A stretch of DNA of 64,000 nucleotides from Oscillospiraceae bacterium (GTDB lineage: Bacteria > Bacillota > Clostridia > Oscillospirales > Oscillospiraceae): contig JAFRQP010000014.1 in assembly GCA_017428565.1 (NCBI GenBank), positions 89,477-153,476 of the forward strand, given 5' to 3'. Numbering within the stretch: position 1 is the first letter of the stretch; every line of letters starts with the position of its first letter. Shown one piece after another: positions 1 to 64,000 of this stretch. Below the pieces are notes generated by a model. That model saw nothing but the letters and a program-made list of their open reading frames with translations, was not told where the DNA came from and did no database searches. A program made the position numbers and the translations under genes.

Positions 1-44
1 CTCCGTCTGTCCTTTCATTTGTACACCGGGGAAGTGTTTGCCGA

Positions 45-73
45 TTGACAATCCTATCAAAAGCAGATAAACT
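45..73 (+). promoter_or_regulatory. Promoter of the Fe-S/FAD oxidoreductase gene
   Basis: TTGACA (45-50) and TAAACT (68-73) are separated by 17 bases, a good sigma-A type match. The start codon of the next gene is at 135, giving a leader of about 55 bases with no other obvious signal. Confidence 0.6.
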
Positions 74-134
74 GAAAATTGGGTCAAAATCCGGTTTTTC
101 AGCCGATTTCAACTATTTTTGAGGAGGGAATCTT

Positions 135-2753
135 TTGGAAGTTAGAGAGAATCTGATCCAGCTTTGCGAGAAGATCCAGGACCGTCACTACAAGATCACC
201 CCGGACTGCGCCGAGTACAGGCTGTTCGAGAAATGGATCACCGACGAGCAGATCAGCGTCCTGCTGGCGCTGACCAGCATGAAGCCTGCCTTTGTTCCCC
301 TGATCGCCCGGAAGGCCAAGCTGCCCGTCAAGCGCACCCGCGAGCTGCTGCGGGAGATGACGGACATCGGCATGGTGGTACAGGTCGTGGTTCCCAAGGT
401 GAATCTGGAGATCTATCTGCTGCCTCCCTACACCCCCGGCTTTTTCGAGTTCCTGCTGATCAACGAGAAGTTCTGCATCGCTCACCCCGAGATCGCCTAC
501 GCCTTCCATCAGCACGCCACCGACAGTCAGATCGAGCACGCCCCCAACACCCCCATGGGCGCCGGCATCATGCGCGTCATCCCCATCGAGAGCGCCATCC
601 CCGCAGACGCCATCGCCATCGACAACGAAAAGTGCAGCAAGTACATTGAGGACAACGAGGGCCACCTGAGCGTGACGCCCTGCCAGTGCCGCCGTGTCCG
701 CCGCATGATGGGCGAAGGCAGCGGCGACCTGGACGAGGGTCTCTGCATCTTCATGGGCCACGTGGGCGACATGTTCAACCGCACCGGCAGAGGCAAGCCC
801 GTCTCCGTGGCCGAGGCCAAGGCTCTGATCGAGAAGTGCGACGCCCGCGGCTGCGTCCACCAGATCACCACCCTGCACCAGGGCGAGACCTTTGCCATCT
901 GCAACTGCATGCCCGAGAGCTGCCTGGCCCTGGGCGTGAGCCAGTACTTCAACACCCCCGACACCTCACGCAGCAACTACGTGGCCGAGATCGACCAGAC
1001 CAAGTGCGTGGCCTGCGGCCAGTGCACCGACCGCTGCGCCAACAACGCCATCCAGATGGGCCAGAAGCTCTGCGCCAAGACGCCCATCGAGCACAAGCCT
1101 CACGAGCTGCCCGACGATCAGGAGTGGGGTCCGGAGCACTGGAATCCGGAGCACCGCACCAATCGGGAGTACATCGCCCCCGAGGGCACCGCTCCCTGCA
1201 AGACCGCCTGCCCCGCCCACATCGCCGTGCAGGGCTATCTGAAGCTGTCCGCCCAGGGCCGCTACCTGGACGCGCTGGAGCTCATCAAGAAGGAAAACCC
1301 CCTGCCCGCCGTCTGCGGCCGCATCTGCAACCGCAAGTGCGAGGAGGCCTGCACCCGCGGCGACGTGGACCGCGCCGTGGCCATCGACGAGGTCAAGAAG
1401 TTCATCGCAGACCGGGAGCTGGAGCGCAGCACCCGCTTCGTGCCCCGCAAGCTCTATGACTTCAGCGACAAGAAGATCGCCATCATCGGCGCCGGCCCCG
1501 CGGGTCTGAGCTGCGCCTACTACCTGGCGGCGGACAACTACCAGGTTACCGTGTTCGACAAGAACGAGCAGCCCGGCGGCATGCTCCGCTACGGCATCCC
1601 CTCCTTCCGGCTGGAAAATCCCGTGCTGGACGCCGAGATCGACGTTCTGAAGGAGCTGGGCGTGATCTTCCGCTGCGGCGTGGAGGTCGGCAAGGACGTG
1701 ACCATCGAGGAGCTGCGCAAGCAGGGCTATGACGCCTTCTATCTGGCTGTCGGCGCCCAGAAGAGCGCCGCCCTGGGCATCCCCGGGGAGGAGCTGAAGG
1801 GCGTGTACGGCGGCATCGACTTCCTGCGCCTTGTTAACGGCGGCGCCCGCCCCGCGCTGGGCAAGAAGGTGGTCGTGGTCGGCGGCGGCAACGTGGCCAT
1901 GGACGTGGCCCGCACCGCCGTGCGTCTGGGCGCGGAGGTCACCGTGGCCTACCGCCGCAAGGAGAGCGACATGCCCGCCGATCCCGCCGAGGTGCAGGAG
2001 GCGAAGGAAGAGGGCGTGAAGTTCCTCTTCGAGCACAGGCCCGTGGAGATCGAGGGCAAGAACGGCAAGGTGGAGGCTCTCATCTGCGAGGGCGGCAAGG
2101 TCGTCAAGTGCAACGCCATCCTGGCCGCCATCGGCCAGCGGATCGACCTGAGCGGTCTGGATCTGGGCGAAGTGAAGGTAGACGAGAAGGGTCGCGTCCT
2201 GGCCGACGAGGTCACCTATCAGACGGCCCAGCCCGATATCTTTGTAGGCGGCGACGCCCACACCGGCCCCAAGTTTGCCATCGACGCCATCGCCCAGGGC
2301 AAGCAGGCCGCCATCTCCATCCACCGCTACGTCCATCCTGGCCAGAGCCTGGTGATCGGCCGCGACCGGCTGAGCTACCGCGCCTTCGACAAGGAGAACG
2401 TGGACTTCGACACCGTGAAGCGCGACTACAATGCCGCCGCCCGTCAGGTGCCCGGCAAGGACGAGAGCAAGGCCAAGACCTTTAAGGACGACCGCAAGAC
2501 CTTCACCGAAGAGCAGGTCAAGGCCGAAACCGCCCGCTGCCTGGGCTGCGGCGCCAGCTTCGTGGATCCCAACAAGTGCCTGGGCTGCGGCGTGTGCACC
2601 ACCCGCTGCAAGTTCGACGCCATCCACCTGAAGAAGCGTACCTTTGTGGAGAGCATCGACTACTTCGACCGTCCCAAGGTGCTGCCGGAGTTCATCCGCA
2701 ACCGGGAGCGCCGCATCGCCGTGCGCAAGCTGAAGGAGCAGCAGGCGAAATAA
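135..2753 (+). CDS. Multidomain Fe-S/FAD pyridine-nucleotide oxidoreductase (GltD-like)
   Basis: 872-residue cytoplasmic flavoprotein. The TTG start is chosen because GAGGAGGG lies just upstream (121-128). The N-terminal 100 residues look like a winged helix. Cys-rich motifs (CQCR near 183, CNC near 255) precede a 4Fe-4S motif CVACGQCTDRC near 291. Next comes a glutamate-synthase-beta/DPYD-type Fe-S domain (CKTACP near 354), an FAD motif IIGAGPAG near 450, an NAD(P) motif VVGGGNVAMD near 577, and a C-terminal ferredoxin motif CLGCGVCTTRC near 815. The family (GltD-like, NfnB-like) moves electrons between NAD(P)H, flavin and Fe-S clusters, usually with a partner. No partner subunit is adjacent, so the acceptor is unknown. 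It is monocistronic with its own promoter and terminator. Confidence 0.85.
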   Translation: MEVRENLIQLCEKIQDRHYKITPDCAEYRLFEKWITDEQISVLLALTSMKPAFVPLIARKAKLPVKRTRELLREMTDIGMVVQVVVPKVNLEIYLLPPYTPGFFEFLLINEKFCIAHPEIAYAFHQHATDSQIEHAPNTPMGAGIMRVIPIESAIPADAIAIDNEKCSKYIEDNEGHLSVTPCQCRRVRRMMGEGSGDLDEGLCIFMGHVGDMFNRTGRGKPVSVAEAKALIEKCDARGCVHQITTLHQGETFAICNCMPESCLALGVSQYFNTPDTSRSNYVAEIDQTKCVACGQCTDRCANNAIQMGQKLCAKTPIEHKPHELPDDQEWGPEHWNPEHRTNREYIAPEGTAPCKTACPAHIAVQGYLKLSAQGRYLDALELIKKENPLPAVCGRICNRKCEEACTRGDVDRAVAIDEVKKFIADRELERSTRFVPRKLYDFSDKKIAIIGAGPAGLSCAYYLAADNYQVTVFDKNEQPGGMLRYGIPSFRLENPVLDAEIDVLKELGVIFRCGVEVGKDVTIEELRKQGYDAFYLAVGAQKSAALGIPGEELKGVYGGIDFLRLVNGGARPALGKKVVVVGGGNVAMDVARTAVRLGAEVTVAYRRKESDMPADPAEVQEAKEEGVKFLFEHRPVEIEGKNGKVEALICEGGKVVKCNAILAAIGQRIDLSGLDLGEVKVDEKGRVLADEVTYQTAQPDIFVGGDAHTGPKFAIDAIAQGKQAAISIHRYVHPGQSLVIGRDRLSYRAFDKENVDFDTVKRDYNAAARQVPGKDESKAKTFKDDRKTFTEEQVKAETARCLGCGASFVDPNKCLGCGVCTTRCKFDAIHLKKRTFVESIDYFDRPKVLPEFIRNRERRIAVRKLKEQQAK

Positions 2754-2772
2754 GCCTCTCCTCTCTCCATCG

Positions 2773-2818
2773 CAACAATAAAAAGACGCAGCCTTGCGGC
2801 TGCGTCTTTTTATTGTTG
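2773..2818. terminator. Bidirectional rho-independent terminator
   Basis: Perfect 21-bp stem (2773-2793 with 2798-2818) around the loop TTGC, with A/T tracts on both sides. It lies between the convergent oxidoreductase and hydrolase genes and serves both. Confidence 0.92.
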
Positions 2819-2826
2819 GATCAGGA

Positions 2827-4653
2827 TCAGGTGAATACGGTACAGGTGTTGGTGATGGTCATGATGCCCACGATCAAACCGTTGATGACGCCGGCGATGT
2901 ACGGGTTCTTGGTGCTCTTGTAGATCATGCGGGAGATGATGGTGGAGCCAAAGAGGATCAGCACGATGGGGAAGAGCCAGAGCACAAACATGGGGTAGTT
3001 GGGATCGGCCATGGTCGCCTGGAACCACATCATGTGATTGGTCTTATAGTAGGTGATGTACTGGATCCAAGGCAGGATCAGAGCGGGGGCGGCGGCGAAG
3101 AGGGCACAGATGATGCCGTTGAACTTGCCGCCGACGCCATTGAAGTTGAAGCAGTTGGTGGCCACGGAGATGGCGATGTAATAGGTCATGAACAGCAGTA
3201 CATAGGGCAGGTAGCGCAAGATGGGCGCCTCAAAGGCCTTGATGGCCAGGGTCCAGAGCCGGAAGTCCGCAAAGAAGAAATAATCCTCCAGGAAGACGAT
3301 GCCGTAGGCCACGGTGACCACGATGAGGGCCAGCAGCACGCTGAGCCCCAGCTTCTTGCCGCCGATCTTCACGCCGCGCTCCTTGAGATCCAGGCCGTGC
3401 TTCTTGCCATAGGCGAAGTAGAAGACCACCATGCTCAGGATGGTGAAGAGGCCGCAGGCGGTTGACCAGAGCCCCAGACCCATGGCCTCGCCCTGGGCGA
3501 CCGGCATGGAGTTGCCCTTGTTGACCAAGGTCAAATATACCAAAGAGCCGAACACCGCACCCAGCACCAGGCTCAGCCAGAACCAGAGCTTTCCCTTGCC
3601 GTCCGGCTTGGCGACGGGCTGTGCAGGCTCCTCCGCGCGCAGGGGCGCAAAGGTCGGCGTGAAGACCAGCAAAGTGGTGAAGGCGCACAGGAAGATGGCC
3701 AGCCCGATCACACCCACAAAGTTGAAGGCTTCCTTCCACTGCCAGACCTGATTGGTGGGAGCGATCTCGTTGGGCGCGCCCAAAGTCTTGGAGAAGAAGT
3801 CGCAGATGTAGCTCTCAGAGCGGGCGGAGAAGTGGGACCAGGGGTGGATGATGGGCGGACGGTAAATGATGCGCAGGGTCTGCTTGCCGTCCACATCCTC
3901 AAGGTATTCGGTGTAGTCCTCGCGCACTTCCCACTCGGCCTTGTCCTTGCCGAAGTTCAGGAAAGCCTGAGCTGTATCGGTCTCCATGAAATAGGGAGAG
4001 CTGAGGGGCTTGCCCTCGGGGCTGACGGAAGTGCCGAAGAACTCGTCGTACACGGCGGAGATCACGGCCACGTCACGCTTTCCGTAGGGATTGGCGAAGT
4101 TGCCGTCGTTGTCCTGATATAGGGGATCGTTGCAGTGGATCAGCGCGGCGGCGATCAGCGGGGTCTCGTTCAGGTTGTCAGCCTGGATGGCGGCGTTGAC
4201 GGACCAGCTGCCCATGGAGTGGCCGGTGACGCCGATACGGCTATTGTCCACAAAGGGCATGCGGCTCAGCGCCAGGACTCCCTGATACACCCCGTCGGGG
4301 GCCAGGATGAAGAAGTCGGGCGTGACCTCGGAATCGCCGTGGTCTGGCTGGTCAATGGACAGGACCACAAAGCCGCGGCGGGCCAGCTCCACATAATTGG
4401 CGTCTGCCATTTCCTTGTTGTTCAGATAGCCGTGGCTGGTGACAACGGCGGGAGCGGGATTCTCTGCGGTGGCGTTTTCGGGGATCAGGAGGTAGGCGGA
4501 CATGGTGTAGCCGCTGTCCGTCTCAATGGTAAGCTCCTTCATGGCGACCTTGCCGCCGTTGGTTTGCACACTGTGAACCACGATGCCGCACAGCAGCATC
4601 AGAACAATAGACACGACCAGGAAGATCTTCGCTGTCTTTTTGACTTTTTCCAT
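2827..4653 (-). CDS. Membrane-anchored alpha/beta hydrolase with C-terminal multipass domain
   Basis: 608 residues. An N-terminal hydrophobic segment (about 8-27) is followed by an extracytoplasmic alpha/beta hydrolase domain (about 40-300). This has an oxyanion-type SHGY motif near 73 and the nucleophile elbow GHSMG with Ser146, the serine-hydrolase signature. The C-terminal half has about eight hydrophobic helices. The hydrolase fold with this elbow fits an acyl or peptidyl esterase or related activity, but the substrate cannot be read from sequence. The gene has its own promoter (4705-4733) and RBS, and is divergent from a MarR regulator, which probably controls it. Confidence 0.8.
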   Translation of the reverse strand: MEKVKKTAKIFLVVSIVLMLLCGIVVHSVQTNGGKVAMKELTIETDSGYTMSAYLLIPENATAENPAPAVVTSHGYLNNKEMADANYVELARRGFVVLSIDQPDHGDSEVTPDFFILAPDGVYQGVLALSRMPFVDNSRIGVTGHSMGSWSVNAAIQADNLNETPLIAAALIHCNDPLYQDNDGNFANPYGKRDVAVISAVYDEFFGTSVSPEGKPLSSPYFMETDTAQAFLNFGKDKAEWEVREDYTEYLEDVDGKQTLRIIYRPPIIHPWSHFSARSESYICDFFSKTLGAPNEIAPTNQVWQWKEAFNFVGVIGLAIFLCAFTTLLVFTPTFAPLRAEEPAQPVAKPDGKGKLWFWLSLVLGAVFGSLVYLTLVNKGNSMPVAQGEAMGLGLWSTACGLFTILSMVVFYFAYGKKHGLDLKERGVKIGGKKLGLSVLLALIVVTVAYGIVFLEDYFFFADFRLWTLAIKAFEAPILRYLPYVLLFMTYYIAISVATNCFNFNGVGGKFNGIICALFAAAPALILPWIQYITYYKTNHMMWFQATMADPNYPMFVLWLFPIVLILFGSTIISRMIYKSTKNPYIAGVINGLIVGIMTITNTCTVFT

Positions 4654-4704
4654 TGGGTTGCGCTCCTCTCTTTTTTCAATATATGGTGCAAAAGCCCTAT
4701 GGAT

Positions 4705-4733
4705 AGTATATGACAGATAGTTTCTTTTGGCAA
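4705..4733 (-). promoter_or_regulatory. Promoter of the hydrolase gene
   Basis: On the minus strand TTGCCA (4733-4728) and TATACT (4710-4705) are separated by 17 bases. It lies in the 198-base divergent region shared with the MarR gene. Confidence 0.65.
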
Positions 4734-4794
4734 GTATTTAATCTCCACTAAAAAATATTTGCGTTTTTGTGAATATTGCCCAAGCGGCTACGGA

Positions 4795-4823
4795 TTGCAC
4801 GGCGCTGACGACTGTGGTATACT
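4795..4823 (+). promoter_or_regulatory. Promoter of the MarR-family gene
   Basis: TTGCAC (4795-4800), a 17-base spacer and TATACT (4818-4823). The start codon is at 4852, after an AAAGGTGG ribosome binding site. Confidence 0.7.
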
Positions 4824-4851
4824 GAGAAAAACGAAAAGGTGGTCAAAACGC

Positions 4852-5361
4852 ATGAAACTGGAATGGATGGGGCCTTACCGGGAGCTGATCGGCGACTTCT
4901 ACCGCTCAGCAAACGGCTACTCCCAGATCTGCAAAATAGAAATGTTCGGCGATCCGGTTCCCTTCTCCCCCTATGAGGTGCAGATCATGGAGCACATCCT
5001 GGAACACGCCGACCAGCGGCACAACATGAAATGGTACGCCAGCCGTCTGGGTCTCAGCCAGGCCACCTTCTCCAAGTACGTCCAAAAGCTGGTGAACAAG
5101 GGTCTGATCGAAAAGTACCACGCCCAGGGCAATAACAAGGACATCATCCTGATGCTCTCCCCTCTTGCGCTGCAGGAATACGAGAGCTACGCCCAGGCCG
5201 CCCGGGAGCGCTGGTTCCAGGAGCTCTTTGATCTGCTGGACAAGGCAGAGCCGAAGGAGCGGGAGCTGGTACGGAAGGTCTTTGGCATCCTGGGCCAATG
5301 GCATCGGGAAAAGGTGGCGGAGGGCACGGAGGAGCGCTCTCCCCTGATACCGGTTGGTTGA
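4852..5361 (+). CDS. MarR-family transcriptional regulator
   Basis: 169 residues from the ATG at 4852. An earlier in-frame start would overlap the promoter, so I rejected it. The middle (about 45-105) reads as a winged helix-turn-helix (ASRLGLSQATFSKYVQKLVNKGLIEKY), with flanking helices that would form the MarR dimer interface. MarR proteins are ligand-responsive repressors that often control a divergent gene. Here that would be the hydrolase at 2827-4653, with two consensus promoters facing away from each other in a short shared region. The ligand is unknown. Confidence 0.85.
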   Translation: MKLEWMGPYRELIGDFYRSANGYSQICKIEMFGDPVPFSPYEVQIMEHILEHADQRHNMKWYASRLGLSQATFSKYVQKLVNKGLIEKYHAQGNNKDIILMLSPLALQEYESYAQAARERWFQELFDLLDKAEPKERELVRKVFGILGQWHREKVAEGTEERSPLIPVG

Positions 5362-5533
5362 GCAGGGCGCCGCGCAGGATCTGCAGCCGACAGCGGCAGA
5401 CAAATGACGTGGCGGTACCAGGACGCTTTGGGCAAACGGTACACCACGCGCGGCATCAAGCCCACGCATTTTATGAAAAACGCGGCGCAGGAAGACCAGG
5501 AACAGAACATCAGAATGAAAGCGCAGCACTTCA
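5362..5533. other. Intergenic stretch without a recognised gene
   Basis: Between the MarR stop and the terminator at 5534. A 73-codon plus-strand frame begins at 5404 but runs through the terminator into rfbB and resembles nothing I recognise. I see no supported feature here. Confidence 0.4.
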
Positions 5534-5574
5534 AAAACGGGAACTGTTGTAATCTCTACAGCAGTTCCCGTTTT
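5534..5574. terminator. Bidirectional terminator at the end of the polysaccharide locus
   Basis: Inverted repeat with a 13-bp perfect outer stem (AAAACGGGAACTG paired with CAGTTCCCGTTTT) that continues inward with one G-T pair. T-runs follow on both strands. It ends the minus-strand polysaccharide locus after rfbB and also faces the MarR gene. Confidence 0.88.
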
Positions 5575-5600
5575 CATGTAACATCGCCTGTTTTTCCCTC

Positions 5601-6620
5601 TCAGCGGTTGCCGTACATCCGCTGATAGTAGCTCTGATACTCGCCGGAGACGATCTCGCCCCACCAGGGCTTGTTGTCCAGATACCAGCGGATGGTCTGC
5701 ACGATGCCGTCGGCAAACTTCGTCTCAGGCAGCCAGCCCAGATCCCGGTGGATCTTCGTTGGGTCGATGGCATAGCGCATGTCGTGGCCCTTCCGGTCGG
5801 TGACGTAGGTGATGAGGCTCTCCGGCTTATGGAGCTCCGCGCAGATGAGGCGCACGATGTCGATATTGCGCATCTCGTTGTGGCCGCCGATGTTGTAGAC
5901 CGAGCCCTCCCTGCCCCTGCGCATCACCAGATCCACCGCCTTGCAGTGATCCTCCACATAGAGCCAGTCCCGCACGTTCAGGCCCTGGCCGTAGACCGGC
6001 AGGGGCTTGTCGGAAAGGCAGTTTGCGATCATGAGGGGGATCAGCTTCTCCGGAAACTGATAGGGGCCGTAGTTGTTGGAGCAGCGGCTGAGGGAGACGG
6101 GCAGGCCGTAGGTGCGGTGGTAGGCCATGGCCAGCAGATCCGCCGCGGCCTTGGAGGAGGAATAGGGGCTGGAGGTGTGGATGGGCGTCTCCTCGGTGAA
6201 GAAGAGGTCCGGCCTGTCCAGAGGCAGGTCGCCGTAGACCTCGTCGGTGCTGACCTGGTGGAAGCGCCCCACGCCGAAAATGCGGCAGGCGTCCATCAGA
6301 ACGCTGGTGCCGATGATATTGGTCTGCAGGAAGATCTCCGGGCTCTCGATGCTCCGGTCCACATGGGATTCCGCCGCAAAATTCACCACGATCTCCGGCT
6401 TCTCCTCCTCGAAGAGCTCGTAGATGGCCTTCCGGTCGCAGATGTCGGTCTTGCAGAAACGGAAATTGGGGCGCTCCAGCACCGGGGCCAGGGTGGAGAG
6501 GTTGCCCGCGTAGGTCAGCTTGTCCACGCAGACGATCCGATCCTCGGGATGCTTCTCCAGCTCGTAGAAAATAAAGTTGGAACCGATAAAGCCGGCGCCG
6601 CCTGTTACCAGAATGGTCAT
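5601..6620 (-). CDS. rfbB: dTDP-glucose 4,6-dehydratase
   Basis: 339-residue short-chain dehydrogenase of the RmlB family. It converts dTDP-glucose to dTDP-4-keto-6-deoxyglucose in the cytoplasm using bound NAD. Visible are the Rossmann motif GGAGFIG (7-13), the catalytic Thr125-Asp126-Glu127 (STDEVYG) and Tyr153-x3-Lys157. The ATG at 6620 follows an AAGGAGAG site and lies one base from the rfbA stop. A start eight codons earlier would have no such site. It is the last gene of the locus. RmlC and RmlD are not in the window, so the keto-sugar may be used other than for rhamnose. Confidence 0.95.
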   Translation of the reverse strand: MTILVTGGAGFIGSNFIFYELEKHPEDRIVCVDKLTYAGNLSTLAPVLERPNFRFCKTDICDRKAIYELFEEEKPEIVVNFAAESHVDRSIESPEIFLQTNIIGTSVLMDACRIFGVGRFHQVSTDEVYGDLPLDRPDLFFTEETPIHTSSPYSSSKAAADLLAMAYHRTYGLPVSLSRCSNNYGPYQFPEKLIPLMIANCLSDKPLPVYGQGLNVRDWLYVEDHCKAVDLVMRRGREGSVYNIGGHNEMRNIDIVRLICAELHKPESLITYVTDRKGHDMRYAIDPTKIHRDLGWLPETKFADGIVQTIRWYLDNKPWWGEIVSGEYQSYYQRMYGNR

Positions 6621-6621
6621 A

Positions 6622-7494
6622 TCACTGCTCTCCTTCCGCAATCGAAATCAGATAGCGTCCGTAATCCGTCATTTTCAGCTCTTCGCCCAGGGCACGGAGC
6701 TGTTCTCTTGTAATAAAGCCCCGGCGCCAGGCGATCTCTTCGATGCAGGAGACGTAGAAGCCCTGGCGATCCTGCACCGCCTCCACGAACTCCGCCGCCT
6801 TCAGCATGCCCTCGGGGGTGCCGGTATCCAGCCAGGCCATGCCGCGGCCCAGCAGGTTCACATGGAGCTCGCCCAGAGCCAGATAGGCATTGTTCACCGC
6901 GGTGATCTCGATCTCGCCCCGGGCGGAGGGCTTGACCTGCTTTGCGATCTCCACCACCCGGTTGTCGTAGAAATACAGGCCGGGGACGGCGTAGTTGGAC
7001 TTGGGCTTCTCGGGCTTCTCCTCGATGGAGAGCACCTTCCCGTCCCGGTCGAACTCCACCACGCCGAAGCTGCTTGGGTTTTTCACTGGGTAGCCGAAGA
7101 TGGTAGCGCCTTTGTTCTGGGCCATCGCTGCGCGCAGAGTGCGGGTCATATCCGTGCCGTAGAACACATTATCCCCGAGGATGAGGCAGACGCTGTCCGT
7201 TCCGATGAAGTCCTCCCCCAGGATGAAGGCGTCGGCCAGGCCTCGGGGCGTCTCCTGCACCTTGTAGTGCAGGTTCACGCCGATGCGCTCCCCGTCGCCC
7301 AGGAGCTTTTCGTAGACCGGGGTGTCTTCCGGCGTGGAGATGATCAGGATCTCCCGGATGCCGGCCAGCATCAGGATCGAAAGCGGATAGTAGATCATGG
7401 GCTTGTCGTAGATGGGCAGGAGCTGCTTGGAAACGGCCTTGGTCATGGGATAGAGACGGGTGCCCTTCCCGCCGGCTAAGATGATACCTTTCAT
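6622..7494 (-). CDS. rfbA: Glucose-1-phosphate thymidylyltransferase
   Basis: 290 residues, the normal RmlA length. It makes dTDP-glucose from dTTP and glucose-1-phosphate. The N-terminal nucleotide-binding motif [13 protein letters not shown] (6-18), the family block [17 protein letters not shown] and the [12 protein letters not shown] region are all present. It sits directly upstream of rfbB with a one-base gap, and its product is RfbB's substrate. Confidence 0.96.
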
Positions 7495-7504
7495 GTTCTC
7501 CTCC

Positions 7505-8737
7505 TTAATCTCTGCGGAACAGATCCCGGGTGTATACTTTTTCCTCCACGTCGTCCAGGCAGGGATCGTAGCGGTTGGCGATGATAGCGTCCGAGCGGCG
7601 CTTGAACTCCTCCAGATCGTTCACCACAAGGCTTCCGAAGAAGGTCTCCCCGTCCGGCAGGGTGGGCTCGTAGACGATGACGGAGGCGCCCTTGGCCTTG
7701 ATACGCTTCATGACGCCCTGGATGCTGCTCTGGCGGAAATTGTCGCTGTTGGACTTCATGGTGAGCCGATAGACGCCCACGGTGACGCTGTGCTCCGCCC
7801 CGGCGCTCCAGCTGGCGTTGGCGGAGTAGTAGCCCGCCTTTTCCAGTACCCGGTCGGCGATGAAGTCCTTGCGGGTGCGGTTGGACTCCACGATGGCCTG
7901 GATCAGATTCTCCGGCACGTCCTCGTAATTGGCCAGGAGCTGCTTGGTGTCCTTGGGCAGGCAGTAGCCCCCGTAGCCGAAGCTTGGGTTGTTGTAATGG
8001 TTTCCGATGCGGGGATCCAGGCAGACACCCTGGATGATCTGCTTCGTGTCCAGGCCCTTGAGCTCGGCATAGGTGTCCAGTTCGTTGAAATAGCTGACCC
8101 GCAGCGCCAGATAGGTGTTGGCGAAGAGCTTTACCGCCTCGGCCTCCGTAAAGCCCATGAAGAGCGTGGGGATATTTTCCTCCTCCGCGCCCTCCCGCAG
8201 CAGGGCCGCAAAGCGCTCCGCCGCGGCGCAGAGGTCCGGGTCCTCGGGGTCGGTGCCCACGATGATGCGGCTGGGGTGCAGATTATCGTAGAGCGCGCGG
8301 CTTTCCCGCAGAAACTCCGGGCTGAACAGGATCCGGCGGCACTGGTATTTCTCCCGCACCGAGGCGGTGTAGCCTACGGGGATGGTGCTCTTGATGACCA
8401 TATAGGCCCCGGGGTTCACAGCCAGGACCCGCTCGATCACGTCCTCCACGGCGCTGGTGTCGAAGTAGCCCCGCTTGGGGTCGTAGTTGGTGGGCGTGGC
8501 GATGACCACCAGCTCCGCGCTGCGGTAGGCGCTCTCCCGGTCGCAGGTGGCGGTGAGCTGCAGCGGCTTATGCGCCAGGTATTCCTCCAGCTCACGGTCC
8601 TGGATGGGGCTGCGGCGGCTGTTGATCAGCTCCGCCTTGGCTGGGGTCGTGGTGATGGCGGTGACCCGGTTGTGCTGCCCCAGCAGCACGGCCAGCGACA
8701 GGCCCACGTAGCCCACGCCCGCAACGGTGATTCTCAT
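7505..8737 (-). CDS. ugd: UDP-glucose 6-dehydrogenase
   Basis: 410 residues, starting at the ATG at 8737 that overlaps the upstream stop as ATGA. It oxidises UDP-glucose to UDP-glucuronate with two NAD. Visible are the Rossmann motif VAGVGYVGL (5-13), SPEFLRE (139-145), Lys203 and Asn207 in the central helix, and the catalytic Cys259 in [10 protein letters not shown]. One oddity: the second Rossmann strand ends AITTTP where relatives have an acidic residue that contacts the NAD ribose. It is coupled to an epimerase that would use its product. Confidence 0.93.
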
Positions 8738-9819
8738 TTTTCCCCGCCTCCCATGTAATAGTCGTAATACCACGCGGCAAAGCGCCGCAGGCCCTCCCGC
8801 AGGGGGATCGCCGGCCGGAAGCCGAAGTCCCGCTCCAGCGCCTCGGAATCGGCGTAGGTCACGGGCACGTCACCCGGCTGCATGGGCGCCAGCTCCTTGT
8901 GGGCCTCGAAATCGTAGTCCGGCGGCAGGACCTTCGCCCGCACCAGCTCCTCCGACAGGGTCTGCACGAAGTCCAGCAGGTTCTCCGGCCGGCTCCCGCC
9001 GATGTTGTAGACCGCATAGGGCGGCAGAGGCAGGCCGTCCTCGCCGGTTCTCCGCTCCGGCGCGCCGCGCATCACCCGCAGGATGCCCTCCACGATATCG
9101 TCCACATAGGTGAAGTCCCGCTTGCAGTTGCCGTAATTGTAGATCTGGATGGTCTGGCCCGCCCGCAGCTTGTTGGTGAAGCCGAAGTAGGCCATGTCCG
9201 GCCGCCCCGCCGGGCCGTAGACCGTGAAAAAGCGCAGCCCCGTGGAGGGGATGGCGTAGAGCTTGGCGTAGGCGTGGGCCAGCAGCTCGTCCGACTTCTT
9301 GGTGGCGGCGTAGAGGGACACCGGGTTGTCCACCTTGTCGTCGGTGGAGAAGGGCACCTTTTTGTTGCCGCCGTAGACCGAGGAGCTGGAGGCGTAGACC
9401 AGATGCTCTACCCCGGTTTTCCCGCCGTCATAGGAGTGGCGGCAGGCCTCCAGCAGGTTGAAGAAGCCCACCAGGTTGGATTCGATATACACGTCCGGGT
9501 GGGTGATGGAGTAGCGCACGCCCGCCTGGGCCGCCAGGTTCACCACCACCGCCGGCTCATATTCCGCAAAGGCCGCGTTTACCGCCGCCTTGTCCGCGAT
9601 ATTGATCTGCAGGAAGACGAAGTTGGGATACTTCCGGAGCTTTGCCAGCCGATACTCCTTCAGCGAGACCTCGTAGTAGTCGTTCATATTGTCGATGCCG
9701 ACCACGGTGACGCCCTTCACCTCGTCCAGCAGGCGCAGGGAGAGGAAAAAGCCGATGAAGCCGGCAGCGCCGGTGACAAAAATCGTTTTTCCTTCCAGTT
9801 TTACATTTGGCGTCAGCAT
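8734..9819 (-). CDS. NAD-dependent epimerase, probably UDP-glucuronate 4-epimerase
   Basis: 361 residues from the ATG at 9819, overlapping the upstream gene by 7 bases. Extended SDR fold with TGAAGFIG (16-23), SSSSVYG (144-150) and the catalytic Tyr170-x3-Lys174. The segments [18 protein letters not shown] and [13 protein letters not shown] are typical of UDP-glucuronate 4-epimerases rather than GalE. Its coupling to ugd supports UDP-glucuronate to UDP-galacturonate conversion. Substrate assignment is by family resemblance and context. Confidence 0.85.
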
Positions 9820-10547
9820 ATGCCCTGATACTCCTTTTTCACTTGCTCGTAGCTTTTCAGATCCCCGATATCGTAGCGCCTGCCCGGCATTTCCATGGCG
9901 TACACCGGCACTCTGCGGCAGAGCCAGGCCAGCAGACTCCCCGGCGCGTCGGCGCCGCAGCCCTCCGCCAGCGCCCTCTGCACCAGGGCCAGGGCCCGGG
10001 GCGTATAGACGTAAAAGGGCGGGCAGGCCCAGGGAGAGGGCGGCTCCGGGCTTTTCTCCACCATGCCGGTGATCCGGTCCTCCGCGTCCACGGTCAGCAC
10101 CCCGCATCTGCGCAGCTTCTCGAGAGAGGGCTCCCGATAGCGCAGCACGCAGCTGGTCCCCTTCTCCCGGGCGTAGCGGAGCAGACGCGCCAGGGAAAAG
10201 TCCAGCAGGTTGTCCCCCGCCATCACCAGCGCGGGCTTCTCCGTACCGCAGCGTTCCAGGGCCAGGGCCAGATCCCTCACCGCTCCCAGGCGGTTTTCGT
10301 TTTCGGTACTGCCGTCGTCCAGGACGGCGATGGGCTCCCTGCGCGTCCGGGACCAGGCTTCAAACTGCCCGGCGTAGCGGTGGTTGGACACCAGCAGGAT
10401 TTCTTCGAACCCGACGACCGCCGCCAGATCGTCCAGCAGCCAGTCCAGGATCGTCTTGCCCCTCACTTCCAGCAGGGGCTTGGGAAAATGCTCCGTCAGA
10501 GGATAGAGGCGGGTGGCATAGCCCGCGGCCAGGATCACAAGGTTCAT
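9813..10547 (-). CDS. Sugar-1-phosphate nucleotidyltransferase
   Basis: 244 residues with the NTP-transferase motif LAAGYATRLYPLTEHFPKPLL (5-25, given for position), an AGDN metal-binding site and a C-terminal region with GRRYDIGDL. It is shorter than RfbA and lacks RfbA's thymidylyltransferase blocks. It probably joins a sugar-1-phosphate to a nucleotide. Its ATG (10547) overlaps the stop of the HTH-kinase gene as ATGA, so it most likely takes the phosphosugar made by that kinase. The nucleotide could be UTP, but this is inferred. Confidence 0.8.
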   Translation of the reverse strand: MNLVILAAGYATRLYPLTEHFPKPLLEVRGKTILDWLLDDLAAVVGFEEILLVSNHRYAGQFEAWSRTRREPIAVLDDGSTENENRLGAVRDLALALERCGTEKPALVMAGDNLLDFSLARLLRYAREKGTSCVLRYREPSLEKLRRCGVLTVDAEDRITGMVEKSPEPPSPWACPPFYVYTPRALALVQRALAEGCGADAPGSLLAWLCRRVPVYAMEMPGRRYDIGDLKSYEQVKKEYQGIC

Positions 10548-11932
10548 AGCCTCACCCCGTCCCCCGTATGGCAGATGTGGGCGCTGTAGCGGCTCCGCAG
10601 GCCGGGAAAGCTCTGCAGATACTCCCGCTCCACCGTCTCCAGGATCTGCTCTTCATAAGCCGGATCAATGAGCGCCACGCAGCAGCCCTTGAAGCCGGCG
10701 CCGCTGAAGCGTCCGCCGTAGATCCCCTCGGTCCGGGTCATGATCTCATAGAGCCGAATGAGCTCCGGCGATCCGGTCTCCCAGTTTTCGATGCTGCTGC
10801 GGCCGCTCAAAAAGCTCAGACGGCCGTACTCCTCGATGTCGCCCCGGCGCCAGGCCTCACTTCCGGCCTCCACCCGACGAAACTCGCCGTACCAGTGCTC
10901 GGCTCGCTTGGCCCAGTTTTCCGGCAGCCGGTCTTTGTATTTGAGAAAGACTTCCTCCGGCACGTCCCGCAGGTTGGTCTCGGAAAACTTGCCGTAGTCC
11001 ATGCCCGCCAGCGCCTTCAGGGCGTAGGCCGCCGAGCGGGCCTCGTCCACCCGCATGTTGAAGCGCGAGCCCGCAAGACTGCGCTCCATGCCGCTGAAAA
11101 ACACGGCGATCTCAAAGGGCCTGCAGGCCGGGTGCCGTGGGATCCGCTCAAAGCTGCCGTCCCGGGTGTCCAGATACAGCAGATGATCCTTTTTGCAGTA
11201 GATCTCGCAGCTCTGGTCCAGGGTGCCGCAGGCCACGCCCACATAGCGGTTCTCCGCCTCCAGGGAGATCTGGATCAGCTCCTCCGGGCTGAGGCGGATG
11301 CCGTTGAGCTTGCAGAGCACCGAGAGGAAGCTGATGATCACCGCCGCCGAGCTGGAGAGCCCGCCGATGGGCAGCTCCCCGTCCAGCACGGCGCAGAGCC
11401 CCACGTGCAGCGGGAAGCGCCGGGCCAGGGCGATGGTGGCGCCCCGCAGATGATCCGCCCAGTCGTCCTGCTTTTCCGGCGGAGTGGAGGACACATGCCA
11501 CTGGGCCCGCTTGGGAAATTGCAGGGAACGGATCTCCACCACGCCGTTCTGCTTGGGACCGCAGGCGATATGGATGCCCTTGTCGATGGCAAAGCCCGTC
11601 ACCTTGCCCAGATTATGGTCGCTGTGGGCGCCGATGGGACAGATGCGGTAGGGCGTGAAGGCCGCAATCTCCGGCTCCTTGCGATAGGTCTCCCGAAACA
11701 CGTCCAGCACCTTGCCGGCCGCATCCGGGGCAAAGGACACCTCTCCCCTCTCCCGGGCGGCGGCATACTCCTTCGTGCGTCCGTCCAGCGGGCGCAGCGC
11801 CTTCTCCGGCAGCAGCCAGAGCTTGCCGCTCTTCCTGGCTCCGGGGATGCGCCCCTCCCGGCACAGAGCGGTCACCTTTCGCTCCGCCACCTGCCAGCGC
11901 TCCGCCGCCTGGTGCACGTCCATATATTCCAC
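10544..11932 (-). CDS. HTH-fused GHMP sugar kinase, galacturonate-kinase-like
   Basis: 462 residues from a GTG at 11932 placed after AAAGGGGTG. Earlier starts lie inside the promoter. Residues 1-50 form a small excisionase/MerR-like helix-turn-helix (MDVHQAAERWQVAERKV, then REGRIPGARKSGKLW). Residues 75-462 are a GHMP kinase: sugar motif PYRICPIGAHSDHN (94-107), ATP loop GGLSSSAA (190-197), catalytic-base region GTLDQ (Asp239) and C-terminal GGRFSGAGFKGC. Galactokinases have GEH in the sugar motif. GAHxDH matches, as I recall, plant galacturonate kinase. It should phosphorylate C1 of galacturonate or a related sugar. The DNA-binding domain and the operator-like repeat in its promoter suggest autoregulation. 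Confidence 0.8.
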   Translation of the reverse strand: MEYMDVHQAAERWQVAERKVTALCREGRIPGARKSGKLWLLPEKALRPLDGRTKEYAAARERGEVSFAPDAAGKVLDVFRETYRKEPEIAAFTPYRICPIGAHSDHNLGKVTGFAIDKGIHIACGPKQNGVVEIRSLQFPKRAQWHVSSTPPEKQDDWADHLRGATIALARRFPLHVGLCAVLDGELPIGGLSSSAAVIISFLSVLCKLNGIRLSPEELIQISLEAENRYVGVACGTLDQSCEIYCKKDHLLYLDTRDGSFERIPRHPACRPFEIAVFFSGMERSLAGSRFNMRVDEARSAAYALKALAGMDYGKFSETNLRDVPEEVFLKYKDRLPENWAKRAEHWYGEFRRVEAGSEAWRRGDIEEYGRLSFLSGRSSIENWETGSPELIRLYEIMTRTEGIYGGRFSGAGFKGCCVALIDPAYEEQILETVEREYLQSFPGLRSRYSAHICHTGDGVRL

Positions 11933-11966
11933 GGGTTTCACCCCTTTCCGTTCTCTCACAGGGTCC

Positions 11967-11995
11967 ATCCTACCACGGCAAGCAAGAAATGTCAA
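11967..11995 (-). promoter_or_regulatory. Internal promoter of the HTH-kinase gene
   Basis: TTGACA (11995-11990) and TAGGAT (11972-11967) with a 17-base spacer. The -35 lies inside the inverted repeat 11987-12033. This would let the sugar-nucleotide half of the locus be transcribed on its own. Confidence 0.7.
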
Positions 11996-12033
11996 GATAT
12001 ACCGCGATATTGCAGCGGTGTATCTTGACATTT
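11987..12033. promoter_or_regulatory. 19-bp inverted repeat overlapping the kinase -35, possible operator
   Basis: Arms 11987-12005 and 12015-12033 match at 18 of 19 positions (core TGTCAAGATA / TATCTTGACA) around a 9-base centre. It begins 5 bases past the stop of the upstream gene. It could be an operator for the HTH domain of the kinase. It could also be a transcript hairpin (weak terminator), since TTTCTTGCTT follows on the minus strand. Confidence 0.6.
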
Positions 12034-12037
12034 CAGC

Positions 12038-13261
12038 TTATTCGGTCTCAAACAGATGAAAGCGGCGATAGATCTCCCGCCGCTCGGCGGCGCCCTCCAC
12101 CATCTCTTTGAGCTTGATCCTGGGGCTCTTGCCCAGGGCGATCCGGACCAGGTGGCGCCCGCCCGCATAGATCCAGCCCGCAGGCAGCAGGGCCGGGACC
12201 TTCTCCGCGGCCGGCATGGCGCGCCGGGCCTTCTCGTTCATGGTAAGCACCAGCTGCCGCAGCATCCCGGTATCGTCCACGCCGCCCTTGCTCTTGTCCG
12301 TCATGAGCTTGGCCTGGTTGAGCCGCTGCTCGTCCTTCCCGCCGAAATTACCGGCGGCAAAGATATCCTCCCGCATCGCCTCCAGAAGCTCCGGCTCCGC
12401 ATCAAGGGCCGCCCAGAGCTGCTCCCGGCTGCCAAGGGTCTCCGTGCAGAGCGCCGTTAAAAGGCAGGCGAAGCGCCACAGGCCGATGGTCCGGAGCTTT
12501 TCCTCAAACAGCGCGCAGAAATCCTCCGGCGAAAAGCGGTTCACGAACACCGCCCAATCGCAGAGATGGCGAAGGCCCACGCCGCTGTTGATCATGTGGT
12601 TGGCGGTGTGCAGCAGCAGGATCAGCCCGTGATGAAAAGCATCCGGGACCCGGTAGGACCCGTTTTCCGTCTCATGCAGCAGGGCCGTCCCAATGAGATC
12701 GGCAAGGCAGGCGGCGGTCCGCTCCCCCGCAGTCCCTGCCGGGATGCCCTTGACGCTGTGGTGCAGCTCGAACTCCACCAGTTCCCCGTCCGGGTTTTTC
12801 CGGAAATACGAGACGTCCTCCGGCGTCACGTCCCCGCGGAAAAAGCCCTTTTCCCCCAGCAGGGCCGCAGCGCACGCTTCGTCCTTCGGGTCCACCAGGA
12901 AATCCACGTCGCCCATCATGCGCAGCATGGGCGTGGGATACCAGGCGGCCGAGGCGCTGCCCTTCAGGATGACATAGGGGATTTCTGCCTCGCTCAGCCA
13001 TTCGTGCAGGGTAATATGCTCCCACTCCATGCTCATGTTATGGATGATGGCGGCGTCCGCCTTCTCCGCAAACTTTGCCCGGAGCTCCTCCGGGATCCGT
13101 TCTCCCATGGCCTGCACGGCAAGGGGAAGCACCGCCTGCGTCATGGCCTCCTCTGCCACCGCCGGCCAGTCAATCTCCTCCGCGATCTGCGGCTCTTTCC
13201 CGAACAGCGCGGCTCCCAGCAGCTCCAGCAGGACCTTTTGTTCTTTCGACAGGCGCTTCAT
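12038..13261 (-). CDS. Nucleotidyltransferase-like protein (NTP_transf_5 family)
   Basis: 407 residues resembling the uncharacterised nucleotidyltransferase family found in polysaccharide loci. The characteristic YVILKGSA block (about 95-102) is followed by LRMMGDVDFLV (about 113-123), whose Asp-x-Asp pair is the likely metal site. The activity is not established for this family. It may be a nucleotidyl- or kinase-like enzyme acting on a polysaccharide precursor. Its ATG overlaps the stop of the preceding gene, which carries the same domain fused to VanZ. The two are probably a diverged duplication. Confidence 0.75.
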   Translation of the reverse strand: MKRLSKEQKVLLELLGAALFGKEPQIAEEIDWPAVAEEAMTQAVLPLAVQAMGERIPEELRAKFAEKADAAIIHNMSMEWEHITLHEWLSEAEIPYVILKGSASAAWYPTPMLRMMGDVDFLVDPKDEACAAALLGEKGFFRGDVTPEDVSYFRKNPDGELVEFELHHSVKGIPAGTAGERTAACLADLIGTALLHETENGSYRVPDAFHHGLILLLHTANHMINSGVGLRHLCDWAVFVNRFSPEDFCALFEEKLRTIGLWRFACLLTALCTETLGSREQLWAALDAEPELLEAMREDIFAAGNFGGKDEQRLNQAKLMTDKSKGGVDDTGMLRQLVLTMNEKARRAMPAAEKVPALLPAGWIYAGGRHLVRIALGKSPRIKLKEMVEGAAERREIYRRFHLFETE

Positions 13262-15084
13262 GCCTCCTCCTTCTCCCGGGCCGGCCCGGTGTGCAGCCCG
13301 CCGGCCGTAAAAACCTTTCGCATGTCCTCCAGCTGCTCCTGGGAGATCCCCCGGTAGTCCAGCTGCTTGAGGCGGTTCTTCGGGCGCTTGAGGAAATACA
13401 GGATCCGCTTCAACCAGAAGTAGGGCAGCAGGGCGGGGTACCTCTCCAGCACGGGAAACTGGGCCTTCATCCGATCCATGGGGAGGAAGAGCGCCTTTCG
13501 CAGCGAACTGAGCTTGGCGCCCCGGACGGAGCCCTCGGACAGCGCGGCCATTCTGCCCAGCTTATAGCGGGTCTTTTGATCCTCTGTGATCCCGGTTTCG
13601 GCGGCGTAGCGGAGCAAAATCTCCGTGTTGGGGTCCCCCGGTTCGTTCTCGAAGCAGCGCAGCGCCAGCTTTTCCATACGCCCGGCAAAGTCCGCAGCGC
13701 CCATGCCGCGCAGCTGCTTCTCGATCACGGTACGATCCATATCCGGCCACTTTTTCCAGAGCAGCCAGGTATCCGCCAGCCGGCGGAAGGATAAGGCGCC
13801 GTTTCTGAAATCCTTCTCCATATGCAGGATATGGAAGATGTAGAAGTCTTCCCGGGACATTTGAAAGACGTGCTTCTTCCCCGGCTCCGGCGTGCAGGCG
13901 CTCCAGATCCGGCTCTCCCACCGGCGGATGCCGGCGCTGTCGTCGGTCAGGCGCTTGTGGAGCTCCACGTTCATGTAGGGCTTCTTCTCAAAGCTGTCGT
14001 GCTTCCAGGAGGAGCGCTTCTCCGCATGGAAGCCCTGGGCCTCCAGCACGGCGCGCAGCTGCTCGAAGTTGTAGCGGCGGATCAGGATGTCCAGATCCGT
14101 CATACCCCGGCTGCAGGGGTCCGCGTAGAGCTCCCGCAGCTTCCAGCCCTTCAGCGGGATGCAGTCGATCCCCGCCCGGTCCAGGGCATCGATCAGGGCC
14201 TCCCCCTCGCCGCTCTGGTTGATGCTCTTGGCAAAGGCCGGCGCGTAGGCGCTGCGCAGGCCGGTTTTCAGTCTTTGCAGAGCGGGCTCCTCCGCCGCGG
14301 CAAGGGCCGTGTAGACGGGAAGCACCACCTCATGCAGGATCGCAAGCTTGCGGATCAGCGCCAGATCCAGGGAAGCGCTCTGCTCCCGGGAAGCGTCCAG
14401 TTTGGGCTCCTCCCCCAGGATCCCCGCCCGCAGCAGTGCGAAGAAGACCTCCAGCTCCGGGCTCATGGCGGAAGTCTGTTCTCCTTCGTGCTCCGGTCCG
14501 TCCGCAGGGGCGGCACAGGACGTTTCCGCGCCCCGCCTCTGTGCAGACTTCTTTGCCGCTGCCTGCCGCGCCGTCAGACGCCAGAGCAGCAGGCCCAGCA
14601 TCCCGCCCAGCAGATTGTGCAGAGGATCGTCAAACAGCTCAAAAGTACCTCTGCGGAGCAGGAGCTGCAGCAGCTCGATGGAACAGGAAAGCCCCAGGCA
14701 CAGCAGCGCCGTCCGCTTTGCGGAGCGGCAGCGCAAATCGACCTGGGGAAGCAGGAAGCCCAGAGGCAGAAACAGCAGGACATTCAGCGCGTTTTCCCGC
14801 AGCAGCGTGCCTGTGCCGCGGGCGATCGCCCTGGCGTAGGACCAGAAGGGAATGAGATGCCAGCGCATGGCGGGAAGCAGCTTGCGGCAAAACACCGTGG
14901 ACGCAAACACGATCCCCAGGTAGCCGGCCAGGAACGGGAGCGCCAGGGCCTGTCTCTTTGTCAGCTTTCCGCGGCGCAGCGCAAAGCAGGCGCAGGCGCA
15001 GGCCGCCAGGAAGAGGAACAGGATCCCCAGCCAATAGGGTCCGGTGATCCGCCTGGTCAGCTCGTATCCGATTTTATTGAACAA
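13258..15084 (-). CDS. VanZ-like membrane domain fused to NTP_transf_5 nucleotidyltransferase
   Basis: 608 residues from a TTG at 15084 that follows GGGGGGAGG. Residues 1-172 are a VanZ-like integral membrane domain with several helices and the blocks NVLLFLPLGFLLP, SIELLQ and DDPLHNLLGG. After a polar Ala/Glu-rich linker (about 173-205) residues 206-608 match the NTP_transf_5 fold, with IPLKGWKL and GMTDLDILI. An internal ATG in the linker has GAAGGAGAA 12 bases upstream, so a shorter soluble form is possible. The fusion would hold the enzyme at the membrane. Its exact reaction is unknown. Confidence 0.75.
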   Translation of the reverse strand: MFNKIGYELTRRITGPYWLGILFLFLAACACACFALRRGKLTKRQALALPFLAGYLGIVFASTVFCRKLLPAMRWHLIPFWSYARAIARGTGTLLRENALNVLLFLPLGFLLPQVDLRCRSAKRTALLCLGLSCSIELLQLLLRRGTFELFDDPLHNLLGGMLGLLLWRLTARQAAAKKSAQRRGAETSCAAPADGPEHEGEQTSAMSPELEVFFALLRAGILGEEPKLDASREQSASLDLALIRKLAILHEVVLPVYTALAAAEEPALQRLKTGLRSAYAPAFAKSINQSGEGEALIDALDRAGIDCIPLKGWKLRELYADPCSRGMTDLDILIRRYNFEQLRAVLEAQGFHAEKRSSWKHDSFEKKPYMNVELHKRLTDDSAGIRRWESRIWSACTPEPGKKHVFQMSREDFYIFHILHMEKDFRNGALSFRRLADTWLLWKKWPDMDRTVIEKQLRGMGAADFAGRMEKLALRCFENEPGDPNTEILLRYAAETGITEDQKTRYKLGRMAALSEGSVRGAKLSSLRKALFLPMDRMKAQFPVLERYPALLPYFWLKRILYFLKRPKNRLKQLDYRGISQEQLEDMRKVFTAGGLHTGPAREKEEA

Positions 15085-15186
15085 GGCGCTCGCCTCCCCC
15101 CGTCTGCCTCACGCGCGCAGCCGCGGGAAATCGCTTCCCCGCGACCGCCGTCATGCCATCAAGCCGGTATGCTTTGTTCTTTTCCC

Positions 15187-16050
15187 TTAGTTCAGGGAAG
15201 CCATGTTGAAATCCCGCCACGGTGTTTCCGTGTCAATGGCGACCATCTCGTGCCGGGAACCGTTTTCCACCGGAGTCCGCCAGTCCCCGTACTGCTTTTC
15301 CAGCACCTTCTCGTACTCCGCGGGGCAACGGATCGTCGTGTTTTTAAAGGGGAGCTCCACATAGGCGTCGTACAGCTCCGAAGCCCACATCAAACTGGGC
15401 AGATGGACGCGGGAGGATGTGGCGCCGACTTCTTTCGTCCTGCCCTCCTCCATGGCGCAGGCGTTCAGGTAGGCCCATTTGAGATCCGTGATGCTCATGG
15501 TCCGGCAAACGCTTTGATAGTACGGGATATACGGCAGATAGTCCCGGTTCGGCTTGCCTCTTCCGATCTGCGCCAAAGCGTCATGCCCCCGGATGCACTT
15601 CCAGAAAAACAGGATCGCCTCTTTCTGGACGCTCCTCTCCTCCGCCGAATCCGGGACCGGAAACAGCGGAAAGATATCAATGAAAATGCCCTTGTCATAG
15701 TCCGGGCCCACGTTCTCGCTCTCCCACTTCGTAAAGCCCGTGGTGTCGCTCCTTCTCAGCCTGCTCGCGCTGGCCTCTCCGTCCGCTTCGGTCAGGAAGC
15801 TCTGGAAGAAATAGGGGTACCGACATTCGAGCGGCGCGACTTCCAGAAGGCGCTTATAGTCGGGCCAGGGGAGGAACAGGTCGATATCGTCGTCCCAGGG
15901 GATAAAGCCCCCGTGACGGACCGCGCCGAGAAGGGTGCCGGAAGACGCGCAGTACCGCAGACCGTATTTCTCGCAGACGGCCTTGAACTTCTCCAGCAGG
16001 TCAAGCTCGACCTCCCATATTTTGCTCATATTTTCCGAACTCACAGCCAT
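15187..16050 (-). CDS. LicD-family phosphotransferase (1)
   Basis: About 287 residues. It carries the complete LicD signature: SGTLLGAVRHGGFIPWDDDIDL (about 37-58), where the Asp cluster is the likely metal site. LicD proteins transfer phosphocholine or other phospho-alcohols from CDP carriers, or are relatives of such enzymes, onto surface glycans. The start is uncertain. ATG at 16050 has almost no space after GAGGG, while the GTG two codons later and the ATG at codon 8 are better spaced. It follows a GNAT gene by 3 bases and precedes the VanZ fusion by 102 bases holding only a small GC hairpin. Confidence 0.85.
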   Translation of the reverse strand: MAVSSENMSKIWEVELDLLEKFKAVCEKYGLRYCASSGTLLGAVRHGGFIPWDDDIDLFLPWPDYKRLLEVAPLECRYPYFFQSFLTEADGEASASRLRRSDTTGFTKWESENVGPDYDKGIFIDIFPLFPVPDSAEERSVQKEAILFFWKCIRGHDALAQIGRGKPNRDYLPYIPYYQSVCRTMSITDLKWAYLNACAMEEGRTKEVGATSSRVHLPSLMWASELYDAYVELPFKNTTIRCPAEYEKVLEKQYGDWRTPVENGSRHEMVAIDTETPWRDFNMASLN

Positions 16051-16053
16051 CCC

Positions 16054-16851
16054 TCACACGATCACGATTTTTGCCCACTCGCATACCTCAAAAAACCCGA
16101 GCCGCTTGTGCAGGGCGCGGGATTCCTCCGAGAAGTAAAAGGAATACACGTTTTCCCCCTCCGCCAGCAGCCTCCCGCAGAGGTCTCTCCAGATCTCCGA
16201 GGCATAGCCCTTTCTTCTGCAGTCCTCCCGGACAATGAGCTCTGCGACGACGGCGATGTTCTCCATTTCCGCGTTGGTGCAGGCGTGGGCGATCACAAGC
16301 CCGTCCCGCTTGATGACAAGGTTGCGGGAGTAGCCTTCCCGGCTGCGTTCCCGCAGCTGCCTTGCCAGATCCTCGAATTTATAGGACTTTCCGATCTCCG
16401 CGTCGTCAAAGATCAGCTTTGCGATCTGTTCAAAATCCGCGCTCGAAGCAGGCTGAGCCAGTCCCTTCGGCGCCTTGTCGAGCCGGCGGATCTGCGCGAC
16501 CCATCCGGTCGTGACCTCCGCTCTCCCGGCAAAGGTCTCCGGAAAGGACCGGTACACTCTCCTGGCTGTCGCCGCGGTGCAGTAGAGCATAGAACAGCCC
16601 TTCTCCCGGAAAAAAGAGGCCAGCTCCGCCGCGTCAAAGGAATCGTCTCTTGCAAAAAGGTGGAGGCAGGAATAGTACTGCAGCAGCACAGCCGTGATCG
16701 CCTCTCCCTCTTGCTGGAGATACACTTCCATCCTCTCCGAATCCAGCCCGTACTTTTTCAGATTCAGAAACAGATACAGGCAGAAAGGATAATCCGTTCC
16801 GATATAATTCAGAATTCTGTTTTCATCTTTTCGTCCGCATCTGACGATCAT
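16054..16851 (-). CDS. GNAT-family N-acetyltransferase
   Basis: 265 residues. The C-terminal half carries the GNAT core: a strand VVAELIV followed by the acetyl-CoA pyrophosphate loop REDCRRKGYAS (about 212-222), and a terminal ALHKRLGFFEV segment. The N-terminal half (about 1-130) resembles the extra domain of two-domain GNAT proteins. It lies between two licD genes with 3- and 12-base gaps. A likely role is acetylating an amino group on a sugar or amino-alcohol of the polysaccharide. This is inferred from position only. Confidence 0.75.
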   Translation of the reverse strand: MIVRCGRKDENRILNYIGTDYPFCLYLFLNLKKYGLDSERMEVYLQQEGEAITAVLLQYYSCLHLFARDDSFDAAELASFFREKGCSMLYCTAATARRVYRSFPETFAGRAEVTTGWVAQIRRLDKAPKGLAQPASSADFEQIAKLIFDDAEIGKSYKFEDLARQLRERSREGYSRNLVIKRDGLVIAHACTNAEMENIAVVAELIVREDCRRKGYASEIWRDLCGRLLAEGENVYSFYFSEESRALHKRLGFFEVCEWAKIVIV

Positions 16852-16863
16852 AGTACCCTCGAT

Positions 16864-17712
16864 TCACTCCGCCGGAAACTCGATTTCGGAAAAAGGGGAA
16901 TGCTGTTCTCTCCCCTTTTCATCGGGCAGCTGCCAATAATCCCCGTAGATGTAACGCAGGACCGTGTCGTATTCCCGGGAGCTGTAAAACGTTTTCCCCT
17001 CAAAGGAATATTCCGCCCGATCCGTAAACCAGGCCTTCGGCATTCCGTATCGTTCCCGGATCGGATTCTTTTTGTACAGCGTCCCCGTAGCCGGGAAAGA
17101 CAGGCAGCGCACCCGGTTCGGGCTGCTGTTTCTGCTCTTCCGGGCATATCTCTCATAGCCGGCGAAGGCAAAGGACGCCGGGATCTTGGACAGCAGCGTG
17201 AACCAGCACTTCCAGAAGCCTCTGCTGTTGACTCTCGCAACCTCGGACCACAGGATCTTTCGCAGGCAAAAGCAGTGCCAGTCCTGCAGGATCTGGCCGG
17301 GAAGGGAGAGCGGAATATCGTCCAGCGGGAAAACGTCCACAAAGATCCCCGTTTTGCACTTCAGATGCTCCTGCCCGACCCGGACATACTTCGTCCCGGT
17401 CCGGCGCAGCTTTCCATAGCCCCAGCGGTATTCCGGATCCGTATCGTGATCCTGGAAATAGCAGACGGCCGGATCCAGCTCGTCCATGTGCGCCTTGAAG
17501 CGCTCATAATCCTCCCGGAGCATCCCGATATCGGCGTCGTCGTCCCAGGGGATATAGCCCTGATGCCGAACCGCGCCCAAGAGGCTTCCTCCGAACAGGA
17601 CGTAGCTGATCCCGTTCTTTCGGCAGACCCGGTCGAAGTCCACCAGCATGTCCAGCTCCGTCAGCTGCATCCTTCTGAACTGATCGGCGCTAAGTTCTTT
17701 TGCCCTGCTCAT
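16864..17712 (-). CDS. LicD-family phosphotransferase (2)
   Basis: 282 residues from the ATG at 17712 (AGCAGGTG 4 bases upstream). A TTG five codons earlier overlaps the preceding stop and is an alternative. The LicD signature GGSLLGAVRHQGYIPWDDDADIGM is complete. It directly follows the cytidylyltransferase fusion, whose CDP-linked product it may transfer. Confidence 0.85.
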   Translation of the reverse strand: MSRAKELSADQFRRMQLTELDMLVDFDRVCRKNGISYVLFGGSLLGAVRHQGYIPWDDDADIGMLREDYERFKAHMDELDPAVCYFQDHDTDPEYRWGYGKLRRTGTKYVRVGQEHLKCKTGIFVDVFPLDDIPLSLPGQILQDWHCFCLRKILWSEVARVNSRGFWKCWFTLLSKIPASFAFAGYERYARKSRNSSPNRVRCLSFPATGTLYKKNPIRERYGMPKAWFTDRAEYSFEGKTFYSSREYDTVLRYIYGDYWQLPDEKGREQHSPFSEIEFPAE

Positions 17713-17723
17713 CGCGCACCTGC

Positions 17724-18998
17724 TCAAATCTCGATGTATTCGCCCCTATTGAAGCTCTCGATCACCTCTGTGATCGCTCTTGAGATTTCTTCCCCGATGT
17801 AATAATCCCGCCGTCCGCTCTCCACCGCCTTTGCGAAGGCTACGATCTCATAGCGGATGCCCTCGCCGTCCAGTTGGTAGAAATGGCGCTTGTTCTCGGC
17901 GGGGTTTTCAAAGCGGACCTCGAAGTAATCCGTCTTCCACCAGGGGGCGGGAACATAGATGTAGCCCTTCGTCCCGGTGATGATCAGCTCGCCCTCCGCC
18001 TTGGCAGCCTTGGCCACCTTCACGGAAGCCACCGCGTTATCGTACACGAAGTCGATCTTGGTAAAGCCGTCAAAGCGCAGATCCCGGTTCAGCATACGGG
18101 TGCAGATCGACTTCTGCCGATAATGCGTTCCCAAAAGCTGAAAAACCGGAAGCATGGCGGTGGGGCCCCAGGCGCAGATGCTGTTTTGCTTGCTGCTCAG
18201 ATTGGCGCTCTCTTCCCCCGCGCCGTCCTGCAGGCTGGTGCACACCGCGTCCACAGACACGATCTCGCCGATCCGGCCGCTCTTCGCAACCACGAGGAGC
18301 CGGGAATAGGCGGTGGAATAGGCGGTCTTGATGGCGTCCGAAAGCACAAGCCCTCTCTCATGAGCCAGGTCCATCAGTTCCCTGCACCGGGTCTGACTGA
18401 GGGCGATGGGCGACTCGCAGATCACATGCTTCCCCGCTTCCAGCGCCCGCTTCACGTCCTCATAGTGGCGCTCGGGATGAGTCGCGATGTAGACCGCGTC
18501 CACATCCTCCAGCGTTTCATCGCAGGCCTTGTACTCGACGCCGTTGACGTAGTCCACTTCCCGGACAAATTTTCTGCAGAGGCGGCCCTCGCCGATGGTT
18601 CCGATGTTCAGCTTCCGCTTTTCCGCGCGGAGCTCCGAGCTGGAGACGCCCTGGGTCCGCGGCAGATAAATCACCTTGCAGTATTCGTTCAGATAGTCGA
18701 ATTTCCCCACCCAGTCGGAGCCGACGGTGAAGATATCCACATCGTAGCGGCGGATATCGTCGATCTTCTGACCTTCGTATTCCTCCACGATGATCTTGTC
18801 GGCCAGGCCTGTGGCCTCCACCGCGGCGATCCGCTCCATCAGGGACTGCTGATTGTTGATCTTGCCCCGCGTCTTGTCGTAATCGTCGCTGGTGATGCCC
18901 ACGATCAGGTAGTCGCCCAGGGCCTTGGCCCGCTGCAGCAGGCGAATATGCCCGTAGTGGAGCAGATCGTAGGTTCCGTATGTGATGACCTTAACCAT
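17724..18998 (-). CDS. Cytidylyltransferase-Gfo/Idh oxidoreductase fusion
   Basis: 424 residues in two parts. Residues 1-132 are a TagD-like cytidylyltransferase with HYGH (14-17) and VSSSELR near 118. This class forms CDP-glycerol or related CDP-alcohols from CTP. Residues 134-424 resemble Gfo/Idh/MocA oxidoreductases: GTIGEGRL Rossmann loop, DAVYIATHPERHYEDVKRAL and GKHVICESP. Two features are odd. The usual EKP motif is ESP, losing the conserved lysine. About 30 residues are missing between the first Rossmann loop and the DAVYIAT strand. The reduced domain may have an altered cofactor role. Neighbours are a PLP aminotransferase upstream and LicD downstream. Confidence 0.82.
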   Translation of the reverse strand: MVKVITYGTYDLLHYGHIRLLQRAKALGDYLIVGITSDDYDKTRGKINNQQSLMERIAAVEATGLADKIIVEEYEGQKIDDIRRYDVDIFTVGSDWVGKFDYLNEYCKVIYLPRTQGVSSSELRAEKRKLNIGTIGEGRLCRKFVREVDYVNGVEYKACDETLEDVDAVYIATHPERHYEDVKRALEAGKHVICESPIALSQTRCRELMDLAHERGLVLSDAIKTAYSTAYSRLLVVAKSGRIGEIVSVDAVCTSLQDGAGEESANLSSKQNSICAWGPTAMLPVFQLLGTHYRQKSICTRMLNRDLRFDGFTKIDFVYDNAVASVKVAKAAKAEGELIITGTKGYIYVPAPWWKTDYFEVRFENPAENKRHFYQLDGEGIRYEIVAFAKAVESGRRDYYIGEEISRAITEVIESFNRGEYIEI

Positions 18999-19018
18999 TG
19001 CAAAGCCTCCCGCCGGGC

Positions 19019-20101
19019 TCAGAGCAAGCCCCTCTTCTGCATGTCGCGCAGCGCGTCCAGCAGCTTGTCATAATCCGCCTTCTCCAGCGCGCCGATGTGG
19101 CCCACCCGGAACACCTTGTCCCGCAGCTCGCCGCCGTTGGGGCAGACCCAGATGCCGTACTCGTCCTTCAGCGTCACAAAAATCTCGTGGGCAGAGACGC
19201 CGTCCCGCGTGGCAAGCGGCGTCACCGCGTTGGGGAGACTGTGGGACACGATGGTAAAGGGCAGCTCGTACTCCCGCAGCTTCTGCCGGAAATAGGCGGC
19301 AAGGCCCCCGATCCGCGCGACCTCGGCGTCCACACCGCCGGCGGCCTCGATCTCCTTCAGCCGGGCGTGGATCTGGCGCAGGGTGCCCACCGCGGGAGTA
19401 AAGGGAGTCTGGCCCCGCTCGCCGTTTTTCAGCGCCAGCTTCAGATCCAGATACATGGTCCTCGGCCGGTTGCGATAGACCCTTTCCACCGCCGCCTCGC
19501 TCAGCACGATCAAAGAAATGCCCGGCGGGCAGGCCAGGGCCTTCTGGGAGCCGGTGATCATCGCCTGCACGCCCAGGGCCTGCATGTCAAAGGGGTCGCA
19601 GAGGAAAGAGCTGATGGAGTCCACCACCAGGAAGATCCCGTTGCGTCTGCAGAAATCGCTGATCAGGCGGATGTCGTAAAGCACGCCCACGGAGGTTTCG
19701 TCCAGGTTCACCAGAAAGCCTGTGAAGCCCTTCCCATCGTAGGCGGAAAGCTCCTCCGGCGTCACGCCGCAGCCGAAGGCGGGCTTGATGACCTGGTGGG
19801 GGATCTGATGGATCTCCAGCATCTCCACGAAGCGGTGGCCGAAGCTGCCGCCGTCGATGACCAGCACCCGATCCTCTTCGGTGAACAAGTTGATCACCGC
19901 CGCCTCCATGGAGGCGGTGCCGGAGCCGGTCATGAAGCAGACCCTGGCCTTTTCCTCCGCCTTTGCAAAACGCTTGACCAGGCTCTCGTTTTCAAACATC
20001 AGCGCAGAAAACTCCGGCGTCCGGAAATAGGGCACCTGCTCCGCGCCGATGGCGCGCACGCCCTCGCTGGACATCACGGGGCCTACGGTAAAGTTCAACA
20101 T
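19019..20101 (-). CDS. Class-V PLP-dependent aminotransferase (AGXT/PhnW-like)
   Basis: 360 residues from the ATG at 20101 after GGGAGGC. It is fold-type I with [12 protein letters not shown] at the N-terminus, [13 protein letters not shown] (PLP phosphate cup, about 57-69), VVDSISSF and the Schiff-base lysine in [13 protein letters not shown]. The family includes alanine-glyoxylate, serine-pyruvate and 2-aminoethylphosphonate transaminases. No phosphoenolpyruvate mutase is nearby, so a phosphonate substrate is not supported. Next to the cytidylyltransferase-oxidoreductase fusion it may aminate a small phospho-keto or aldehyde compound before CDP activation. Confidence 0.85.
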
Positions 20102-20162
20102 ATTTTTGCCTCCCGCATACTGACCCGCAGATGATCCTCCGCGGGTCAAACGTCTGATGATT

Positions 20163-20930
20163 TCAGGTCTTCTTCTGGTATCTGGAAAGGCCCTTGTTGG
20201 CATGCTTGGGCGTCATATAATCCCCGTAATAGCGCCGGAGATAGATGTCATAATCTCTGGGAAGGCGCACCTTTCTGCCTTCAAACTCACCGAAAATCTC
20301 CGGCTCTCCCGTGAACCACTCTTTTTTCACCACGTCGCCCTTATGCAGCTTCCCCCCGCAATTCAGATTGACCAGGTACCGGGACTTTTTCGGGTTGTTT
20401 TTGTTCGCGTAAAAACGCATCAGCGCAAAATAGAACTTGGGAGGAAAGATCTTGGCGACATACTTCAAAACATTGTATGGGTACCTGCGCGGAATGTCTG
20501 ACTGCCGCAGTTTGTAGGCGCTGTATGCATAATGCAGGATCACCAGATCCAGATAGCGGAATGCTTTCACGTTTGAAGTCGGCGCAAACAGGCCGACATC
20601 CACGTTGGGACGGACCGGAGGCTTTTCCGCAAACTTGCTGTCCGGGAAAATCAGGCGCTTTACCATCCAGTTCGTATTTTCCGGGATCCCCCAGTACATT
20701 CCTTCCGGGGTCTCCTTCTCCATGACGGCGTCCAGCTTCAGGTAGTCCTCATAGAGCATGTTGACGTCAACATTGATGTCCCATGGGATAAAGCCTTTTT
20801 CCCGCACCGTTCCGATGGCAGAGCCCTCGGCGATATAGTACTTGATATTGTGACGGTCGCAGATTTCCCGAAACGCGTCAAACAGTTCCAGCGTCCACTC
20901 GTGATTTGCCTGGATTTCTTCGTTCGTCAT
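20163..20930 (-). CDS. LicD-family protein with altered metal motif (3)
   Basis: 255 residues from the ATG at 20930 after GGAAAG. An earlier start 14 codons upstream lacks a good site. The fold signature is clear ([24 protein letters not shown]) but the usual WDDDIDI is WDINVDV: the second and third Asp of the cluster are Ile and Asn. The first and last Asp remain. The usual LLGAVRH is AIGTVRE, which also removes the histidine. It may be catalytically changed or may be a non-catalytic partner of the other two LicD proteins. Confidence 0.8.
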
Positions 20931-20978
20931 TTTTTCTTTCCACACCTTCCGTATGCATAAGAGGAAGCGCAATCGTCT

Positions 20979-22523
20979 TCAGCTTTTGCTCTTCTTTCGT
21001 ATATTCTTCAAAACAGCCAGCGCCTCGTGCAGCTCCTCCACGTGCAGCATCCGGAGCAGGAGCAGATAACAGGGCACGGAAACGCCAACGGAAACCAGCA
21101 GGCGAAGCAGGCTTCCGTCCATGAATCGCTGCACCAGCACAACCGGCAACACACAGCCCGCAAGCGTCGCTGCCAGAACCTTCAGCGTCACCTCAAGCAT
21201 CCTCCGGTACTCCAGGTTCACGTGCTTCCGCACCAGGATCATCCGGATCACCAGCGTCGAGACCGAAGAGACCGTGGTCGCCGCGGCGAGGCCGCTGACG
21301 CCGAAGCGGGAGATCAGGAGGAAATTCATCGCCACGTTGACCGCCATATTGACAAGGGAAATCAGCAGCGGCGTCTTGGTATCGCCGTAGCTGTAGAACA
21401 GGTTGTTGATGATGGTGCTGCAGGCCGTAAACAGCAGCCCCGCGGCATAGCAGGCGAAAACCGAGGCTGTGACGGACACCGAGCCGGCGTCAAATGCGCC
21501 GCGCATATACACCACCGTGACCAGTTCCCGGCGCAGCAGGATACAGCCGATCGAGATCGGAAGCATGACCAGCAGAAAGATCGAGAGGATCTTGCGGATC
21601 AGCTTTTTCAGCTCTTCCACCCGGCCCCTGGCGATCAGCTCGATCACCTGGGGATAGAGCGCGGTGGCGATTGCGGAGGAAAACAGCCCGCTGAACACAT
21701 GGGTCAGCTTGGCGCCATAGTTGAGGGCCGAGATCGAGCCCTGCGGCAGCCCGGAGGCCATGATCTTGTCGATCAGCGTATTGATCTGGTTGACCCCTTC
21801 GGACAGCAGGGCAGACGGCAACCTGCGCAGGATCGTTCTGAACTCCTCCGAGCGGAACTGCAGGTCAAGCTTGGGCCTGTAATTCCAATTGACAAAGGGC
21901 AGCTCCACCAGCAGCCGCACCATGCCTCCGACCACCAGGGCATAGGCCAGGGCCTCGATGCCGAAAACGCGGAAGCACAAAAGCGCCGCCAGGATGGTGG
22001 GCACATGAGAGGCGACTTCCCGGATCTGACTGCCCAAAAAGCGATTGTGGCACTGCAGCATAGAGGCATACACGGCTGAGGCCACAATAAAAATGTACAT
22101 CGGAGCAGACAGCCGGATCAGCCGGATGCAGAGGGCACGGGTGTCCCCCTCAAAGCCCGGGGCGATCAGGGAGACGATACCCGAGCCAAAGAGAATGATG
22201 CCCAGCACGATCACAACGGACAGCAGGGTGAAGAAAGTCAGCACCTTGTTGGCGATGGCCGCGGCGCCGTCCATATCTCCCTGCGCCATCCGTTTCTTAT
22301 AGGCCGGCAGAAAAACCTTCCAGATCCCCACGCTCATCATCGGATACACCACATGATGCAGACTGGAGATCATGTAATAGGCGTCGCCTGCTGCTGAGGT
22401 TCCCAGATAGTAGGCAAGTACCGCTTCCGTCAGAAAGGAGGCGAGCTTGGCCGCGATCGAAACGGCAACGATAATGATCGTCCCGCGAAATATTTTCTTT
22501 CCAAGTGATGCTTCGTTTGCCAT
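20979..22523 (-). CDS. MurJ/MviN-family lipid-linked saccharide flippase
   Basis: 514 residues with about 14 predicted hydrophobic helices. The pattern fits the MviN/MurJ branch of the MOP exporter superfamily (RLSAPMYIFIVASAVYASMLQ, LTHVFSGLFSSAIATALYPQ). It should move an undecaprenyl-linked repeat unit across the membrane. Its position inside the polysaccharide locus, next to a Wzy-like polymerase, suggests it acts as the locus flippase in place of the more usual PST-type Wzx. A housekeeping lipid II role is less likely from context. Confidence 0.85.
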   Translation of the reverse strand: MANEASLGKKIFRGTIIIVAVSIAAKLASFLTEAVLAYYLGTSAAGDAYYMISSLHHVVYPMMSVGIWKVFLPAYKKRMAQGDMDGAAAIANKVLTFFTLLSVVIVLGIILFGSGIVSLIAPGFEGDTRALCIRLIRLSAPMYIFIVASAVYASMLQCHNRFLGSQIREVASHVPTILAALLCFRVFGIEALAYALVVGGMVRLLVELPFVNWNYRPKLDLQFRSEEFRTILRRLPSALLSEGVNQINTLIDKIMASGLPQGSISALNYGAKLTHVFSGLFSSAIATALYPQVIELIARGRVEELKKLIRKILSIFLLVMLPISIGCILLRRELVTVVYMRGAFDAGSVSVTASVFACYAAGLLFTACSTIINNLFYSYGDTKTPLLISLVNMAVNVAMNFLLISRFGVSGLAAATTVSSVSTLVIRMILVRKHVNLEYRRMLEVTLKVLAATLAGCVLPVVLVQRFMDGSLLRLLVSVGVSVPCYLLLLRMLHVEELHEALAVLKNIRKKSKS

Positions 22524-22526
22524 GCT

Positions 22527-23738
22527 TCAGCTTCGTTGTCGGACTTTCCCCGACGCCATTTCAACGGTTTCAAGCGTATGCTCTGTTTTTTTCTTCTCGA
22601 GCTGCACGGCCAGCAGCGTTCCCAGCAAGATCCAGAACAGCGTGTTGCGAACCCCGTTGTGGGTAATAAAATACAGCAGCAGGCCGGAGAGGCAGGCAAG
22701 ATTTCTCCTTGTAACGCCGTCTTTCCCTCGAATGATCCGGGAGAAGAAGAACGAATATGCGGCAAAGCCAAGCCAGCCATAGGATACGATCAAATTCACA
22801 TAGGTGGAGTGGGCTTCCTTTCCGGTCAGAGCGGCAAAACGGCTGTATCCGCCCTCTCCCATCCCCCAGAGGAAGTGGACGCCTGTTTCCAGAATCCGGC
22901 CGTAGCCGCGCCCCTCTTCCAGACCGGAGTCCGACTCCGTGCTCATGCGGAAAATGCGCCGCCGCAAAAACATGATGCTTCTGTTCCCGGTAATGATGCT
23001 GTTCTCCGAGTAGAAGAACAGATAAAAGATCGTGAAGAGGATCAGAAGCAGAAAAATCCGTCTCAACAGCGCACTGACGCTCTTTCTTTCCCCCGCAAAT
23101 ATCGAATAGGCGGCAGCAAGACCCGCCATGCCGAGAAAGGCGGCCTTGGAGGCGGAGACGATAACCAGCCAGGCGGAAAGGACCACAACAATGACTCTCT
23201 GCCTTCGGGAGAAGGCTTTGGGAAAACAGGCCAGCACCGTGAGCGCGATCACGCCGAAATAGCCGAGCTGGTTGGGATTGTTGAACAGGGCCATGTTCCG
23301 CGAGCCAACGCCGCTGCTGGCGAAAGCGCCAATCCCGGCGATCAGAACGCCCAGAAAGCATCCCAGCGTCAGACCCCTGATCGTACGCTCCAGCCCCGCA
23401 AGCAGATAAATCCACAGGGTAGTATAGAGCGAAAGGAAATTGAAAACATAGTACAGGTTGCTGATAAGCATACGGGGATCCCGAACAGCCATATACCATG
23501 CGGTATTCACCGCAGTCTGATAAACCAGAATGATGGCGAAAAGCTTCAGAAAGCTGCCGCAGCCGAAAGGGATCGGCAGACGCAGATGCTGATGGGCGGC
23601 AAGCAGCGGCAGGGCCAGGACCAGGAAATAGTCGCAAAGCTGCATGGTTCCGGACGAAAACAGGTAGACCGGCTTCAGCGCGCAGTAGATCGCGATGATC
23701 CATCCCGCGCCAAGCCCCCGTTCTGTTCTTTCTCCCAT
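22527..23738 (-). CDS. Wzy/O-antigen-ligase-like polymerase
   Basis: 403 residues, about 10-11 hydrophobic helices with a large extracellular loop near 270-330 (STESDSGLEEGRGYGRILETGVHFLWGMGEGGYSRFA region) as in Wzy_C proteins. It starts at the ATG 23738 after GGGGAGGAAG. It would polymerise or ligate repeat units outside the membrane. Sequence conservation in this family is low, so the call rests on topology, the loop position and the flippase next door. Confidence 0.75.
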   Translation of the reverse strand: MGERTERGLGAGWIIAIYCALKPVYLFSSGTMQLCDYFLVLALPLLAAHQHLRLPIPFGCGSFLKLFAIILVYQTAVNTAWYMAVRDPRMLISNLYYVFNFLSLYTTLWIYLLAGLERTIRGLTLGCFLGVLIAGIGAFASSGVGSRNMALFNNPNQLGYFGVIALTVLACFPKAFSRRQRVIVVVLSAWLVIVSASKAAFLGMAGLAAAYSIFAGERKSVSALLRRIFLLLILFTIFYLFFYSENSIITGNRSIMFLRRRIFRMSTESDSGLEEGRGYGRILETGVHFLWGMGEGGYSRFAALTGKEAHSTYVNLIVSYGWLGFAAYSFFFSRIIRGKDGVTRRNLACLSGLLLYFITHNGVRNTLFWILLGTLLAVQLEKKKTEHTLETVEMASGKVRQRS

Positions 23739-23778
23739 TTTCTTCCTCCCCTGCTCCCGAATGGGGGCAGATGTCAAA

Positions 23779-24552
23779 TCATTTGCTGTGTTCCCGGTCG
23801 TACCGGTCGCCCTTGTAGATCAGATACGCGGTGGTAAGCACCAGCGCGGCGCCGTTAAAAAGCAGATAAAACAGGGTCATCAGATCGTAGGCGTTGAACA
23901 CGGCGCAGAGGATCGTCAGCGGCATGAACGCGCCGGAGATCCCCAGCTCCTTGCCGATCCGGCGGCGGATGTAGCTGATCGAGCGCTTGTCGCCCACTTC
24001 GTAAGACTCCATGCTGATCTTTTTGCGCCGGGTCTCCTCATCGTCCAGCCTGGACGCAAAGTGCTCATAATCCTTGTGGATCAGCCGGGCAAGCACATCG
24101 CACACGGAGGAGACGGCCCCCGCCAGCAGGATCCAGACACAGCCCTCCTGCAGCAGGACGCCGCCCCGCCGATAGGCGCAGACTCCGATGGCAAGGTAAA
24201 CGAAGGCGACCGTGAAGTAGCCGCCGATGTCGTCCACGAATTCTCCGAAGGCCGTTTTGCGCCTGCGGCAGCGGGCGATATTGCCGTCCACGCAGTCCAG
24301 CACCAGCCAGAAGTTGATGAGCGCCACGGCGCAGATCAACGCCCAAAGGGGCTTCAGGCAGAAGAGCACACAGGCCGCAAGGCTCACAAAAATGGAAAGA
24401 ACAGACACGCCGTTCGGAGAGAAGCCCAGATTGATGAACAAATAGGTGAAAAAGAAGGAGATCCTCCGCACCCAGAGCTTGACCCACCAGGAGCTGTTGG
24501 AGTTCTTCTTTCTCGGCAGGGACTCCCTGATCTGTCCGTATGTATACTTCAC
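23779..24552 (-). CDS. CDP-alcohol phosphotransferase with substituted last Asp
   Basis: 257 residues from a GTG at 24552. A TTG 11 codons earlier overlaps tagD, but homologue-like starts begin at KYTYG. The protein has about five hydrophobic helices. The CDP-OH-P motif is present as D86-x2-D89-G90-x2-A93-R94-x8-G103-x3-D107, but the fourth Asp, usually the catalytic base, is Gly111. It probably transfers a phospho-alcohol from a CDP carrier to a lipid or glycan acceptor at the membrane. The cytidylyltransferase gene 7 bases upstream likely makes its donor. Confidence 0.85.
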   Translation of the reverse strand: MKYTYGQIRESLPRKKNSNSSWWVKLWVRRISFFFTYLFINLGFSPNGVSVLSIFVSLAACVLFCLKPLWALICAVALINFWLVLDCVDGNIARCRRRKTAFGEFVDDIGGYFTVAFVYLAIGVCAYRRGGVLLQEGCVWILLAGAVSSVCDVLARLIHKDYEHFASRLDDEETRRKKISMESYEVGDKRSISYIRRRIGKELGISGAFMPLTILCAVFNAYDLMTLFYLLFNGAALVLTTAYLIYKGDRYDREHSK

Positions 24553-24559
24553 GCTGTCG

Positions 24560-24994
24560 TCACGACCTTTTTTCCTGTTTTGCAAGGATCTCTCTCAGCA
24601 TGGAAGAAGAGATCGAGTGGGTGTAAGGAAGATAGACCACATCCACGCCGATCTCCCGAAGCTGCTCTTCGATCCGGTTCCACTTTTCCGTGCCCTTCCA
24701 GTCGTCTCCCACGAACATCACGTCGATGCCGTAGCGCTTCGCCGCGCTCAGCTTGTCCTGATAGTCCGTCTGGGGAACGACCTCATCCACATAGCGGATG
24801 GCCTCCACAATCCGTTTGCGGTCCTCGTACCGGATGACGGGGGTCTTGTGCTTGTTTGCTTCCACCACCTCGTCCGTGGACACCGCCACGATCAAATGCT
24901 CGCACAGGGCTTTGGCGTTCATCAGCACGTTCAGGTGTCCCACATGGAACATATCGTAAACACCGGCTGTATAGCCGATCCTGTATTTCTTCAT
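24560..24994 (-). CDS. Glycerol-3-phosphate cytidylyltransferase-like (TagD family)
   Basis: 144 residues, close to the usual TagD length. HVGH (17-20) is the nucleotide-binding motif. RYEDRKRIVEAIRYVDEVV and SISSSMLREIL near the C-terminus are the other family blocks. It makes a CDP-alcohol, in TagD CDP-glycerol. The substrate here could differ. ATG at 24994 is preferred; a GTG three codons earlier is possible. It is coupled to the CDP-alcohol phosphotransferase. Confidence 0.88.
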   Translation of the reverse strand: MKKYRIGYTAGVYDMFHVGHLNVLMNAKALCEHLIVAVSTDEVVEANKHKTPVIRYEDRKRIVEAIRYVDEVVPQTDYQDKLSAAKRYGIDVMFVGDDWKGTEKWNRIEEQLREIGVDVVYLPYTHSISSSMLREILAKQEKRS

Positions 24995-25009
24995 TTCTTC
25001 CACTCTCTG

Positions 25010-26161
25010 TCAGTTTTCTGTCGTTTCGGCGGTCAGTTGCCCGATCTTGTCCAGATAGGCACGCACCACCACGTCCCGGGAAAACTCGGCCTTCACCTTT
25101 TCCCGGCCCCGCTCCCCCATCTGTCGGCGCGCCTCGTTGGGCAGCGCCAGGAAGGCTTTGATCCGCTCCGTCAGCGCGTCCGCGTCTCCGCCATGGTAGA
25201 GGAAGCCGGTCACCCCGTCCTCCACTGTCTCCATGCAGCCGGGGTTGTCCGTGGTGATCAGCGGGCGGCCAGAGGAGGCGTTCTCCAGCAGGACGTTGCT
25301 CATCCCCTCCCCGTACACGCTGGGGTGGATGATGGCGTGGGAGCGCAGGATCCAGGGCTTCACATCCTTCTGGCTGCCCCGGTACAGCACGACGCCCTCT
25401 TTGCCCAGGACCTCCAGCTCCGCCTCATAATGGCTCTCCGTGGGCTCGATGAAGCCCAGCATGTTGAACTCCGTTTGGGGATACTCCGCCTTGATGCGGC
25501 GGGCGGCCTCGATATAATCGTCCACGCCCTTGTCGCGGAGCACGCGGCCGATGTAGTTGAAGACCACGGTCTCCCCTCCCCGTCCGTCGCCGCCCTGTGG
25601 ATAGGGCTGCAGCGGAAAGCGCTCCGTATTCACGCCGGAGCCGGGGATCAGGCGGCACTCGCCCTTTACCATCCCCAGATCCCGGGCCAGCTTCATGTTG
25701 GAGCTGTTTTGGAACATGATGCAGGCCGAGCGGTGGTACGCGCTTTTGAAAAGCATCATGATAAAGGCGCGCATCACGCCGGACTTGTTCAGCACGGAGC
25801 CGAAGCCGGTCACATTGTTGATCACGGGGATCTTCAGCGAATGGGCGGCCATGCTGCCGTACACATTGGGTTTAGCCGTATAGGTCAGCACCACCGCGGG
25901 GCGATGCTTCCGGAAAAGCCTGCGATAGTGCAGCAGCAACTTCCCGTCACGGATCACATTGGTGCCGCGGCGGTCGATATCCGGGTCGTCATAGAGATAC
26001 TCCAGCTCCCGCATCTCCGGCATGGAAAACTTTGGCCCGTCGGGGCAGGAGATCAGCAGCTCATAGCCCGCCGCCCGGATCGCCTGCAGCAGCTCCAGAC
26101 GGAAGCAGAACACGTCGTCGTCATTGTTGGTCAGCAGCGCGACCAGGGGCTTTTTCCTCAT
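25010..26161 (-). CDS. Glycosyltransferase family 4
   Basis: 383 residues, GT-B fold. The C-terminal donor domain shows FNYIGRVLRDKGVDDYIEA and HPSVYGEGMSNVLLENASSGRPLITTDNPGCMETV, with the E-x7-E type motif of GT4 retaining transferases. The N-terminal half includes TAKPNVYGSMAAHSLKIPVINNVTGFGS, as in enzymes that act second in undecaprenyl-linked assembly. It lies next to the initiating sugar-phosphate transferase, and probably adds the second sugar. It is the only recognisable glycosyltransferase in the locus, so the repeat unit may be short, or other transferases lie elsewhere. Confidence 0.88.
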   Translation of the reverse strand: MRKKPLVALLTNNDDDVFCFRLELLQAIRAAGYELLISCPDGPKFSMPEMRELEYLYDDPDIDRRGTNVIRDGKLLLHYRRLFRKHRPAVVLTYTAKPNVYGSMAAHSLKIPVINNVTGFGSVLNKSGVMRAFIMMLFKSAYHRSACIMFQNSSNMKLARDLGMVKGECRLIPGSGVNTERFPLQPYPQGGDGRGGETVVFNYIGRVLRDKGVDDYIEAARRIKAEYPQTEFNMLGFIEPTESHYEAELEVLGKEGVVLYRGSQKDVKPWILRSHAIIHPSVYGEGMSNVLLENASSGRPLITTDNPGCMETVEDGVTGFLYHGGDADALTERIKAFLALPNEARRQMGERGREKVKAEFSRDVVVRAYLDKIGQLTAETTEN

Positions 26162-26164
26162 TGC

Positions 26165-26863
26165 TTACGCGTAATCCTTTCCCAGTACGGCCAGGACCGT
26201 GCGCAGCATGGTCAGCAGCTCCTGTCCCGGGCCGAAATGCAGCAGGCTCTCCAGATTCCAGCGCATCTTCGCGGGGAGCACCTGCTCGGTGTAAACCTTG
26301 TCCACATCCTCTGCCTGATCCAGCAGGGCCGCCTCGTCCTTGTAGCGGATGCTGGCCTCGCTGGTGATCCCGGCGGGCAGCAGGAGCGTCGCCAGCATCT
26401 CCGGCGTGTAGCGCTCCACATACCTTGGAACCTCAGGACGGGTGCCCACAAAGCTCATGTTCCCCTGCAGCACGTCGAAAAGCTGGGGCAGCTCGTCCAG
26501 CCGGAAGCGGCGCAGGAACTTGCCCACTCCGGTCACGCGGCTGTCGCCGCTGATCGTCACCGCGCTGCCGATCCGGTCCGCATTGGAGACCATGGTGCGG
26601 AACTTGTGGATGCGGAAGCGCTTGCCGTACTGGGTCACCCGCTCCTGCCGGAAGAAGACCGTACCCTCCGAATCCAGCTTGACCGCCAGGGCGATGAGGC
26701 CCATGGGCAGGGACAGCAGAACGGTCATCAGTACCCCCGCCGTCAGATCAAAGCAGCGCTTCGCCGCAAGGGCCGCGCGCTTTTTCGCCAGCGCATCGTA
26801 ATAGGGGCGCACTTCCGGGCAGCGCAGCTCCTCCGGCAGCTTCTCCCAAGAGATCAGCCTCAT
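26165..26863 (-). CDS. Initiating polyprenyl sugar-phosphate transferase
   Basis: 232 residues from the ATG at 26863, overlapping the DegT stop as ATGA. It has one hydrophobic stretch near 37-60, FFRQERVTQYGKRFRIHKFRTM, and RRFRLDELPQLFDVLQGNMSFVGTRPEVP, the bacterial sugar transferase core. It transfers a sugar-1-phosphate from a nucleotide sugar to undecaprenyl phosphate and starts each repeat unit. The single membrane segment places it with small PglC-like enzymes rather than the large WbaP type. Confidence 0.93.
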   Translation of the reverse strand: MRLISWEKLPEELRCPEVRPYYDALAKKRAALAAKRCFDLTAGVLMTVLLSLPMGLIALAVKLDSEGTVFFRQERVTQYGKRFRIHKFRTMVSNADRIGSAVTISGDSRVTGVGKFLRRFRLDELPQLFDVLQGNMSFVGTRPEVPRYVERYTPEMLATLLLPAGITSEASIRYKDEAALLDQAEDVDKVYTEQVLPAKMRWNLESLLHFGPGQELLTMLRTVLAVLGKDYA

Positions 26864-28122
26864 CGGCCCATCTCCCGCAGGCATGCGGCAAAGCTCTCCG
26901 TCACATAGGTCACATCCTCGTCGCTGAGCAGGGTGTGGAGCGGGAGGGTGATCAGATTGCGGTAATAGTCATAAGAGTTGGGGAAATCCTCGATCCGCCA
27001 GCCCAGGGCCCGATAGGCCGTCATCATGGGCAGGGGCTTGTAGTGCACATTGGTCGCGACTCCGCGCTCCGCCAGGCGCAGGATCAGCTCATTGCGCTGC
27101 TCCACGTCGAAGCCGGGGATCCGCGCCAGATACAGATGGCCGGAGGAGCAGTAGTTCTCCCCATAGTGGATCAGATGGCTCACGCCAAGGGCGTCCATCG
27201 CCTCGTCATAACGCCGGACGATCTCCCGCCGCCGCTCCAGCATGCCGGGATAGCGATCCAGCTGGCGCAGCCCCAGGGCAGCCATGATATCGGTCATATT
27301 ACACTTGTACCAGGTCCCGACGATGTCGTATTCCCAGCCGCCCAGCTTGCTCTTGGACAGGGCGTCCTTGTCCTGACCGTGGAGACTGTAAAGCTGGAAC
27401 AGGCGGTACAGCTCCTCCTGATCCGCGAAGGGCAGGACCCAGGTGGTAGCGCCGCCCTCGGCGGTCGTAAAATTCTTGACCGCGTGGAAGCTGAAGCTGG
27501 TCATATCCGCCAGCTCCCCCGTCATTTTCCCGTTCCGGGAGGCACCAAGAGCATGGGCGCTGTCCGCAAGAACCGTCGCCCGACCGATAGACTCCTGCAT
27601 GGAGCTGTTCGGCCGGAAGCGCTGCTTCTGATTCTCCGCCGCGCGGTAGATCCGCTCATAATCGCAGGGGATGCCGCCCAGGTCCACCGGGATGATCGCC
27701 TTGGTCCGCTCCGTAATGGCGGCCTCCACAGCGTCGTAGTCCATCTCGGGCGAGTGGCTCACCGGATCGCCGCCCTGTTTCGTATCCACGAACACGACCC
27801 TGGCCCCGCAGTGGATCGCGGCGGAGGCCGTAGCGGTGTAGGTGTAGGCCGGGACGATCACCTCGTCCCCTTCTCCGATGCCGAGGATGCGCAGATTCAG
27901 CTCCTCCGCGGCGGTGGCTGAATTGAGGCAGACCGTTTTCTCCGTATGGCAATAGGCAGAGAGGCGGCGCTCCAGCTCCTTGGTGCGGGGGCCGGTGGTG
28001 ATCCATCCCGAGCGCAGGGTCTGGCAGACCTCCTCGATCTCAGACTCTCCCACATCCGGAGGGCTGAAGGGGATGTTCCTTTTCCGTGGATTGTTGGTTT
28101 CAAAGCTATTCCGATTTGCCAT
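26860..28122 (-). CDS. DegT/DnrJ/EryC1-family sugar aminotransferase
   Basis: 420 residues from the ATG at 28122 after GAGGAAGC. PLP fold-type I with the Schiff-base Lys216 in SFHAVKN, and the blocks FSPPDVGESE, SGWITTGP and PAYTYTATASA. It aminates a 4-keto (or 3-keto) nucleotide sugar. It is the first gene of the locus. A partner 4,6-dehydratase lies just upstream (28362-30407), and the pair could supply an amino-trideoxy sugar to the initiating transferase that follows. RfbB's product is another possible substrate. Confidence 0.93.
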   Translation of the reverse strand: MANRNSFETNNPRKRNIPFSPPDVGESEIEEVCQTLRSGWITTGPRTKELERRLSAYCHTEKTVCLNSATAAEELNLRILGIGEGDEVIVPAYTYTATASAAIHCGARVVFVDTKQGGDPVSHSPEMDYDAVEAAITERTKAIIPVDLGGIPCDYERIYRAAENQKQRFRPNSSMQESIGRATVLADSAHALGASRNGKMTGELADMTSFSFHAVKNFTTAEGGATTWVLPFADQEELYRLFQLYSLHGQDKDALSKSKLGGWEYDIVGTWYKCNMTDIMAALGLRQLDRYPGMLERRREIVRRYDEAMDALGVSHLIHYGENYCSSGHLYLARIPGFDVEQRNELILRLAERGVATNVHYKPLPMMTAYRALGWRIEDFPNSYDYYRNLITLPLHTLLSDEDVTYVTESFAACLREMGR

Positions 28123-28194
28123 CGCAGGCGCTTCCTCTCTGTTCAGGATTCCTTGCCGGAGCATTGCCCATTCCTTGCCACACTATATCGATTT

Positions 28195-28223
28195 ATCATA
28201 GCATATCATCTTTTGCTTGTCAA
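28195..28223 (-). promoter_or_regulatory. Main promoter of the polysaccharide locus
   Basis: TTGACA (28223-28218), a 17-base spacer and TATGAT (28200-28195), one base from consensus. The leader to the DegT start is about 65 bases with no obvious attenuator. The remaining bases up to 28361 hold only a weak 7-bp GC hairpin near 28292-28324. Confidence 0.8.
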
Positions 28224-28361
28224 ATACAGTTGAAAAAATGCGGAAAAAACCGAAACGCAAAGCCGCCGGAACGGTACTCGCAAAAGCGGCGCGCACGCAT
28301 CGTTTCCGACACGTGCGCGTTCATTTTTCACAGGAAAGGCTCTGCTTCGGCTCTGCGGCGC

Positions 28362-30407
28362 TCAGGCTCTTACCAGCTCTCTCTCCGTCGACGCGGGGCT
28401 CTTTTCCCCCACTCTCTGCGCCGGGCTCAGCTCCTCAGCGGGGTGATACGTGGAAACCATTCCCTTGACGACGCTGCGGATCCCCTCGTCGTTGTTGTAC
28501 GCGGCGTCCATCAGCTCCTCCATCTGGGCGAGGAAGACGTCGTGATCGAAGGGGATGGGGCTGCCGATGTGGATCAGGTCGTTGGGCGTTCGGCGCAGGC
28601 CCTCCTCCGCCATCAGCTTCTCCTCATACAGCTTTTCGCCGGGGCGAAGGCCGGTATACTCGATCTTGATGTCCACATCCGGCTTGAAGCCGGACAGCCG
28701 GATCAGGTTGCGGGCCAGCGTGTCGATCTTCACGGGGCTGCCCATGTCCAGCACAAAGATCTCGCCGCCCTGGGCGTAGGTCCCCGCCAGGAGGACCAGA
28801 CTCACCGCCTCCGGAACGGTCATGAAATACCGGATAATGTCGGGATGGGTCACCGTCACCGGGCCGCCCTTGGCGATCTGCCGCTTGAACACCGGGACCA
28901 CGGAGCCGTTGCTGCCCAGCACGTTGCCGAAACGCACCGCCACGAACTCGGTGCGGGCCTCCTCCGGGGGCACGCGCACGATGGCTTCCGGATCCGTCTC
29001 CTTCCCTCCGTGGGTGAAGAGCACCGGCATGTCGTAAGGCCGGCCGTCCCGCACCTTGCGGTCAAAGGTCTGGATCACCATTTCGCACAGGCGCTTGGAG
29101 GCGCCCATGACGTTGGTGGGGTTCACGGCCTTGTCGGTGCTGATGAGCACAAAGCGCCTGCAGCCGTGAGTCATTGCGGCATAGGCCGTCTTGTATGTAC
29201 CAAGGACGTTGTTCTTGATGGCCTCGCAGGGGCTGTCCTCCATCAGCGGGACGTGCTTGTGGGCCGCCGCGTGATAGACCACGTCGGGCCTGTACTCCGC
29301 AAAGACCTGATTCAGCCGGCGGCTGTCCCGCACGGAACCGATAAGCGTCACAAGATTCAGCTTCGGGTAGCGATCCCGCAGCTCCAGCTGGATCTCATAG
29401 GCATTGTTCTCGTAGATATCGAAGATGATGAGCTGCTTTGGGTCGTGAGAGGCGATCTGCCGGCAGAGCTCGCTGCCGATGGAGCCGCCGCCGCCCGTCA
29501 CCAGAATGGTCTTTCCGGCCAGGTAGTTGAACACGTCCGTCATGTCCGCCTGGATGGGCTCCCGACCCAGCAGATCCTCGATGGCCACGTCCTTCATGGC
29601 GCTCACGGACAGGCTGCCCTCCACCAGCTGGTAAATGCCGGGAAGGGTCTTCATCTCGCATCCGGTCTCCTTGCAGACGTCCAGGATATCCCGCCTGGCT
29701 TCCGCCGAGGCGGAGGGGATGGCCAGGTAGATCCGGTCGATCTTGTACTTCTCGCAGTTCAGGAGGATATCCTCCCGCCCGCCAACCACGGGCACGCCCT
29801 CTACGTAGCGGTTCCACTTGTTGGGGTTGTCGTCGATGATGCAGCAGACCTTGTCCCGGCTCTCGTTGGATTTCATCAGATCCCGGAGGATCAGCTGCCC
29901 CGCCTCGCCGGCGCCGATCAGCATGACCCGGTGGAGGCTTTCGTTCTGCTTGTTTTTCCAGCTCCGCAGCAGCAGCGCGAAGCGATAGGCAAAACGGATC
30001 CCCGTCAGAAGGATCACCTGCAGCAGCAGACCCATCACATAGTAGGAAATGGGCATGCGGGCAAAGAAAACCGTGATCCCCACGATATGGAAAACCCCGG
30101 TGATCACGTTGACCAGAAGGCTCCGCTCCAGCTCATGGAAACTGGCAAAGCGCCAGATGGTCTGATACATCCGCCCCAGCCAGAACACCAGCAGGCAGAA
30201 TACCGTATAGATGGGCGTAAAGTGCAGCCAAGCCTGCAGATAGTCCAGGCGGATACGCGAAAGCTGGCAGTCATAGCGGACCCAGAGGGCCGCCAGGAAA
30301 GAGAGGTTAACCGACAGCGCGTCAAACACCAACAGCAGGATGGAAATCAAAACCCAATGCGCGATGCGGGGCTTTCGGATGAACTTGTCCGGTCTTTTTT
30401 TCTCCAT
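28362..30407 (-). CDS. CapD/WbpM-type membrane nucleotide-sugar 4,6-dehydratase
   Basis: 681 residues. Four hydrophobic helices (within about 18-145), a first Rossmann domain with LIGAGEAG (163-170) and a C-terminal SDR domain with TGGGGSIG (304-311). The catalytic triad region is STDKAVNPTNVMGASK with Met434 and Lys438: methionine replaces the usual tyrosine, as in the WbpM/PglF group. It should convert UDP-GlcNAc to a 4-keto-6-deoxy sugar. It has its own promoter (30447-30475) and lies upstream of the locus, whose DegT enzyme probably uses its product. Confidence 0.92.
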   Translation of the reverse strand: MEKKRPDKFIRKPRIAHWVLISILLLVFDALSVNLSFLAALWVRYDCQLSRIRLDYLQAWLHFTPIYTVFCLLVFWLGRMYQTIWRFASFHELERSLLVNVITGVFHIVGITVFFARMPISYYVMGLLLQVILLTGIRFAYRFALLLRSWKNKQNESLHRVMLIGAGEAGQLILRDLMKSNESRDKVCCIIDDNPNKWNRYVEGVPVVGGREDILLNCEKYKIDRIYLAIPSASAEARRDILDVCKETGCEMKTLPGIYQLVEGSLSVSAMKDVAIEDLLGREPIQADMTDVFNYLAGKTILVTGGGGSIGSELCRQIASHDPKQLIIFDIYENNAYEIQLELRDRYPKLNLVTLIGSVRDSRRLNQVFAEYRPDVVYHAAAHKHVPLMEDSPCEAIKNNVLGTYKTAYAAMTHGCRRFVLISTDKAVNPTNVMGASKRLCEMVIQTFDRKVRDGRPYDMPVLFTHGGKETDPEAIVRVPPEEARTEFVAVRFGNVLGSNGSVVPVFKRQIAKGGPVTVTHPDIIRYFMTVPEAVSLVLLAGTYAQGGEIFVLDMGSPVKIDTLARNLIRLSGFKPDVDIKIEYTGLRPGEKLYEEKLMAEEGLRRTPNDLIHIGSPIPFDHDVFLAQMEELMDAAYNNDEGIRSVVKGMVSTYHPAEELSPAQRVGEKSPASTERELVRA

Positions 30408-30446
30408 AGGATCTTCCCGTCTTCCACGATTCAGTCATTTTTGAGT

Positions 30447-30475
30447 ATCATAACACAAGCCGGCGCGGAATTCAA
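30447..30475 (-). promoter_or_regulatory. Promoter of the CapD-type dehydratase gene
   Basis: TTGAAT (30475-30470), 17 bases, TATGAT (30452-30447). The start codon is at 30407. Confidence 0.65.
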
Positions 30476-30594
30476 CCGATTCTGCGCATCAGCGCAGGGG
30501 ATCTGTTGCCAATTTTTCAGCAAATTGTCTCTTTTTCCGCATTTTTCCGCAGGAGCAGCAGCGCTGTGGGCTATGAAACCGGTCGTTTGGCCGC

Positions 30595-30637
30595 AAAAAT
30601 ATAGCGGGCCGGAAACAGCACCGTGTTTCCGACCCGC
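30595..30637 (-). terminator. Terminator of the PI-PLC-like gene
   Basis: A 14-bp stem (30604-30617 with 30624-30637, one G-T pair) followed on the minus strand by TATATTTTTG. It lies 22 bases past the stop at 30660. The rest of the 30408-30660 gap holds the CapD promoter. Confidence 0.85.
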
Positions 30638-30659
30638 CTGCTTTTCATGATCCCTGGGT

Positions 30660-31661
30660 TCAGCGGAAGTTGGCCTGATAGATGTGCGCGGCAAGGGGGG
30701 CGGAGCCAAAGTCCACCACGATCCATCCGGAGAGCCCGTCCAGCTCCGTCAGCCGCGGGTTCAGATCCCTGGCAAAGCCGTAGGGGTGGCCGAACTTGGC
30801 CGTACCCTTGGTACTCAGAAAATGGATGGCGATGTTCCCGTCCCCGGTCGGCGCCTCCCGCAGGCCGGTGGTGAAGCTGGTCCACTTCTCCTCCGCGGGG
30901 TACTCGTAACGGTCCTGCACCCAGAGGGTGCAGCTCCCGTTGTCCTCCCGGGCGGTGTTCAGACTGAAGTCATCATATCCGTTCTGGTTCGCCCAGAGCA
31001 GAGGGATGCCCGCCTCAGCTCCAAGGCCCGCCTCGTCCTCATAGCGGCGCAGCAGCACCAGTCTCCCCCGGGCCTCCCCCAGGCTGGGGATGGTATCCGT
31101 CAGCAGCCAGTGCTCCGGGGATTTTTGAATATAGCCGTTCAGCACCTGCTGGAACTGGGCCACAGACTCGTCCCCGTGCTCCTGCTTCACCACAAAAAGC
31201 ACCGTCTCCGTGGGGTGGGCGTCCAGGAAGGCGTAGCAGTCCTCCAGCACCAGATCCAGGCTCAGATTGGAGGCCCAGGGCATGGCGCCGGTGCGGCAGT
31301 TGGTAAAGCCGTGCATCAGCTTCATGCCGTCCCCGTCCACGGCCAGGCGGATATCCAGATAGCGGAAGCCCGCCTCCAGCTGTTCGCCGATATTCAGGGC
31401 CTGGCATTTGGAAAAGAAGGCAAGCTGCACATACTGGGTGCCGCTGTCGTGGGTGCCGGGGATCACGATGGCGTCCAGGGGCGTGCCGTCGTCCAGGGCG
31501 GCCATCCAATCTGCGCTGCCCTCCACGGCGCTCCGGTCGCCGGTCTCGGTCAGCGGGATCACAAAGAGGGTCAGCAGCACCAGCGCAAGCAGCGCCCCCA
31601 GGATGCGCAGGATGATCTTTCCCGCGCCGATCTTTTTCTTTTCCTTCGCTTTTTTGCTCAT
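30660..31661 (-). CDS. Membrane-anchored PI-PLC X-domain-like phosphodiesterase
   Basis: 333 residues from the ATG at 31661 after AGGAGG. A Lys-rich start and one hydrophobic segment (about 14-36) suggest an anchored extracellular protein. The X-domain follows: IPGTHDSG (67-74, catalytic His71), GFRYLDIRL (98-106) and LMHGF with His117, the second catalytic histidine. Bacterial PI-PLC enzymes cleave glycosyl-phosphatidylinositol or related phosphodiesters. The true substrate is unknown, and a phosphodiester in the local surface polymer is possible. It has its own promoter and terminator. Confidence 0.85.
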   Translation of the reverse strand: MSKKAKEKKKIGAGKIILRILGALLALVLLTLFVIPLTETGDRSAVEGSADWMAALDDGTPLDAIVIPGTHDSGTQYVQLAFFSKCQALNIGEQLEAGFRYLDIRLAVDGDGMKLMHGFTNCRTGAMPWASNLSLDLVLEDCYAFLDAHPTETVLFVVKQEHGDESVAQFQQVLNGYIQKSPEHWLLTDTIPSLGEARGRLVLLRRYEDEAGLGAEAGIPLLWANQNGYDDFSLNTAREDNGSCTLWVQDRYEYPAEEKWTSFTTGLREAPTGDGNIAIHFLSTKGTAKFGHPYGFARDLNPRLTELDGLSGWIVVDFGSAPLAAHIYQANFR

Positions 31662-31690
31662 GGTCAAGCCTCCTGTTCTCAGATACAAAC

Positions 31691-31719
31691 AGTATACCAG
31701 CACTGAGGAAAAATGGGAA
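31691..31719 (-). promoter_or_regulatory. Extended -10 promoter of the PI-PLC-like gene
   Basis: TGGTATACT with -10 at 31696-31691 and a weaker -35, TTCCCA (31719-31714), 17 bases away. The start codon is at 31661. Confidence 0.6.
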
Positions 31720-31774
31720 GAAAAAACTGCGTCTCCCCACACGCGGGCGAGCCGCGTGCGGGAGACGCCTTGGT

Positions 31775-33922
31775 TCAAATGCCCTCCAGCTTCACCCGGA
31801 AGGAGATGCGCCGGGGGGTCTTCATCCCGTCGAACTGCACCACGTAGGCCGCCTTTGCCGCGTCGATCTCCGTGACGACGCCGCAGCCCAGGATCTCGTG
31901 CCGCACCCGCCGGCCCACGGCAAAGCGCGCCTCCGCCCGCTCCGCCGGCAGCAGCCGCTCGCTGGCGGCGATATAGTCTCTGGCGTCCCGGATGAGGCCT
32001 TCCTTGGGCGGGGCGGTATAGGCCAGCAGCGCGGGGTCGATGTCCAGCAGAAAGCGGGAGGGGTAGCGGGGCGAGGCGTCCAGATTCCGCCCCTCCGCCT
32101 CGGAGAGATAGAGCGCCTTCTCCGCCCGGGTCACCGCCACAAAGGCAAGGCGCCGCTCCTCCTCCATGCCGGGGAGGGTGCTGGTGCGGCCGGAGGGAAA
32201 GATCCCCTCGTTCATCCCGCAGAGGAACACATAGGGAAACTCCAGACCCTTGGCAGCGTGGACGGTCATAAGCTTCACCTTGTCTCCCCCGTCCTCGGCG
32301 TCGGCGTTGGTGAAGAGGGCCACATGGCTCAGGTAATGCTCCAGCGCCGCCTCTTCGCCGCAGCCGGTCTCGTACTCGTACACCGACTGCTTCAGCTCCG
32401 CCAGATTGTCCAGCCGCTCCTGGCTGCCCTCAGTGCGCAGCATCCGCTCATAGCCGCTCTTGTCCAGGAGCTCGCTCAGCAGCTCTGAGATGGGCCGGGC
32501 GGCGTAGCTCTGGGCAAAGCTCTCCACCAGGGAGATAAACTTCGTCGCGCCGGTCCCCTTGAAAAGCTCCTCGTCCACACTGCGGCAGAGGGCCTGATAG
32601 AGGCTGCAGCCCTCCCGCTCGGCCCGCTCCCGCAGAGCCTGCATCCGCCGCTGGCCCAGGTTGCGCTTGGGGACGTTGGCGACGCGGGCGAAGGACAGAT
32701 CGTCCTTGTAGGCCACCATGCGCAGATAGCTCAGCGCGTCCTTGATCTCCCGGCGGCCGAAGAAGGGCACGCCGCTGTAAATGGTATAGGGGATCCTGCG
32801 CCTGCGGAAGACCTCCTCCAGCCTGTTGGTGAGATAGTGGGCCCGGTAGAGCACCGCCATGTCCCGGAATGCGACGCCCCTGTCCTGCAGCTCCAGCATC
32901 TGAAAGGCGATCTGCTCCGCCTCCGCCTCGCTGTTGGGCGCGTGGTGGCAGAGGGGCAGGGGCCCGTCCGGCAGGGTGGGGATCAGGTCCTTTTTGATCC
33001 GGCTGCGGTTCTTGTCGATGAGGGAGTTGGCCGCCGCCAGGATCTGGGGCGAGGAGCGATAGTTCTCCATCATCATGATGGTCTTCGTGCCCGGGAACTC
33101 CCGGTCGAAGTTCAGCAGATAGCGGACGTCCGCCCCGCGCCAGCTGTAGATGGTCTGGTCCGGATCCCCCACGATAAAGAGATTTTTGTGGTAGCCGCAG
33201 AGGGCCTCCATCAGCCGGTACTGGGGCGGGTCGATGTCCTGAAACTCGTCGATCATGATGTATTCCAGGCGCTGCTGCCACTTGAGACGGATCTGCTCGT
33301 TCTGCTCAAAGATATAGAGCGTCACGAAGATCAAATCGTTGTAGTCCAGGCCGAAGCACTTCTTCTCCTGATACAGATAGCCGTAGAAGATGATGTCGTC
33401 CGTGGCCGTGGCCTTCTCGTACTTCTCCTTCAGCTCCGCCAGGCTCATGCCGATCAGATCCAGATAATAGTCCGGCTTTTTGATCCCCTTCTGGATCTCG
33501 ATCATGTCCCGGGCCTGGGCGAAGGTCTTGTCCCGCAGGCTCAGCCCCCGCTCCTCGTAGATGATCTGGAGCATGGCGTCGATATCCGAGTTGTCCAGCA
33601 CCAGAAAGCTCCGGGGGTACTGGACGGCAAAGCTCTCCTCCTGCAGCACCGTGACACAGAAGCCGTGGAAGGTGTTGATGAAGCCGGTGTCGTTGTCCCC
33701 GGTCAGATTGTGGATCCGCTGGCGCATCTCGTTGGCGGCTTTGTTGGTGAAGGTGACGCAGAGGATGTTCCCCGGCAGGATGCCCATGTCGTTCACCAGG
33801 TAGGCAAAGCGGTGGCTCAGCGCCCGGGTCTTGCCGGAGCCGGCCCCGGCAATGACGCGCACGAAGCCCTCCGTGGTGGTCACGGCCTCCCGCTGGGCGG
33901 CGTTCAGAATGCTCAGATCCAT
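31775..33922 (-). CDS. ATP-dependent DNA helicase, UvrD/PcrA family
   Basis: 715 residues, SF1A helicase. Walker A GAGSGKT (26-32), VTFTNKAANEMRQRI, FINTFHGFC, the DEFQD box with DIDPPQ, GDPDQTIYSWRGAD, and LMTVHAAKGLEFPYVFL with VAVTRAEKALYLS near the C-terminus. It unwinds DNA 3' to 5' in repair and replication restart. The C-terminus ends in a tudor-like region (VGRRVRHEILGCGVVTEID), as in PcrA. It has TGAGGAT before the ATG. A promoter may overlap the terminator at 33963-34003, but I cannot place it firmly. Confidence 0.93.
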   Translation of the reverse strand: MDLSILNAAQREAVTTTEGFVRVIAGAGSGKTRALSHRFAYLVNDMGILPGNILCVTFTNKAANEMRQRIHNLTGDNDTGFINTFHGFCVTVLQEESFAVQYPRSFLVLDNSDIDAMLQIIYEERGLSLRDKTFAQARDMIEIQKGIKKPDYYLDLIGMSLAELKEKYEKATATDDIIFYGYLYQEKKCFGLDYNDLIFVTLYIFEQNEQIRLKWQQRLEYIMIDEFQDIDPPQYRLMEALCGYHKNLFIVGDPDQTIYSWRGADVRYLLNFDREFPGTKTIMMMENYRSSPQILAAANSLIDKNRSRIKKDLIPTLPDGPLPLCHHAPNSEAEAEQIAFQMLELQDRGVAFRDMAVLYRAHYLTNRLEEVFRRRRIPYTIYSGVPFFGRREIKDALSYLRMVAYKDDLSFARVANVPKRNLGQRRMQALRERAEREGCSLYQALCRSVDEELFKGTGATKFISLVESFAQSYAARPISELLSELLDKSGYERMLRTEGSQERLDNLAELKQSVYEYETGCGEEAALEHYLSHVALFTNADAEDGGDKVKLMTVHAAKGLEFPYVFLCGMNEGIFPSGRTSTLPGMEEERRLAFVAVTRAEKALYLSEAEGRNLDASPRYPSRFLLDIDPALLAYTAPPKEGLIRDARDYIAASERLLPAERAEARFAVGRRVRHEILGCGVVTEIDAAKAAYVVQFDGMKTPRRISFRVKLEGI

Positions 33923-33962
33923 GAGATTATCCTCACAAGATAATTTATGTCCTCATTTTATC

Positions 33963-34003
33963 ACAAACGCCCCTTCTCCGCAAGAGCGAGAAGGGGCGTT
34001 TGT
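33963..34003 (-). terminator. Terminator of the antiporter gene
   Basis: 16-bp perfect stem (33963-33978 with 33988-34003), loop of 9 bases. It lies between the antiporter stop (34019) and the helicase start (33922). The T-tract on the minus strand is short, so some readthrough into the helicase gene is possible. Confidence 0.8.
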
Positions 34004-34018
34004 CGTGGTTTTTTCGAT

Positions 34019-36271
34019 TTAGTCCTCCGAGAAGCCGCCGGCCAGGAGCCTGGCCGCCATCTTCCGGGTGCCCAGCACCCAGACCAGGTCGTCCCGCTGG
34101 ATGCTCATGTTCACGTCCGGCTGCAGGATGGGCAGCTTGTTGCGCTGCAGGCCCAGGATCATACAGTCGTACTTCTCCCGCAGGCCGCTGCTGCGGATGG
34201 TCTTGCCCTGCAGCTCCGCAGCCTTCTCCACGGGGATGACCGTGGCGTAGAGATGGGACGCGTCCCCCTCCTGGCTCTCGGTGAAGGCGCGCAGGGTGAC
34301 AGGCTCGCTCTCCTCCCTGGCGCCAAGGCTCAGACGCAGGGCGCGCAGATCCTCGCTGCGGCCGATGACCAGCAGCTTGTCCCCCGCTTTCAGCTCCGCA
34401 CTGCCGGAGGGCATGTTCAGGTGCTTTTTGCCCCGGACGACGCGGATCACGTTCACACTGAAGCGATGGCCCCAGTCCAGCTGCTTGAGGGTCTTGCCCG
34501 CCATCTCGCCGCCGCAGCTCAGCTCCTCCACAAAGAGCTTCTCGTCCAGCCACTCGGTGTTCTCGTCGTCCCGCTGGAGGTTGCGCTCGTTGAAATTGGC
34601 CATGAACTGCGCCTCGGCGGAAATATAGGCCGAGGAGAGCCAGCCCGTGCGGGAGATAAGCGCCACCGCCGCCGCGATCAGCGGCAGCAGCCACACCCCG
34701 CTGACTCCCAGCAGGGTCTGCAGGGGGAAGAAGACGATCAGCACGATAAGCAGGTAACGCAGCGCCGTGAGCGTGATGAGCGGGAGCTTGAAATAGCGGT
34801 TTTTCACCCAGAGGGTCGTGTACTCGGTAGAGTGCAGGTCCAGCATGGGCCGCACGAAGAGGGCTATGCCCAGCACGCAGAAGGCCACGCAGATCGGCCG
34901 GATGAGGCCGGGCTCCAGAGGGGTCTTTTCCAGCAGGGGCTGGAGCACGAACTGACCCAGCAGGGTCACGCCCATCATGAGCACGCCGTAGAGCGCCGTG
35001 ACCTTCACATAGCGCCGCAGAAAACGCAGCCAGTCGCTGTCCTGCTCCTTGCGGCTGCCGTCCTCCTCGGTATAGCGCTCCAGCTTCTCCGCCAGCTTCT
35101 TTGGCAGCGCCTTGTGGATCAGGCGATAGATCCCGTCCGCGCTCTTGATGAAGAAGGGCGTGGTCAGCGTGGTGAGGATGGAGACCGCCACCACGATGGG
35201 ATAGACCTTCTCCTCGATGACCCCCAGGCTCATGCCCAGGGAGGCGATGATGAACGCGAACTCGCCGATCTGCGCCAGGGAGCAGCCGCAGTGGACGGCC
35301 TTGGAAAGGCTCTGCCCCGACAGCAGCACACCCAGAGAGGAGATGAGCAGCTTGCCCACGATGGTCACCGCCGTGATGATCAGGATGGGGACGATGTAGC
35401 GCAGGATCATGGCCGGATCCAGCATCATGCCCACCGACAGGAAAAACACCGATCCGAAGAGGTCTTTGACCCCGGAGGAGAGGTGCTCCACCCGCTCGGC
35501 ATGGACGGTGCCCGCCAGCAGGGAGCCCGCCAGGAAGGCGCCCAGAGCCGAGGAGAAGCCCAGCTTTTCCGCCAGCAGCACCATGCCGAAGCAGATGCCC
35601 AGGGCGGCCAGCAGCAGGGTCTCGTCGTTCATGAACTTCTCCGCTTTGCGCAGGAGCGTGGGCAGGATGTAGATGCCCAGGATCAGCCACAGCGCCAGAT
35701 ACAGCACCAGCATCCCCAGCTTCAGCGCAAGCTCCCCGCCGGAGATGTTCTTGCTGACCGACACCGTGGACAGGATGATCATCATGAAGATCCCCGCGAT
35801 GTCCTCGATGACCAGAGTGCCGAAAACCAGCTGGGCAAAGGGCTTCTGCCGCACGCCCAGTTCGTCAAAGGCCTTGATGATGATGGTGGTGGAGCTCATG
35901 GAGAGCATGCCGCCCAGGAAAATGCTGTCCATCATACCCCAGCCCATGGCCTGTCCAACCAGGTAGCCCACCACCAGCATACCGAAGACCTCGGTGAGGG
36001 CGGTGATGATGGCGGTGCCGCCCACGGAGACCAGCTTGTGAAGGTTGAATTCCAGACCCAGGCCGAACATCAGCACAATGATGCCGATCTCGCTCCAGGT
36101 CTCGATGGAGGCCTTGTCCGCCACCGTAAAAAACCAGGGCATATAGGGGCCGACCAAAAAGCCCGCCAAAATATAGCCCAGCACCAGCGGCAGCTTGAAG
36201 CGTTTGAACAGCACCGCCACCACGCCGGCCGTCAGCAGCATGATGGCAAGATCCGATATGATTTTTGGCAT
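34019..36271 (-). CDS. CPA2-family cation/proton antiporter with two TrkA-C domains
   Basis: 750 residues. About 12 helices in the first 390 residues with KefB-type motifs (GYILAGFLVGP, MFGLGLEFN, ALGAFLAGSLLAG). A cytosolic linker and a second group of hydrophobic segments (about 425-560) follow. Two RCK-C/TrkA-C-like ligand domains occupy about 585-665 and 675-745. It exchanges K+ or Na+ for protons, gated by a nucleotide or other ligand at the C-terminal domains. The extra membrane block between the transporter and regulatory domains is less usual. It has its own promoter and terminator. Confidence 0.9.
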   Translation of the reverse strand: MPKIISDLAIMLLTAGVVAVLFKRFKLPLVLGYILAGFLVGPYMPWFFTVADKASIETWSEIGIIVLMFGLGLEFNLHKLVSVGGTAIITALTEVFGMLVVGYLVGQAMGWGMMDSIFLGGMLSMSSTTIIIKAFDELGVRQKPFAQLVFGTLVIEDIAGIFMMIILSTVSVSKNISGGELALKLGMLVLYLALWLILGIYILPTLLRKAEKFMNDETLLLAALGICFGMVLLAEKLGFSSALGAFLAGSLLAGTVHAERVEHLSSGVKDLFGSVFFLSVGMMLDPAMILRYIVPILIITAVTIVGKLLISSLGVLLSGQSLSKAVHCGCSLAQIGEFAFIIASLGMSLGVIEEKVYPIVVAVSILTTLTTPFFIKSADGIYRLIHKALPKKLAEKLERYTEEDGSRKEQDSDWLRFLRRYVKVTALYGVLMMGVTLLGQFVLQPLLEKTPLEPGLIRPICVAFCVLGIALFVRPMLDLHSTEYTTLWVKNRYFKLPLITLTALRYLLIVLIVFFPLQTLLGVSGVWLLPLIAAAVALISRTGWLSSAYISAEAQFMANFNERNLQRDDENTEWLDEKLFVEELSCGGEMAGKTLKQLDWGHRFSVNVIRVVRGKKHLNMPSGSAELKAGDKLLVIGRSEDLRALRLSLGAREESEPVTLRAFTESQEGDASHLYATVIPVEKAAELQGKTIRSSGLREKYDCMILGLQRNKLPILQPDVNMSIQRDDLVWVLGTRKMAARLLAGGFSED

Positions 36272-36312
36272 TTCCGTCTCCCCCTGCGCACTGTTCTATT
36301 CGGAATAATTGT

Positions 36313-36341
36313 ATTATATCATTCTTTCTCTGTTTTGGAAA
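36313..36341 (-). promoter_or_regulatory. Promoter of the antiporter gene
   Basis: TATAAT (36318-36313) with TTTCCA (36341-36336) at 17 bases. The start codon is at 36271. Confidence 0.6.
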
Positions 36342-36397
36342 GGCCCTGCTCCCTTCCCATCACAAAGATTTCGGCTCCCGCCCGCCTGTGCCGCCGG

Positions 36398-36426
36398 TTT
36401 ACAAAGCAGGCGGGAGCGCGTATAAT
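36398..36426 (+). promoter_or_regulatory. Promoter of the NTPase-sfsA pair
   Basis: TTTACA (36398-36403), 17 bases, TATAAT (36421-36426). The ATG is at 36450 after AAGGCGAGG. Confidence 0.75.
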
Positions 36427-36449
36427 CGGGAGAGAAAGAAGGCGAGGAT

Positions 36450-37031
36450 ATGCAAAAGCATTTGTTTCTGACCGGGCCCGCGGGCTGCGGGAAAAGCGAG
36501 GCAATCCGAAAGACGCTGGGTTCCGCCCTGGCCGGTGCGGGCGGGATCATCACAGATAATGAGCGGGACGGCGGCGCGCTGCTGCGCTGCTCCCTCCTGC
36601 CCGCCGCCGCAGCAGGCGGCGTGGAGGGCTTCGAGGCGCTGCCCTATCTGAATCTCACGGGCACGCCGCCCCGGCACGACAACGAGGTCTTCCGCTCGGA
36701 GGGCGTCCGCCTGCTGCGGGAGGCGGCCTGGTACCCCTTTGCGGTGCTGGACGCAGTCGGCGGCTTCGAGCTGCTGATCCCCCAGTTCCGGGAGGCGCTG
36801 GCAGAGCTTCTGAACGCCCCGACGCCCCTGGTGGGCGTGCTGCTCTGCCGGAAGGAGGCGGAGTCCATGTGCCGCCGCCTGGGGCTCAGCGACCGGGTCG
36901 AGCAGAATATCGGACAGCTCTGGAAAGCCCTCCGGGCCGATCCGGACACGGTTATCGCAGATCTGAGCGGCCTGCACCGCAAAAAGAGTCTGCGTCTTCT
37001 GGCGCAGTGGGCGGAGGAATACGCCCGATGA
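36450..37031 (+). CDS. P-loop NTPase, THEP1-like
   Basis: 193 residues. Walker A LTGPAGCGKSEAI (7-19), then VLDAVGGFELLIPQFREALAELL where THEP1-family nucleoside triphosphatases have the DEIGPLEL block. The family hydrolyses NTPs in vitro, and the cell role is unclear. The usual Walker B glutamate position reads AVGG, so activity may differ. Its stop overlaps the sfsA start as ATGA. Confidence 0.7.
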   Translation: MQKHLFLTGPAGCGKSEAIRKTLGSALAGAGGIITDNERDGGALLRCSLLPAAAAGGVEGFEALPYLNLTGTPPRHDNEVFRSEGVRLLREAAWYPFAVLDAVGGFELLIPQFREALAELLNAPTPLVGVLLCRKEAESMCRRLGLSDRVEQNIGQLWKALRADPDTVIADLSGLHRKKSLRLLAQWAEEYAR

Positions 37032-37711
37032 TCTATGAGAACCTGCGGGAGGCTGTCTTTCTCCGCCGCCCCAACCGCTTCATCGCGCTGGCGGAGCTGG
37101 ACGGCAAGGAGACCGTCTGTCATGTGAAAAACACCGGGCGCTGCCGGGAGCTGCTGGTCCCCGGGGCGGAGGTTTTCTTGCAGAGAGCCGCCAATCCCGC
37201 CCGGAAGACCGCCTGGGATCTGATCGCGGTGCGAAAGGGCGAGCGGCTCATCAACATGGACGCCGCCGCGCCCAACGCCGTGTTCGGCGAGTGGCTGCGC
37301 GCCGGCGGGGCGGGCTTTGTGCCGGAGCGCATCCGGCCCGAGTGCGTCCACGGCGACTCCCGCTTCGACTTCTATTTTGAGGCCGGGGAACGACGCTTTT
37401 TTGCCGAGGTCAAGGGCGTCACGCTGGAGGAGGACGGGGTGGTGCGCTTTCCGGACGCCCCCACGGAGCGGGGCGTGAAGCACCTGCGCGGTCTGGCCGC
37501 GGCGGTGGAAGAGGGCTATGAGGCCTGGGCCGTATTCGTGGTACAGATGCGGGGCGTCCGGCATTTTGAGCCCAACCGGGCCACCCACCCGGCCTTTGCC
37601 GACGCGCTGGCGGAGGCAAGCGAGGCCGGCGTCCGCCTTCTGGCCCTGGACTGCGAGGTCACGCCGGAAAGCCTCTCCATCCAGCAGGAGGTCCCGATCC
37701 TCTTGGTCTGA
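37028..37711 (+). CDS. sfsA: Sugar fermentation stimulation protein homologue
   Basis: 227 residues, the usual length. The family blocks NRFIALAELDG, CHVKNTGRCRELL, GDSRFDFYFE and FFAEVKGVTLEEDGVVRFPDAPTERG are clear. The fold has an N-terminal OB-like part and a PD-(D/E)xK nuclease-like part, with EVKG carrying the Glu-x-Lys pair. The role is not settled. It is translationally coupled to the NTPase gene. No clear terminator follows; a short heptamer array does. Confidence 0.93.
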   Translation: MIYENLREAVFLRRPNRFIALAELDGKETVCHVKNTGRCRELLVPGAEVFLQRAANPARKTAWDLIAVRKGERLINMDAAAPNAVFGEWLRAGGAGFVPERIRPECVHGDSRFDFYFEAGERRFFAEVKGVTLEEDGVVRFPDAPTERGVKHLRGLAAAVEEGYEAWAVFVVQMRGVRHFEPNRATHPAFADALAEASEAGVRLLALDCEVTPESLSIQQEVPILLV

Positions 37712-37752
37712 AGCCCCTTCTCCTCCGCTCTTCATTCCTTCGTTTTTCTCTT

Positions 37753-37773
37753 TTCACTCTTCACTCTTCACTC
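37753..37773. repeat. 7-bp tandem repeat (TTCACTC x3)
   Basis: Three perfect copies of TTCACTC downstream of sfsA. The same heptamer class occurs at 45781, 45921 and 63920. Confidence 0.9.
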
Positions 37774-37782
37774 ATCCCATAT

Positions 37783-37794
37783 CCCCCCGGGGGG
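37783..37794. promoter_or_regulatory. CCCCCCGGGGGG palindrome, candidate CsoR-family operator
   Basis: Six C then six G, preceded by ATAT and ending one base before the -35 of the csoR-like gene. CsoR/RcnR/FrmR operators are characteristically G/C tracts with A/T flanks, so autoregulation is likely. Confidence 0.6.
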
Positions 37795-37795
37795 C

Positions 37796-37824
37796 TTGCA
37801 AAATGACGGAAATACGATTATAAT
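37796..37824 (+). promoter_or_regulatory. Promoter of the CsoR-family gene
   Basis: TTGCAA (37796-37801), 17 bases, TATAAT (37819-37824). The ATG is at 37857. Confidence 0.8.
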
Positions 37825-37856
37825 GCTTTGAAATCCTGGAGAAAGCGTGAAGCATC

Positions 37857-38216
37857 ATGCACGAACACGAAAAAGAAGAGCTCTACTATCACGATCACGG
37901 GGACGGGCAGGTCCACGCCCATCCTGTTGAACACGATCACGATCATGGGCACGACCACGGCCACGGCCACGTGCACACCCAGACCAAGGCCGTCCTGAAC
38001 CGGCTCTCCCGTGCCATCGGGCACCTGGAGTCCGTCAAGCGCATGGTGGAGGACGGGCGGGACTGCACCGAGGTGCTGGTCCAGCTGGCCGCGGTGCGCT
38101 CGGCACTGAGCAGCACGGCCAAGGTCATTCTCAAGGACCATCTGGAGCACTGCGTGGCCGACGCTCACGACGCGGACCTGCAGGCGCTCAACGAGGCCAT
38201 CGACAAGTTCATGTGA
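37857..38216 (+). CDS. CsoR/RcnR-family metal-sensing repressor with His-rich N-terminus
   Basis: 119 residues. Residues 45-118 form the all-helical CsoR-family fold (LNRLSRAIGHLESVKRMVEDGRDC, QLAAVRSAL). The Cys70 - His95 - Cys99 pattern is the copper-type C-H-C ligand set. Residues 1-40 carry 14 histidines, a tail that would bind Ni, Zn or Cu. Typical members are 85-100 residues and lack it, though some Ni/Cu chaperones have such tails. The gene is alone, with its own promoter, palindrome and terminator. No metal exporter is adjacent. Confidence 0.88.
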   Translation: MHEHEKEELYYHDHGDGQVHAHPVEHDHDHGHDHGHGHVHTQTKAVLNRLSRAIGHLESVKRMVEDGRDCTEVLVQLAAVRSALSSTAKVILKDHLEHCVADAHDADLQALNEAIDKFM

Positions 38217-38220
38217 TTCC

Positions 38221-38272
38221 CAAGACGCAAACCACCGGCAAAGCCTTTGCTTTGCCGGTGGTTTGCGTCTTG
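38221..38272. terminator. Bidirectional terminator between csoR-like and mscS
   Basis: Perfect 23-bp stem (38221-38243 with 38250-38272), 6-base loop, T-rich on the plus side. It lies between two convergent stops (38216 and 38282). Confidence 0.92.
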
Positions 38273-38281
38273 TTTGTCTTT

Positions 38282-39211
38282 TTACTCGTCCGCCTTGTGG
38301 ACGACCACCTGGGGGAAGGGAATCTCCACGCCGTTTTCGTCGAAGAGGATCTTCAGATCCCGGGCCAGCATACGCTGTCCGGCGAAGATGTTCTCCTCCT
38401 TGACGTCGGCGGCGAATTTCAGATTGATGCCGCTATCCGCCAACTGATCCACACCCAGGTAGCGGGGCGTGGACAGGTACAGGTCCGGGTGCTCCTGCTT
38501 CAGCTTGGGCAGATTCTCCTGCAGGATGTTTTCCAGCTTGCGCAGATCGGTGTGGTAGGCCACGCTGACCACCACCAGAGCCACGGAGTTGTTGCGGGAG
38601 CGGTTCTGGAAGTTGCGGATGTCGGAGTTGTTGACTACCTTCAGGTTGCCGCCGGCGTCCTCGATGACAGTGGTGCGCACGCCGATGTTGCGCACGGTGC
38701 CGCGGAAGTCGTCCAGAATGATGATATCGCCCACGCTGTACTGATTCTCAAAGATGATGAAGGCGCCGGTGATGATGTCCTCGATCAGACTCTGGGCGCC
38801 GAAACCCAGGATCAGACCCACGATGCCGACGCCCGCCAGCACGGCGGTGGCGTTCACGCCCAGGATGCTGAGACCCCAGACCACGGCCGCGATCACCGCG
38901 ATGTACTTGAGCAGGCCGGAGATCAGATTGGTGACGGTCTGCGTTCTGCCGCCGCGCTTCGCCAGCGCGGCGAGGATCAGCTTCACGATCTGGTAGGCCA
39001 GCCAGACCAGCGCCATGGCCAGCACCAGGGTGATGAGCTGGGCGATGGTGGTATGGGCATCGCTTTTGAAGAAGAGATTGCTCTTCTCCGAATCGGCAAC
39101 GGCGGCCTTCAGTTCCCTGGACAGGGGCAGCCACTGGGGATTGGCCAGGAACAGTGCCAGGATCGCCATAAGGACAATGCCGATGTAGGTCTTGGTGTTT
39201 TTCTTTTTCAT
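38282..39211 (-). CDS. Small-conductance mechanosensitive channel (MscS family)
   Basis: 309 residues from the ATG at 39211 after AAGGAGGATC. One N-terminal and two further hydrophobic helices lead to the pore helix and cytoplasmic beta domain: VLAGVGIVGLILGFGAQSLIEDIITGAFIIFENQYSVGD contains the Gly/Ala-rich pore lining and the family signature. It opens under membrane tension to release solutes on osmotic down-shock. It is the second gene after a surface-protein gene, with a 30-base gap, so both are probably on one transcript. Confidence 0.93.
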   Translation of the reverse strand: MKKKNTKTYIGIVLMAILALFLANPQWLPLSRELKAAVADSEKSNLFFKSDAHTTIAQLITLVLAMALVWLAYQIVKLILAALAKRGGRTQTVTNLISGLLKYIAVIAAVVWGLSILGVNATAVLAGVGIVGLILGFGAQSLIEDIITGAFIIFENQYSVGDIIILDDFRGTVRNIGVRTTVIEDAGGNLKVVNNSDIRNFQNRSRNNSVALVVVSVAYHTDLRKLENILQENLPKLKQEHPDLYLSTPRYLGVDQLADSGINLKFAADVKEENIFAGQRMLARDLKILFDENGVEIPFPQVVVHKADE

Positions 39212-39241
39212 TTCGATCCTCCTTCTTCTCAAGCGTGTATC

Positions 39242-41185
39242 TCAGCTGATGTAGTTGTAGGTAAAGACCTCCTGCTCCCAGCGGGGACCCGTGCCGTTGT
39301 AGTAGCGCAGGCCGACGTCGAAAGAGTACTGGCCTGGACTGAACTCCTCCAAAGGCACCGTGAAGACCCACCGGAGCGTGCCGTCTCCGGCGGTATAGAC
39401 CCTGCTTAGGTGCGGCGTACCAATATTGCTCCATTCACGGGTCGCGCTGCCTGCGATGACTGTCACGTTCTCCGGCTCCACCAGGGAGAGATCGATGACG
39501 AGCTCTGCCACCAGCTGCTTGTTCTCCGCGTCGTAGGAGATCGCCGGGCTGTTGGCGTAGTGGGCGAAGCCGCCGCCGTACTGCTCGAACACGGGGCTCT
39601 CCATCGTGCCGGTGGTCCCGTCGGGGTAGACGTAATAAATCACGAACTTGGCCTTGTAGCGGCGGCCAACGTCGTCCACGCCCCAGAGGGCGTCCAGCTC
39701 GGGATCATAGTAGGCGAAGTTAAGTATGCCGTGATCGTCTTCAACCGAGGCGTTGTATTCCAGGGTTCCGAAGTCCGCAACGGTCTCCCAGCCGCCGGAA
39801 CCCAACTTCTGCAGGGTGATAAAGGCCTGGCCGCCCAGCAGATCGTTCAGCTTGAGATCGCAACTCACGCCATAGCCGGGCTCATAGGCGCCGGGCTCCA
39901 CCCATTTGCCGAGATCCAGGCTCAGGGTCGGTGCGGTGTGGGCGTCAAACTGAACCAGCGCGATGCAGCTCCAGTCAATGGCCCCGCCCATGTCCTTGTA
40001 GTTGAGCTTGAGGTCCAGGTCGTTGTAGACCAAGGGGTTCAGCGTCTCCCCGTTCAGGGTATAGCTCACGGTGATGCTGCCGTCCGCCTCCGGGCCGGTG
40101 ATCTCCGCCTTGCCCAGAAGATCGTAGGTCTCGCTGCCGCTCCAGAGCACCAGCTCCGTGGGCGTCACCTTGCTCAGATCCAGGATCAGGCCGGTGTCCA
40201 CCTGGAATTTTGCGGTCAGCTTCCCGTCTCGCAGCTCGGCGGAAACGGGGCTCAGATAATCGCCCCCGTAAGACCAGATGCTGCCGCAGCTGGTGCTGTA
40301 GATCGTGCCCGCTGCGCCGTTTTTCATCGTGTAGTCGCAGACGACGCGCATCTCCCGCAGGACGCCCGGCTCTGTGCCCATATCCACAGAGAACATGTCA
40401 TAGGCGATGGTGCCGGCCCAGTTGGGCGAACTGCCGCTGTAGCTTCTGCTGCTGCCGCTGACCTCCTGCCAGCCGCCGCCCTTCACATCCCGCAGCTGGA
40501 GTCTGGCCGTGATGGGCTTGGTCCGGTCCGCGTCGTTCAGCGCGATGGTATAAGCATAATAAAAATCATCATAGGGACTGGGATCATCCACCACGGACAT
40601 CGAATGGGACTGGCTGATGCCGGTAAAGGCCGGCGCGGTCAAAGTCGGCGGAGGCGTAGGCGTAGGCGTCGGCGTTGGGGTCGGGGTCGGGGTCGGCGTC
40701 GGGTGCGGCGTCGGCGTCGGTGTCGGCGCAGGCGTCGGTGTCGGCGTTGGCGTCGGCGTTGGCGTCGGCGTCGGCGTCGGCGGTGGGGTCGGTGTCGGTG
40801 CAGACGTCGGCGTGGGCGCAGGCGTCAGCGTGGGCGCGGGCGTCGGCGTCGGGTTCACCTCGGGCGGCGGCGTCTCCGGCAGGATCGGCGGTTCCGTCGG
40901 CCCCGGGGGCGGGGTGGGCGTCGGCTCCACGATCGGATCCGGGGTGGGCGGAGGCAGCTCGGGCGGCCCATCCGGCAGGGTATCCGGGATCAGCAGCAGG
41001 ATCACGATCACGATCAGGGTCGCGGCGCCAGTGGTGAAGTATTTGCGCATCAGATTCAGACGCTCCGCCCGGCGGACGGCCAGAAGGGTCGCCTCGTTTC
41101 CCGTGAGTCGGGCGCCGCGCTTTGTCCGTCCCAGCGGGCAATAGGGGCGCGCGTATTCCGGGTAGCGATCGTCTATCTCGCGCAT
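39242..41185 (-). CDS. Surface protein with Pro/Thr repeat stalk
   Basis: About 647 residues from the ATG at 41185 (AAAGGGGG upstream). An ATG 11 codons earlier is an alternative. A 50-residue cytoplasmic, Arg-rich start, one membrane helix (about 52-68), a 120-residue stalk of Pro-Thr repeats and an extracellular C-terminal part (about 195-647) rich in beta-strands, with several similar blocks (Ser/Gly-rich, tyrosine-rich). I do not recognise the C-terminal fold. The stalk would carry the domain through the wall. It shares a promoter with mscS downstream. Confidence 0.75.
40640..40860. repeat. Hexanucleotide-type microsatellite encoding the Pro/Thr stalk
   Basis: Degenerate GGCGTC / GGTGTC / GGGGTC hexamers in long runs, read on the minus strand as Pro-Thr codon pairs. 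The repeats are in frame units of six, so length changes would alter stalk length without breaking the frame. Confidence 0.85.
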
Positions 41186-41243
41186 CTCCGTCTGGCCCCC
41201 TTTCTGTCTTCCCATCATACTTGTCTAAACATTTTCCCTTTAT

Positions 41244-41272
41244 ATTGTAATCGCATTCTTCGCCTATATCAA
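41244..41272 (-). promoter_or_regulatory. Promoter of the surface protein-mscS pair
   Basis: TTGATA (41272-41267), 17 bases, TACAAT (41249-41244). Confidence 0.7.
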
Positions 41273-41285
41273 CTAATATTCAACA

Positions 41286-42107
41286 TCACTCTTTTGTTTT
41301 CTGCTGATCCAGGCTGGCGTTCACCGCCGCGCCAAGATAGATCGTCTGGCTGCAGAGGAAGAGCCAGACCATCAGCAGGATGATGGAAGCCAGCGAGCCA
41401 TAGACCAGCGGGTAGCGATAGGAGGCGGCAATGAAGCGGGAGAAGATCCCGCTCATAAGCAGGATCCCGGCAGTGGCGGCCACAGCGCCTGGCAGCGTGC
41501 TCCTGTTTCTCCCGTGCTCTCTGCCGGACAGGGCGTAAATGCCCCAGAGGGCCAGGAAGGCAAGGCCCCCCAGCACCGGGTAGCGCAGCAGCTTCCAGTA
41601 GCCGCTGATGTGCAGGCCCGGCAAGTGCCGTTCCAGAAGCTCCAGGAAGGTCTGCCCGGTGAGCAGCACCAGGATCCCAAAATACAGCGCAGCCAGGAAG
41701 ACCAGGGAGAAGAACAGGCTGGCCAGCCAGTCCCGCAAGCCCTCCCCTTTCTCCTCGACCCCGCGGATTTCCCGCATGCCCCGGCGCATCACCCGCATGG
41801 CAGCGGAGGCCGAGGTCAGCAGCAGGGTCAGCCCGGCGAGAAGCATGGCGGAGCTGGGGCTCTCCGCCACATAGAGCAGAAAGCTCTTCACATAGCGGGT
41901 GGCCTCCGGGCTCAAAAACTGATCCACCAGATCCAGAAGCTGCAGCATCCGACCGTAGCTGCTGCCCAGCAGCGTATACAGACAGATGAGCAGCGGAAAG
42001 AGGGACATGGTGAGGTAATAGGACATGGCCGCCGCCGAGCGGGGGATCTGCTTGTCCAGGTACAGACGGAGCGTCCCGCGCAGTACCCTGTAAAGCTTCT
42101 TGGTCAT
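41286..42107 (-). CDS. YihY/BrkB-family inner membrane protein
   Basis: 273 residues from the ATG at 42107, preceded by TAAGGAGGAT. Six hydrophobic helices and the family blocks SAAAMSYYLTMSLFPLL (about 24-40) and GSLASIILLMVWLFLCSQTIYLGAAVN near the C-terminus. The function of the family is unresolved; the old RNase BN label is not supported. It reads from a region that holds repeats and no clear promoter. Confidence 0.9.
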   Translation of the reverse strand: MTKKLYRVLRGTLRLYLDKQIPRSAAAMSYYLTMSLFPLLICLYTLLGSSYGRMLQLLDLVDQFLSPEATRYVKSFLLYVAESPSSAMLLAGLTLLLTSASAAMRVMRRGMREIRGVEEKGEGLRDWLASLFFSLVFLAALYFGILVLLTGQTFLELLERHLPGLHISGYWKLLRYPVLGGLAFLALWGIYALSGREHGRNRSTLPGAVAATAGILLMSGIFSRFIAASYRYPLVYGSLASIILLMVWLFLCSQTIYLGAAVNASLDQQKTKE

Positions 42108-42179
42108 GAAATCCTCCTTATAAAGCCAGGCCGATGTGGGAAACACAAGCCAATTCATCTGTTGCCCCGAAAGTATTCT

Positions 42180-42298
42180 CAATCGTTTTTTGAGGCCGCT
42201 TTGCCGACTCAAAAACACCCAAAGGCGAGCTGTGCGAGCCCTCGCGCCGACCAACCGAGGCGGCCCTCCGCGAGCCGAGGGCGATAAGCGCGAGTTCT
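42180..42298. repeat. Likely dispersed intergenic repeat
   Basis: Between the YihY start and the 26-bp palindrome, this GC-rich stretch has no coding bias and carries short inverted repeats (CTCAA...TTGAG). Its composition looks like an intergenic repeat. I cannot confirm other copies in this window. Confidence 0.35.
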
Positions 42299-42324
42299 CA
42301 CTTGCGAAATGCATTTCGCAAGTG
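42299..42324. repeat. Perfect 26-bp palindrome
   Basis: CACTTGCGAAATG followed directly by its complement, with no loop. It abuts the ftsZ terminator at 42327. It could be a protein site, the end of the adjacent repeat, or part of a tandem terminator. Confidence 0.85.
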
Positions 42325-42326
42325 CC

Positions 42327-42357
42327 AAAAAAGCTCCCCCAACGGGGGAGCTTTTTT
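42327..42357. terminator. Terminator after ftsZ
   Basis: Stem of 14 bp (A6-GCTCCCCC pairing with GGGGGAGC-T6), 3-base loop. It ends the division cluster 14 bases past the ftsZ stop and is symmetrical for both strands. Confidence 0.93.
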
Positions 42358-42370
42358 GCTGTTTCAGCTC

Positions 42371-43543
<1,173 letters not shown>

Positions 43544-43607
43544 AAGTTTTGCCTCCTGTATATTCTCGTATCTTTATCCATTCAAGCGGCTATAACAGCT
43601 CTCGATT

Positions 43608-43636
43608 ATATTAAACCATTTTTTAGCCACGGTCAA
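43608..43636 (-). promoter_or_regulatory. Promoter of ftsZ
   Basis: TTGACC (43636-43631), 17 bases, TAATAT (43613-43608). It gives ftsZ expression independent of the upstream wall genes. Confidence 0.75.
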
Positions 43637-43678
43637 TAGATTTTTTTATTTTTTGTAAGCGTTTTGTCACCCCAGACC

Positions 43679-44461
43679 TCAGTTGGGGCTGAAATGGGCC
43701 TTCGTCCCGTCGGAAACGTCGATGACTCCCACGTCGCCCTCCTTCAGCATTCCCAGCACCGTCACAAACATACCGAACTTGTGTTCCACGTTCTCCCGCT
43801 TGCCCAGCACCACGGTGAAGCGGCCGCCGTAATCGAATTCAGGGCTCTCAGGATTGGTGAAGTCGATCCGCGTGACCTGATCCGTGAGGCCGCGGGCCTC
43901 GATCTGATCCAGCACCTCCGCCAGATACTCCACCGGCGCGAGGTCGCCGTCCTCGGTCTCCATGATCTCGCCGATCATCAGGGTGCCGGGGCGCATGCCC
44001 ACCACGGGCAGCAGGCTCTCCTCCTCCCCCTCGGCAGCCTTGCCCAGGACCTTGCAGTTGTGGTCCAGGGTCCACTTTTCCTCGCCCAGCTGCAGATAAG
44101 CCAGGGCCGTGGTCTCCTCCACGGTGATGACAACCTTGTTGGGCAGGCTACGCTCGATGGTGACCGATTCGATATAGGGGAGCTTGGAAAAGGCGCGGCC
44201 CACGGCGGCAAAGCGGTCGAAGAAGAAGAGGTTGTCGCCCTCCTCAATGTCCACCGCACGGATGATCTCCTCCGCCGTATAATGGTGGTTGCCCACCACC
44301 TGGATGTCCTCCACGCGGAAGAGCACGCTCATCACAAAAATGGCGGCCACGACCACCACCACGAACATCAGCGGTCCGCTGAAGGCCCGACGGCGGGCGC
44401 GCATAAAGCCGCTGCGCTCCTCCTCATCCGTGATTTTGGGTGCTTTGAACGAAAATGCCAT
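43679..44461 (-). CDS. ftsQ: Cell division protein FtsQ/DivIB
   Basis: 260 residues. Cytoplasmic start rich in Arg, one membrane helix (about 32-48), then a POTRA domain (FRVEDIQVVGNHHYTAEEIIRAV) and a beta domain. It links the FtsL-DivIC complex to the divisome outside the membrane. AAGGAGATTGCC precedes the ATG, which lies 38 bases inside the murA 3' end, so the two are coupled. Confidence 0.9.
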   Translation of the reverse strand: MAFSFKAPKITDEEERSGFMRARRRAFSGPLMFVVVVVAAIFVMSVLFRVEDIQVVGNHHYTAEEIIRAVDIEEGDNLFFFDRFAAVGRAFSKLPYIESVTIERSLPNKVVITVEETTALAYLQLGEEKWTLDHNCKVLGKAAEGEEESLLPVVGMRPGTLMIGEIMETEDGDLAPVEYLAEVLDQIEARGLTDQVTRIDFTNPESPEFDYGGRFTVVLGKRENVEHKFGMFVTVLGMLKEGDVGVIDVSDGTKAHFSPN

Positions 44462-45725
44462 GGCAATCTCCTTCGTGCTTCAAGCTCAGATCCGCCCCCA
44501 GATCCCGGAGGCAGGCGTCAAAATTCTCATATCCGCGGGCAAGGTGTCCCTCGTCCCGCAGCAGGGTCTCCCCCTCGGCGGCAAGGCCGGCCAGGATCAT
44601 GGCGGCGCCGCCGCGCAGATCCGTGGCGTCCAGCGCCGCGCCGCGCAGCCTCTCCACTCCGCGGACCCGGGCCTCTCTTCCGCAGAGAAGGACGGAGCCG
44701 CCCAGCCTCCGCAGGGCGGGCACCTGCCGGTAGCGGTTTTCAAAAATCGTCTCCCGAAAGACGCTCTCCCCCTCCGCCCGCAGCAGCGCCGCCATCAACA
44801 GAGGCTGCGCGTCGGTGGGAAAGCCGGGATAGGGCGCGGTGACGACGGGGCCCACAGCCCGCAGCCTCCCGGCGGAGGACAGGGTCACCCGGTCGTGTTT
44901 TTGTATTATAACACAGCCCGCCTGATTTAGGAAGTGGAGAACGGTAGAAAAATGTCCCGGATCACAATCTTTCAGGCAAAGTTTTCCGCCGCAGCCGGCA
45001 CAGGCGCACAAAAGGGTCGATGCGGCGATCCGGTCCGCCGGGATGCGGAAGCGGGCGGAGGCGCGGGGAGAGAAGCCGGAAACGCGCAGCGTGGCCGTGC
45101 CAGCCCCCTCGACCCGGGCGCCCAGGGCGCGCAGGAAGTCCTGCAGGGCCACGATCTCCGGCTCCCGGGCGGCTCCGCGGATCAGAGTCTCCCCCTCGGC
45201 GCCGCAGGCGGCCAACAGCGCGTTCTCCGTGGCCCCCACGCTGGGAAAGGGCAGGCGGATGCTGGCGCCCCGGAGCTTTGACGGGCGGCAGCGGATCTCC
45301 CCGTCCTCCTCCTCGATCTCCGCGCCCAGGCGCCGCAGCGCCAGCAGATGCAGATCGATGGGCCGCTTTCCCAGCCGGCAGCCCCCGGGCAGGCTCAGAC
45401 GCGCCCGGCCGCAGCGGGCCAGCAGCGCCCCCATGAAGATCACCGAGGAGCGCATCCGCTCCATCAGCGCGGGCGGGATCTCACAGCCATTGACGCCGGA
45501 GGCGTCTATGTACACCTGGTCTCCCTCCCGCCGCACCCGGCAGCCCAGATGCTCCAGGATCTGCAGCGCCGCGTCCACGTCCCGCAGCCGGGGCACCCGC
45601 CGGAGCTCCACCGTCCCCGGGCAGAGAAGGCAGGCCGCCAGGATCGGAAGGCTCGCGTTTTTGGAGCCCTGCACGCTGCACTCCCCCTCCAGACGCGCGC
45701 CGCCTCGGATCCGCCAAATGTCCAT
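44424..45725 (-). CDS. murA: UDP-N-acetylglucosamine 1-carboxyvinyltransferase
   Basis: 433 residues, the usual length. SKNASLPIL (21-29) with the catalytic Lys, and Cys116 in PGGCRLG, the fosfomycin target. RPIDLHL and the FPTDAQP block (about 305-315) are also present. It is the first committed step of peptidoglycan synthesis, transferring enolpyruvate to UDP-GlcNAc. The RBS is a run of seven G that lies in a hairpin (45733-45775). Confidence 0.95.
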   Translation of the reverse strand: MDIWRIRGGARLEGECSVQGSKNASLPILAACLLCPGTVELRRVPRLRDVDAALQILEHLGCRVRREGDQVYIDASGVNGCEIPPALMERMRSSVIFMGALLARCGRARLSLPGGCRLGKRPIDLHLLALRRLGAEIEEEDGEIRCRPSKLRGASIRLPFPSVGATENALLAACGAEGETLIRGAAREPEIVALQDFLRALGARVEGAGTATLRVSGFSPRASARFRIPADRIAASTLLCACAGCGGKLCLKDCDPGHFSTVLHFLNQAGCVIIQKHDRVTLSSAGRLRAVGPVVTAPYPGFPTDAQPLLMAALLRAEGESVFRETIFENRYRQVPALRRLGGSVLLCGREARVRGVERLRGAALDATDLRGGAAMILAGLAAEGETLLRDEGHLARGYENFDACLRDLGADLSLKHEGDCHGIFVQSTQNHG

Positions 45726-45732
45726 GAAAATA

Positions 45733-45775
45733 CCCCCCCGCGCACAGAATCAGGCCATTCTATGCGCAGAGGGGG
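45733..45775 (-). promoter_or_regulatory. Hairpin enclosing the murA ribosome binding site
   Basis: An inner stem of 11 bp (GCGCATAGAAT with ATTCTGTGCGC, one G-T pair, loop GGCCTG) is extended by a C5 tract pairing with the G7 Shine-Dalgarno run. The G run would be hidden in the folded transcript, 8 bases before the start codon. Confidence 0.65.
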
Positions 45776-45780
45776 ATTTG

Positions 45781-45857
45781 AGTGAAGAGTGAAAAGTGAA
45801 GAGTGAAAAGTGTAGAGTGTAGAGTGTGGAGTGAACAGTGAACAGTGAACAGTGAAA
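45781..45857. repeat. 7-bp tandem array (11 x AGTGNNN)
   Basis: Eleven units: AGTGAAG, AGTGAAA, AGTGTAG, AGTGTGG and AGTGAAC variants with no break. Complementary units (TTCACTT) lie at 45921-45948, ending over the murG stop. Between them are two small hairpins. The whole 168-base block could fold back on itself in the murG-murA transcript. Confidence 0.9.
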
Positions 45858-45920
45858 ATATGGTATCACACCGAAGGCGTGATAGATTTCAATCCGTCGC
45901 CGAGGGCGACACCTCAACTC

Positions 45921-45948
45921 TTCACTTTTCACTTTTCTCTGTTCACTT
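45921..45948. repeat. 7-bp tandem array, opposite orientation (4 units)
   Basis: TTCACTT, TTCACTT, TTCTCTG, TTCACTT. It overlaps the murG stop codon at 45943-45945 and pairs with the array at 45781-45857. Confidence 0.85.
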
Positions 45949-47064
45949 TCTTGTCAGGCTCAGGATCTTGTCCACCATTTTGTCCGTTGCGTCGGGGACG
46001 GAGAGGGCGGCCATGGCTTTGGACATGGACGCCAGTTCCTCCGGGGTGTCCAGCAGCCGGTCGATCTCCCGGAGCAGGGATTCCTCGTCGAACTGCCCCT
46101 CCAGGAAGACCTTGGCGCCGCCGGCCCGTTCCAGCACCCGGGCGTTTTTCTCCTGGTGGTTGTCCGTCACGTTAGGGGAAGGCACGATCAGCACCGGCTT
46201 TCCCATATAGGTCAGCTCCGCCAGGGTGGAGGCCCCGGCCCGGCAAAGGATCAGATCCGCCGCCGCCATGACCCGGGGCATGTCGAAGATGTACTCCCGT
46301 GCGTCCACGTTGCACTCCGCCGGGTCCAGCTTCCCCTCGGCCAGGGTGCGGAGAAAGACCGCGTAATCGCGGCTCCCCACGGAGTGGATCATGCGAAAGC
46401 GCCGCTGGCCCCGGAGGCGGGGCAGCATCCGGGTGAGAACGCCGTTCATGTGCCCGGAGCCCAGAGAGCCCCAGACCGACACCACCAGCGGCTCCGCCGG
46501 GTCCAGGCCCAGCTCCGCCCTGGCGCTGTCCTTGGTATAGTGGGAAAACTCCCCCCGCACCGGCGTGCCGGTGACGGAAACCTTGTCGGGCTCCGGATAG
46601 TGCTGCCGGCTCTCCTCAAAGCCCACCAGGATGGCGTCCACCTTGTCCGCAAGCATCCGGGTGGTGAGACCCGGGAGGGCGTTGGATTCGTGCACCAGGG
46701 TGGGGATACGGAGCCTGGCCGCCGCCGAGAGCACCGGGTAGCACACATAGCCGCCGGTGCCGATCACCGCGTCCGGCCGGAAGTCCTTCAGGATCCTCCG
46801 GGAGACCCGCTCCGAGGCCAGCACGTTTTTCACCGTGTCCACGTTGTGCAGCACGCCGGAGAGGGACCGCTCCCGGCTGATGTTGGTGATCTTTAGGCCG
46901 CGGATCTCATAGCCCGCCCGGGGCACCAGATCCATCTCCATCATGCCCTCCGCCCCCAGGAACAGAAACTCGCTGTCCGGCATCAGCTCCCGGAGCCTTC
47001 CGGCCACGGCCAGGGCGGGATTCACATGTCCGGCGGTACCGCCGCAGGTCAAAACAAATCTCAT
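45943..47064 (-). CDS. murG: Lipid II synthase MurG (GlcNAc transferase)
   Basis: 373 residues, GT-B fold (GT28). GGTAGHVNPALA (8-19) is the acceptor-side loop. The donor-side blocks CRAGASTLAEL and VPSPNVTDNHQEKNA follow at about 275-310. It adds GlcNAc to lipid I on the inner membrane face to give lipid II. It follows ftsW with a 27-base gap. Confidence 0.96.
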   Translation of the reverse strand: MRFVLTCGGTAGHVNPALAVAGRLRELMPDSEFLFLGAEGMMEMDLVPRAGYEIRGLKITNISRERSLSGVLHNVDTVKNVLASERVSRRILKDFRPDAVIGTGGYVCYPVLSAAARLRIPTLVHESNALPGLTTRMLADKVDAILVGFEESRQHYPEPDKVSVTGTPVRGEFSHYTKDSARAELGLDPAEPLVVSVWGSLGSGHMNGVLTRMLPRLRGQRRFRMIHSVGSRDYAVFLRTLAEGKLDPAECNVDAREYIFDMPRVMAAADLILCRAGASTLAELTYMGKPVLIVPSPNVTDNHQEKNARVLERAGGAKVFLEGQFDEESLLREIDRLLDTPEELASMSKAMAALSVPDATDKMVDKILSLTRK

Positions 47065-47091
47065 CTTTCTATCCTTTCTCCCCTTCCCCGC

Positions 47092-48246
47092 TCAGGCCGG
47101 GATCTCCCGGGAGGCGCTGAGCACAATGCCCATCTCCCCCAGCTGGATCAGCAGCGCCGTGCCGCCGTAGCTGAAAAACGGGAGCGAGATGCCCGTGCAG
47201 GGGACCAGATTGGTGACCACCGCCACGTTCAGGAAAACCTGGAGCGCCAGCAGGGTGGTGACGCCGGCGCAGACCAGACAGTCAAAGCGGCGGCGGCAGC
47301 GCAGGGCGATCCAGTAGCCCCGCAGAATGAGCAGCGCGAAGAGCGTCAGCACCAGGGCCGCGCCGATGAAGCCCAGCTCCTCGCAGAGTACGGAAAAAAT
47401 AAAGTCGTTGTGCTCCTCCGGCAGGAACAGATACTTCTGTCGGCTGCCTCCCAGCCCAAGGCCGCTGAGACCGCCGGAGCCGATGGAATAGAGGCTCTGG
47501 ACGATCTGATAGCCCTCGTCGGTGGAGCTGGAAAAGGGGTCGCGCCAGGTGCTGATCCGGGAGGAGGCGTAGGGGAAAAAGGTCAGCAGCACGGCAAGCC
47601 CGGCGCCCAGGCCCCCCAGCGCCGCGCCGAACCAGCCGATCCGCACCCCGCCCAGGAACATCATGGCGCCGCCCAGGGCAAGCAGGATGACGGAGGCGGA
47701 AAAGTGGGGCTCCAGAATGAGCAGGCCCACCAGGACGCCCAGGATGCCCAGGAAGGGCAGGACGCCCCAGCGGAAGCGCTTCATCCGCTCCCCGAAGCGG
47801 CAGATCAGCACGGAGAAACTGAGGATCACCGCAAGCTTTGCCAGCTCCGAGGGCTGCAGGGTCAGGCCCCCCAGCCCGAGCCAGCGGCGGGAGCCGTTGG
47901 CCTTCACCCCCACCAGAGGCACCAGGGCCAGAAGCAGGATCGTGAGGCCCAGGAAGGGAAAGGCCCAGCGGCGGTAGAAGTCCATGGGCAGGCGGGAGGC
48001 GAGAAGCAGCACCCCCACGCCGAGGACGGCGTAAAGCAGCTGGCGCACAAAGTAGTAGACGGCGTTGCCGCCGGTGACGTGTCCCGGATCGTAATAGGCC
48101 CGGGGGAAGCTGGCCGAGAGCACCAGAAGGACTCCCATGGCCAGCAGGATCATCACCAGGAGAAAAAAGCTGCCGTCAAAGCCGCGCCGCCCCGGCTTCA
48201 CCGACGCAGGAGAAGAGCCGGCGAGGCGGGCGCTGTCATAACGCAT
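47092..48246 (-). CDS. ftsW: SEDS peptidoglycan glycosyltransferase FtsW
   Basis: 384 residues with about ten membrane helices. The SEDS blocks NGSRRWLGLGGLTLQPSELAKLAVIL and GLSGLGLGGSRQKYLFLPEEHNDFIFSVLCEELGF are present, as is the final TGISLPFFSYGGTALL. It polymerises lipid II at the septum with a class B PBP, here the PASTA-bearing PBP upstream. SpoVE is an alternative name in sporulators. Position in the cluster suggests FtsW. Confidence 0.93.
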   Translation of the reverse strand: MRYDSARLAGSSPASVKPGRRGFDGSFFLLVMILLAMGVLLVLSASFPRAYYDPGHVTGGNAVYYFVRQLLYAVLGVGVLLLASRLPMDFYRRWAFPFLGLTILLLALVPLVGVKANGSRRWLGLGGLTLQPSELAKLAVILSFSVLICRFGERMKRFRWGVLPFLGILGVLVGLLILEPHFSASVILLALGGAMMFLGGVRIGWFGAALGGLGAGLAVLLTFFPYASSRISTWRDPFSSSTDEGYQIVQSLYSIGSGGLSGLGLGGSRQKYLFLPEEHNDFIFSVLCEELGFIGAALVLTLFALLILRGYWIALRCRRRFDCLVCAGVTTLLALQVFLNVAVVTNLVPCTGISLPFFSYGGTALLIQLGEMGIVLSASREIPA

Positions 48247-48273
48247 GCATCCACCTCCCCGGCTCCGTCCAAA

Positions 48274-49287
48274 TTACAGGGCGCGATGAAACACCCCTAT
48301 AAAGGATATGATCGCAAAGAGCAGGGATATGCCGGAAAAGATGCAAAAAATCTCGACCTCTTTCCACTTTTTGCCCATCCATCCGCCCATCTCCAGGTGA
48401 TGGTGGAAGGGGGCCATGCGGAAGACCCTCTTGCCGTGGCTGAGCTTGAAGTAGCCCACCTGAATGATATCCGACAGGGTCTCGATGATATAGACGATGC
48501 CCAGAGTGACCAGGATCAAAGGCATGTCATAGGCAAAGGCCAGGGCCGCGATGGCGCCGCCCAGGAAGAGGGAGCCGGTGTCCCCCATGAAGACCTTGGC
48601 CGGGTGGAAGTTGTATACCAGGAAGCCCAGCAGGCCGCCGGCCAGGGCGGAGGCGAAGAGCCCCAGCTCCAGATACTTCTCACCCCAGACGAAGGTGATC
48701 GCCGCGAAGAAGAGGCACACGGGCAGCGAGGTGCCGGAGGCCAGACCGTCCAGTCCGTCGGTCAGGTTCACGGCGTTCACCGTGCCCACGATGACGAAGG
48801 AGGCAAAGAGAATGTACAGCCACTCGGGAACGTGCAGGACCTTCTGGAAGAAGGGGATGTACAGATGGTCGGTGCTGAGGCTTCTGATTTGCCGCATGAG
48901 AAGCACGAAAACCAGGGCGGCGGCCAGCTGCAGCAGGAACTTCACTTTGGCGCTGAGACCCAGGTTCTGCTTCTTTTTGATCTTCTCCCAGTCGTCCAGA
49001 AAGCCGATGGCTCCGAAGACCAGGGCGAAGAGCAGCACGAAGATATGCACGTAATTGCCGTGCAGCATGCTTTCAAAGCCCAGGGTCAGGCACACAAAGG
49101 CCACCGCGAGGATGAACATGACGCCGCCCATGGTGGGGGTGCCGCTCTTGGTCATGTGCCATTTGGGGCCGATCTCCTTGATTTGCTGGCCGGCCTTCTG
49201 CCGCCGCAGCCAGGGGATATAGAATCTGCCGAAGGCGGTGGCGAACAAAAAGGCCAGAACAAAGGCAGAAATCAGCTTTATCGTCAT
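48274..49287 (-). CDS. mraY: Phospho-MurNAc-pentapeptide transferase
   Basis: 337 residues from the ATG at 49287 after GGGGAGA. Ten hydrophobic helices. Asp pair in FLDDWEKIKKK, NLTDGLDGLASG, and the FRMAPFHHHLEMGGW loop with the HHH motif. It attaches phospho-MurNAc-pentapeptide to undecaprenyl phosphate to give lipid I. It lies 13 bases after murE and 27 bases before ftsW. There is no room for murF or murD on either side. Confidence 0.96.
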   Translation of the reverse strand: MTIKLISAFVLAFLFATAFGRFYIPWLRRQKAGQQIKEIGPKWHMTKSGTPTMGGVMFILAVAFVCLTLGFESMLHGNYVHIFVLLFALVFGAIGFLDDWEKIKKKQNLGLSAKVKFLLQLAAALVFVLLMRQIRSLSTDHLYIPFFQKVLHVPEWLYILFASFVIVGTVNAVNLTDGLDGLASGTSLPVCLFFAAITFVWGEKYLELGLFASALAGGLLGFLVYNFHPAKVFMGDTGSLFLGGAIAALAFAYDMPLILVTLGIVYIIETLSDIIQVGYFKLSHGKRVFRMAPFHHHLEMGGWMGKKWKEVEIFCIFSGISLLFAIISFIGVFHRAL

Positions 49288-49300
49288 AACGGGTCTCCCC

Positions 49301-50755
49301 TCATTTTCTCTCTCTTGCGGCCAGTACGGCGGCCACGATCTCCCGCTCGTCCATGTGGCGTTTCTCTTTCCCCACCACCTGGTAGTCCTCGTGCCCCTTG
49401 CCGGCAAGCAATATTACATCACCGTGGCGTGCTTTGTCAAGGACCCAGGCGATGGCTTCTTCCCGATCGGGGATCACCTGCACGGCGGTGGAGCTGTTTT
49501 TCATGCCGGCCAGGATGTCGTCGATGATGGCCAGGGGCTCCTCCGTGCGGGGATTGTCGCTGGTGACCACGCAGAGATCCGCCAGCTCCGCGGCGATCCT
49601 GCCCATGATGGGCCGTTTGCCGTGATCCCGGTCCCCGCCGCAGCCGAAGAGTACCATGAGCCGCCCCTGTGTCACCGGTCGCAGGGTCTTCAGCGCCTTC
49701 TCCAGGGCGTCGGGCTTGTGGGCATAGTCGATCAGAACGGCATAGTCCCCGTCGGTGGGGACCAGCTCCATGCGGCCCTTGACCCCCTTGGCGCTGCTCA
49801 TGGCGTCGGCGCACTCCGAGAGGGGGATGCCCAGGCTGAGCCCCACCGCCATGACGCCCAGGGCGTTATAGACGTTGAAGAGGCCGGGGATGCTCAGCTT
49901 CGTCAGGGCCAGCTCTCCCCCGCTCATGGCGGCGAAGCGCACACCGGATGCGCTGAGCCGCACGTCCTTTGCCACCAGGTCCGCGGCGTTGCTTTGGGTC
50001 GAGAAGGTCCGGCAGGGGCAGGACGCGCCCTCCATCATAAAGGGGGTCCAAGGATCGTCCGCGTTCAGCCAAGCCTCCCGGCTCTGGGAAAAGAGCTTCC
50101 GCTTGGCCGCGGCGTAGTCCTCCATGTCCTTGTGAAAATCCAGGTGATCCTGGCTCAGATTGGTGTAGACCGCCACGTCGAAGGTGATGCCCGCCACCCG
50201 CTCCAGCGCCAGGGAGTGGGAAGAGACCTCCATCACCACATGGGTACAGCCGGCGTCCGCCATGCGGCGGAAGAGCCGGTGCAGCTCATAGCTCTCGGGG
50301 GTGGTGTGCTCGGTGTGCAAAAATTCGTCCCCGATCCAGTTTCCGTTGGTGCCGATGAGGCCCACCTTGGCGTCCATCTTCGCCTCCAGCAGGTGCTTGA
50401 GCAGATAGGAGGAGGTAGTCTTGCCGCTGGTGCCGGTGATGCCGATCACGGTCATCTCCCCGGCGGGATTGCCGAAGAAGTTCCGGCTGCACAGTGCCAG
50501 GCCCAGGCGGCAGTCGTCGGTCTGCACGTAGGGCGTCCCGTCCTCCGGCGGCGTCTCGCAGAGCACGGCGGCAGCGCCCCGCTCCACGGCCTTGGGGATG
50601 AAGCGGTGGCCGTCGGACTCAAAGCCGCGCACCGCCACGAAGAGATCTCCCGGCTGGGTGCGGCGGGAGTCATAGCTGACGCCGCTGATCTCGGTCTCCG
50701 GATCGGCGCTCATGGCCAGCACCAGGATATGGGAAAGAAGCTCCTTCAGTTTCAT
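49301..50755 (-). CDS. murE: UDP-MurNAc-tripeptide ligase, meso-diaminopimelate type
   Basis: 484 residues. ATP loop GITGTSGKTT (105-114), VMEVSSHSLALERV, and TSDNPRTEEP near 397. The DNPR motif marks enzymes that add meso-diaminopimelate rather than lysine. So the wall peptide should carry meso-DAP. It follows the PBP gene by 9 bases. Confidence 0.96.
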   Translation of the reverse strand: MKLKELLSHILVLAMSADPETEISGVSYDSRRTQPGDLFVAVRGFESDGHRFIPKAVERGAAAVLCETPPEDGTPYVQTDDCRLGLALCSRNFFGNPAGEMTVIGITGTSGKTTSSYLLKHLLEAKMDAKVGLIGTNGNWIGDEFLHTEHTTPESYELHRLFRRMADAGCTHVVMEVSSHSLALERVAGITFDVAVYTNLSQDHLDFHKDMEDYAAAKRKLFSQSREAWLNADDPWTPFMMEGASCPCRTFSTQSNAADLVAKDVRLSASGVRFAAMSGGELALTKLSIPGLFNVYNALGVMAVGLSLGIPLSECADAMSSAKGVKGRMELVPTDGDYAVLIDYAHKPDALEKALKTLRPVTQGRLMVLFGCGGDRDHGKRPIMGRIAAELADLCVVTSDNPRTEEPLAIIDDILAGMKNSSTAVQVIPDREEAIAWVLDKARHGDVILLAGKGHEDYQVVGKEKRHMDEREIVAAVLAARERK

Positions 50756-50764
50756 GTTGCATCC

Positions 50765-53089
50765 TCAATACTTTCCTAAGATGGAATCGTCCGCGCTGAT
50801 AAGGGTCACGGTCACGACCTCCCCCGGCCGCAGCAGGATTCCGGCGGGCACGCTCTGATAGGCCACCGTCCGCGGCTCTCCGTCCCCCAGGGGGCTCCGG
50901 GTCCGCAGGAAGAGGCCCTCCCGCAGCAGGGTCTCCCGGGCCTCGTCCAGGCTCATGCCGCTCAGATCCGGCACAGGCTGCAAGTCCGCGGCAGGCGCTG
51001 CGCCCAGATACAGGAGCACCTGGCTTCCGGCGGCGACACGGCTGCCGCTGCGGGGCAGCTGGGCCGTCACCCGCTCACCCTCGCCCACAGTGCGCATCCG
51101 CAGTCCCGCCTCGTTCAGCCGGGCCGCGGCCTCGGTCAACTCCAGGCCCTCCAGCTCCGGCATAAGGGCGGAGATCTCCGCCTCCCCCGGCTCCGGCGCC
51201 ACGCCCAGATAAGGCAGAATGTCCGCCAGCATGTTGCCCACCACGGGGGCCGCCATCTGGCCGCCGCTGATGTAAACGCCGGACCGATCCGAAGGGCTGT
51301 CCAGAAACACCAGCAGGGCGATCTGCGGGTCGTCCGCCGGGGCAAAGCCGATGAAGGAGACGATGTATTCCTTTTGACCGGTCTGTGCCTCCAGGCTCAC
51401 CTTTTCGCTGGTGCCGGTCTTGCCGCCGATGCGGTAGCCGGCCACGGCGGCGTTGCGGCCGGTGCCCTCTTTGGGGTCGCCTACCACCTGCTCCAGCATG
51501 ACGCGCACCTGGGCGCTGGTCTCGGGCGAGATCACCTGGCGCACCAAGGTGGGCTCCCGCTCCCAGGCGACGGTGCCGTCCGGCTGGCGGATCTCCCGGA
51601 CCACATAGGGCTGCATGAGCCGCCCGCCGTTGACGCAGGCAGAGACCGCGGTAATGAGCTGCAGGGGCGTGATGGTAAAGGTCTGGCCGAAGGAGGCCGC
51701 CGCCAGCTGGGACTGGTTCCGCTCCGCGCAGAACACGTTCTCGCTCCACCAGATGCTGCCGCTCTCCCCGGCAAGGTCGATGCCGGTAGTTGCCGTCAGA
51801 TTGGCGTCCGGGTCCTCGCTGCGCTTCAGGAGGCCGAAGGCCTCGCAGTAGTCGTAGAATCGCTCCGCGCCAACCCGCAGGCCGATGTTCACGAAGGCCG
51901 CGTTGCAGGAGTGCTGCACCGCCTGGGTCAGTGTCTGGGAGCCGTGGCCGCCGCTTTTCCAGCAGCGGATGGGGCTGCTGCGGCCCTTGACGGTGACGCT
52001 GCCGCCGCAGTAAAAGCCGCTCTCCGGGCTGACCACCCCCTCCTCCAGGGCCATGGAGAGGGTGATGATCTTGAAGGTGGAGCCGGGCTCATAGGTATCG
52101 GAGAGGGCCTTGTTGCGCCATTGGCGGGCGCGGGCGGCGTCCAGCCTCCGCTGCGCCTCCTCCTGGCTGTCGGCGGCGTCGATGAAGGCGCGGGCCTCCT
52201 CGCTCACGTCCAGATAGGCGTTCAGATCGTAGCCGTCCAGGGACACCATGGCCAGGATCGCGCCGGTGTTCACGTCCATGCAGATGGCCCCGGCGCCGTT
52301 TTGAATGTCAAAGTCCCGAACCGCCTGCTCCAGATGCTTTTCGACCATGTACTGGATGGCCGCGTCCACGGTGAGCACCAGGTCGCAGCCGTCCTCCCCC
52401 GGCTGGAACTGCTCGAACTGGGAAAACAGCAGCTCCGTGCCGTAGGCGTTGGTGGCCCGGACCGTGCGCCCTGCAGTGCCTGTCAGCACGCTGTCGTAGC
52501 GGGCCTCGATGCCCTCCAGGCCGGTGTTGTCCATGCCCACAAAGCCGAGCAGATGGCAGGCCAGGGAGGAGTTGGGATAATAGCGCTTGGTGTCGGTCTC
52601 CAGGCGCACGCCCCGAATCCCGTATTCGTTCTTGAAGGCGCGGACCTCGTCCGCGGTCTCCCGCTCCAGCTTCCGCGCCACGGTCACATACCAGGAGCCG
52701 CTCTGCCCGGTCTTGTCCAGCAGATCCTCATAATCCAGATCCAGGATGCGGCTCAGCTCCCGGGCGATCAGCTCCGGGTCTTCGCCGTACTGCTGGATCT
52801 CCGCAGGGCTCAGATAGACATTGTCCACCGAGGCGCTGACGGCCAGGATCCTGCCGCGGCTGTCATAGATCGTCCCGCGCTGGGGCGCTGTGGGCGCCTC
52901 CCGCAGCTGCTGGGCGATGGCCCGCTGCTCATAGAAATCGTGGTCCAGCAGCTGAAGCTTGACCAGCCGCACAAGCAGCAGAGCAAACGCCGCGACGCCG
53001 CACACTGCCATCAGCAGCAGCGTGCGGCGGAGCATCTGGCGGTTCGGTTCCTGTTCGGCCGGGACGCCGGCTTTTCGATTGTGCTTCAT
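50765..53089 (-). CDS. Class B penicillin-binding protein with two PASTA domains (SpoVD/FtsI type)
   Basis: 774 residues from the ATG at 53089 (GGGTGAT upstream). One membrane helix (about 22-44), a PBP dimerisation domain, and a transpeptidase domain with Ser337-x2-Lys340 (GSTFK), SCN near 393 and KTGT near 545. Two PASTA-like repeats occupy about 630-700 and 705-768. It crosslinks peptidoglycan at the septum together with FtsW. PASTA-bearing PBPs in this position are PBP2x-like or SpoVD. Which role it plays depends on whether the cell sporulates and has another copy. Confidence 0.93.
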   Translation of the reverse strand: MKHNRKAGVPAEQEPNRQMLRRTLLLMAVCGVAAFALLLVRLVKLQLLDHDFYEQRAIAQQLREAPTAPQRGTIYDSRGRILAVSASVDNVYLSPAEIQQYGEDPELIARELSRILDLDYEDLLDKTGQSGSWYVTVARKLERETADEVRAFKNEYGIRGVRLETDTKRYYPNSSLACHLLGFVGMDNTGLEGIEARYDSVLTGTAGRTVRATNAYGTELLFSQFEQFQPGEDGCDLVLTVDAAIQYMVEKHLEQAVRDFDIQNGAGAICMDVNTGAILAMVSLDGYDLNAYLDVSEEARAFIDAADSQEEAQRRLDAARARQWRNKALSDTYEPGSTFKIITLSMALEEGVVSPESGFYCGGSVTVKGRSSPIRCWKSGGHGSQTLTQAVQHSCNAAFVNIGLRVGAERFYDYCEAFGLLKRSEDPDANLTATTGIDLAGESGSIWWSENVFCAERNQSQLAAASFGQTFTITPLQLITAVSACVNGGRLMQPYVVREIRQPDGTVAWEREPTLVRQVISPETSAQVRVMLEQVVGDPKEGTGRNAAVAGYRIGGKTGTSEKVSLEAQTGQKEYIVSFIGFAPADDPQIALLVFLDSPSDRSGVYISGGQMAAPVVGNMLADILPYLGVAPEPGEAEISALMPELEGLELTEAAARLNEAGLRMRTVGEGERVTAQLPRSGSRVAAGSQVLLYLGAAPAADLQPVPDLSGMSLDEARETLLREGLFLRTRSPLGDGEPRTVAYQSVPAGILLRPGEVVTVTLISADDSILGKY

Positions 53090-53166
53090 TCCGATCACCC
53101 GCAATTTCATGATAATGAAGTATATGCGGCTGATCCAAGGTTTTTTCTTTCGGAAACGGCTCTTGT

Positions 53167-53451
53167 TTATCGGATCGGCTCCTCAATCCTGATCATCTGC
53201 TCCGCGCTGAGGCGCTGCATGCCCAGCTCCTCCTCGGCGCAGCGCTCGATCTCCTCCAGGCTCAGGCTGCAGGCGCAGCGGGCCAGAAGGATCGCGTTCT
53301 CTCTGCGCAGGCTCTCCGCCCGCCGCTGATAGGCCGCGGCGGTCTCGTTCCACGCGGCGGTCCGGATCCCGTAGAGCAGGCTCCCCACCAGAAGCAGCAG
53401 GGAGAAGCCCAGGCACACCGCCCGGAACAGATTTTCAGCCGATCGTTTCAT
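53167..53451 (-). CDS. FtsL-like septum protein
   Basis: 94 residues. One membrane helix (about 10-29) followed by a heptad-bearing segment (30-80) and a terminal LGMQRLSAEQMIRIEE, the usual end of FtsL/DivIC-type proteins. Position between rsmH and the PBP gene is that of ftsL. It would form the FtsL-DivIC-FtsQ complex. Family sequence identity is low, so the call rests on topology and place. The 77 bases to the PBP gene hold nothing recognisable. Confidence 0.82.
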   Translation of the reverse strand: MKRSAENLFRAVCLGFSLLLLVGSLLYGIRTAAWNETAAAYQRRAESLRRENAILLARCACSLSLEEIERCAEEELGMQRLSAEQMIRIEEPIR

Positions 53452-53455
53452 ACCC

Positions 53456-54391
53456 TCACACTCTCTCCGCCACGCGCAGTTTGGCGCTGCGGGAGCGTGG
53501 ATTGCTCTCTATCTCCTCCGCGCTCGGAAGAATCGGTTTGCGGCTCACGCTGCGAAGGGTCTGCACGAAGCCGCAGGTGCAGACCGGCGCCTCCCGGGGG
53601 CAGGTACAGCCCTTCTCCCGCCGGGCGATGCCGTTTTTGACGATGCGGTCCTCCAGGGAGTGGAAGCTGATGACGCAGAGCCTTCCGCCGGGGTTCAGCT
53701 TGTCCGGCGCGCTGTCCATCATGCGCTCCACCTCGCCCAGCTCGTCGTTTACGGCAATGCGGATGGCCTGGAAGCTGCGCTTGGCCGGGTGCTGCTTCTC
53801 CCGCAGGGCGGCAGCCGGCATGGCGCTCTTGATGAGCTCCACCAGCTCCAGGGTGCTCTCAACGGGCTTTTGCGCCCGGGCCGCCAGGATGGCCGCGGTG
53901 ATGCGCCGGGCGTAGCGCTCTTCCCCGTAGTCCCAGAGGATGCGGTTGAGCCGCTCCTCGCTCCAGGTGTTCACCACCTCATAGGCGCTGAGCGGGGCGC
54001 TGTCGTCCATGCGCATATCCAGCGGCGCGTCCTGCATATAGGAAAAGCCCCGCTGCGCCTCGTCCAGCTGGGGGGAGGACACCCCCAGGTCGAAGAGCAT
54101 CCCGTCAGCGCCGGGGATGCCCAGCTCGTCCAGAATAGCGGCGGCGTCGCTGAAATTGCCGTGCACCAGGGTGATCCGGTCCGCATACGGCGAAAGCCGG
54201 GACCCCGCCCGCGCAAGGGCGCTCCGGTCCCGGTCAATGCCGATCAGCCGTCCCGTGGTAAGGCGGGAGACAATTTCAACCGAGTGCCCGCCCAGGCCCA
54301 GGGTGCCGTCCACATAGACGCCGTCCGGGCGAATGTTCAGGTTCTCGATGCACTCCTGCAGCAGCACCGAGACATGTCTCGGCTGCTCCAT
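53456..54391 (-). CDS. rsmH: 16S rRNA (cytosine1402-N4)-methyltransferase
   Basis: 311 residues. SAM-binding DGTLGLGGHS (29-38), FDLGVSSPQLD, MRMD, and the long insert domain typical of RsmH. The C-terminal RSRSAKLRVAER block is complete. It methylates N4 of C1402 in the ribosomal P site. Its ATG shares one base with the mraZ stop (TGATG). Confidence 0.97.
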   Translation of the reverse strand: MEQPRHVSVLLQECIENLNIRPDGVYVDGTLGLGGHSVEIVSRLTTGRLIGIDRDRSALARAGSRLSPYADRITLVHGNFSDAAAILDELGIPGADGMLFDLGVSSPQLDEAQRGFSYMQDAPLDMRMDDSAPLSAYEVVNTWSEERLNRILWDYGEERYARRITAAILAARAQKPVESTLELVELIKSAMPAAALREKQHPAKRSFQAIRIAVNDELGEVERMMDSAPDKLNPGGRLCVISFHSLEDRIVKNGIARREKGCTCPREAPVCTCGFVQTLRSVSRKPILPSAEEIESNPRSRSAKLRVAERV

Positions 54392-54807
54392 CAGAATTCC
54401 AGCTCCTCCATCACGGCGGCGATGTTCTCCGGCGTGGTCTCCGCCTCATACACGCTGCTCCAGGCCTCGGAATCCCAGAGCTCGGCGTGGTTGTTGCAGC
54501 CCACGACGGTGACATTTTTCTTGAAGCCTGCATAATCCCGCAGATTCTGAGGGATCAGCACCCGGCCCTGGGCGTCCAGCTCGCAGCGGGCGGCATGGGC
54601 GAAGAGCGGGCGCATTTTCCGCTGCTTCACATAGGGCATGGCGGCAACCTTGTCGGAAAAGCTCTGCCAGGCCTCGCTGCTATAGGCGCTGAGACAGCGG
54701 TCCATCGAAAGGGTAATGAAAAAAATCTCGCCCAGCTCATCCCGGAGCTTGGCAGGAATAAACAGCCGTCCTTTATTGTCAAGAGAGTGTTGATATTCGC
54801 CTGTCAC
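54391..54807 (-). CDS. mraZ: Transcriptional regulator MraZ
   Basis: 138 residues with two SpoVT/AbrB-like halves: MTGEYQHSLDNKGRLFIPAKLR and AARCELDAQGRVLIPQNLRDYAG. The GTG start at 54807 follows AAGGAGC. MraZ binds direct repeats before its own gene and represses the division cluster. Three such repeats are visible here at 54865-54889. Confidence 0.96.
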   Translation of the reverse strand: MTGEYQHSLDNKGRLFIPAKLRDELGEIFFITLSMDRCLSAYSSEAWQSFSDKVAAMPYVKQRKMRPLFAHAARCELDAQGRVLIPQNLRDYAGFKKNVTVVGCNNHAELWDSEAWSSVYEAETTPENIAAVMEELEF

Positions 54808-54864
54808 GCAAATCGCTCCTTCTATCTATACAGGGAAACAGGCACCTTCTCCCCGGGTTCCTGC

Positions 54865-54889
54865 TCCATTTTTCACCACTTCAATCCAC
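54865..54889 (-). promoter_or_regulatory. MraZ-box direct repeats
   Basis: On the minus strand: GTGGA, 5 bases, GTGGT, 5 bases, ATGGA (54889 to 54865), a 10-bp period. They start a few bases after the predicted transcription start, as in known mraZ promoters (TGGGN or GTGGW boxes at 10-bp intervals). Confidence 0.75.
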
Positions 54890-54900
54890 TTTGCACCTCC

Positions 54901-54929
54901 ATTATAGGGGAGGGTTTTGCAAATTGCAA
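54901..54929 (-). promoter_or_regulatory. Promoter of the mraZ division cluster
   Basis: TTGCAA (54929-54924), 17 bases, TATAAT (54906-54901). The 342-base gap 54808-55149 holds this promoter, the MraZ boxes and the terminator at 55078, and nothing else I can support. Confidence 0.85.
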
Positions 54930-55077
54930 GAGCAAATCTTTGTAATTTTTTGTCTTTTTTACCGGGTTCCCTCAGGGGATCGGAAAAGACGCGAAAAGGG
55001 CTGCGCAGAAAAGGCCGGCCACCGGAGAGGCCGTGAGACGAGCGGGAAAAGCAGAAAGCCGACCACGGCGCAGAGGC

Positions 55078-55120
55078 AAAAAAAGACGCCGCCTCCGGTG
55101 CGATGCACCGAAGGCGGCGT
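55078..55120 (-). terminator. Terminator of the rsmD-coaD-coiled-coil gene group
   Basis: 16-bp stem with one mismatch (55086-55101 with 55105-55120), 3-base loop, followed on the minus strand by C then seven T. Confidence 0.92.
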
Positions 55121-55149
55121 ATTGTCTTCCGATCCGCTTCGATTTTCTT

Positions 55150-55647
55150 TTACAGCTCCTCGGGATTGGCGGCTGGCATTCTGCGGGCGGGCTTGCCGCC
55201 GCGGAAGGTGCTGCGGGCGTCCCGGATGGTATTCAGGGACCCGGTCAGGCTCTCCTCCGTCTGGCGCATCAGATCGTCCACATAATCCTTGGCAAGCTTG
55301 CGCAGCTCCGCGGACTTGTTCTCCGCCGAGGAGATCATCTCCGCAGAGCGGGCCCGAGCCACGCGGGTGATCTCCTGGTCGTCCACCAGGATGCGGGCCT
55401 TCTCCTCCGCGCTCTTGCGGATGGCCTCCGCCTCCCGCTTGGCATTGCCGATAAACTCATCCCGCGCCGCGACCAGGCGCTTGGCCTCCGCAATGGAGGT
55501 AGGCAGAGCGGATTTGATGTCGCTGATGATGTGCAGCGCCTTCTCCCGCTCAATGATGCACTTGTCATTGCCCAGAGGGACGCCCCAGGCTTCGCTGATC
55601 ATGCCGAAGAGCATGTCCAGCAGCTCCATCACGTCGTTGTTTTCCAT
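55150..55647 (-). CDS. Conserved coiled-coil protein of unknown function
   Basis: 165 residues, soluble, rich in Ala, Glu, Lys and Arg. Residues 40-140 are almost certainly a long helix or coiled coil (IAEAKRLVAARDEFIGNAKREAEAIRKSAEEKARI and onward), resembling ATP-synthase b-subunit or DivIVA-like helices without a clear match. The first 30 residues (MELLDMLFGMISEAWGVPLG) look amphipathic. It is one base from coaD and shares its transcript. Such coaD-linked helical proteins occur in Clostridia. Function unknown. Confidence 0.75.
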   Translation of the reverse strand: MENNDVMELLDMLFGMISEAWGVPLGNDKCIIEREKALHIISDIKSALPTSIAEAKRLVAARDEFIGNAKREAEAIRKSAEEKARILVDDQEITRVARARSAEMISSAENKSAELRKLAKDYVDDLMRQTEESLTGSLNTIRDARSTFRGGKPARRMPAANPEEL

Positions 55648-55648
55648 G

Positions 55649-56140
55649 TTATTTCCTCCAAAGCCTGGCCTTTTCCTCGATCTGGGCGATCAGCTCGTTG
55701 GGCACAAGGCCCGTGAGATCCGCGCCGTAGGTTGCCATCTCCCGCACCACGGAGGACGAGAGGAAGGTATACTTCTCGCTGGCGGTGAGGAACATGGTCT
55801 CCAGATCGGGGTTGATCTTCTTGTTGATGAGGTTCATCTGAAACTCGTACTCAAAGTCCGAAGCGGCGCGCAGTCCCTTCACGACCACCGCGCCGGGATA
55901 CTGCCGCGCGTACTCCGCCAGCAGCCCGTCCCAGCTGTCCACGGTCACGTTGGGGTAGCGCTCCGTCGCCTTGCGGACCATCTCCACCTTCTCCTCCACG
56001 GTGAACATGGGGTTCGGCTTCTTGCCGTTGTGCATGATGCACACAATGACCCGGTCAAAGATCCGGGAGCTGCGGCGGATGATGTTCAGGTGGCCGAGGG
56101 TGATCGGGTCAAAGCTGCCCGGGCAGATGGCAATGCTCAT
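55649..56140 (-). CDS. coaD: Phosphopantetheine adenylyltransferase
   Basis: 163 residues. Nucleotidyltransferase motif PGSFDPITLGHLNII (7-21) and the C-terminal FLSSSVVREMA. It makes dephospho-CoA from 4'-phosphopantetheine and ATP. Its ATG overlaps the rsmD stop as ATGA, the usual rsmD-coaD pair. Confidence 0.97.
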   Translation of the reverse strand: MSIAICPGSFDPITLGHLNIIRRSSRIFDRVIVCIMHNGKKPNPMFTVEEKVEMVRKATERYPNVTVDSWDGLLAEYARQYPGAVVVKGLRAASDFEYEFQMNLINKKINPDLETMFLTASEKYTFLSSSVVREMATYGADLTGLVPNELIAQIEEKARLWRK

Positions 56141-56679
56141 ACGCGGCTTTCCTTTGTGTAGACACAGATTTTGACCTTGCCGTAGCGGTATTCCTTCCCC
56201 TTGCGGTAAGGTGCCTCGGGTTCCGGCAGACTCTCCTCGCGGCGAGCCTCACAGATGATTATACCACCATCCGACAAGTTGTCAACCTGCATCAGCGTTT
56301 TCAGCACCGGCTCATAGAGCCCGGCGTCGTAGGGCGGGTCCACGAAGATCAGGTCAAAGGGCTCTCCCCGGCGCAGGTAGTCCAGGGCGTTTTGCTGCAG
56401 CACCGTGCCGCTGAGCCCGCAGGTTTTCAGATTGTCCTTCACGATCTTCACCGCGTCCCGGCTCTCGTCGATGAACACGCAGCTTTTGGCCCCGCGGCTC
56501 AACGCCTCGATGCCCAGCTGGCCCGTGCCGGCGAAGAGATCCAGCACCCGGCGTCCCTCGATATCGAACTGGATGATGTTGAAGAGGGCCTCCTTCACGT
56601 TATCCGTGGTGGGGCGAATATCGTAGTTTTCCGGGGTCTTGAGCTTCCGTCCCCGGGCCGTGCCGGTAATCACACGCAT
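56137..56679 (-). CDS. rsmD: 16S rRNA (guanine966-N2)-methyltransferase
   Basis: 180 residues from the ATG at 56679 (GGAAGGTG upstream). A longer frame reaches far into the repeat region and is not used. MRVITGTARGRKL, SAM loop DLFAGTGQLGIEALSRGA and the catalytic DPPY. It methylates G966 of 16S rRNA. Confidence 0.96.
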   Translation of the reverse strand: MRVITGTARGRKLKTPENYDIRPTTDNVKEALFNIIQFDIEGRRVLDLFAGTGQLGIEALSRGAKSCVFIDESRDAVKIVKDNLKTCGLSGTVLQQNALDYLRRGEPFDLIFVDPPYDAGLYEPVLKTLMQVDNLSDGGIIICEARREESLPEPEAPYRKGKEYRYGKVKICVYTKESRV

Positions 56680-56700
56680 TTCAATCACCTTCCTTATAGG

Positions 56701-57000
56701 CTTCCCCCTTGGGGGAAGCTGTCGCCGCAGGCGACGGATGAGGGGCGTCCCCTCTCTAGCCATTCTCCAAAAGGGGCTCCGTCGCCGCAGGCGAGGGATG
56801 AGGGGCGTCCCCTCTCTCGCCATTCTCCACAAGGGGCTCCGTCGCCGCAGGCGACTGATGAGGGGCGTCCCCTCTCTCGCCATTCTCCAAAAGGGGCTCC
56901 GTCGCCGCAGGCGACTGATGAGGGGCGTCCCCTCTCTCGCCATTCTCCACAAGGGGCTCCGTCGCCGCGGGCGACTGATGAGGGGCGTTCCCTTTGTCCG
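56701..57000. repeat. 60-bp tandem repeat, five copies
   Basis: Five consecutive 60-base units (56701, 56761, 56821, 56881, 56941). The middle three differ at only a few positions. Each contains GTCGCCGCAGGCGAC-type and GGGGCGTCCCC inverted repeats. Four units lie inside the uvrC frame. The stop codon of uvrC (56756-56758, TAG) arises where unit 1 has CTA and the others CTC. The first unit begins CTTCCCCCTTGGGGGAAGCTG, similar in plan to the element near 63741. Confidence 0.93.
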
Positions 57001-58801
57001 CATCATGAAAATACGCATACACCGCTTTGGCGGCGTTCTTCGGAACGATAAGGGCAAGCTGGCTCTCCGTGGCCTCCCGGATGGCTTTGACCGTCTTGAA
57101 AGCCTTCAGCAGATCGTTTTTCCGTCTCGGCCCCACGCCCTCGATCTTGTCCAGAACGGAGGCGTAGCTCTCATTGCGCAGGGAACGCTGATAGCCGATG
57201 GCAGTGTTGTGAGTCTCCTCCTGGATGTTCCCCACCAGGGCGAAGACCGCCTGGTTCTGCTGGATGCCGATCTCCCGCCCCTCGGGTGTGATGAGGGCCC
57301 GGGTGCGGTGCCGGTCGTCCTTCACCATGCCGAAGGTGGGCACGCGAAGGCCCAGATCCTCCTGGGCGCGGAGAGCGGTGGCGGCGTGGTTCTCGCCTCC
57401 GTCGATGAGCAGCAGGTCGGGCAGGGGCGCAAAGTGCTCGTCCCCGTCCGCATAGCGCTTGAAGCGGCGGTACACCGCCTGGTACATGCTGGCGTAGTCG
57501 TCCGCCCCCTCCAGCTCCTTGATGCGGAACTTCCGATAGTCCCGCTTCAGGGGCTTGCCGTCCACATGGACGGTCATGGCGGCCACGATGCCCGTGTCCC
57601 CCAGGTTTGAAATGTCGAAGGCCTCGATGCGCCGGGGAAAGTCCTCCAGCTCCAGCGCCTTCTGCAGCCACTCCAGGGTCTTGGAGCGGCGCTGGGCCAT
57701 GGTGGTGCGGCGCTGGATCTCTTCCCGGGCGTTGAGCGCCGCGCTCTCGATCAGGCGCAGCCGCTCCCCCCGCTGGGGCCGCTCGATATAGACCCGGCGG
57801 CCGGCGGTCTCGCTGAGCAGGTTTTCCAGCTCCTCCCGATCCTCGATCTCGCAGGGCAGGAGGATGGATTTGGGCCAGCCGCCCCGGTGGGCAGTGTAGT
57901 ACTGCTGCAGCAGCTCCGACACGGCCTCCGCGTCCTCCTCCAGGGGCTCGTCCAGCATCTCCACGTCCTTGCCGGCCAGGTCGCCGTTTACAAAATGCAG
58001 CACGGTGAAGCAGCTCTTGGCGCCCCGGCAGAAGCCCACAGCGTCCGTATCCGCGAAGGCGGTGGCGATGACCCGCTGCTTCACGCTGACGCCCTCCACG
58101 GCCCGGATCCGGTCCCGCAGCTGGGCCGCCTTTTCAAAGCGCAGCTCCTCCGCCGCCTGCTCCATCTCCCGCCGCAGCTCCTCGATCAGCTCCCCGCTCC
58201 TGCCCTCCAGGATCTGCACCGCCTGGCGCATCCGCGCCCGGTAATCATCACTGTCGCTGTCCTTGAGACACCAGCCGGCGCAGGCGCCCATGTGGTAGTT
58301 GAGACAGGGGCGATCCTTGCCGATGTCCCGGGGGAACTTGCGGCTGCAGTCCGGCAGCAGCAGGGCCTTGCAGATGGTGTTGATGATCTCCCGGGACTGG
58401 GAGCGTCCCCCGAAGGGGCCGTAGTACTTGGCCCCGTCCTTGGCAGCGCGGCTGGAGATGCTCATGGTCGGGTATTCCTCCCGCGGGTCCACCCGCACGA
58501 AGGGATAGCCCTTGTCGTCCTTCAGCAGGATGTTGTAGTGGGGCTTATGGCGCTTGATGAGGGAGTTTTCCAGCACCAGGGCCTCAAACTCGCTGTCGGC
58601 GACGATGACGTTGAAGTCCGCCACCTTTTCCACCATGGCTGCCACCTTGGGCAGATGCTCCCCGTGGAAATAGCTGCTGACCCGGTTTTTGAGCTTTTTG
58701 GCCTTGCCCACATAGATGACCTCGCCCCGGGCGTCCAGCATGATATAGACCCCAGGCAACAGGGGCAGATGATTGGCTTTTTCCCGCAGTTCTTCCAGCA
58801 C
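56756..58801 (-). CDS. uvrC: UvrABC excinuclease subunit C with repeat-derived C-terminus
   Basis: 681 residues from a GTG at 58801 after GGAGGGTG. GIY-YIG nuclease domain (LPGVYIML and VIYVGKAKKL, about 12-35), UVR motif (about 205-235), RNase H-like nuclease domain with DGGENHA, and a tandem HhH region (IEGVGPRRKNDLLKAF, about 560-590). It makes both incisions in nucleotide excision repair. Normal enzymes end near residue 600. Here about 80 further residues are four copies of a 20-residue unit (APHQSPAATEPL core) read from the 60-bp repeat. The core is intact, so it should work. Confidence 0.95.
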   Translation of the reverse strand: MLEELREKANHLPLLPGVYIMLDARGEVIYVGKAKKLKNRVSSYFHGEHLPKVAAMVEKVADFNVIVADSEFEALVLENSLIKRHKPHYNILLKDDKGYPFVRVDPREEYPTMSISSRAAKDGAKYYGPFGGRSQSREIINTICKALLLPDCSRKFPRDIGKDRPCLNYHMGACAGWCLKDSDSDDYRARMRQAVQILEGRSGELIEELRREMEQAAEELRFEKAAQLRDRIRAVEGVSVKQRVIATAFADTDAVGFCRGAKSCFTVLHFVNGDLAGKDVEMLDEPLEEDAEAVSELLQQYYTAHRGGWPKSILLPCEIEDREELENLLSETAGRRVYIERPQRGERLRLIESAALNAREEIQRRTTMAQRRSKTLEWLQKALELEDFPRRIEAFDISNLGDTGIVAAMTVHVDGKPLKRDYRKFRIKELEGADDYASMYQAVYRRFKRYADGDEHFAPLPDLLLIDGGENHAATALRAQEDLGLRVPTFGMVKDDRHRTRALITPEGREIGIQQNQAVFALVGNIQEETHNTAIGYQRSLRNESYASVLDKIEGVGPRRKNDLLKAFKTVKAIREATESQLALIVPKNAAKAVYAYFHDADKGNAPHQSPAATEPLVENGERGDAPHQSPAATEPLLENGERGDAPHQSPAATEPLVENGERGDAPHPSPAATEPLLENG

Positions 58802-58831
58802 GGCGCAAGCACCCTCCGATTGGATCGTTTG

Positions 58832-58859
58832 AAAAAGGGGTGTGCGGAATGCACACCCC
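58832..58859 (-). terminator. Terminator of the HPr gene
   Basis: 9-bp perfect stem GGGGTGTGC / GCACACCCC (58837-58859), 5-base loop, then TTTTTC on the minus strand. It lies between the HPr stop and the uvrC start, so uvrC would need readthrough or a promoter I cannot see. Confidence 0.88.
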
Positions 58860-58880
58860 GATTCATGTAAATTTGCAGGT

Positions 58881-59144
58881 TTACTCGGAGAAATCGGAAT
58901 CAATCAGCTCCGAGAGCGTTGCAATCGCCGCATCCTCATCCGCGCCATCGGCGATGATGGTGATGGCGGTTCCCTTCACGATGCCCAGAGACAGGACACC
59001 CAGCAGGCTCTTGGCGTTGACGCGCCGCTCTTCCTTCTCAACCCAGATGCTGCTCTTGAACTCGTTGGCTTTCTGAATGAAGAAGGTCGCAGGTCTGGCG
59101 TGGAGGCCCACCTGATTGTTGATGACTACTTCCTTGGAAATCAT
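58881..59144 (-). CDS. ptsH: Phosphocarrier protein HPr
   Basis: 87 residues. GLHARPAT with the phosphorylatable His15, and KSLLGVLSLG with Ser46, the HPr-kinase site that distinguishes Gram-positive HPr. It carries phosphate from enzyme I to sugar permeases and takes part in carbon control. It is not next to ptsI. It has its own promoter and terminator. Confidence 0.94.
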   Translation of the reverse strand: MISKEVVINNQVGLHARPATFFIQKANEFKSSIWVEKEERRVNAKSLLGVLSLGIVKGTAITIIADGADEDAAIATLSELIDSDFSE

Positions 59145-59192
59145 GCCCGCATCTCCCTTTTCCGTTATAAGAACCCCTCCGGATTCTCTACC

Positions 59193-59221
59193 ATATTATC
59201 AAGTTTTCGACGGAACGTCAA
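59193..59221 (-). promoter_or_regulatory. Promoter of the HPr gene
   Basis: TTGACG (59221-59216), 17 bases, TAATAT (59198-59193). Confidence 0.75.
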
Positions 59222-59305
59222 CTGCTTTCCGCTCTTTCGTGATTTTTACCATTTCCGGGAGGCGGGAAAGAAGGTCTTTTATACGCTTTTCCAGCTTTTA
59301 CGGCA

Positions 59306-61678
59306 CTATTTCAGTTCCACGATGGTCACGCCGGCCTCTCCCTCGCCGAAGCGGCCCAGACGGAAGGATTTGACGCTCTTGTTATGCCGCAGCATGTTCT
59401 GCACAGCGGTGCGCAGGGCGCCGGTGCCCTTGCCGTGGATGATGGTGACGGTTTTGAGCTTGGCCATCACCGCCCCGTCCAGATACTGCTCGGCAGTGAG
59501 CAGGGCGTCGATGACCTCCATGCCCCGCAGATCCACCTCCGCCGGGAAGGAGGCGGAGCGCAGGGTGGCGGGGCCGGTGCCGCCCACGGCCTTGGGCTTG
59601 CGGGTCTCCCCCTCCAGCAGCAGCACCTCGTCCTCCTTGGCGGTGACGTTCATGATGCCCGCCCGCAGGGTCAGCACCCGGTCCGGCGAGACGGAGATGA
59701 CCTCCGCCTTCATGCCCATGGACTTGATCTGCACGGTGTCGCCGGGGCGCACGGGACGGGCGGATTTCTGATCTTCCGCAGCGGGGGCGTCCTGGGCGCG
59801 CAGGGCCTCCTCGGACTGGTTCAGCTTTCGTCTGAGCTCGCTTCTGGCCTCGTTGATGCGCTGGATATTGTCCTCCTCGTTGGCCTTCTCCCGCATCTCG
59901 TCCAGCTCCCGGAAGGTGGCCTCGGCGGTCTCCCGGGCCTCGCGGATGATGCGCTCGGCGTCCCGCTTGGCCTTCTCGTCGGCCTTGTCCAGCCGCACCT
60001 CCAGCTCCGCCCGCAGGAAGGAGGCTTTCTTGGCCTGCTCCTCCGCCTGGCGAAGCTTCTTTGCCGCCTCCTCCCGGTCCTTCTCCAGCAGGAGCCGGGT
60101 CTGCTCCAGTTTCTCGATGGTGGCCTCAAAGCTGGCGCTGTCGGTGTTGACGCGCTTCTTGGCGTCCTCGATGATGTCCTCCCCCAGCCCCAGACGCTGG
60201 GAGATGGCAAAGGCGTTGGACTTGCCGGGGATGCCCACCAGCAGGTGGTAGGTGGGCCGCAGGGTCTCCACGTCGAACTCGCAGGAGGCGTTCTGCACCC
60301 CCGGCTCATTGGTGGCGTAGACCTTCAGCTCCGCGTAGTGGGTGGTGGCGGCGATCATGGCGCCCTTCTGCCGGGCGTACTCGATGATGGAGATGGCCAG
60401 AGCCGCGCCCTCGGTGGGGTCGGTGCCGGCGCCCAGCTCGTCGAAGAGCAGGAGGGAGCGCTCGTCGCACTCGGCGAGGATGCTGACGATATTGGTCATG
60501 TGGGCCGAGAAGGTGGACAGGCTCTGCTCGATGCTCTGCTCGTCGCCGATGTCGGCCAGGATGTGCCGGAAGACAGGCAGATTGCTGCCGTCGGCGGCGG
60601 GGATGTGCAGGCCGCACTGGTTCATGGCGGCCAGCAGCCCGATGGTCTTCAGGGACACGGTCTTGCCGCCGGTGTTGGGGCCGGTGATCACCAGGGTGTC
60701 GAAGTTCTCCCCCAGCTCCACGTTGATGGGCACGGCCTTGGCCTGGTCCAGCAGCGGGTGCCGGGCCCGGCGCAGCACGATGCCGGCCCCCTCCAGGCTG
60801 GCCTCCTGGCAGTCCAGCTTATAGCTGAGCTTGGCCTTGGCGAAAATGAGATCCAGGCGCACCAGCAGGTCGAAGTCGGAGTCGATGTCGCCCCGGTGCT
60901 CGGCGCAGTCGGCGGAGAGCTCGGCCAGGATCCGCTCGATCTCAAGCTTCTCCTTGGCGGCCAGCTCCCGCAGCTCGTTGTTGGCCTTCACCGCGGCCAT
61001 GGGCTCCACGAAAAGAGTCTGCCCCGTGGCGGAGATATCATGCACCAGACCCGGCACCGCGCCCTTGTGCTCTACCTTCACGGGGACCACATAGCGGTCG
61101 GAGCGCATGGTGATGATGGGCTCCTGCAGGGCCTTGGCGTAGCCCGGCGAGGAGAGGATTTTCTGCAGCGCCTCCCGGGCCCTGGCGGCGGCGGCGCGCA
61201 TCTTGCGGCGGATATCCGCCAGCTCGTTGGAGGCGCCGTCGGCGATCTCGTCCTCCCCCACGATGGAGGTGTTGATCTTCTCTTCCAAAAACTTGTTGGC
61301 CCGCAGGGCGTGGAAGAGCGAGTCGATGCAGCTGACGCCCAGCTTGTCGTCCGCGATGTAGCCCCGCACCAGCCGGGCGCATTGCAGCACCCGGGCGATG
61401 TCCAGCAGCTCCCGGGTGTTCAGCGCCCCGCCCAGGTCCGCCCGGGCCAGGGAGGCCCGCACGTCCTTCACGCCGGAGAAGGAGGGGCTGCCCCGCACCA
61501 CCATCATGGTCTTGGCGGCGCTGGTCTCCTGCAGGCGGCGGCTGACCTCAAAGGGATCGGCGGAGGGCGTGAGAAGCAGCGCGCGCTCCTTGGCCACGTC
61601 ACCCACGGCCTGCTGGGCCAGCATGTTCAGCACAGCCGGCAGCTCCAGGGTATTCAGGGATTTTTCAAAAAAACTCAT
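59306..61678 (-). CDS. mutS2: Endonuclease/ATPase MutS2
   Basis: 790 residues. MutS-type core with ITGPNTGGKT Walker A (near 331-340), DELGAGTDPTEGAALA Walker B, a long coiled coil (about 510-625), and a C-terminal Smr nuclease domain with VDLRGM and HGKGTGALR. It acts on recombination intermediates and ribosome collisions rather than mismatch repair. It follows recO by 71 bases. Confidence 0.96.
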   Translation of the reverse strand: MSFFEKSLNTLELPAVLNMLAQQAVGDVAKERALLLTPSADPFEVSRRLQETSAAKTMMVVRGSPSFSGVKDVRASLARADLGGALNTRELLDIARVLQCARLVRGYIADDKLGVSCIDSLFHALRANKFLEEKINTSIVGEDEIADGASNELADIRRKMRAAAARAREALQKILSSPGYAKALQEPIITMRSDRYVVPVKVEHKGAVPGLVHDISATGQTLFVEPMAAVKANNELRELAAKEKLEIERILAELSADCAEHRGDIDSDFDLLVRLDLIFAKAKLSYKLDCQEASLEGAGIVLRRARHPLLDQAKAVPINVELGENFDTLVITGPNTGGKTVSLKTIGLLAAMNQCGLHIPAADGSNLPVFRHILADIGDEQSIEQSLSTFSAHMTNIVSILAECDERSLLLFDELGAGTDPTEGAALAISIIEYARQKGAMIAATTHYAELKVYATNEPGVQNASCEFDVETLRPTYHLLVGIPGKSNAFAISQRLGLGEDIIEDAKKRVNTDSASFEATIEKLEQTRLLLEKDREEAAKKLRQAEEQAKKASFLRAELEVRLDKADEKAKRDAERIIREARETAEATFRELDEMREKANEEDNIQRINEARSELRRKLNQSEEALRAQDAPAAEDQKSARPVRPGDTVQIKSMGMKAEVISVSPDRVLTLRAGIMNVTAKEDEVLLLEGETRKPKAVGGTGPATLRSASFPAEVDLRGMEVIDALLTAEQYLDGAVMAKLKTVTIIHGKGTGALRTAVQNMLRHNKSVKSFRLGRFGEGEAGVTIVELK

Positions 61679-61749
61679 AATAGTCGTTCCATTCTATCTG
61701 TTCAAAATGAAGGCAAATAAACGATTATGCCGCAGTTTTCGGGAAAAAC

Positions 61750-62523
<774 letters not shown>

Positions 62524-62535
62524 GTTATGTAAACC

Positions 62536-62676
62536 TCAGTCCGAGGCGCGGGGGTTCTCATCCGTCCCCGCGTCGCTTTCCTTCGACGGCCGCCCGTTCC
62601 GGACGGCCTTGTACAGCATGTAGCAGACGGGGTCGCCGGTCTCGGCGAAGGTCTGCCAGATCGCGTCGAGTTCCAT
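62536..62676 (-). CDS. yqzL: YqzL-like small protein
   Basis: 46 residues from the ATG at 62676 (AGAGGTGG upstream). A longer frame from 62721 lacks a better site. The core DAIWQTFAETGDPVCYMLYKAV matches the YqzL pattern of a Trp, a TG turn and a Tyr-x2-Lys end. YqzL of Bacillus lies at the same place between era and recO. Function unknown. The C-terminal half is polar and not conserved. Confidence 0.78.
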   Translation of the reverse strand: MELDAIWQTFAETGDPVCYMLYKAVRNGRPSKESDAGTDENPRASD

Positions 62677-62736
62677 GTTGACCACCTCTGCCCTTAGTGT
62701 GCGCAGAGTGGCACGGAACATCAGCGCCAGTTTTTG

Positions 62737-63624
62737 TTATTGCTCGGTAAAGCCGAAGTTGCGCAGCTGGGCCAGAGAATCCCGCCAGTTCTCCTTCACC
62801 TTCACCCAGGTCTGCAGGAAAACCTTCGTGCCCATGAAGTCCTCGATCTCCTGCCGGGCCAGCTCCCCGATCTTTTTCAGCATGGCGCCTTTTTTGCCGA
62901 TGATAATGCCCTTGTGGCTGTCCTTTTCGCAGTAAATGGTCACTTCCAGGTCGATAATGCCGTTGTCCCGCTCGCTGAAGCGGGTGACCTCCACCGCCGT
63001 GCCGTGGGGGATCTCCTTGTCCAGGCACTGCAGCAGCTTCTCCCGCACCAGCTCCGCGCAGATCTGCCGCTCCGGCTGGTCGGTGATCATGTCCTCCGGG
63101 AAGAGGTGGGGCCCCTCGGCGGCGTACTTCTCCAGCTCCGCCTGCAGCTCCTCCAGGCCGTCCCCGGTCTTGGCGGAGACAGGCAGAATGGCGTCGAAGT
63201 CATAGGCCTGGGAATAGAGGGCCATGACCTCCAGCAGCCGGGTCTTGTCCACGGTGTCGATCTTGTTGATGACCAGGATCGCCGGGGCGCCGGACTGCTT
63301 CAGGCGCTGGATCAGCGCCTCCTCCTGGGGGCCGACGGCGGCCACGGGCTCCACCAGCAGCAGCACGAGATCCACATCCGCCACGCTCTCCTTCACCACG
63401 TTCACCATGTAGTCCCCCAGGCGGGTCCGGGGCTTGTGGAAGCCAGGCGTGTCCATCAGCACCAGCTGGGTGTCCCCCCGGTTGACGATGGCGGTGATGC
63501 GGCTGCGGGTGGTCTGGGGCTTGTTGGAAACGATGGCCACCTTCTCCCCCACCAGGGCGTTTGTCAGCGTGCTTTTGCCCACATTGGGTCGCCCGCACAG
63601 GGTTATCATTGCAGATTTTGTCAT
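62737..63624 (-). CDS. era: Ribosome-assembly GTPase Era
   Basis: 295 residues from the ATG at 63624 after GGAGGATATT. G1 GRPNVGKS (11-18), G3 DTPG, G4 NKID, and a C-terminal KH domain with GIIIGKKGAMLKKIG. It assists 30S maturation. An in-frame extension upstream would be made of repeat sequence and is rejected. The promoter is not visible, and could lie beyond the window. Confidence 0.96.
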   Translation of the reverse strand: MTKSAMITLCGRPNVGKSTLTNALVGEKVAIVSNKPQTTRSRITAIVNRGDTQLVLMDTPGFHKPRTRLGDYMVNVVKESVADVDLVLLLVEPVAAVGPQEEALIQRLKQSGAPAILVINKIDTVDKTRLLEVMALYSQAYDFDAILPVSAKTGDGLEELQAELEKYAAEGPHLFPEDMITDQPERQICAELVREKLLQCLDKEIPHGTAVEVTRFSERDNGIIDLEVTIYCEKDSHKGIIIGKKGAMLKKIGELARQEIEDFMGTKVFLQTWVKVKENWRDSLAQLRNFGFTEQ

Positions 63625-63650
63625 TCCAATATCCTCCGTTGTTCCTCTTT

Positions 63651-63886
63651 GGCCCCCTTGCCTAAAGGGTCTTGGGTCTGTCATCCGCCGTCTCTCGCAA
63701 GGCGGATGACTGGGGTTTTTCCTCCGTAACTCCTTGTAGGCTCCCCTGCCTATGGGGAGCTGTCTGGCCGCAGGCCAGACTGAAGGGGTTTGTGCGATTC
63801 TTGAGCGCTTTTGGCGGGGCGCTGTGAAAAACCGTATCCCCCCACCCCAGTGTGCGCACTGGGGCACCCCCCTTTAGGCAAGGGGG
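63651..63886. mobile_element. MITE-like element with terminal inverted repeats
   Basis: Ends 63653-63669 and 63870-63886 are a perfect 17-bp inverted repeat (CCCCCTTGCCTAAAGGG and its complement), about 236 bases overall. Inside are GTCATCCGCC / GGCGGATGAC and TGGCC-GCA-GGCCA stems. No coding frame or transposase. The whole 63625-64000 gap is this element plus the heptamer array, with 33 bases between. Confidence 0.75.
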
Positions 63887-63919
63887 GCTTGCGGGCACCG
63901 TCTCTTCCGTCTGCTAAGC

Positions 63920-64000
63920 ACTAAGCACTCTTCACTGTACACTGTTCTCTCTTCACTCTTCACTTTTCACTATTCACTGTTCACTCTTCACTCTTCACTC
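63920..64000. repeat. 7-bp tandem array (ACTNNNC)
   Basis: Eleven and a half units (ACTAAGC, ACTCTTC, ACTGTAC, ACTGTTC, TCTCTTC, ACTTTTC, ACTATTC and so on) running off the window end. It is the complement class of the AGTGNNN array at 45781. Confidence 0.9.

Follow-up and report, generated by a model that had tools for sequence, protein, structure and literature searches.

A GHMP sugar kinase fused to an HTH domain, and the case for its acting as repressor of its own promoter

Why should a sugar kinase begin with a DNA-binding domain? In the window, by which we mean the whole 64,000-nucleotide stretch of an Oscillospiraceae contig analyzed here, HTH_17, GalKase_gal_bdg, GHMP_kinases_N and GHMP_kinases_C domains (Pfam) share a single frame, as a preliminary description of the locus had recognized. 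That description went on to propose that the fused HTH controls the promoter of its own gene. We put the probability at roughly 0.7 that the protein is a working uronic-acid 1-kinase, likeliest for D-galacturonate, which would at the same time be its own transcription factor, repressing itself in cis. The features on which this reading draws are collected in Table 1.

Table 1. Features of the kinase locus, in window coordinates.
Feature	Position	Strand	Details or basis
HTH–GHMP kinase gene	10544..11932	-	GTG start at 11932; 462 aa
HTH_17 domain, excisionase/MerR-like, N-terminal, residues 1-50	11783..11932	-	Pfam E 2.5e-6
Linker joining HTH to kinase, fast-evolving	11699..11782	-	dN/dS
GHMP kinase domain, galactokinase-like	10547..11698	-	
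GAHSDH sugar motif, Ala102 replacing galactokinase Glu43	11615..11632	-	
Ribosome-binding site AAAGGGG	11941..11947	-	sequence
-10 box TAGGAT, 17-bp spacer, TG ahead of box	11967..11972	-	
-35 box TTGACA, doubling as right operator half-site	11990..11995	-	
Candidate core operator dyad TATCGC-N8-TTGACA (consensus TRTCAA-N8-TTGACA)	11990..12009	-	
Outer half-site TGTCAA, 29 bp from TTGACA	12025..12030	-	
Complete inverted repeat (20-nt arms, 9-nt loop)	11986..12034	.	
Sugar-1-phosphate nucleotidyltransferase	9813..10547	-	Pfam NTP_transferase 1.8e-25; start overlaps kinase stop
NAD-dependent epimerase, likely UDP-glucuronate 4-epimerase	8734..9810 (start approximate)	-	
UDP-glucose 6-dehydrogenase	7505..8737	-	

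The HTH_17 match scores 28.1 bits, with a Pfam gathering cut-off of 27, and the domain is under purifying selection (dN/dS 0.04–0.21 in the five unsaturated of seven pairs); the corresponding values for the linker are 0.17–0.65 (six unsaturated of seven pairs). No solved structure matched the HTH profile at E 1. The gene had been drawn up to about position 12033, but its relatives begin with M/VEYMDV... and its start is therefore placed at the GTG. The ATG at 12031 is contradicted by these N-termini and lies inside the inverted repeat, upstream of the promoter and its −10 box.

We compared 83 kinases of this family, whose members occur in gut and rumen bacteria. Of these, 36 carry the HTH (HTH+) and 47 do not (HTH−), a ratio that is not a census, since the set consists of the window's kinase, 79 of 80 fetched loci and L005–L007, and fetching was limited to the 80 best among 232 relatives, with a scan by six peptides taken from the window protein, of which one came from its HTH end. 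L108 (match broken at the N-terminus), L004 (contig equal in length to that of L036) and L008 (fragment) were left out before counting. Alignment A1 covers 53 of the 83 kinases and alignment A2 28 of the 36 HTH domains. Neighbor, gap and start calls were mechanical; the labels of the neighbors come from blastp comparison with genes of the window, and a script repeated the counts. In a tree built with a quick method and SH-aLRT support only, the family forms a clade apart from eight galactokinase-like outgroups (support 98). An HTH encoded apart from the kinase, in which the preliminary description saw its possible refutation, did not turn up in tblastn searches of the 47 HTH− loci, which hold at most ∼6 kb on each side and in two cases fewer than 50 bases upstream.

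Like galactokinase (GalK/GALK1), the family has the characteristic domains and equivalents of Arg37, His44, Asp46, Asp186 and the ATP loop (galactokinase numbering). The catalytic Asp persists in 82 of 83 kinases and in 35 of the 36 HTH+ members, L089 alone having Asn, which rules out a kinase-dead sensor as a reading of the family; the SSS of the ATP loop is found in all 83. The family differs from galactokinases in having Ala (Ala102 in the window) for Glu43 without exception (83/83) and Phe for Tyr236 in 70 of 83, and in scoring below every NCBIfam galactokinase cut-off (equivalog, best 184.7 bits against 443; TIGR00131, 182.7 against 226.65). The sugar motif is GAHSDH and not GEHTDY, in agreement with the preliminary description.

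Ala in place of Glu43 is a mark of the plant galacturonate kinase (GalAK). Together with the neighboring genes, the invariant Ala supports the description of the enzyme as galacturonate-kinase-like and makes D-galacturonate, a sugar of pectin, a reasonably probable substrate. The nucleotidyltransferase is present at 72 of 83 loci (27/36 HTH+, 45/47 HTH−), the epimerase at 47 (24/36 and 23/47) and the UDP-glucose dehydrogenase at 36 (21/36 and 15/47). That the kinase acts on galactose, GalNAc, glucuronate or arabinose instead seems doubtful to us. The best-scoring models are indeed galactokinases, albeit below their cut-offs, the Glu position varies, since six of the eight outgroups also lack Glu and have Asn, and all three UDP-GalA neighbors occur together at only 14 of 36 HTH+ and 10 of 47 HTH− loci. 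Yet all 83 members have the Ala, their clade is distinct from the outgroups, and the window's neighbors converge on UDP-GalA.

The −35 box of the kinase gene lies within an inverted repeat over its own promoter, a point in which the earlier observation was correct. The arms of the repeat (11986–12005 and 12015–12034) are 95% complementary, and the repeat scores 17, a value attained by 0 of 30 mononucleotide shuffles, whose mean is 5.1. A promoter of the form TTGACA/17 bp/TAGGAT on the reverse strand is expected 0.1 times in shuffles. With up to two mismatches allowed, the core dyad has a single match in the window (0.01 expected), and it is the only exact match in its own genome (84% complete), although its inner half-site is degenerate and the whole agrees with the dyad pattern at 9 of 12 positions. 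Up to three mismatches yield 17 matches in this genome and 13 for the reversed pattern, which speaks against a regulon there. Rfam has no family matching at E 1 or better between 11500 and 12500, so that a known RNA element can be dismissed for this region.

Across the family, a dyad scoring 13/15 or better, with the −35 box as its right half, is found in the 260 bp ahead of 28 of the 36 HTH+ genes and ahead of 0 of the 47 HTH− genes (Fisher 3e-15), a contrast due in part to HTH− kinases sitting mostly inside operons; of the HTH− genes that seemingly lead an operon, 0 of 14 have it (Fisher 3e-7). A spacing of 8 gives 10/12 or better in 25 of 36 upstream regions; spacings of 4–7 and 9–13 give 0–5, those of 14 and 15 give 6 and 9, and shuffles 1.1%. 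We also called promoters blind to the left half, obtaining 30 from 33 upstream regions after removal of near-copies. In these the left half-site averaged 3.8 of 6 at offset 8, against 0.97–2.1 at nine other offsets, and the average was 1.1 in nine HTH− promoters. At L047, L050, L052 and L072 the caller chose a place other than the operator.

Eight of the 36 HTH+ genes fall short of 13/15 over this distance. At L043 the site is perfect but lies at −355, while L041 and L058 score 12 with TTGACA in place; at L046, L054, L056, L061 and L064 no clear site was found within 260 bp upstream. An outer half-site at 27–29 bp is present in 9 of the 36 HTH+ upstream regions.

Operator scans of whole genomes covered those of 18 of the 36 HTH+ loci, picked by hand. 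They contain six perfect sites, all six at the kinase promoter, and 31 places with up to one mismatch, 15 at HTH-kinases, where matches are partly expected because the patterns were derived from the same loci, and 16 elsewhere, compared with 7 matches of the reversed pattern. Across the loci themselves, there are 11 sites away from the kinase promoters in 376,826 bases for HTH+ (two being both strands of the distal site of L043) and 11 in 514,561 bases for HTH−; simply shuffled DNA, with one site in 230,126 bases, has fewer than either. Six further operator-like loci from HTH+ genomes had neither a kinase nor the HTH module. The presence and absence of the operator with the HTH across 83 homologues, and the scarcity of other perfect sites in the 18 genomes, are comparative evidence in support of the proposal that the fused HTH controls its own promoter.

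The HTH module is not confined to kinases. HTH–Fic fusions were pointed out by Kinch et al. 2009 (PMC2686095), who raised the possibility that they regulate fic expression. In the fusions examined here the HTH is of the same type as that of the kinase, joined to another enzyme, and their own promoters have a different dyad, TATCGGCAA ... TTGCCGATA, unlike the kinase operator. The 14 HTH–Fic loci are not all independent, since L162 is where the query itself comes from and L166 and L176 have near-identical upstream regions. At L170 the site is present and was overlooked in the count owing to a wrong start call; at L173 an exact TTGCCGATA forms the outer arm and the promoter-side arm has one mismatch. 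Of the other Fic loci, 1 in 16 (L177) has TATCGGCAA at one mismatch. The module is also joined to AAA-ATPase/PD-DExK. We lean slightly towards a portable HTH_17 module that was joined independently to unrelated Bacillota enzymes (uronic-acid kinase, Fic, perhaps AAA-ATPase/PD-DExK), each fusion being mainly a single-target autoregulator, with the enzyme as its own sensor and repressor and a fusion-specific operator on its own promoter. The kinase would gain or lose module and operator together, depending on whether its gene leads the operon.

We envisage that the N-terminal HTH binds the dyad as a dimer and, with the right half being the −35 box, would keep RNA polymerase off the kinase's promoter, an autorepression in cis whose targets number essentially one per genome. 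The long repeat would result, in the lineage of the window, from a third half-site some two helical turns farther out, which would account for its length and probably permits looping or cooperative binding. The operon would lead to UDP-GalA by two routes, salvage through the kinase and the nucleotidyltransferase, and de novo synthesis through the UDP-glucose dehydrogenase and the epimerase. Occupancy of the kinase domain by substrate, ATP or product probably alters DNA binding, so that the genes would follow galacturonate supply; we infer that the sugar lifts repression.

Sensing is where we give a competing reading the most weight. It is conceivable, if rather less than an even bet, that the enzyme regulates itself homeostatically through its concentration only, its kinase domain sending the HTH no sugar signal. 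The linker is long and fast-evolving, and the occurrence of the module on unrelated domains (Fic, AAA-ATPase/PD-DExK) means that it could perhaps do without a specific ligand domain; on the other hand, the HTH of the window's cassette rides on the sole enzyme expected to meet free sugar. As to the sign of regulation, we favor repression because the dyad encloses a consensus −35 box (24 of the 30 called promoters match it at 6/6). The HTH could instead be an activator, as the dyad is centered near −39, close to a class II activator position, and the window's own −10 box is weak (4/6). We consider this improbable: most of the called promoters are near consensus, at the −10 box too (24 of 30 have 5/6 or better there), and should need no activator, although the caller requires near-consensus boxes and is thus itself biased towards such promoters.

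The long repeat might also, or mainly, be a hairpin that ends or processes the upstream gene's transcript, leaving any operator role secondary. As RNA it folds with −32.3 kcal/mol (z −7.59), a stability reached by 0 of 200 shuffles, and it begins three bases past the upstream stop codon, which ends at 12038, and is followed by a few T. A terminator scan reported only 12085–12060, within the end of the upstream gene, but it allows loops of 3–8 and is uninformative on a repeat with a loop of 9. Because of the strong fold, the repeat may act on the upstream transcript as well, yet we find a primary role of this kind unlikely, as long arms occur in 9 HTH+ upstream regions against the short dyad in 28, and the conserved part takes in the −35 box together with a fixed 8-bp spacer. 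Least probable of all, to a degree that we would hardly expect it, is that some other regulator uses the dyad, with the HTH fusion a coincidence. The 16 places away from the kinase would fit this, but the dyad tracks the HTH rather than the kinase, each of the six perfect sites is at an HTH-kinase, and the HTH–Fic genes show the same pattern with a different site.

An HTH-bearing enzyme that regulates itself is an already known kind, exemplified by BirA and PutA. NadR is a further enzyme-repressor; the enzyme folds and DNA-binding domains of the three are not known to be related to GHMP kinases and HTH_17. The proposed likeness is that the enzyme directly represses the operon of the pathway to which it belongs, as PMC6978683 states for PutA and BirA. 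The kinase differs in combining GHMP and HTH_17 domains and in having mainly one target, its own promoter. As in trigger enzymes, the DNA-binding domain shares a chain with an enzyme that has its catalytic residues, and a conserved candidate operator on the gene's promoter goes with that domain. In yeast, Gal1 and Gal3 are galactokinase-fold proteins that help to control their own pathway. The earlier analogy to Gal3 is loose, since Gal3 is a catalytically silent paralogue that is not known to contain a DNA-binding domain and works via Gal80, whereas the HTH+ kinases nearly all keep the catalytic Asp and carry their own HTH. Plant GalAK, to our knowledge, lacks an HTH. The window's kinase is predicted to resemble it as a GHMP sugar kinase making GalA-1-P. 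The plant enzyme (At3g10700) is described as producing GalA-1-P for UDP-GalA salvage (PMC8636097), with a Km of 71 uM for GalA (PMC3938481), and the title of a paper cited in PMC7984243 places it in the GHMP superfamily.

The GHMP kinase as self-regulator, its operator and the portable HTH module appear to be new. A bacterial galacturonate kinase would be useful: according to PMC7984243, galacturonic acid 1-phosphate has ceased to be offered, and the authors found a GalA kinase, for which they cite the paper on the plant enzyme, to be unstable and too low in activity in their hands. The existence of HTH+ and HTH− homologues makes the mechanism directly testable with 50 bp of DNA and one protein, and the portable module would offer a route to predicting the operators of other enzyme fusions. 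If our reading is true, the sugar-1-kinase fold joins the enzymes that bear their own repressor.

The kinase carries an HTH_17 domain at its N-terminus, which a variable linker joins to a galactokinase-like GHMP kinase domain that is complete and has the sugar motif GAHSDH. The domain matches over its 462 residues bear out the preliminary description, which had placed an HTH and a full GHMP kinase in a single frame and had read the sugar motif in the same way. The closest solved structures are galactokinase chains, 6gr2 first (phmmer E ~1e-39), whose alignment begins at residue 79 in the numbering of a 465-residue reading of the kinase. The start had been placed inside the inverted repeat, which is wrong: the N-termini of the relatives (M/VEYMDV), an AAAGGGG 8 bases ahead of GTG 11932 and the position of the promoter rule out a start within the repeat and fit the GTG. 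The repeat said to lie over the gene's own promoter is present, as is the promoter, but the start lies beyond the promoter and outside the repeat. With this correction, the observation stands.

Features of the kinase gene and its surroundings in the window
Feature	Position	Strand	Remarks
HTH-GHMP kinase gene	10544-11932	-	462 residues, GTG start 11932
HTH_17 domain	residues 3-46 of kinase	-	E 2.5e-6, 28.1 bits (cut-off 27)
Kinase promoter TTGACA-17-TAGGAT	11995-11967	-	at the edge of the repeat, ahead of GTG 11932
Second NTP_transf_5 gene	12038-13261		just ahead of the kinase promoter
VanZ-like domain fused to NTP_transf_5 nucleotidyltransferase	13258-15084	-	followed by the NTP_transf_5 gene
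Two LicD-family genes on either side of a GNAT acetyltransferase	15187-17727	-	suggests phosphocholine-like decoration of a surface glycan
Cytidylyltransferase-like domain fused to Gfo/Idh/MocA oxidoreductase	17724-18998	-	
Class-V aminotransferase gene	19019-20203		adjoins the preceding fusion

A scan of 84,980 species yielded 232 relatives of the kinase, the best 80 of which, with three from genus and order and that of the window, less one broken locus, gave a set of 83. They form one clade separate from eight galactokinase-like outgroups (support 98, quick tree). By record titles, the 36 kinases with the HTH (HTH+) belong to Clostridia and kin and two Bacilli, and the 47 without it (HTH-) to Clostridia, Bacteroidales/Prevotella and one Abditibacteriota. 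The search of genomes for the domain pair proposed in the preliminary description recovers it repeatedly, with an operator-like dyad upstream of most HTH+ genes. HTH+ and HTH- kinases are mixed across the tree, where well-supported branches force at least 2-3 gains or losses of the HTH and the drawn quick tree has 10-11. The HTH might have been a separate gene in homologues, but tblastn found no stand-alone module within the flanks examined of the 47 HTH- loci. In the window's kin the fusion is sporadic: a close full-length HTH+ copy turned up in one of 60 relatives searched (G006), HTH- copies in three (G024, G036 and G055), and a fragment in G010.

Upstream of HTH+ genes we found a dyad, TRTCAA-N8-TTGACA, whose right half is the -35 box. 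The inverted repeat in the window is made up of two arms of 20 nt that lie 9 nt apart and are 95% complementary, and its score was reached by none of 30 shuffled upstreams. Scored as TGTCAA/TTGACA within 200 bp, 25 of 36 HTH+ genes reach at least 10/12 against none of 47 HTH- genes (dinucleotide shuffles 1.1% and 0.5%, respectively); the window scores 9. A spacing of 8 is specific, since 0-5 of 36 genes reach this score at spacings 4-7 and 9-13, and 6 and 9 do so at 14 and 15. When promoters were called on -35 and -10 alone, blind to the left half-site and after removal of upstreams >65% alike, 30 of 33 HTH+ upstreams yielded one, and in these the left half-site averaged 3.8/6 at offset 8, compared to 0.97-2.1 at nine other offsets (4-13); its mean in nine called HTH- promoters was 1.1. 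When the score was made degenerate, with R allowed at position 2 and an ATA core (threshold >=13/15), the operator occurs within 260 bp upstream in 28/36 HTH+ and 0/47 HTH- genes (Fisher 3e-15), a comparison that backs the earlier proposal of a fused HTH controlling its own promoter. By this score L041 and L058 (HTH+) reach 12/15 with TTGACA in place, and the upstream regions of L046, L054, L056, L061 and L064 show no clear operator. In the HTH+ locus L043, below threshold within 260 bp, a perfect palindrome, TGTCAAGATATATCTTGACA, is found as far as 355 bp ahead of the kinase start; the stretch in between may hold a long leader or an additional small gene.

This association could reflect position in the operon, as HTH- kinases are mostly operon-internal (gap <=53 bp in 33 of 44 with an upstream same-strand ORF), whereas for HTH+ kinases the gap is at least 72 bp in 30 of the 31 with such an ORF. 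Yet among the 14 HTH- genes that appear to lead an operon (gap >=80 bp or no upstream same-strand ORF) none has the operator, against 28 of 36 HTH+ genes (3e-7); the HTH therefore tracks both the leading place and the operator. The long repeat, for its part, may have a second role at the end of the upstream gene's transcript: it begins directly past that gene's stop and would fold stably as RNA (-32.3 kcal/mol, z -7.59). As DNA, it arises from the core dyad and an outer half-site, TGTCAA 27-29 bp from TTGACA in 9/36 HTH+ loci including the window (GGTCAA in L044). The outer spacing exceeds that of the core by 19-21 bp, about two helical turns, and might permit looping or cooperative binding.

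Close matches to the operator are few per genome. Whole genomes were scanned for 18 of the 36 HTH+ loci, and in these TRTCAANNNATANNTTGACA with at most one mismatch occurs at 31 places after manual merging of the strands. Fifteen of them are HTH-kinase promoters, among them all six zero-mismatch places; the remaining 16 compare with 7 matches of the reversed pattern, the latter counted per strand. Because TRTCAANNNATANNTTGACA was derived from these very loci, the informative part is that no perfect sites occur elsewhere. Of 21 places examined as loci, 15 lie beside an HTH-kinase, and in the other six the kinase and the HTH module are both absent. The exact site is present a single time in the genome that the window comes from (84% complete), and 0.01 matches are expected in the window.

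In relatives, the same HTH type also forms the N-terminus of Fic proteins, of AAA-ATPase/PD-(D/E)XK proteins and of small proteins that stand alone. In fourteen HTH-Fic genes (L162-L174, L176), some of them close kin, the gene's own promoter is overlaid by a conserved dyad, TATCGGCAA ... TTGCCGATA. By pattern count TTGCCGATA is exact in 13 (in L173 as outer arm only), and the fourteenth, L170, shows the site in inverted-repeat analysis; in 11 the best inverted repeat has TTGCCGATA and a TATCGGCAA-like sequence as its arms (loop 29-37 bp). At up to one mismatch TTGCCGATA is absent from 16 other Fic loci, HTH-less or with a different HTH, which points to a second fusion family with its own, different site. 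A possible role of HTH-Fic fusions in the control of fic expression was proposed in PMC2686095 in 2009. The AAA-ATPase/PD-(D/E)XK-like fusions (L143, L145, L148, L149, L192-L197; Pfam check on L145) have varied dyads and assorted inverted or direct repeats upstream.

The neighborhoods bear on the substrate. Within the flanks examined, a nucleotidyltransferase is found in 27/36 HTH+ and 45/47 HTH- loci, an epimerase in 24/36 and 23/47, a UDP-glucose dehydrogenase in 21/36 and 15/47, and all three in 14/36 and 10/47; part of the misses are contig ends, and L045, L047, L056, L057, L075 and L089 have no nucleotidyltransferase across 6 kb downstream. The window epimerase matches 5u4q (E 5e-109; entry named dTDP-glucose dehydratase) and, less strongly, 6zl6, WbgU and MoeE5, the last a UDP-glucuronate 4-epimerase according to a passage in PMC7984243; the next enzyme matches UDP-glucose 6-dehydrogenases. 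Kinase and nucleotidyltransferase would provide one route to UDP-GalA, dehydrogenase and epimerase the other. Given these routes and the replacement of the galactokinase Glu by Ala (Ala102, 83/83 kinases), our best guess for the substrate is D-galacturonate, which we consider fairly probable, although the Glu is also missing in six of the eight outgroups, which have Asn there.

Arg96, His103, Asp105 and the SSS loop are invariant in the 83 kinases, and the catalytic Asp239 is present in 82. In seven pairs, dN/dS was 0.04-0.21 for the HTH, 0.17-0.65 for the linker and 0.03-0.13 for the kinase (5, 6 and 5 unsaturated, respectively), indicating that both domains are under selection and the tether is loose. 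The HTH+ kinase of L089 (6001-7398), where Asn replaces the catalytic Asp and the operator is good (11/12), may be a naturally kinase-weak regulator or one in which catalysis has been lost.

Among the titles and abstract openings listed from open-licence PMC literature, none describes an HTH joined to a GHMP kinase or galactokinase, and the fusion may be new; a passage in PMC12419801 names a GHMP kinase with an HTH, but for mevalonate neighborhoods, and in PMC10628234 and PMC3220709 nothing decisive emerged. Judged from these sequence comparisons, the proposal that the kinase autoregulates through its fused HTH and the operator at its own promoter is well supported. Regulation would be by repression and would respond to the sugar. 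In its manner of working the kinase would resemble BirA or PutA, a likeness that concerns function.
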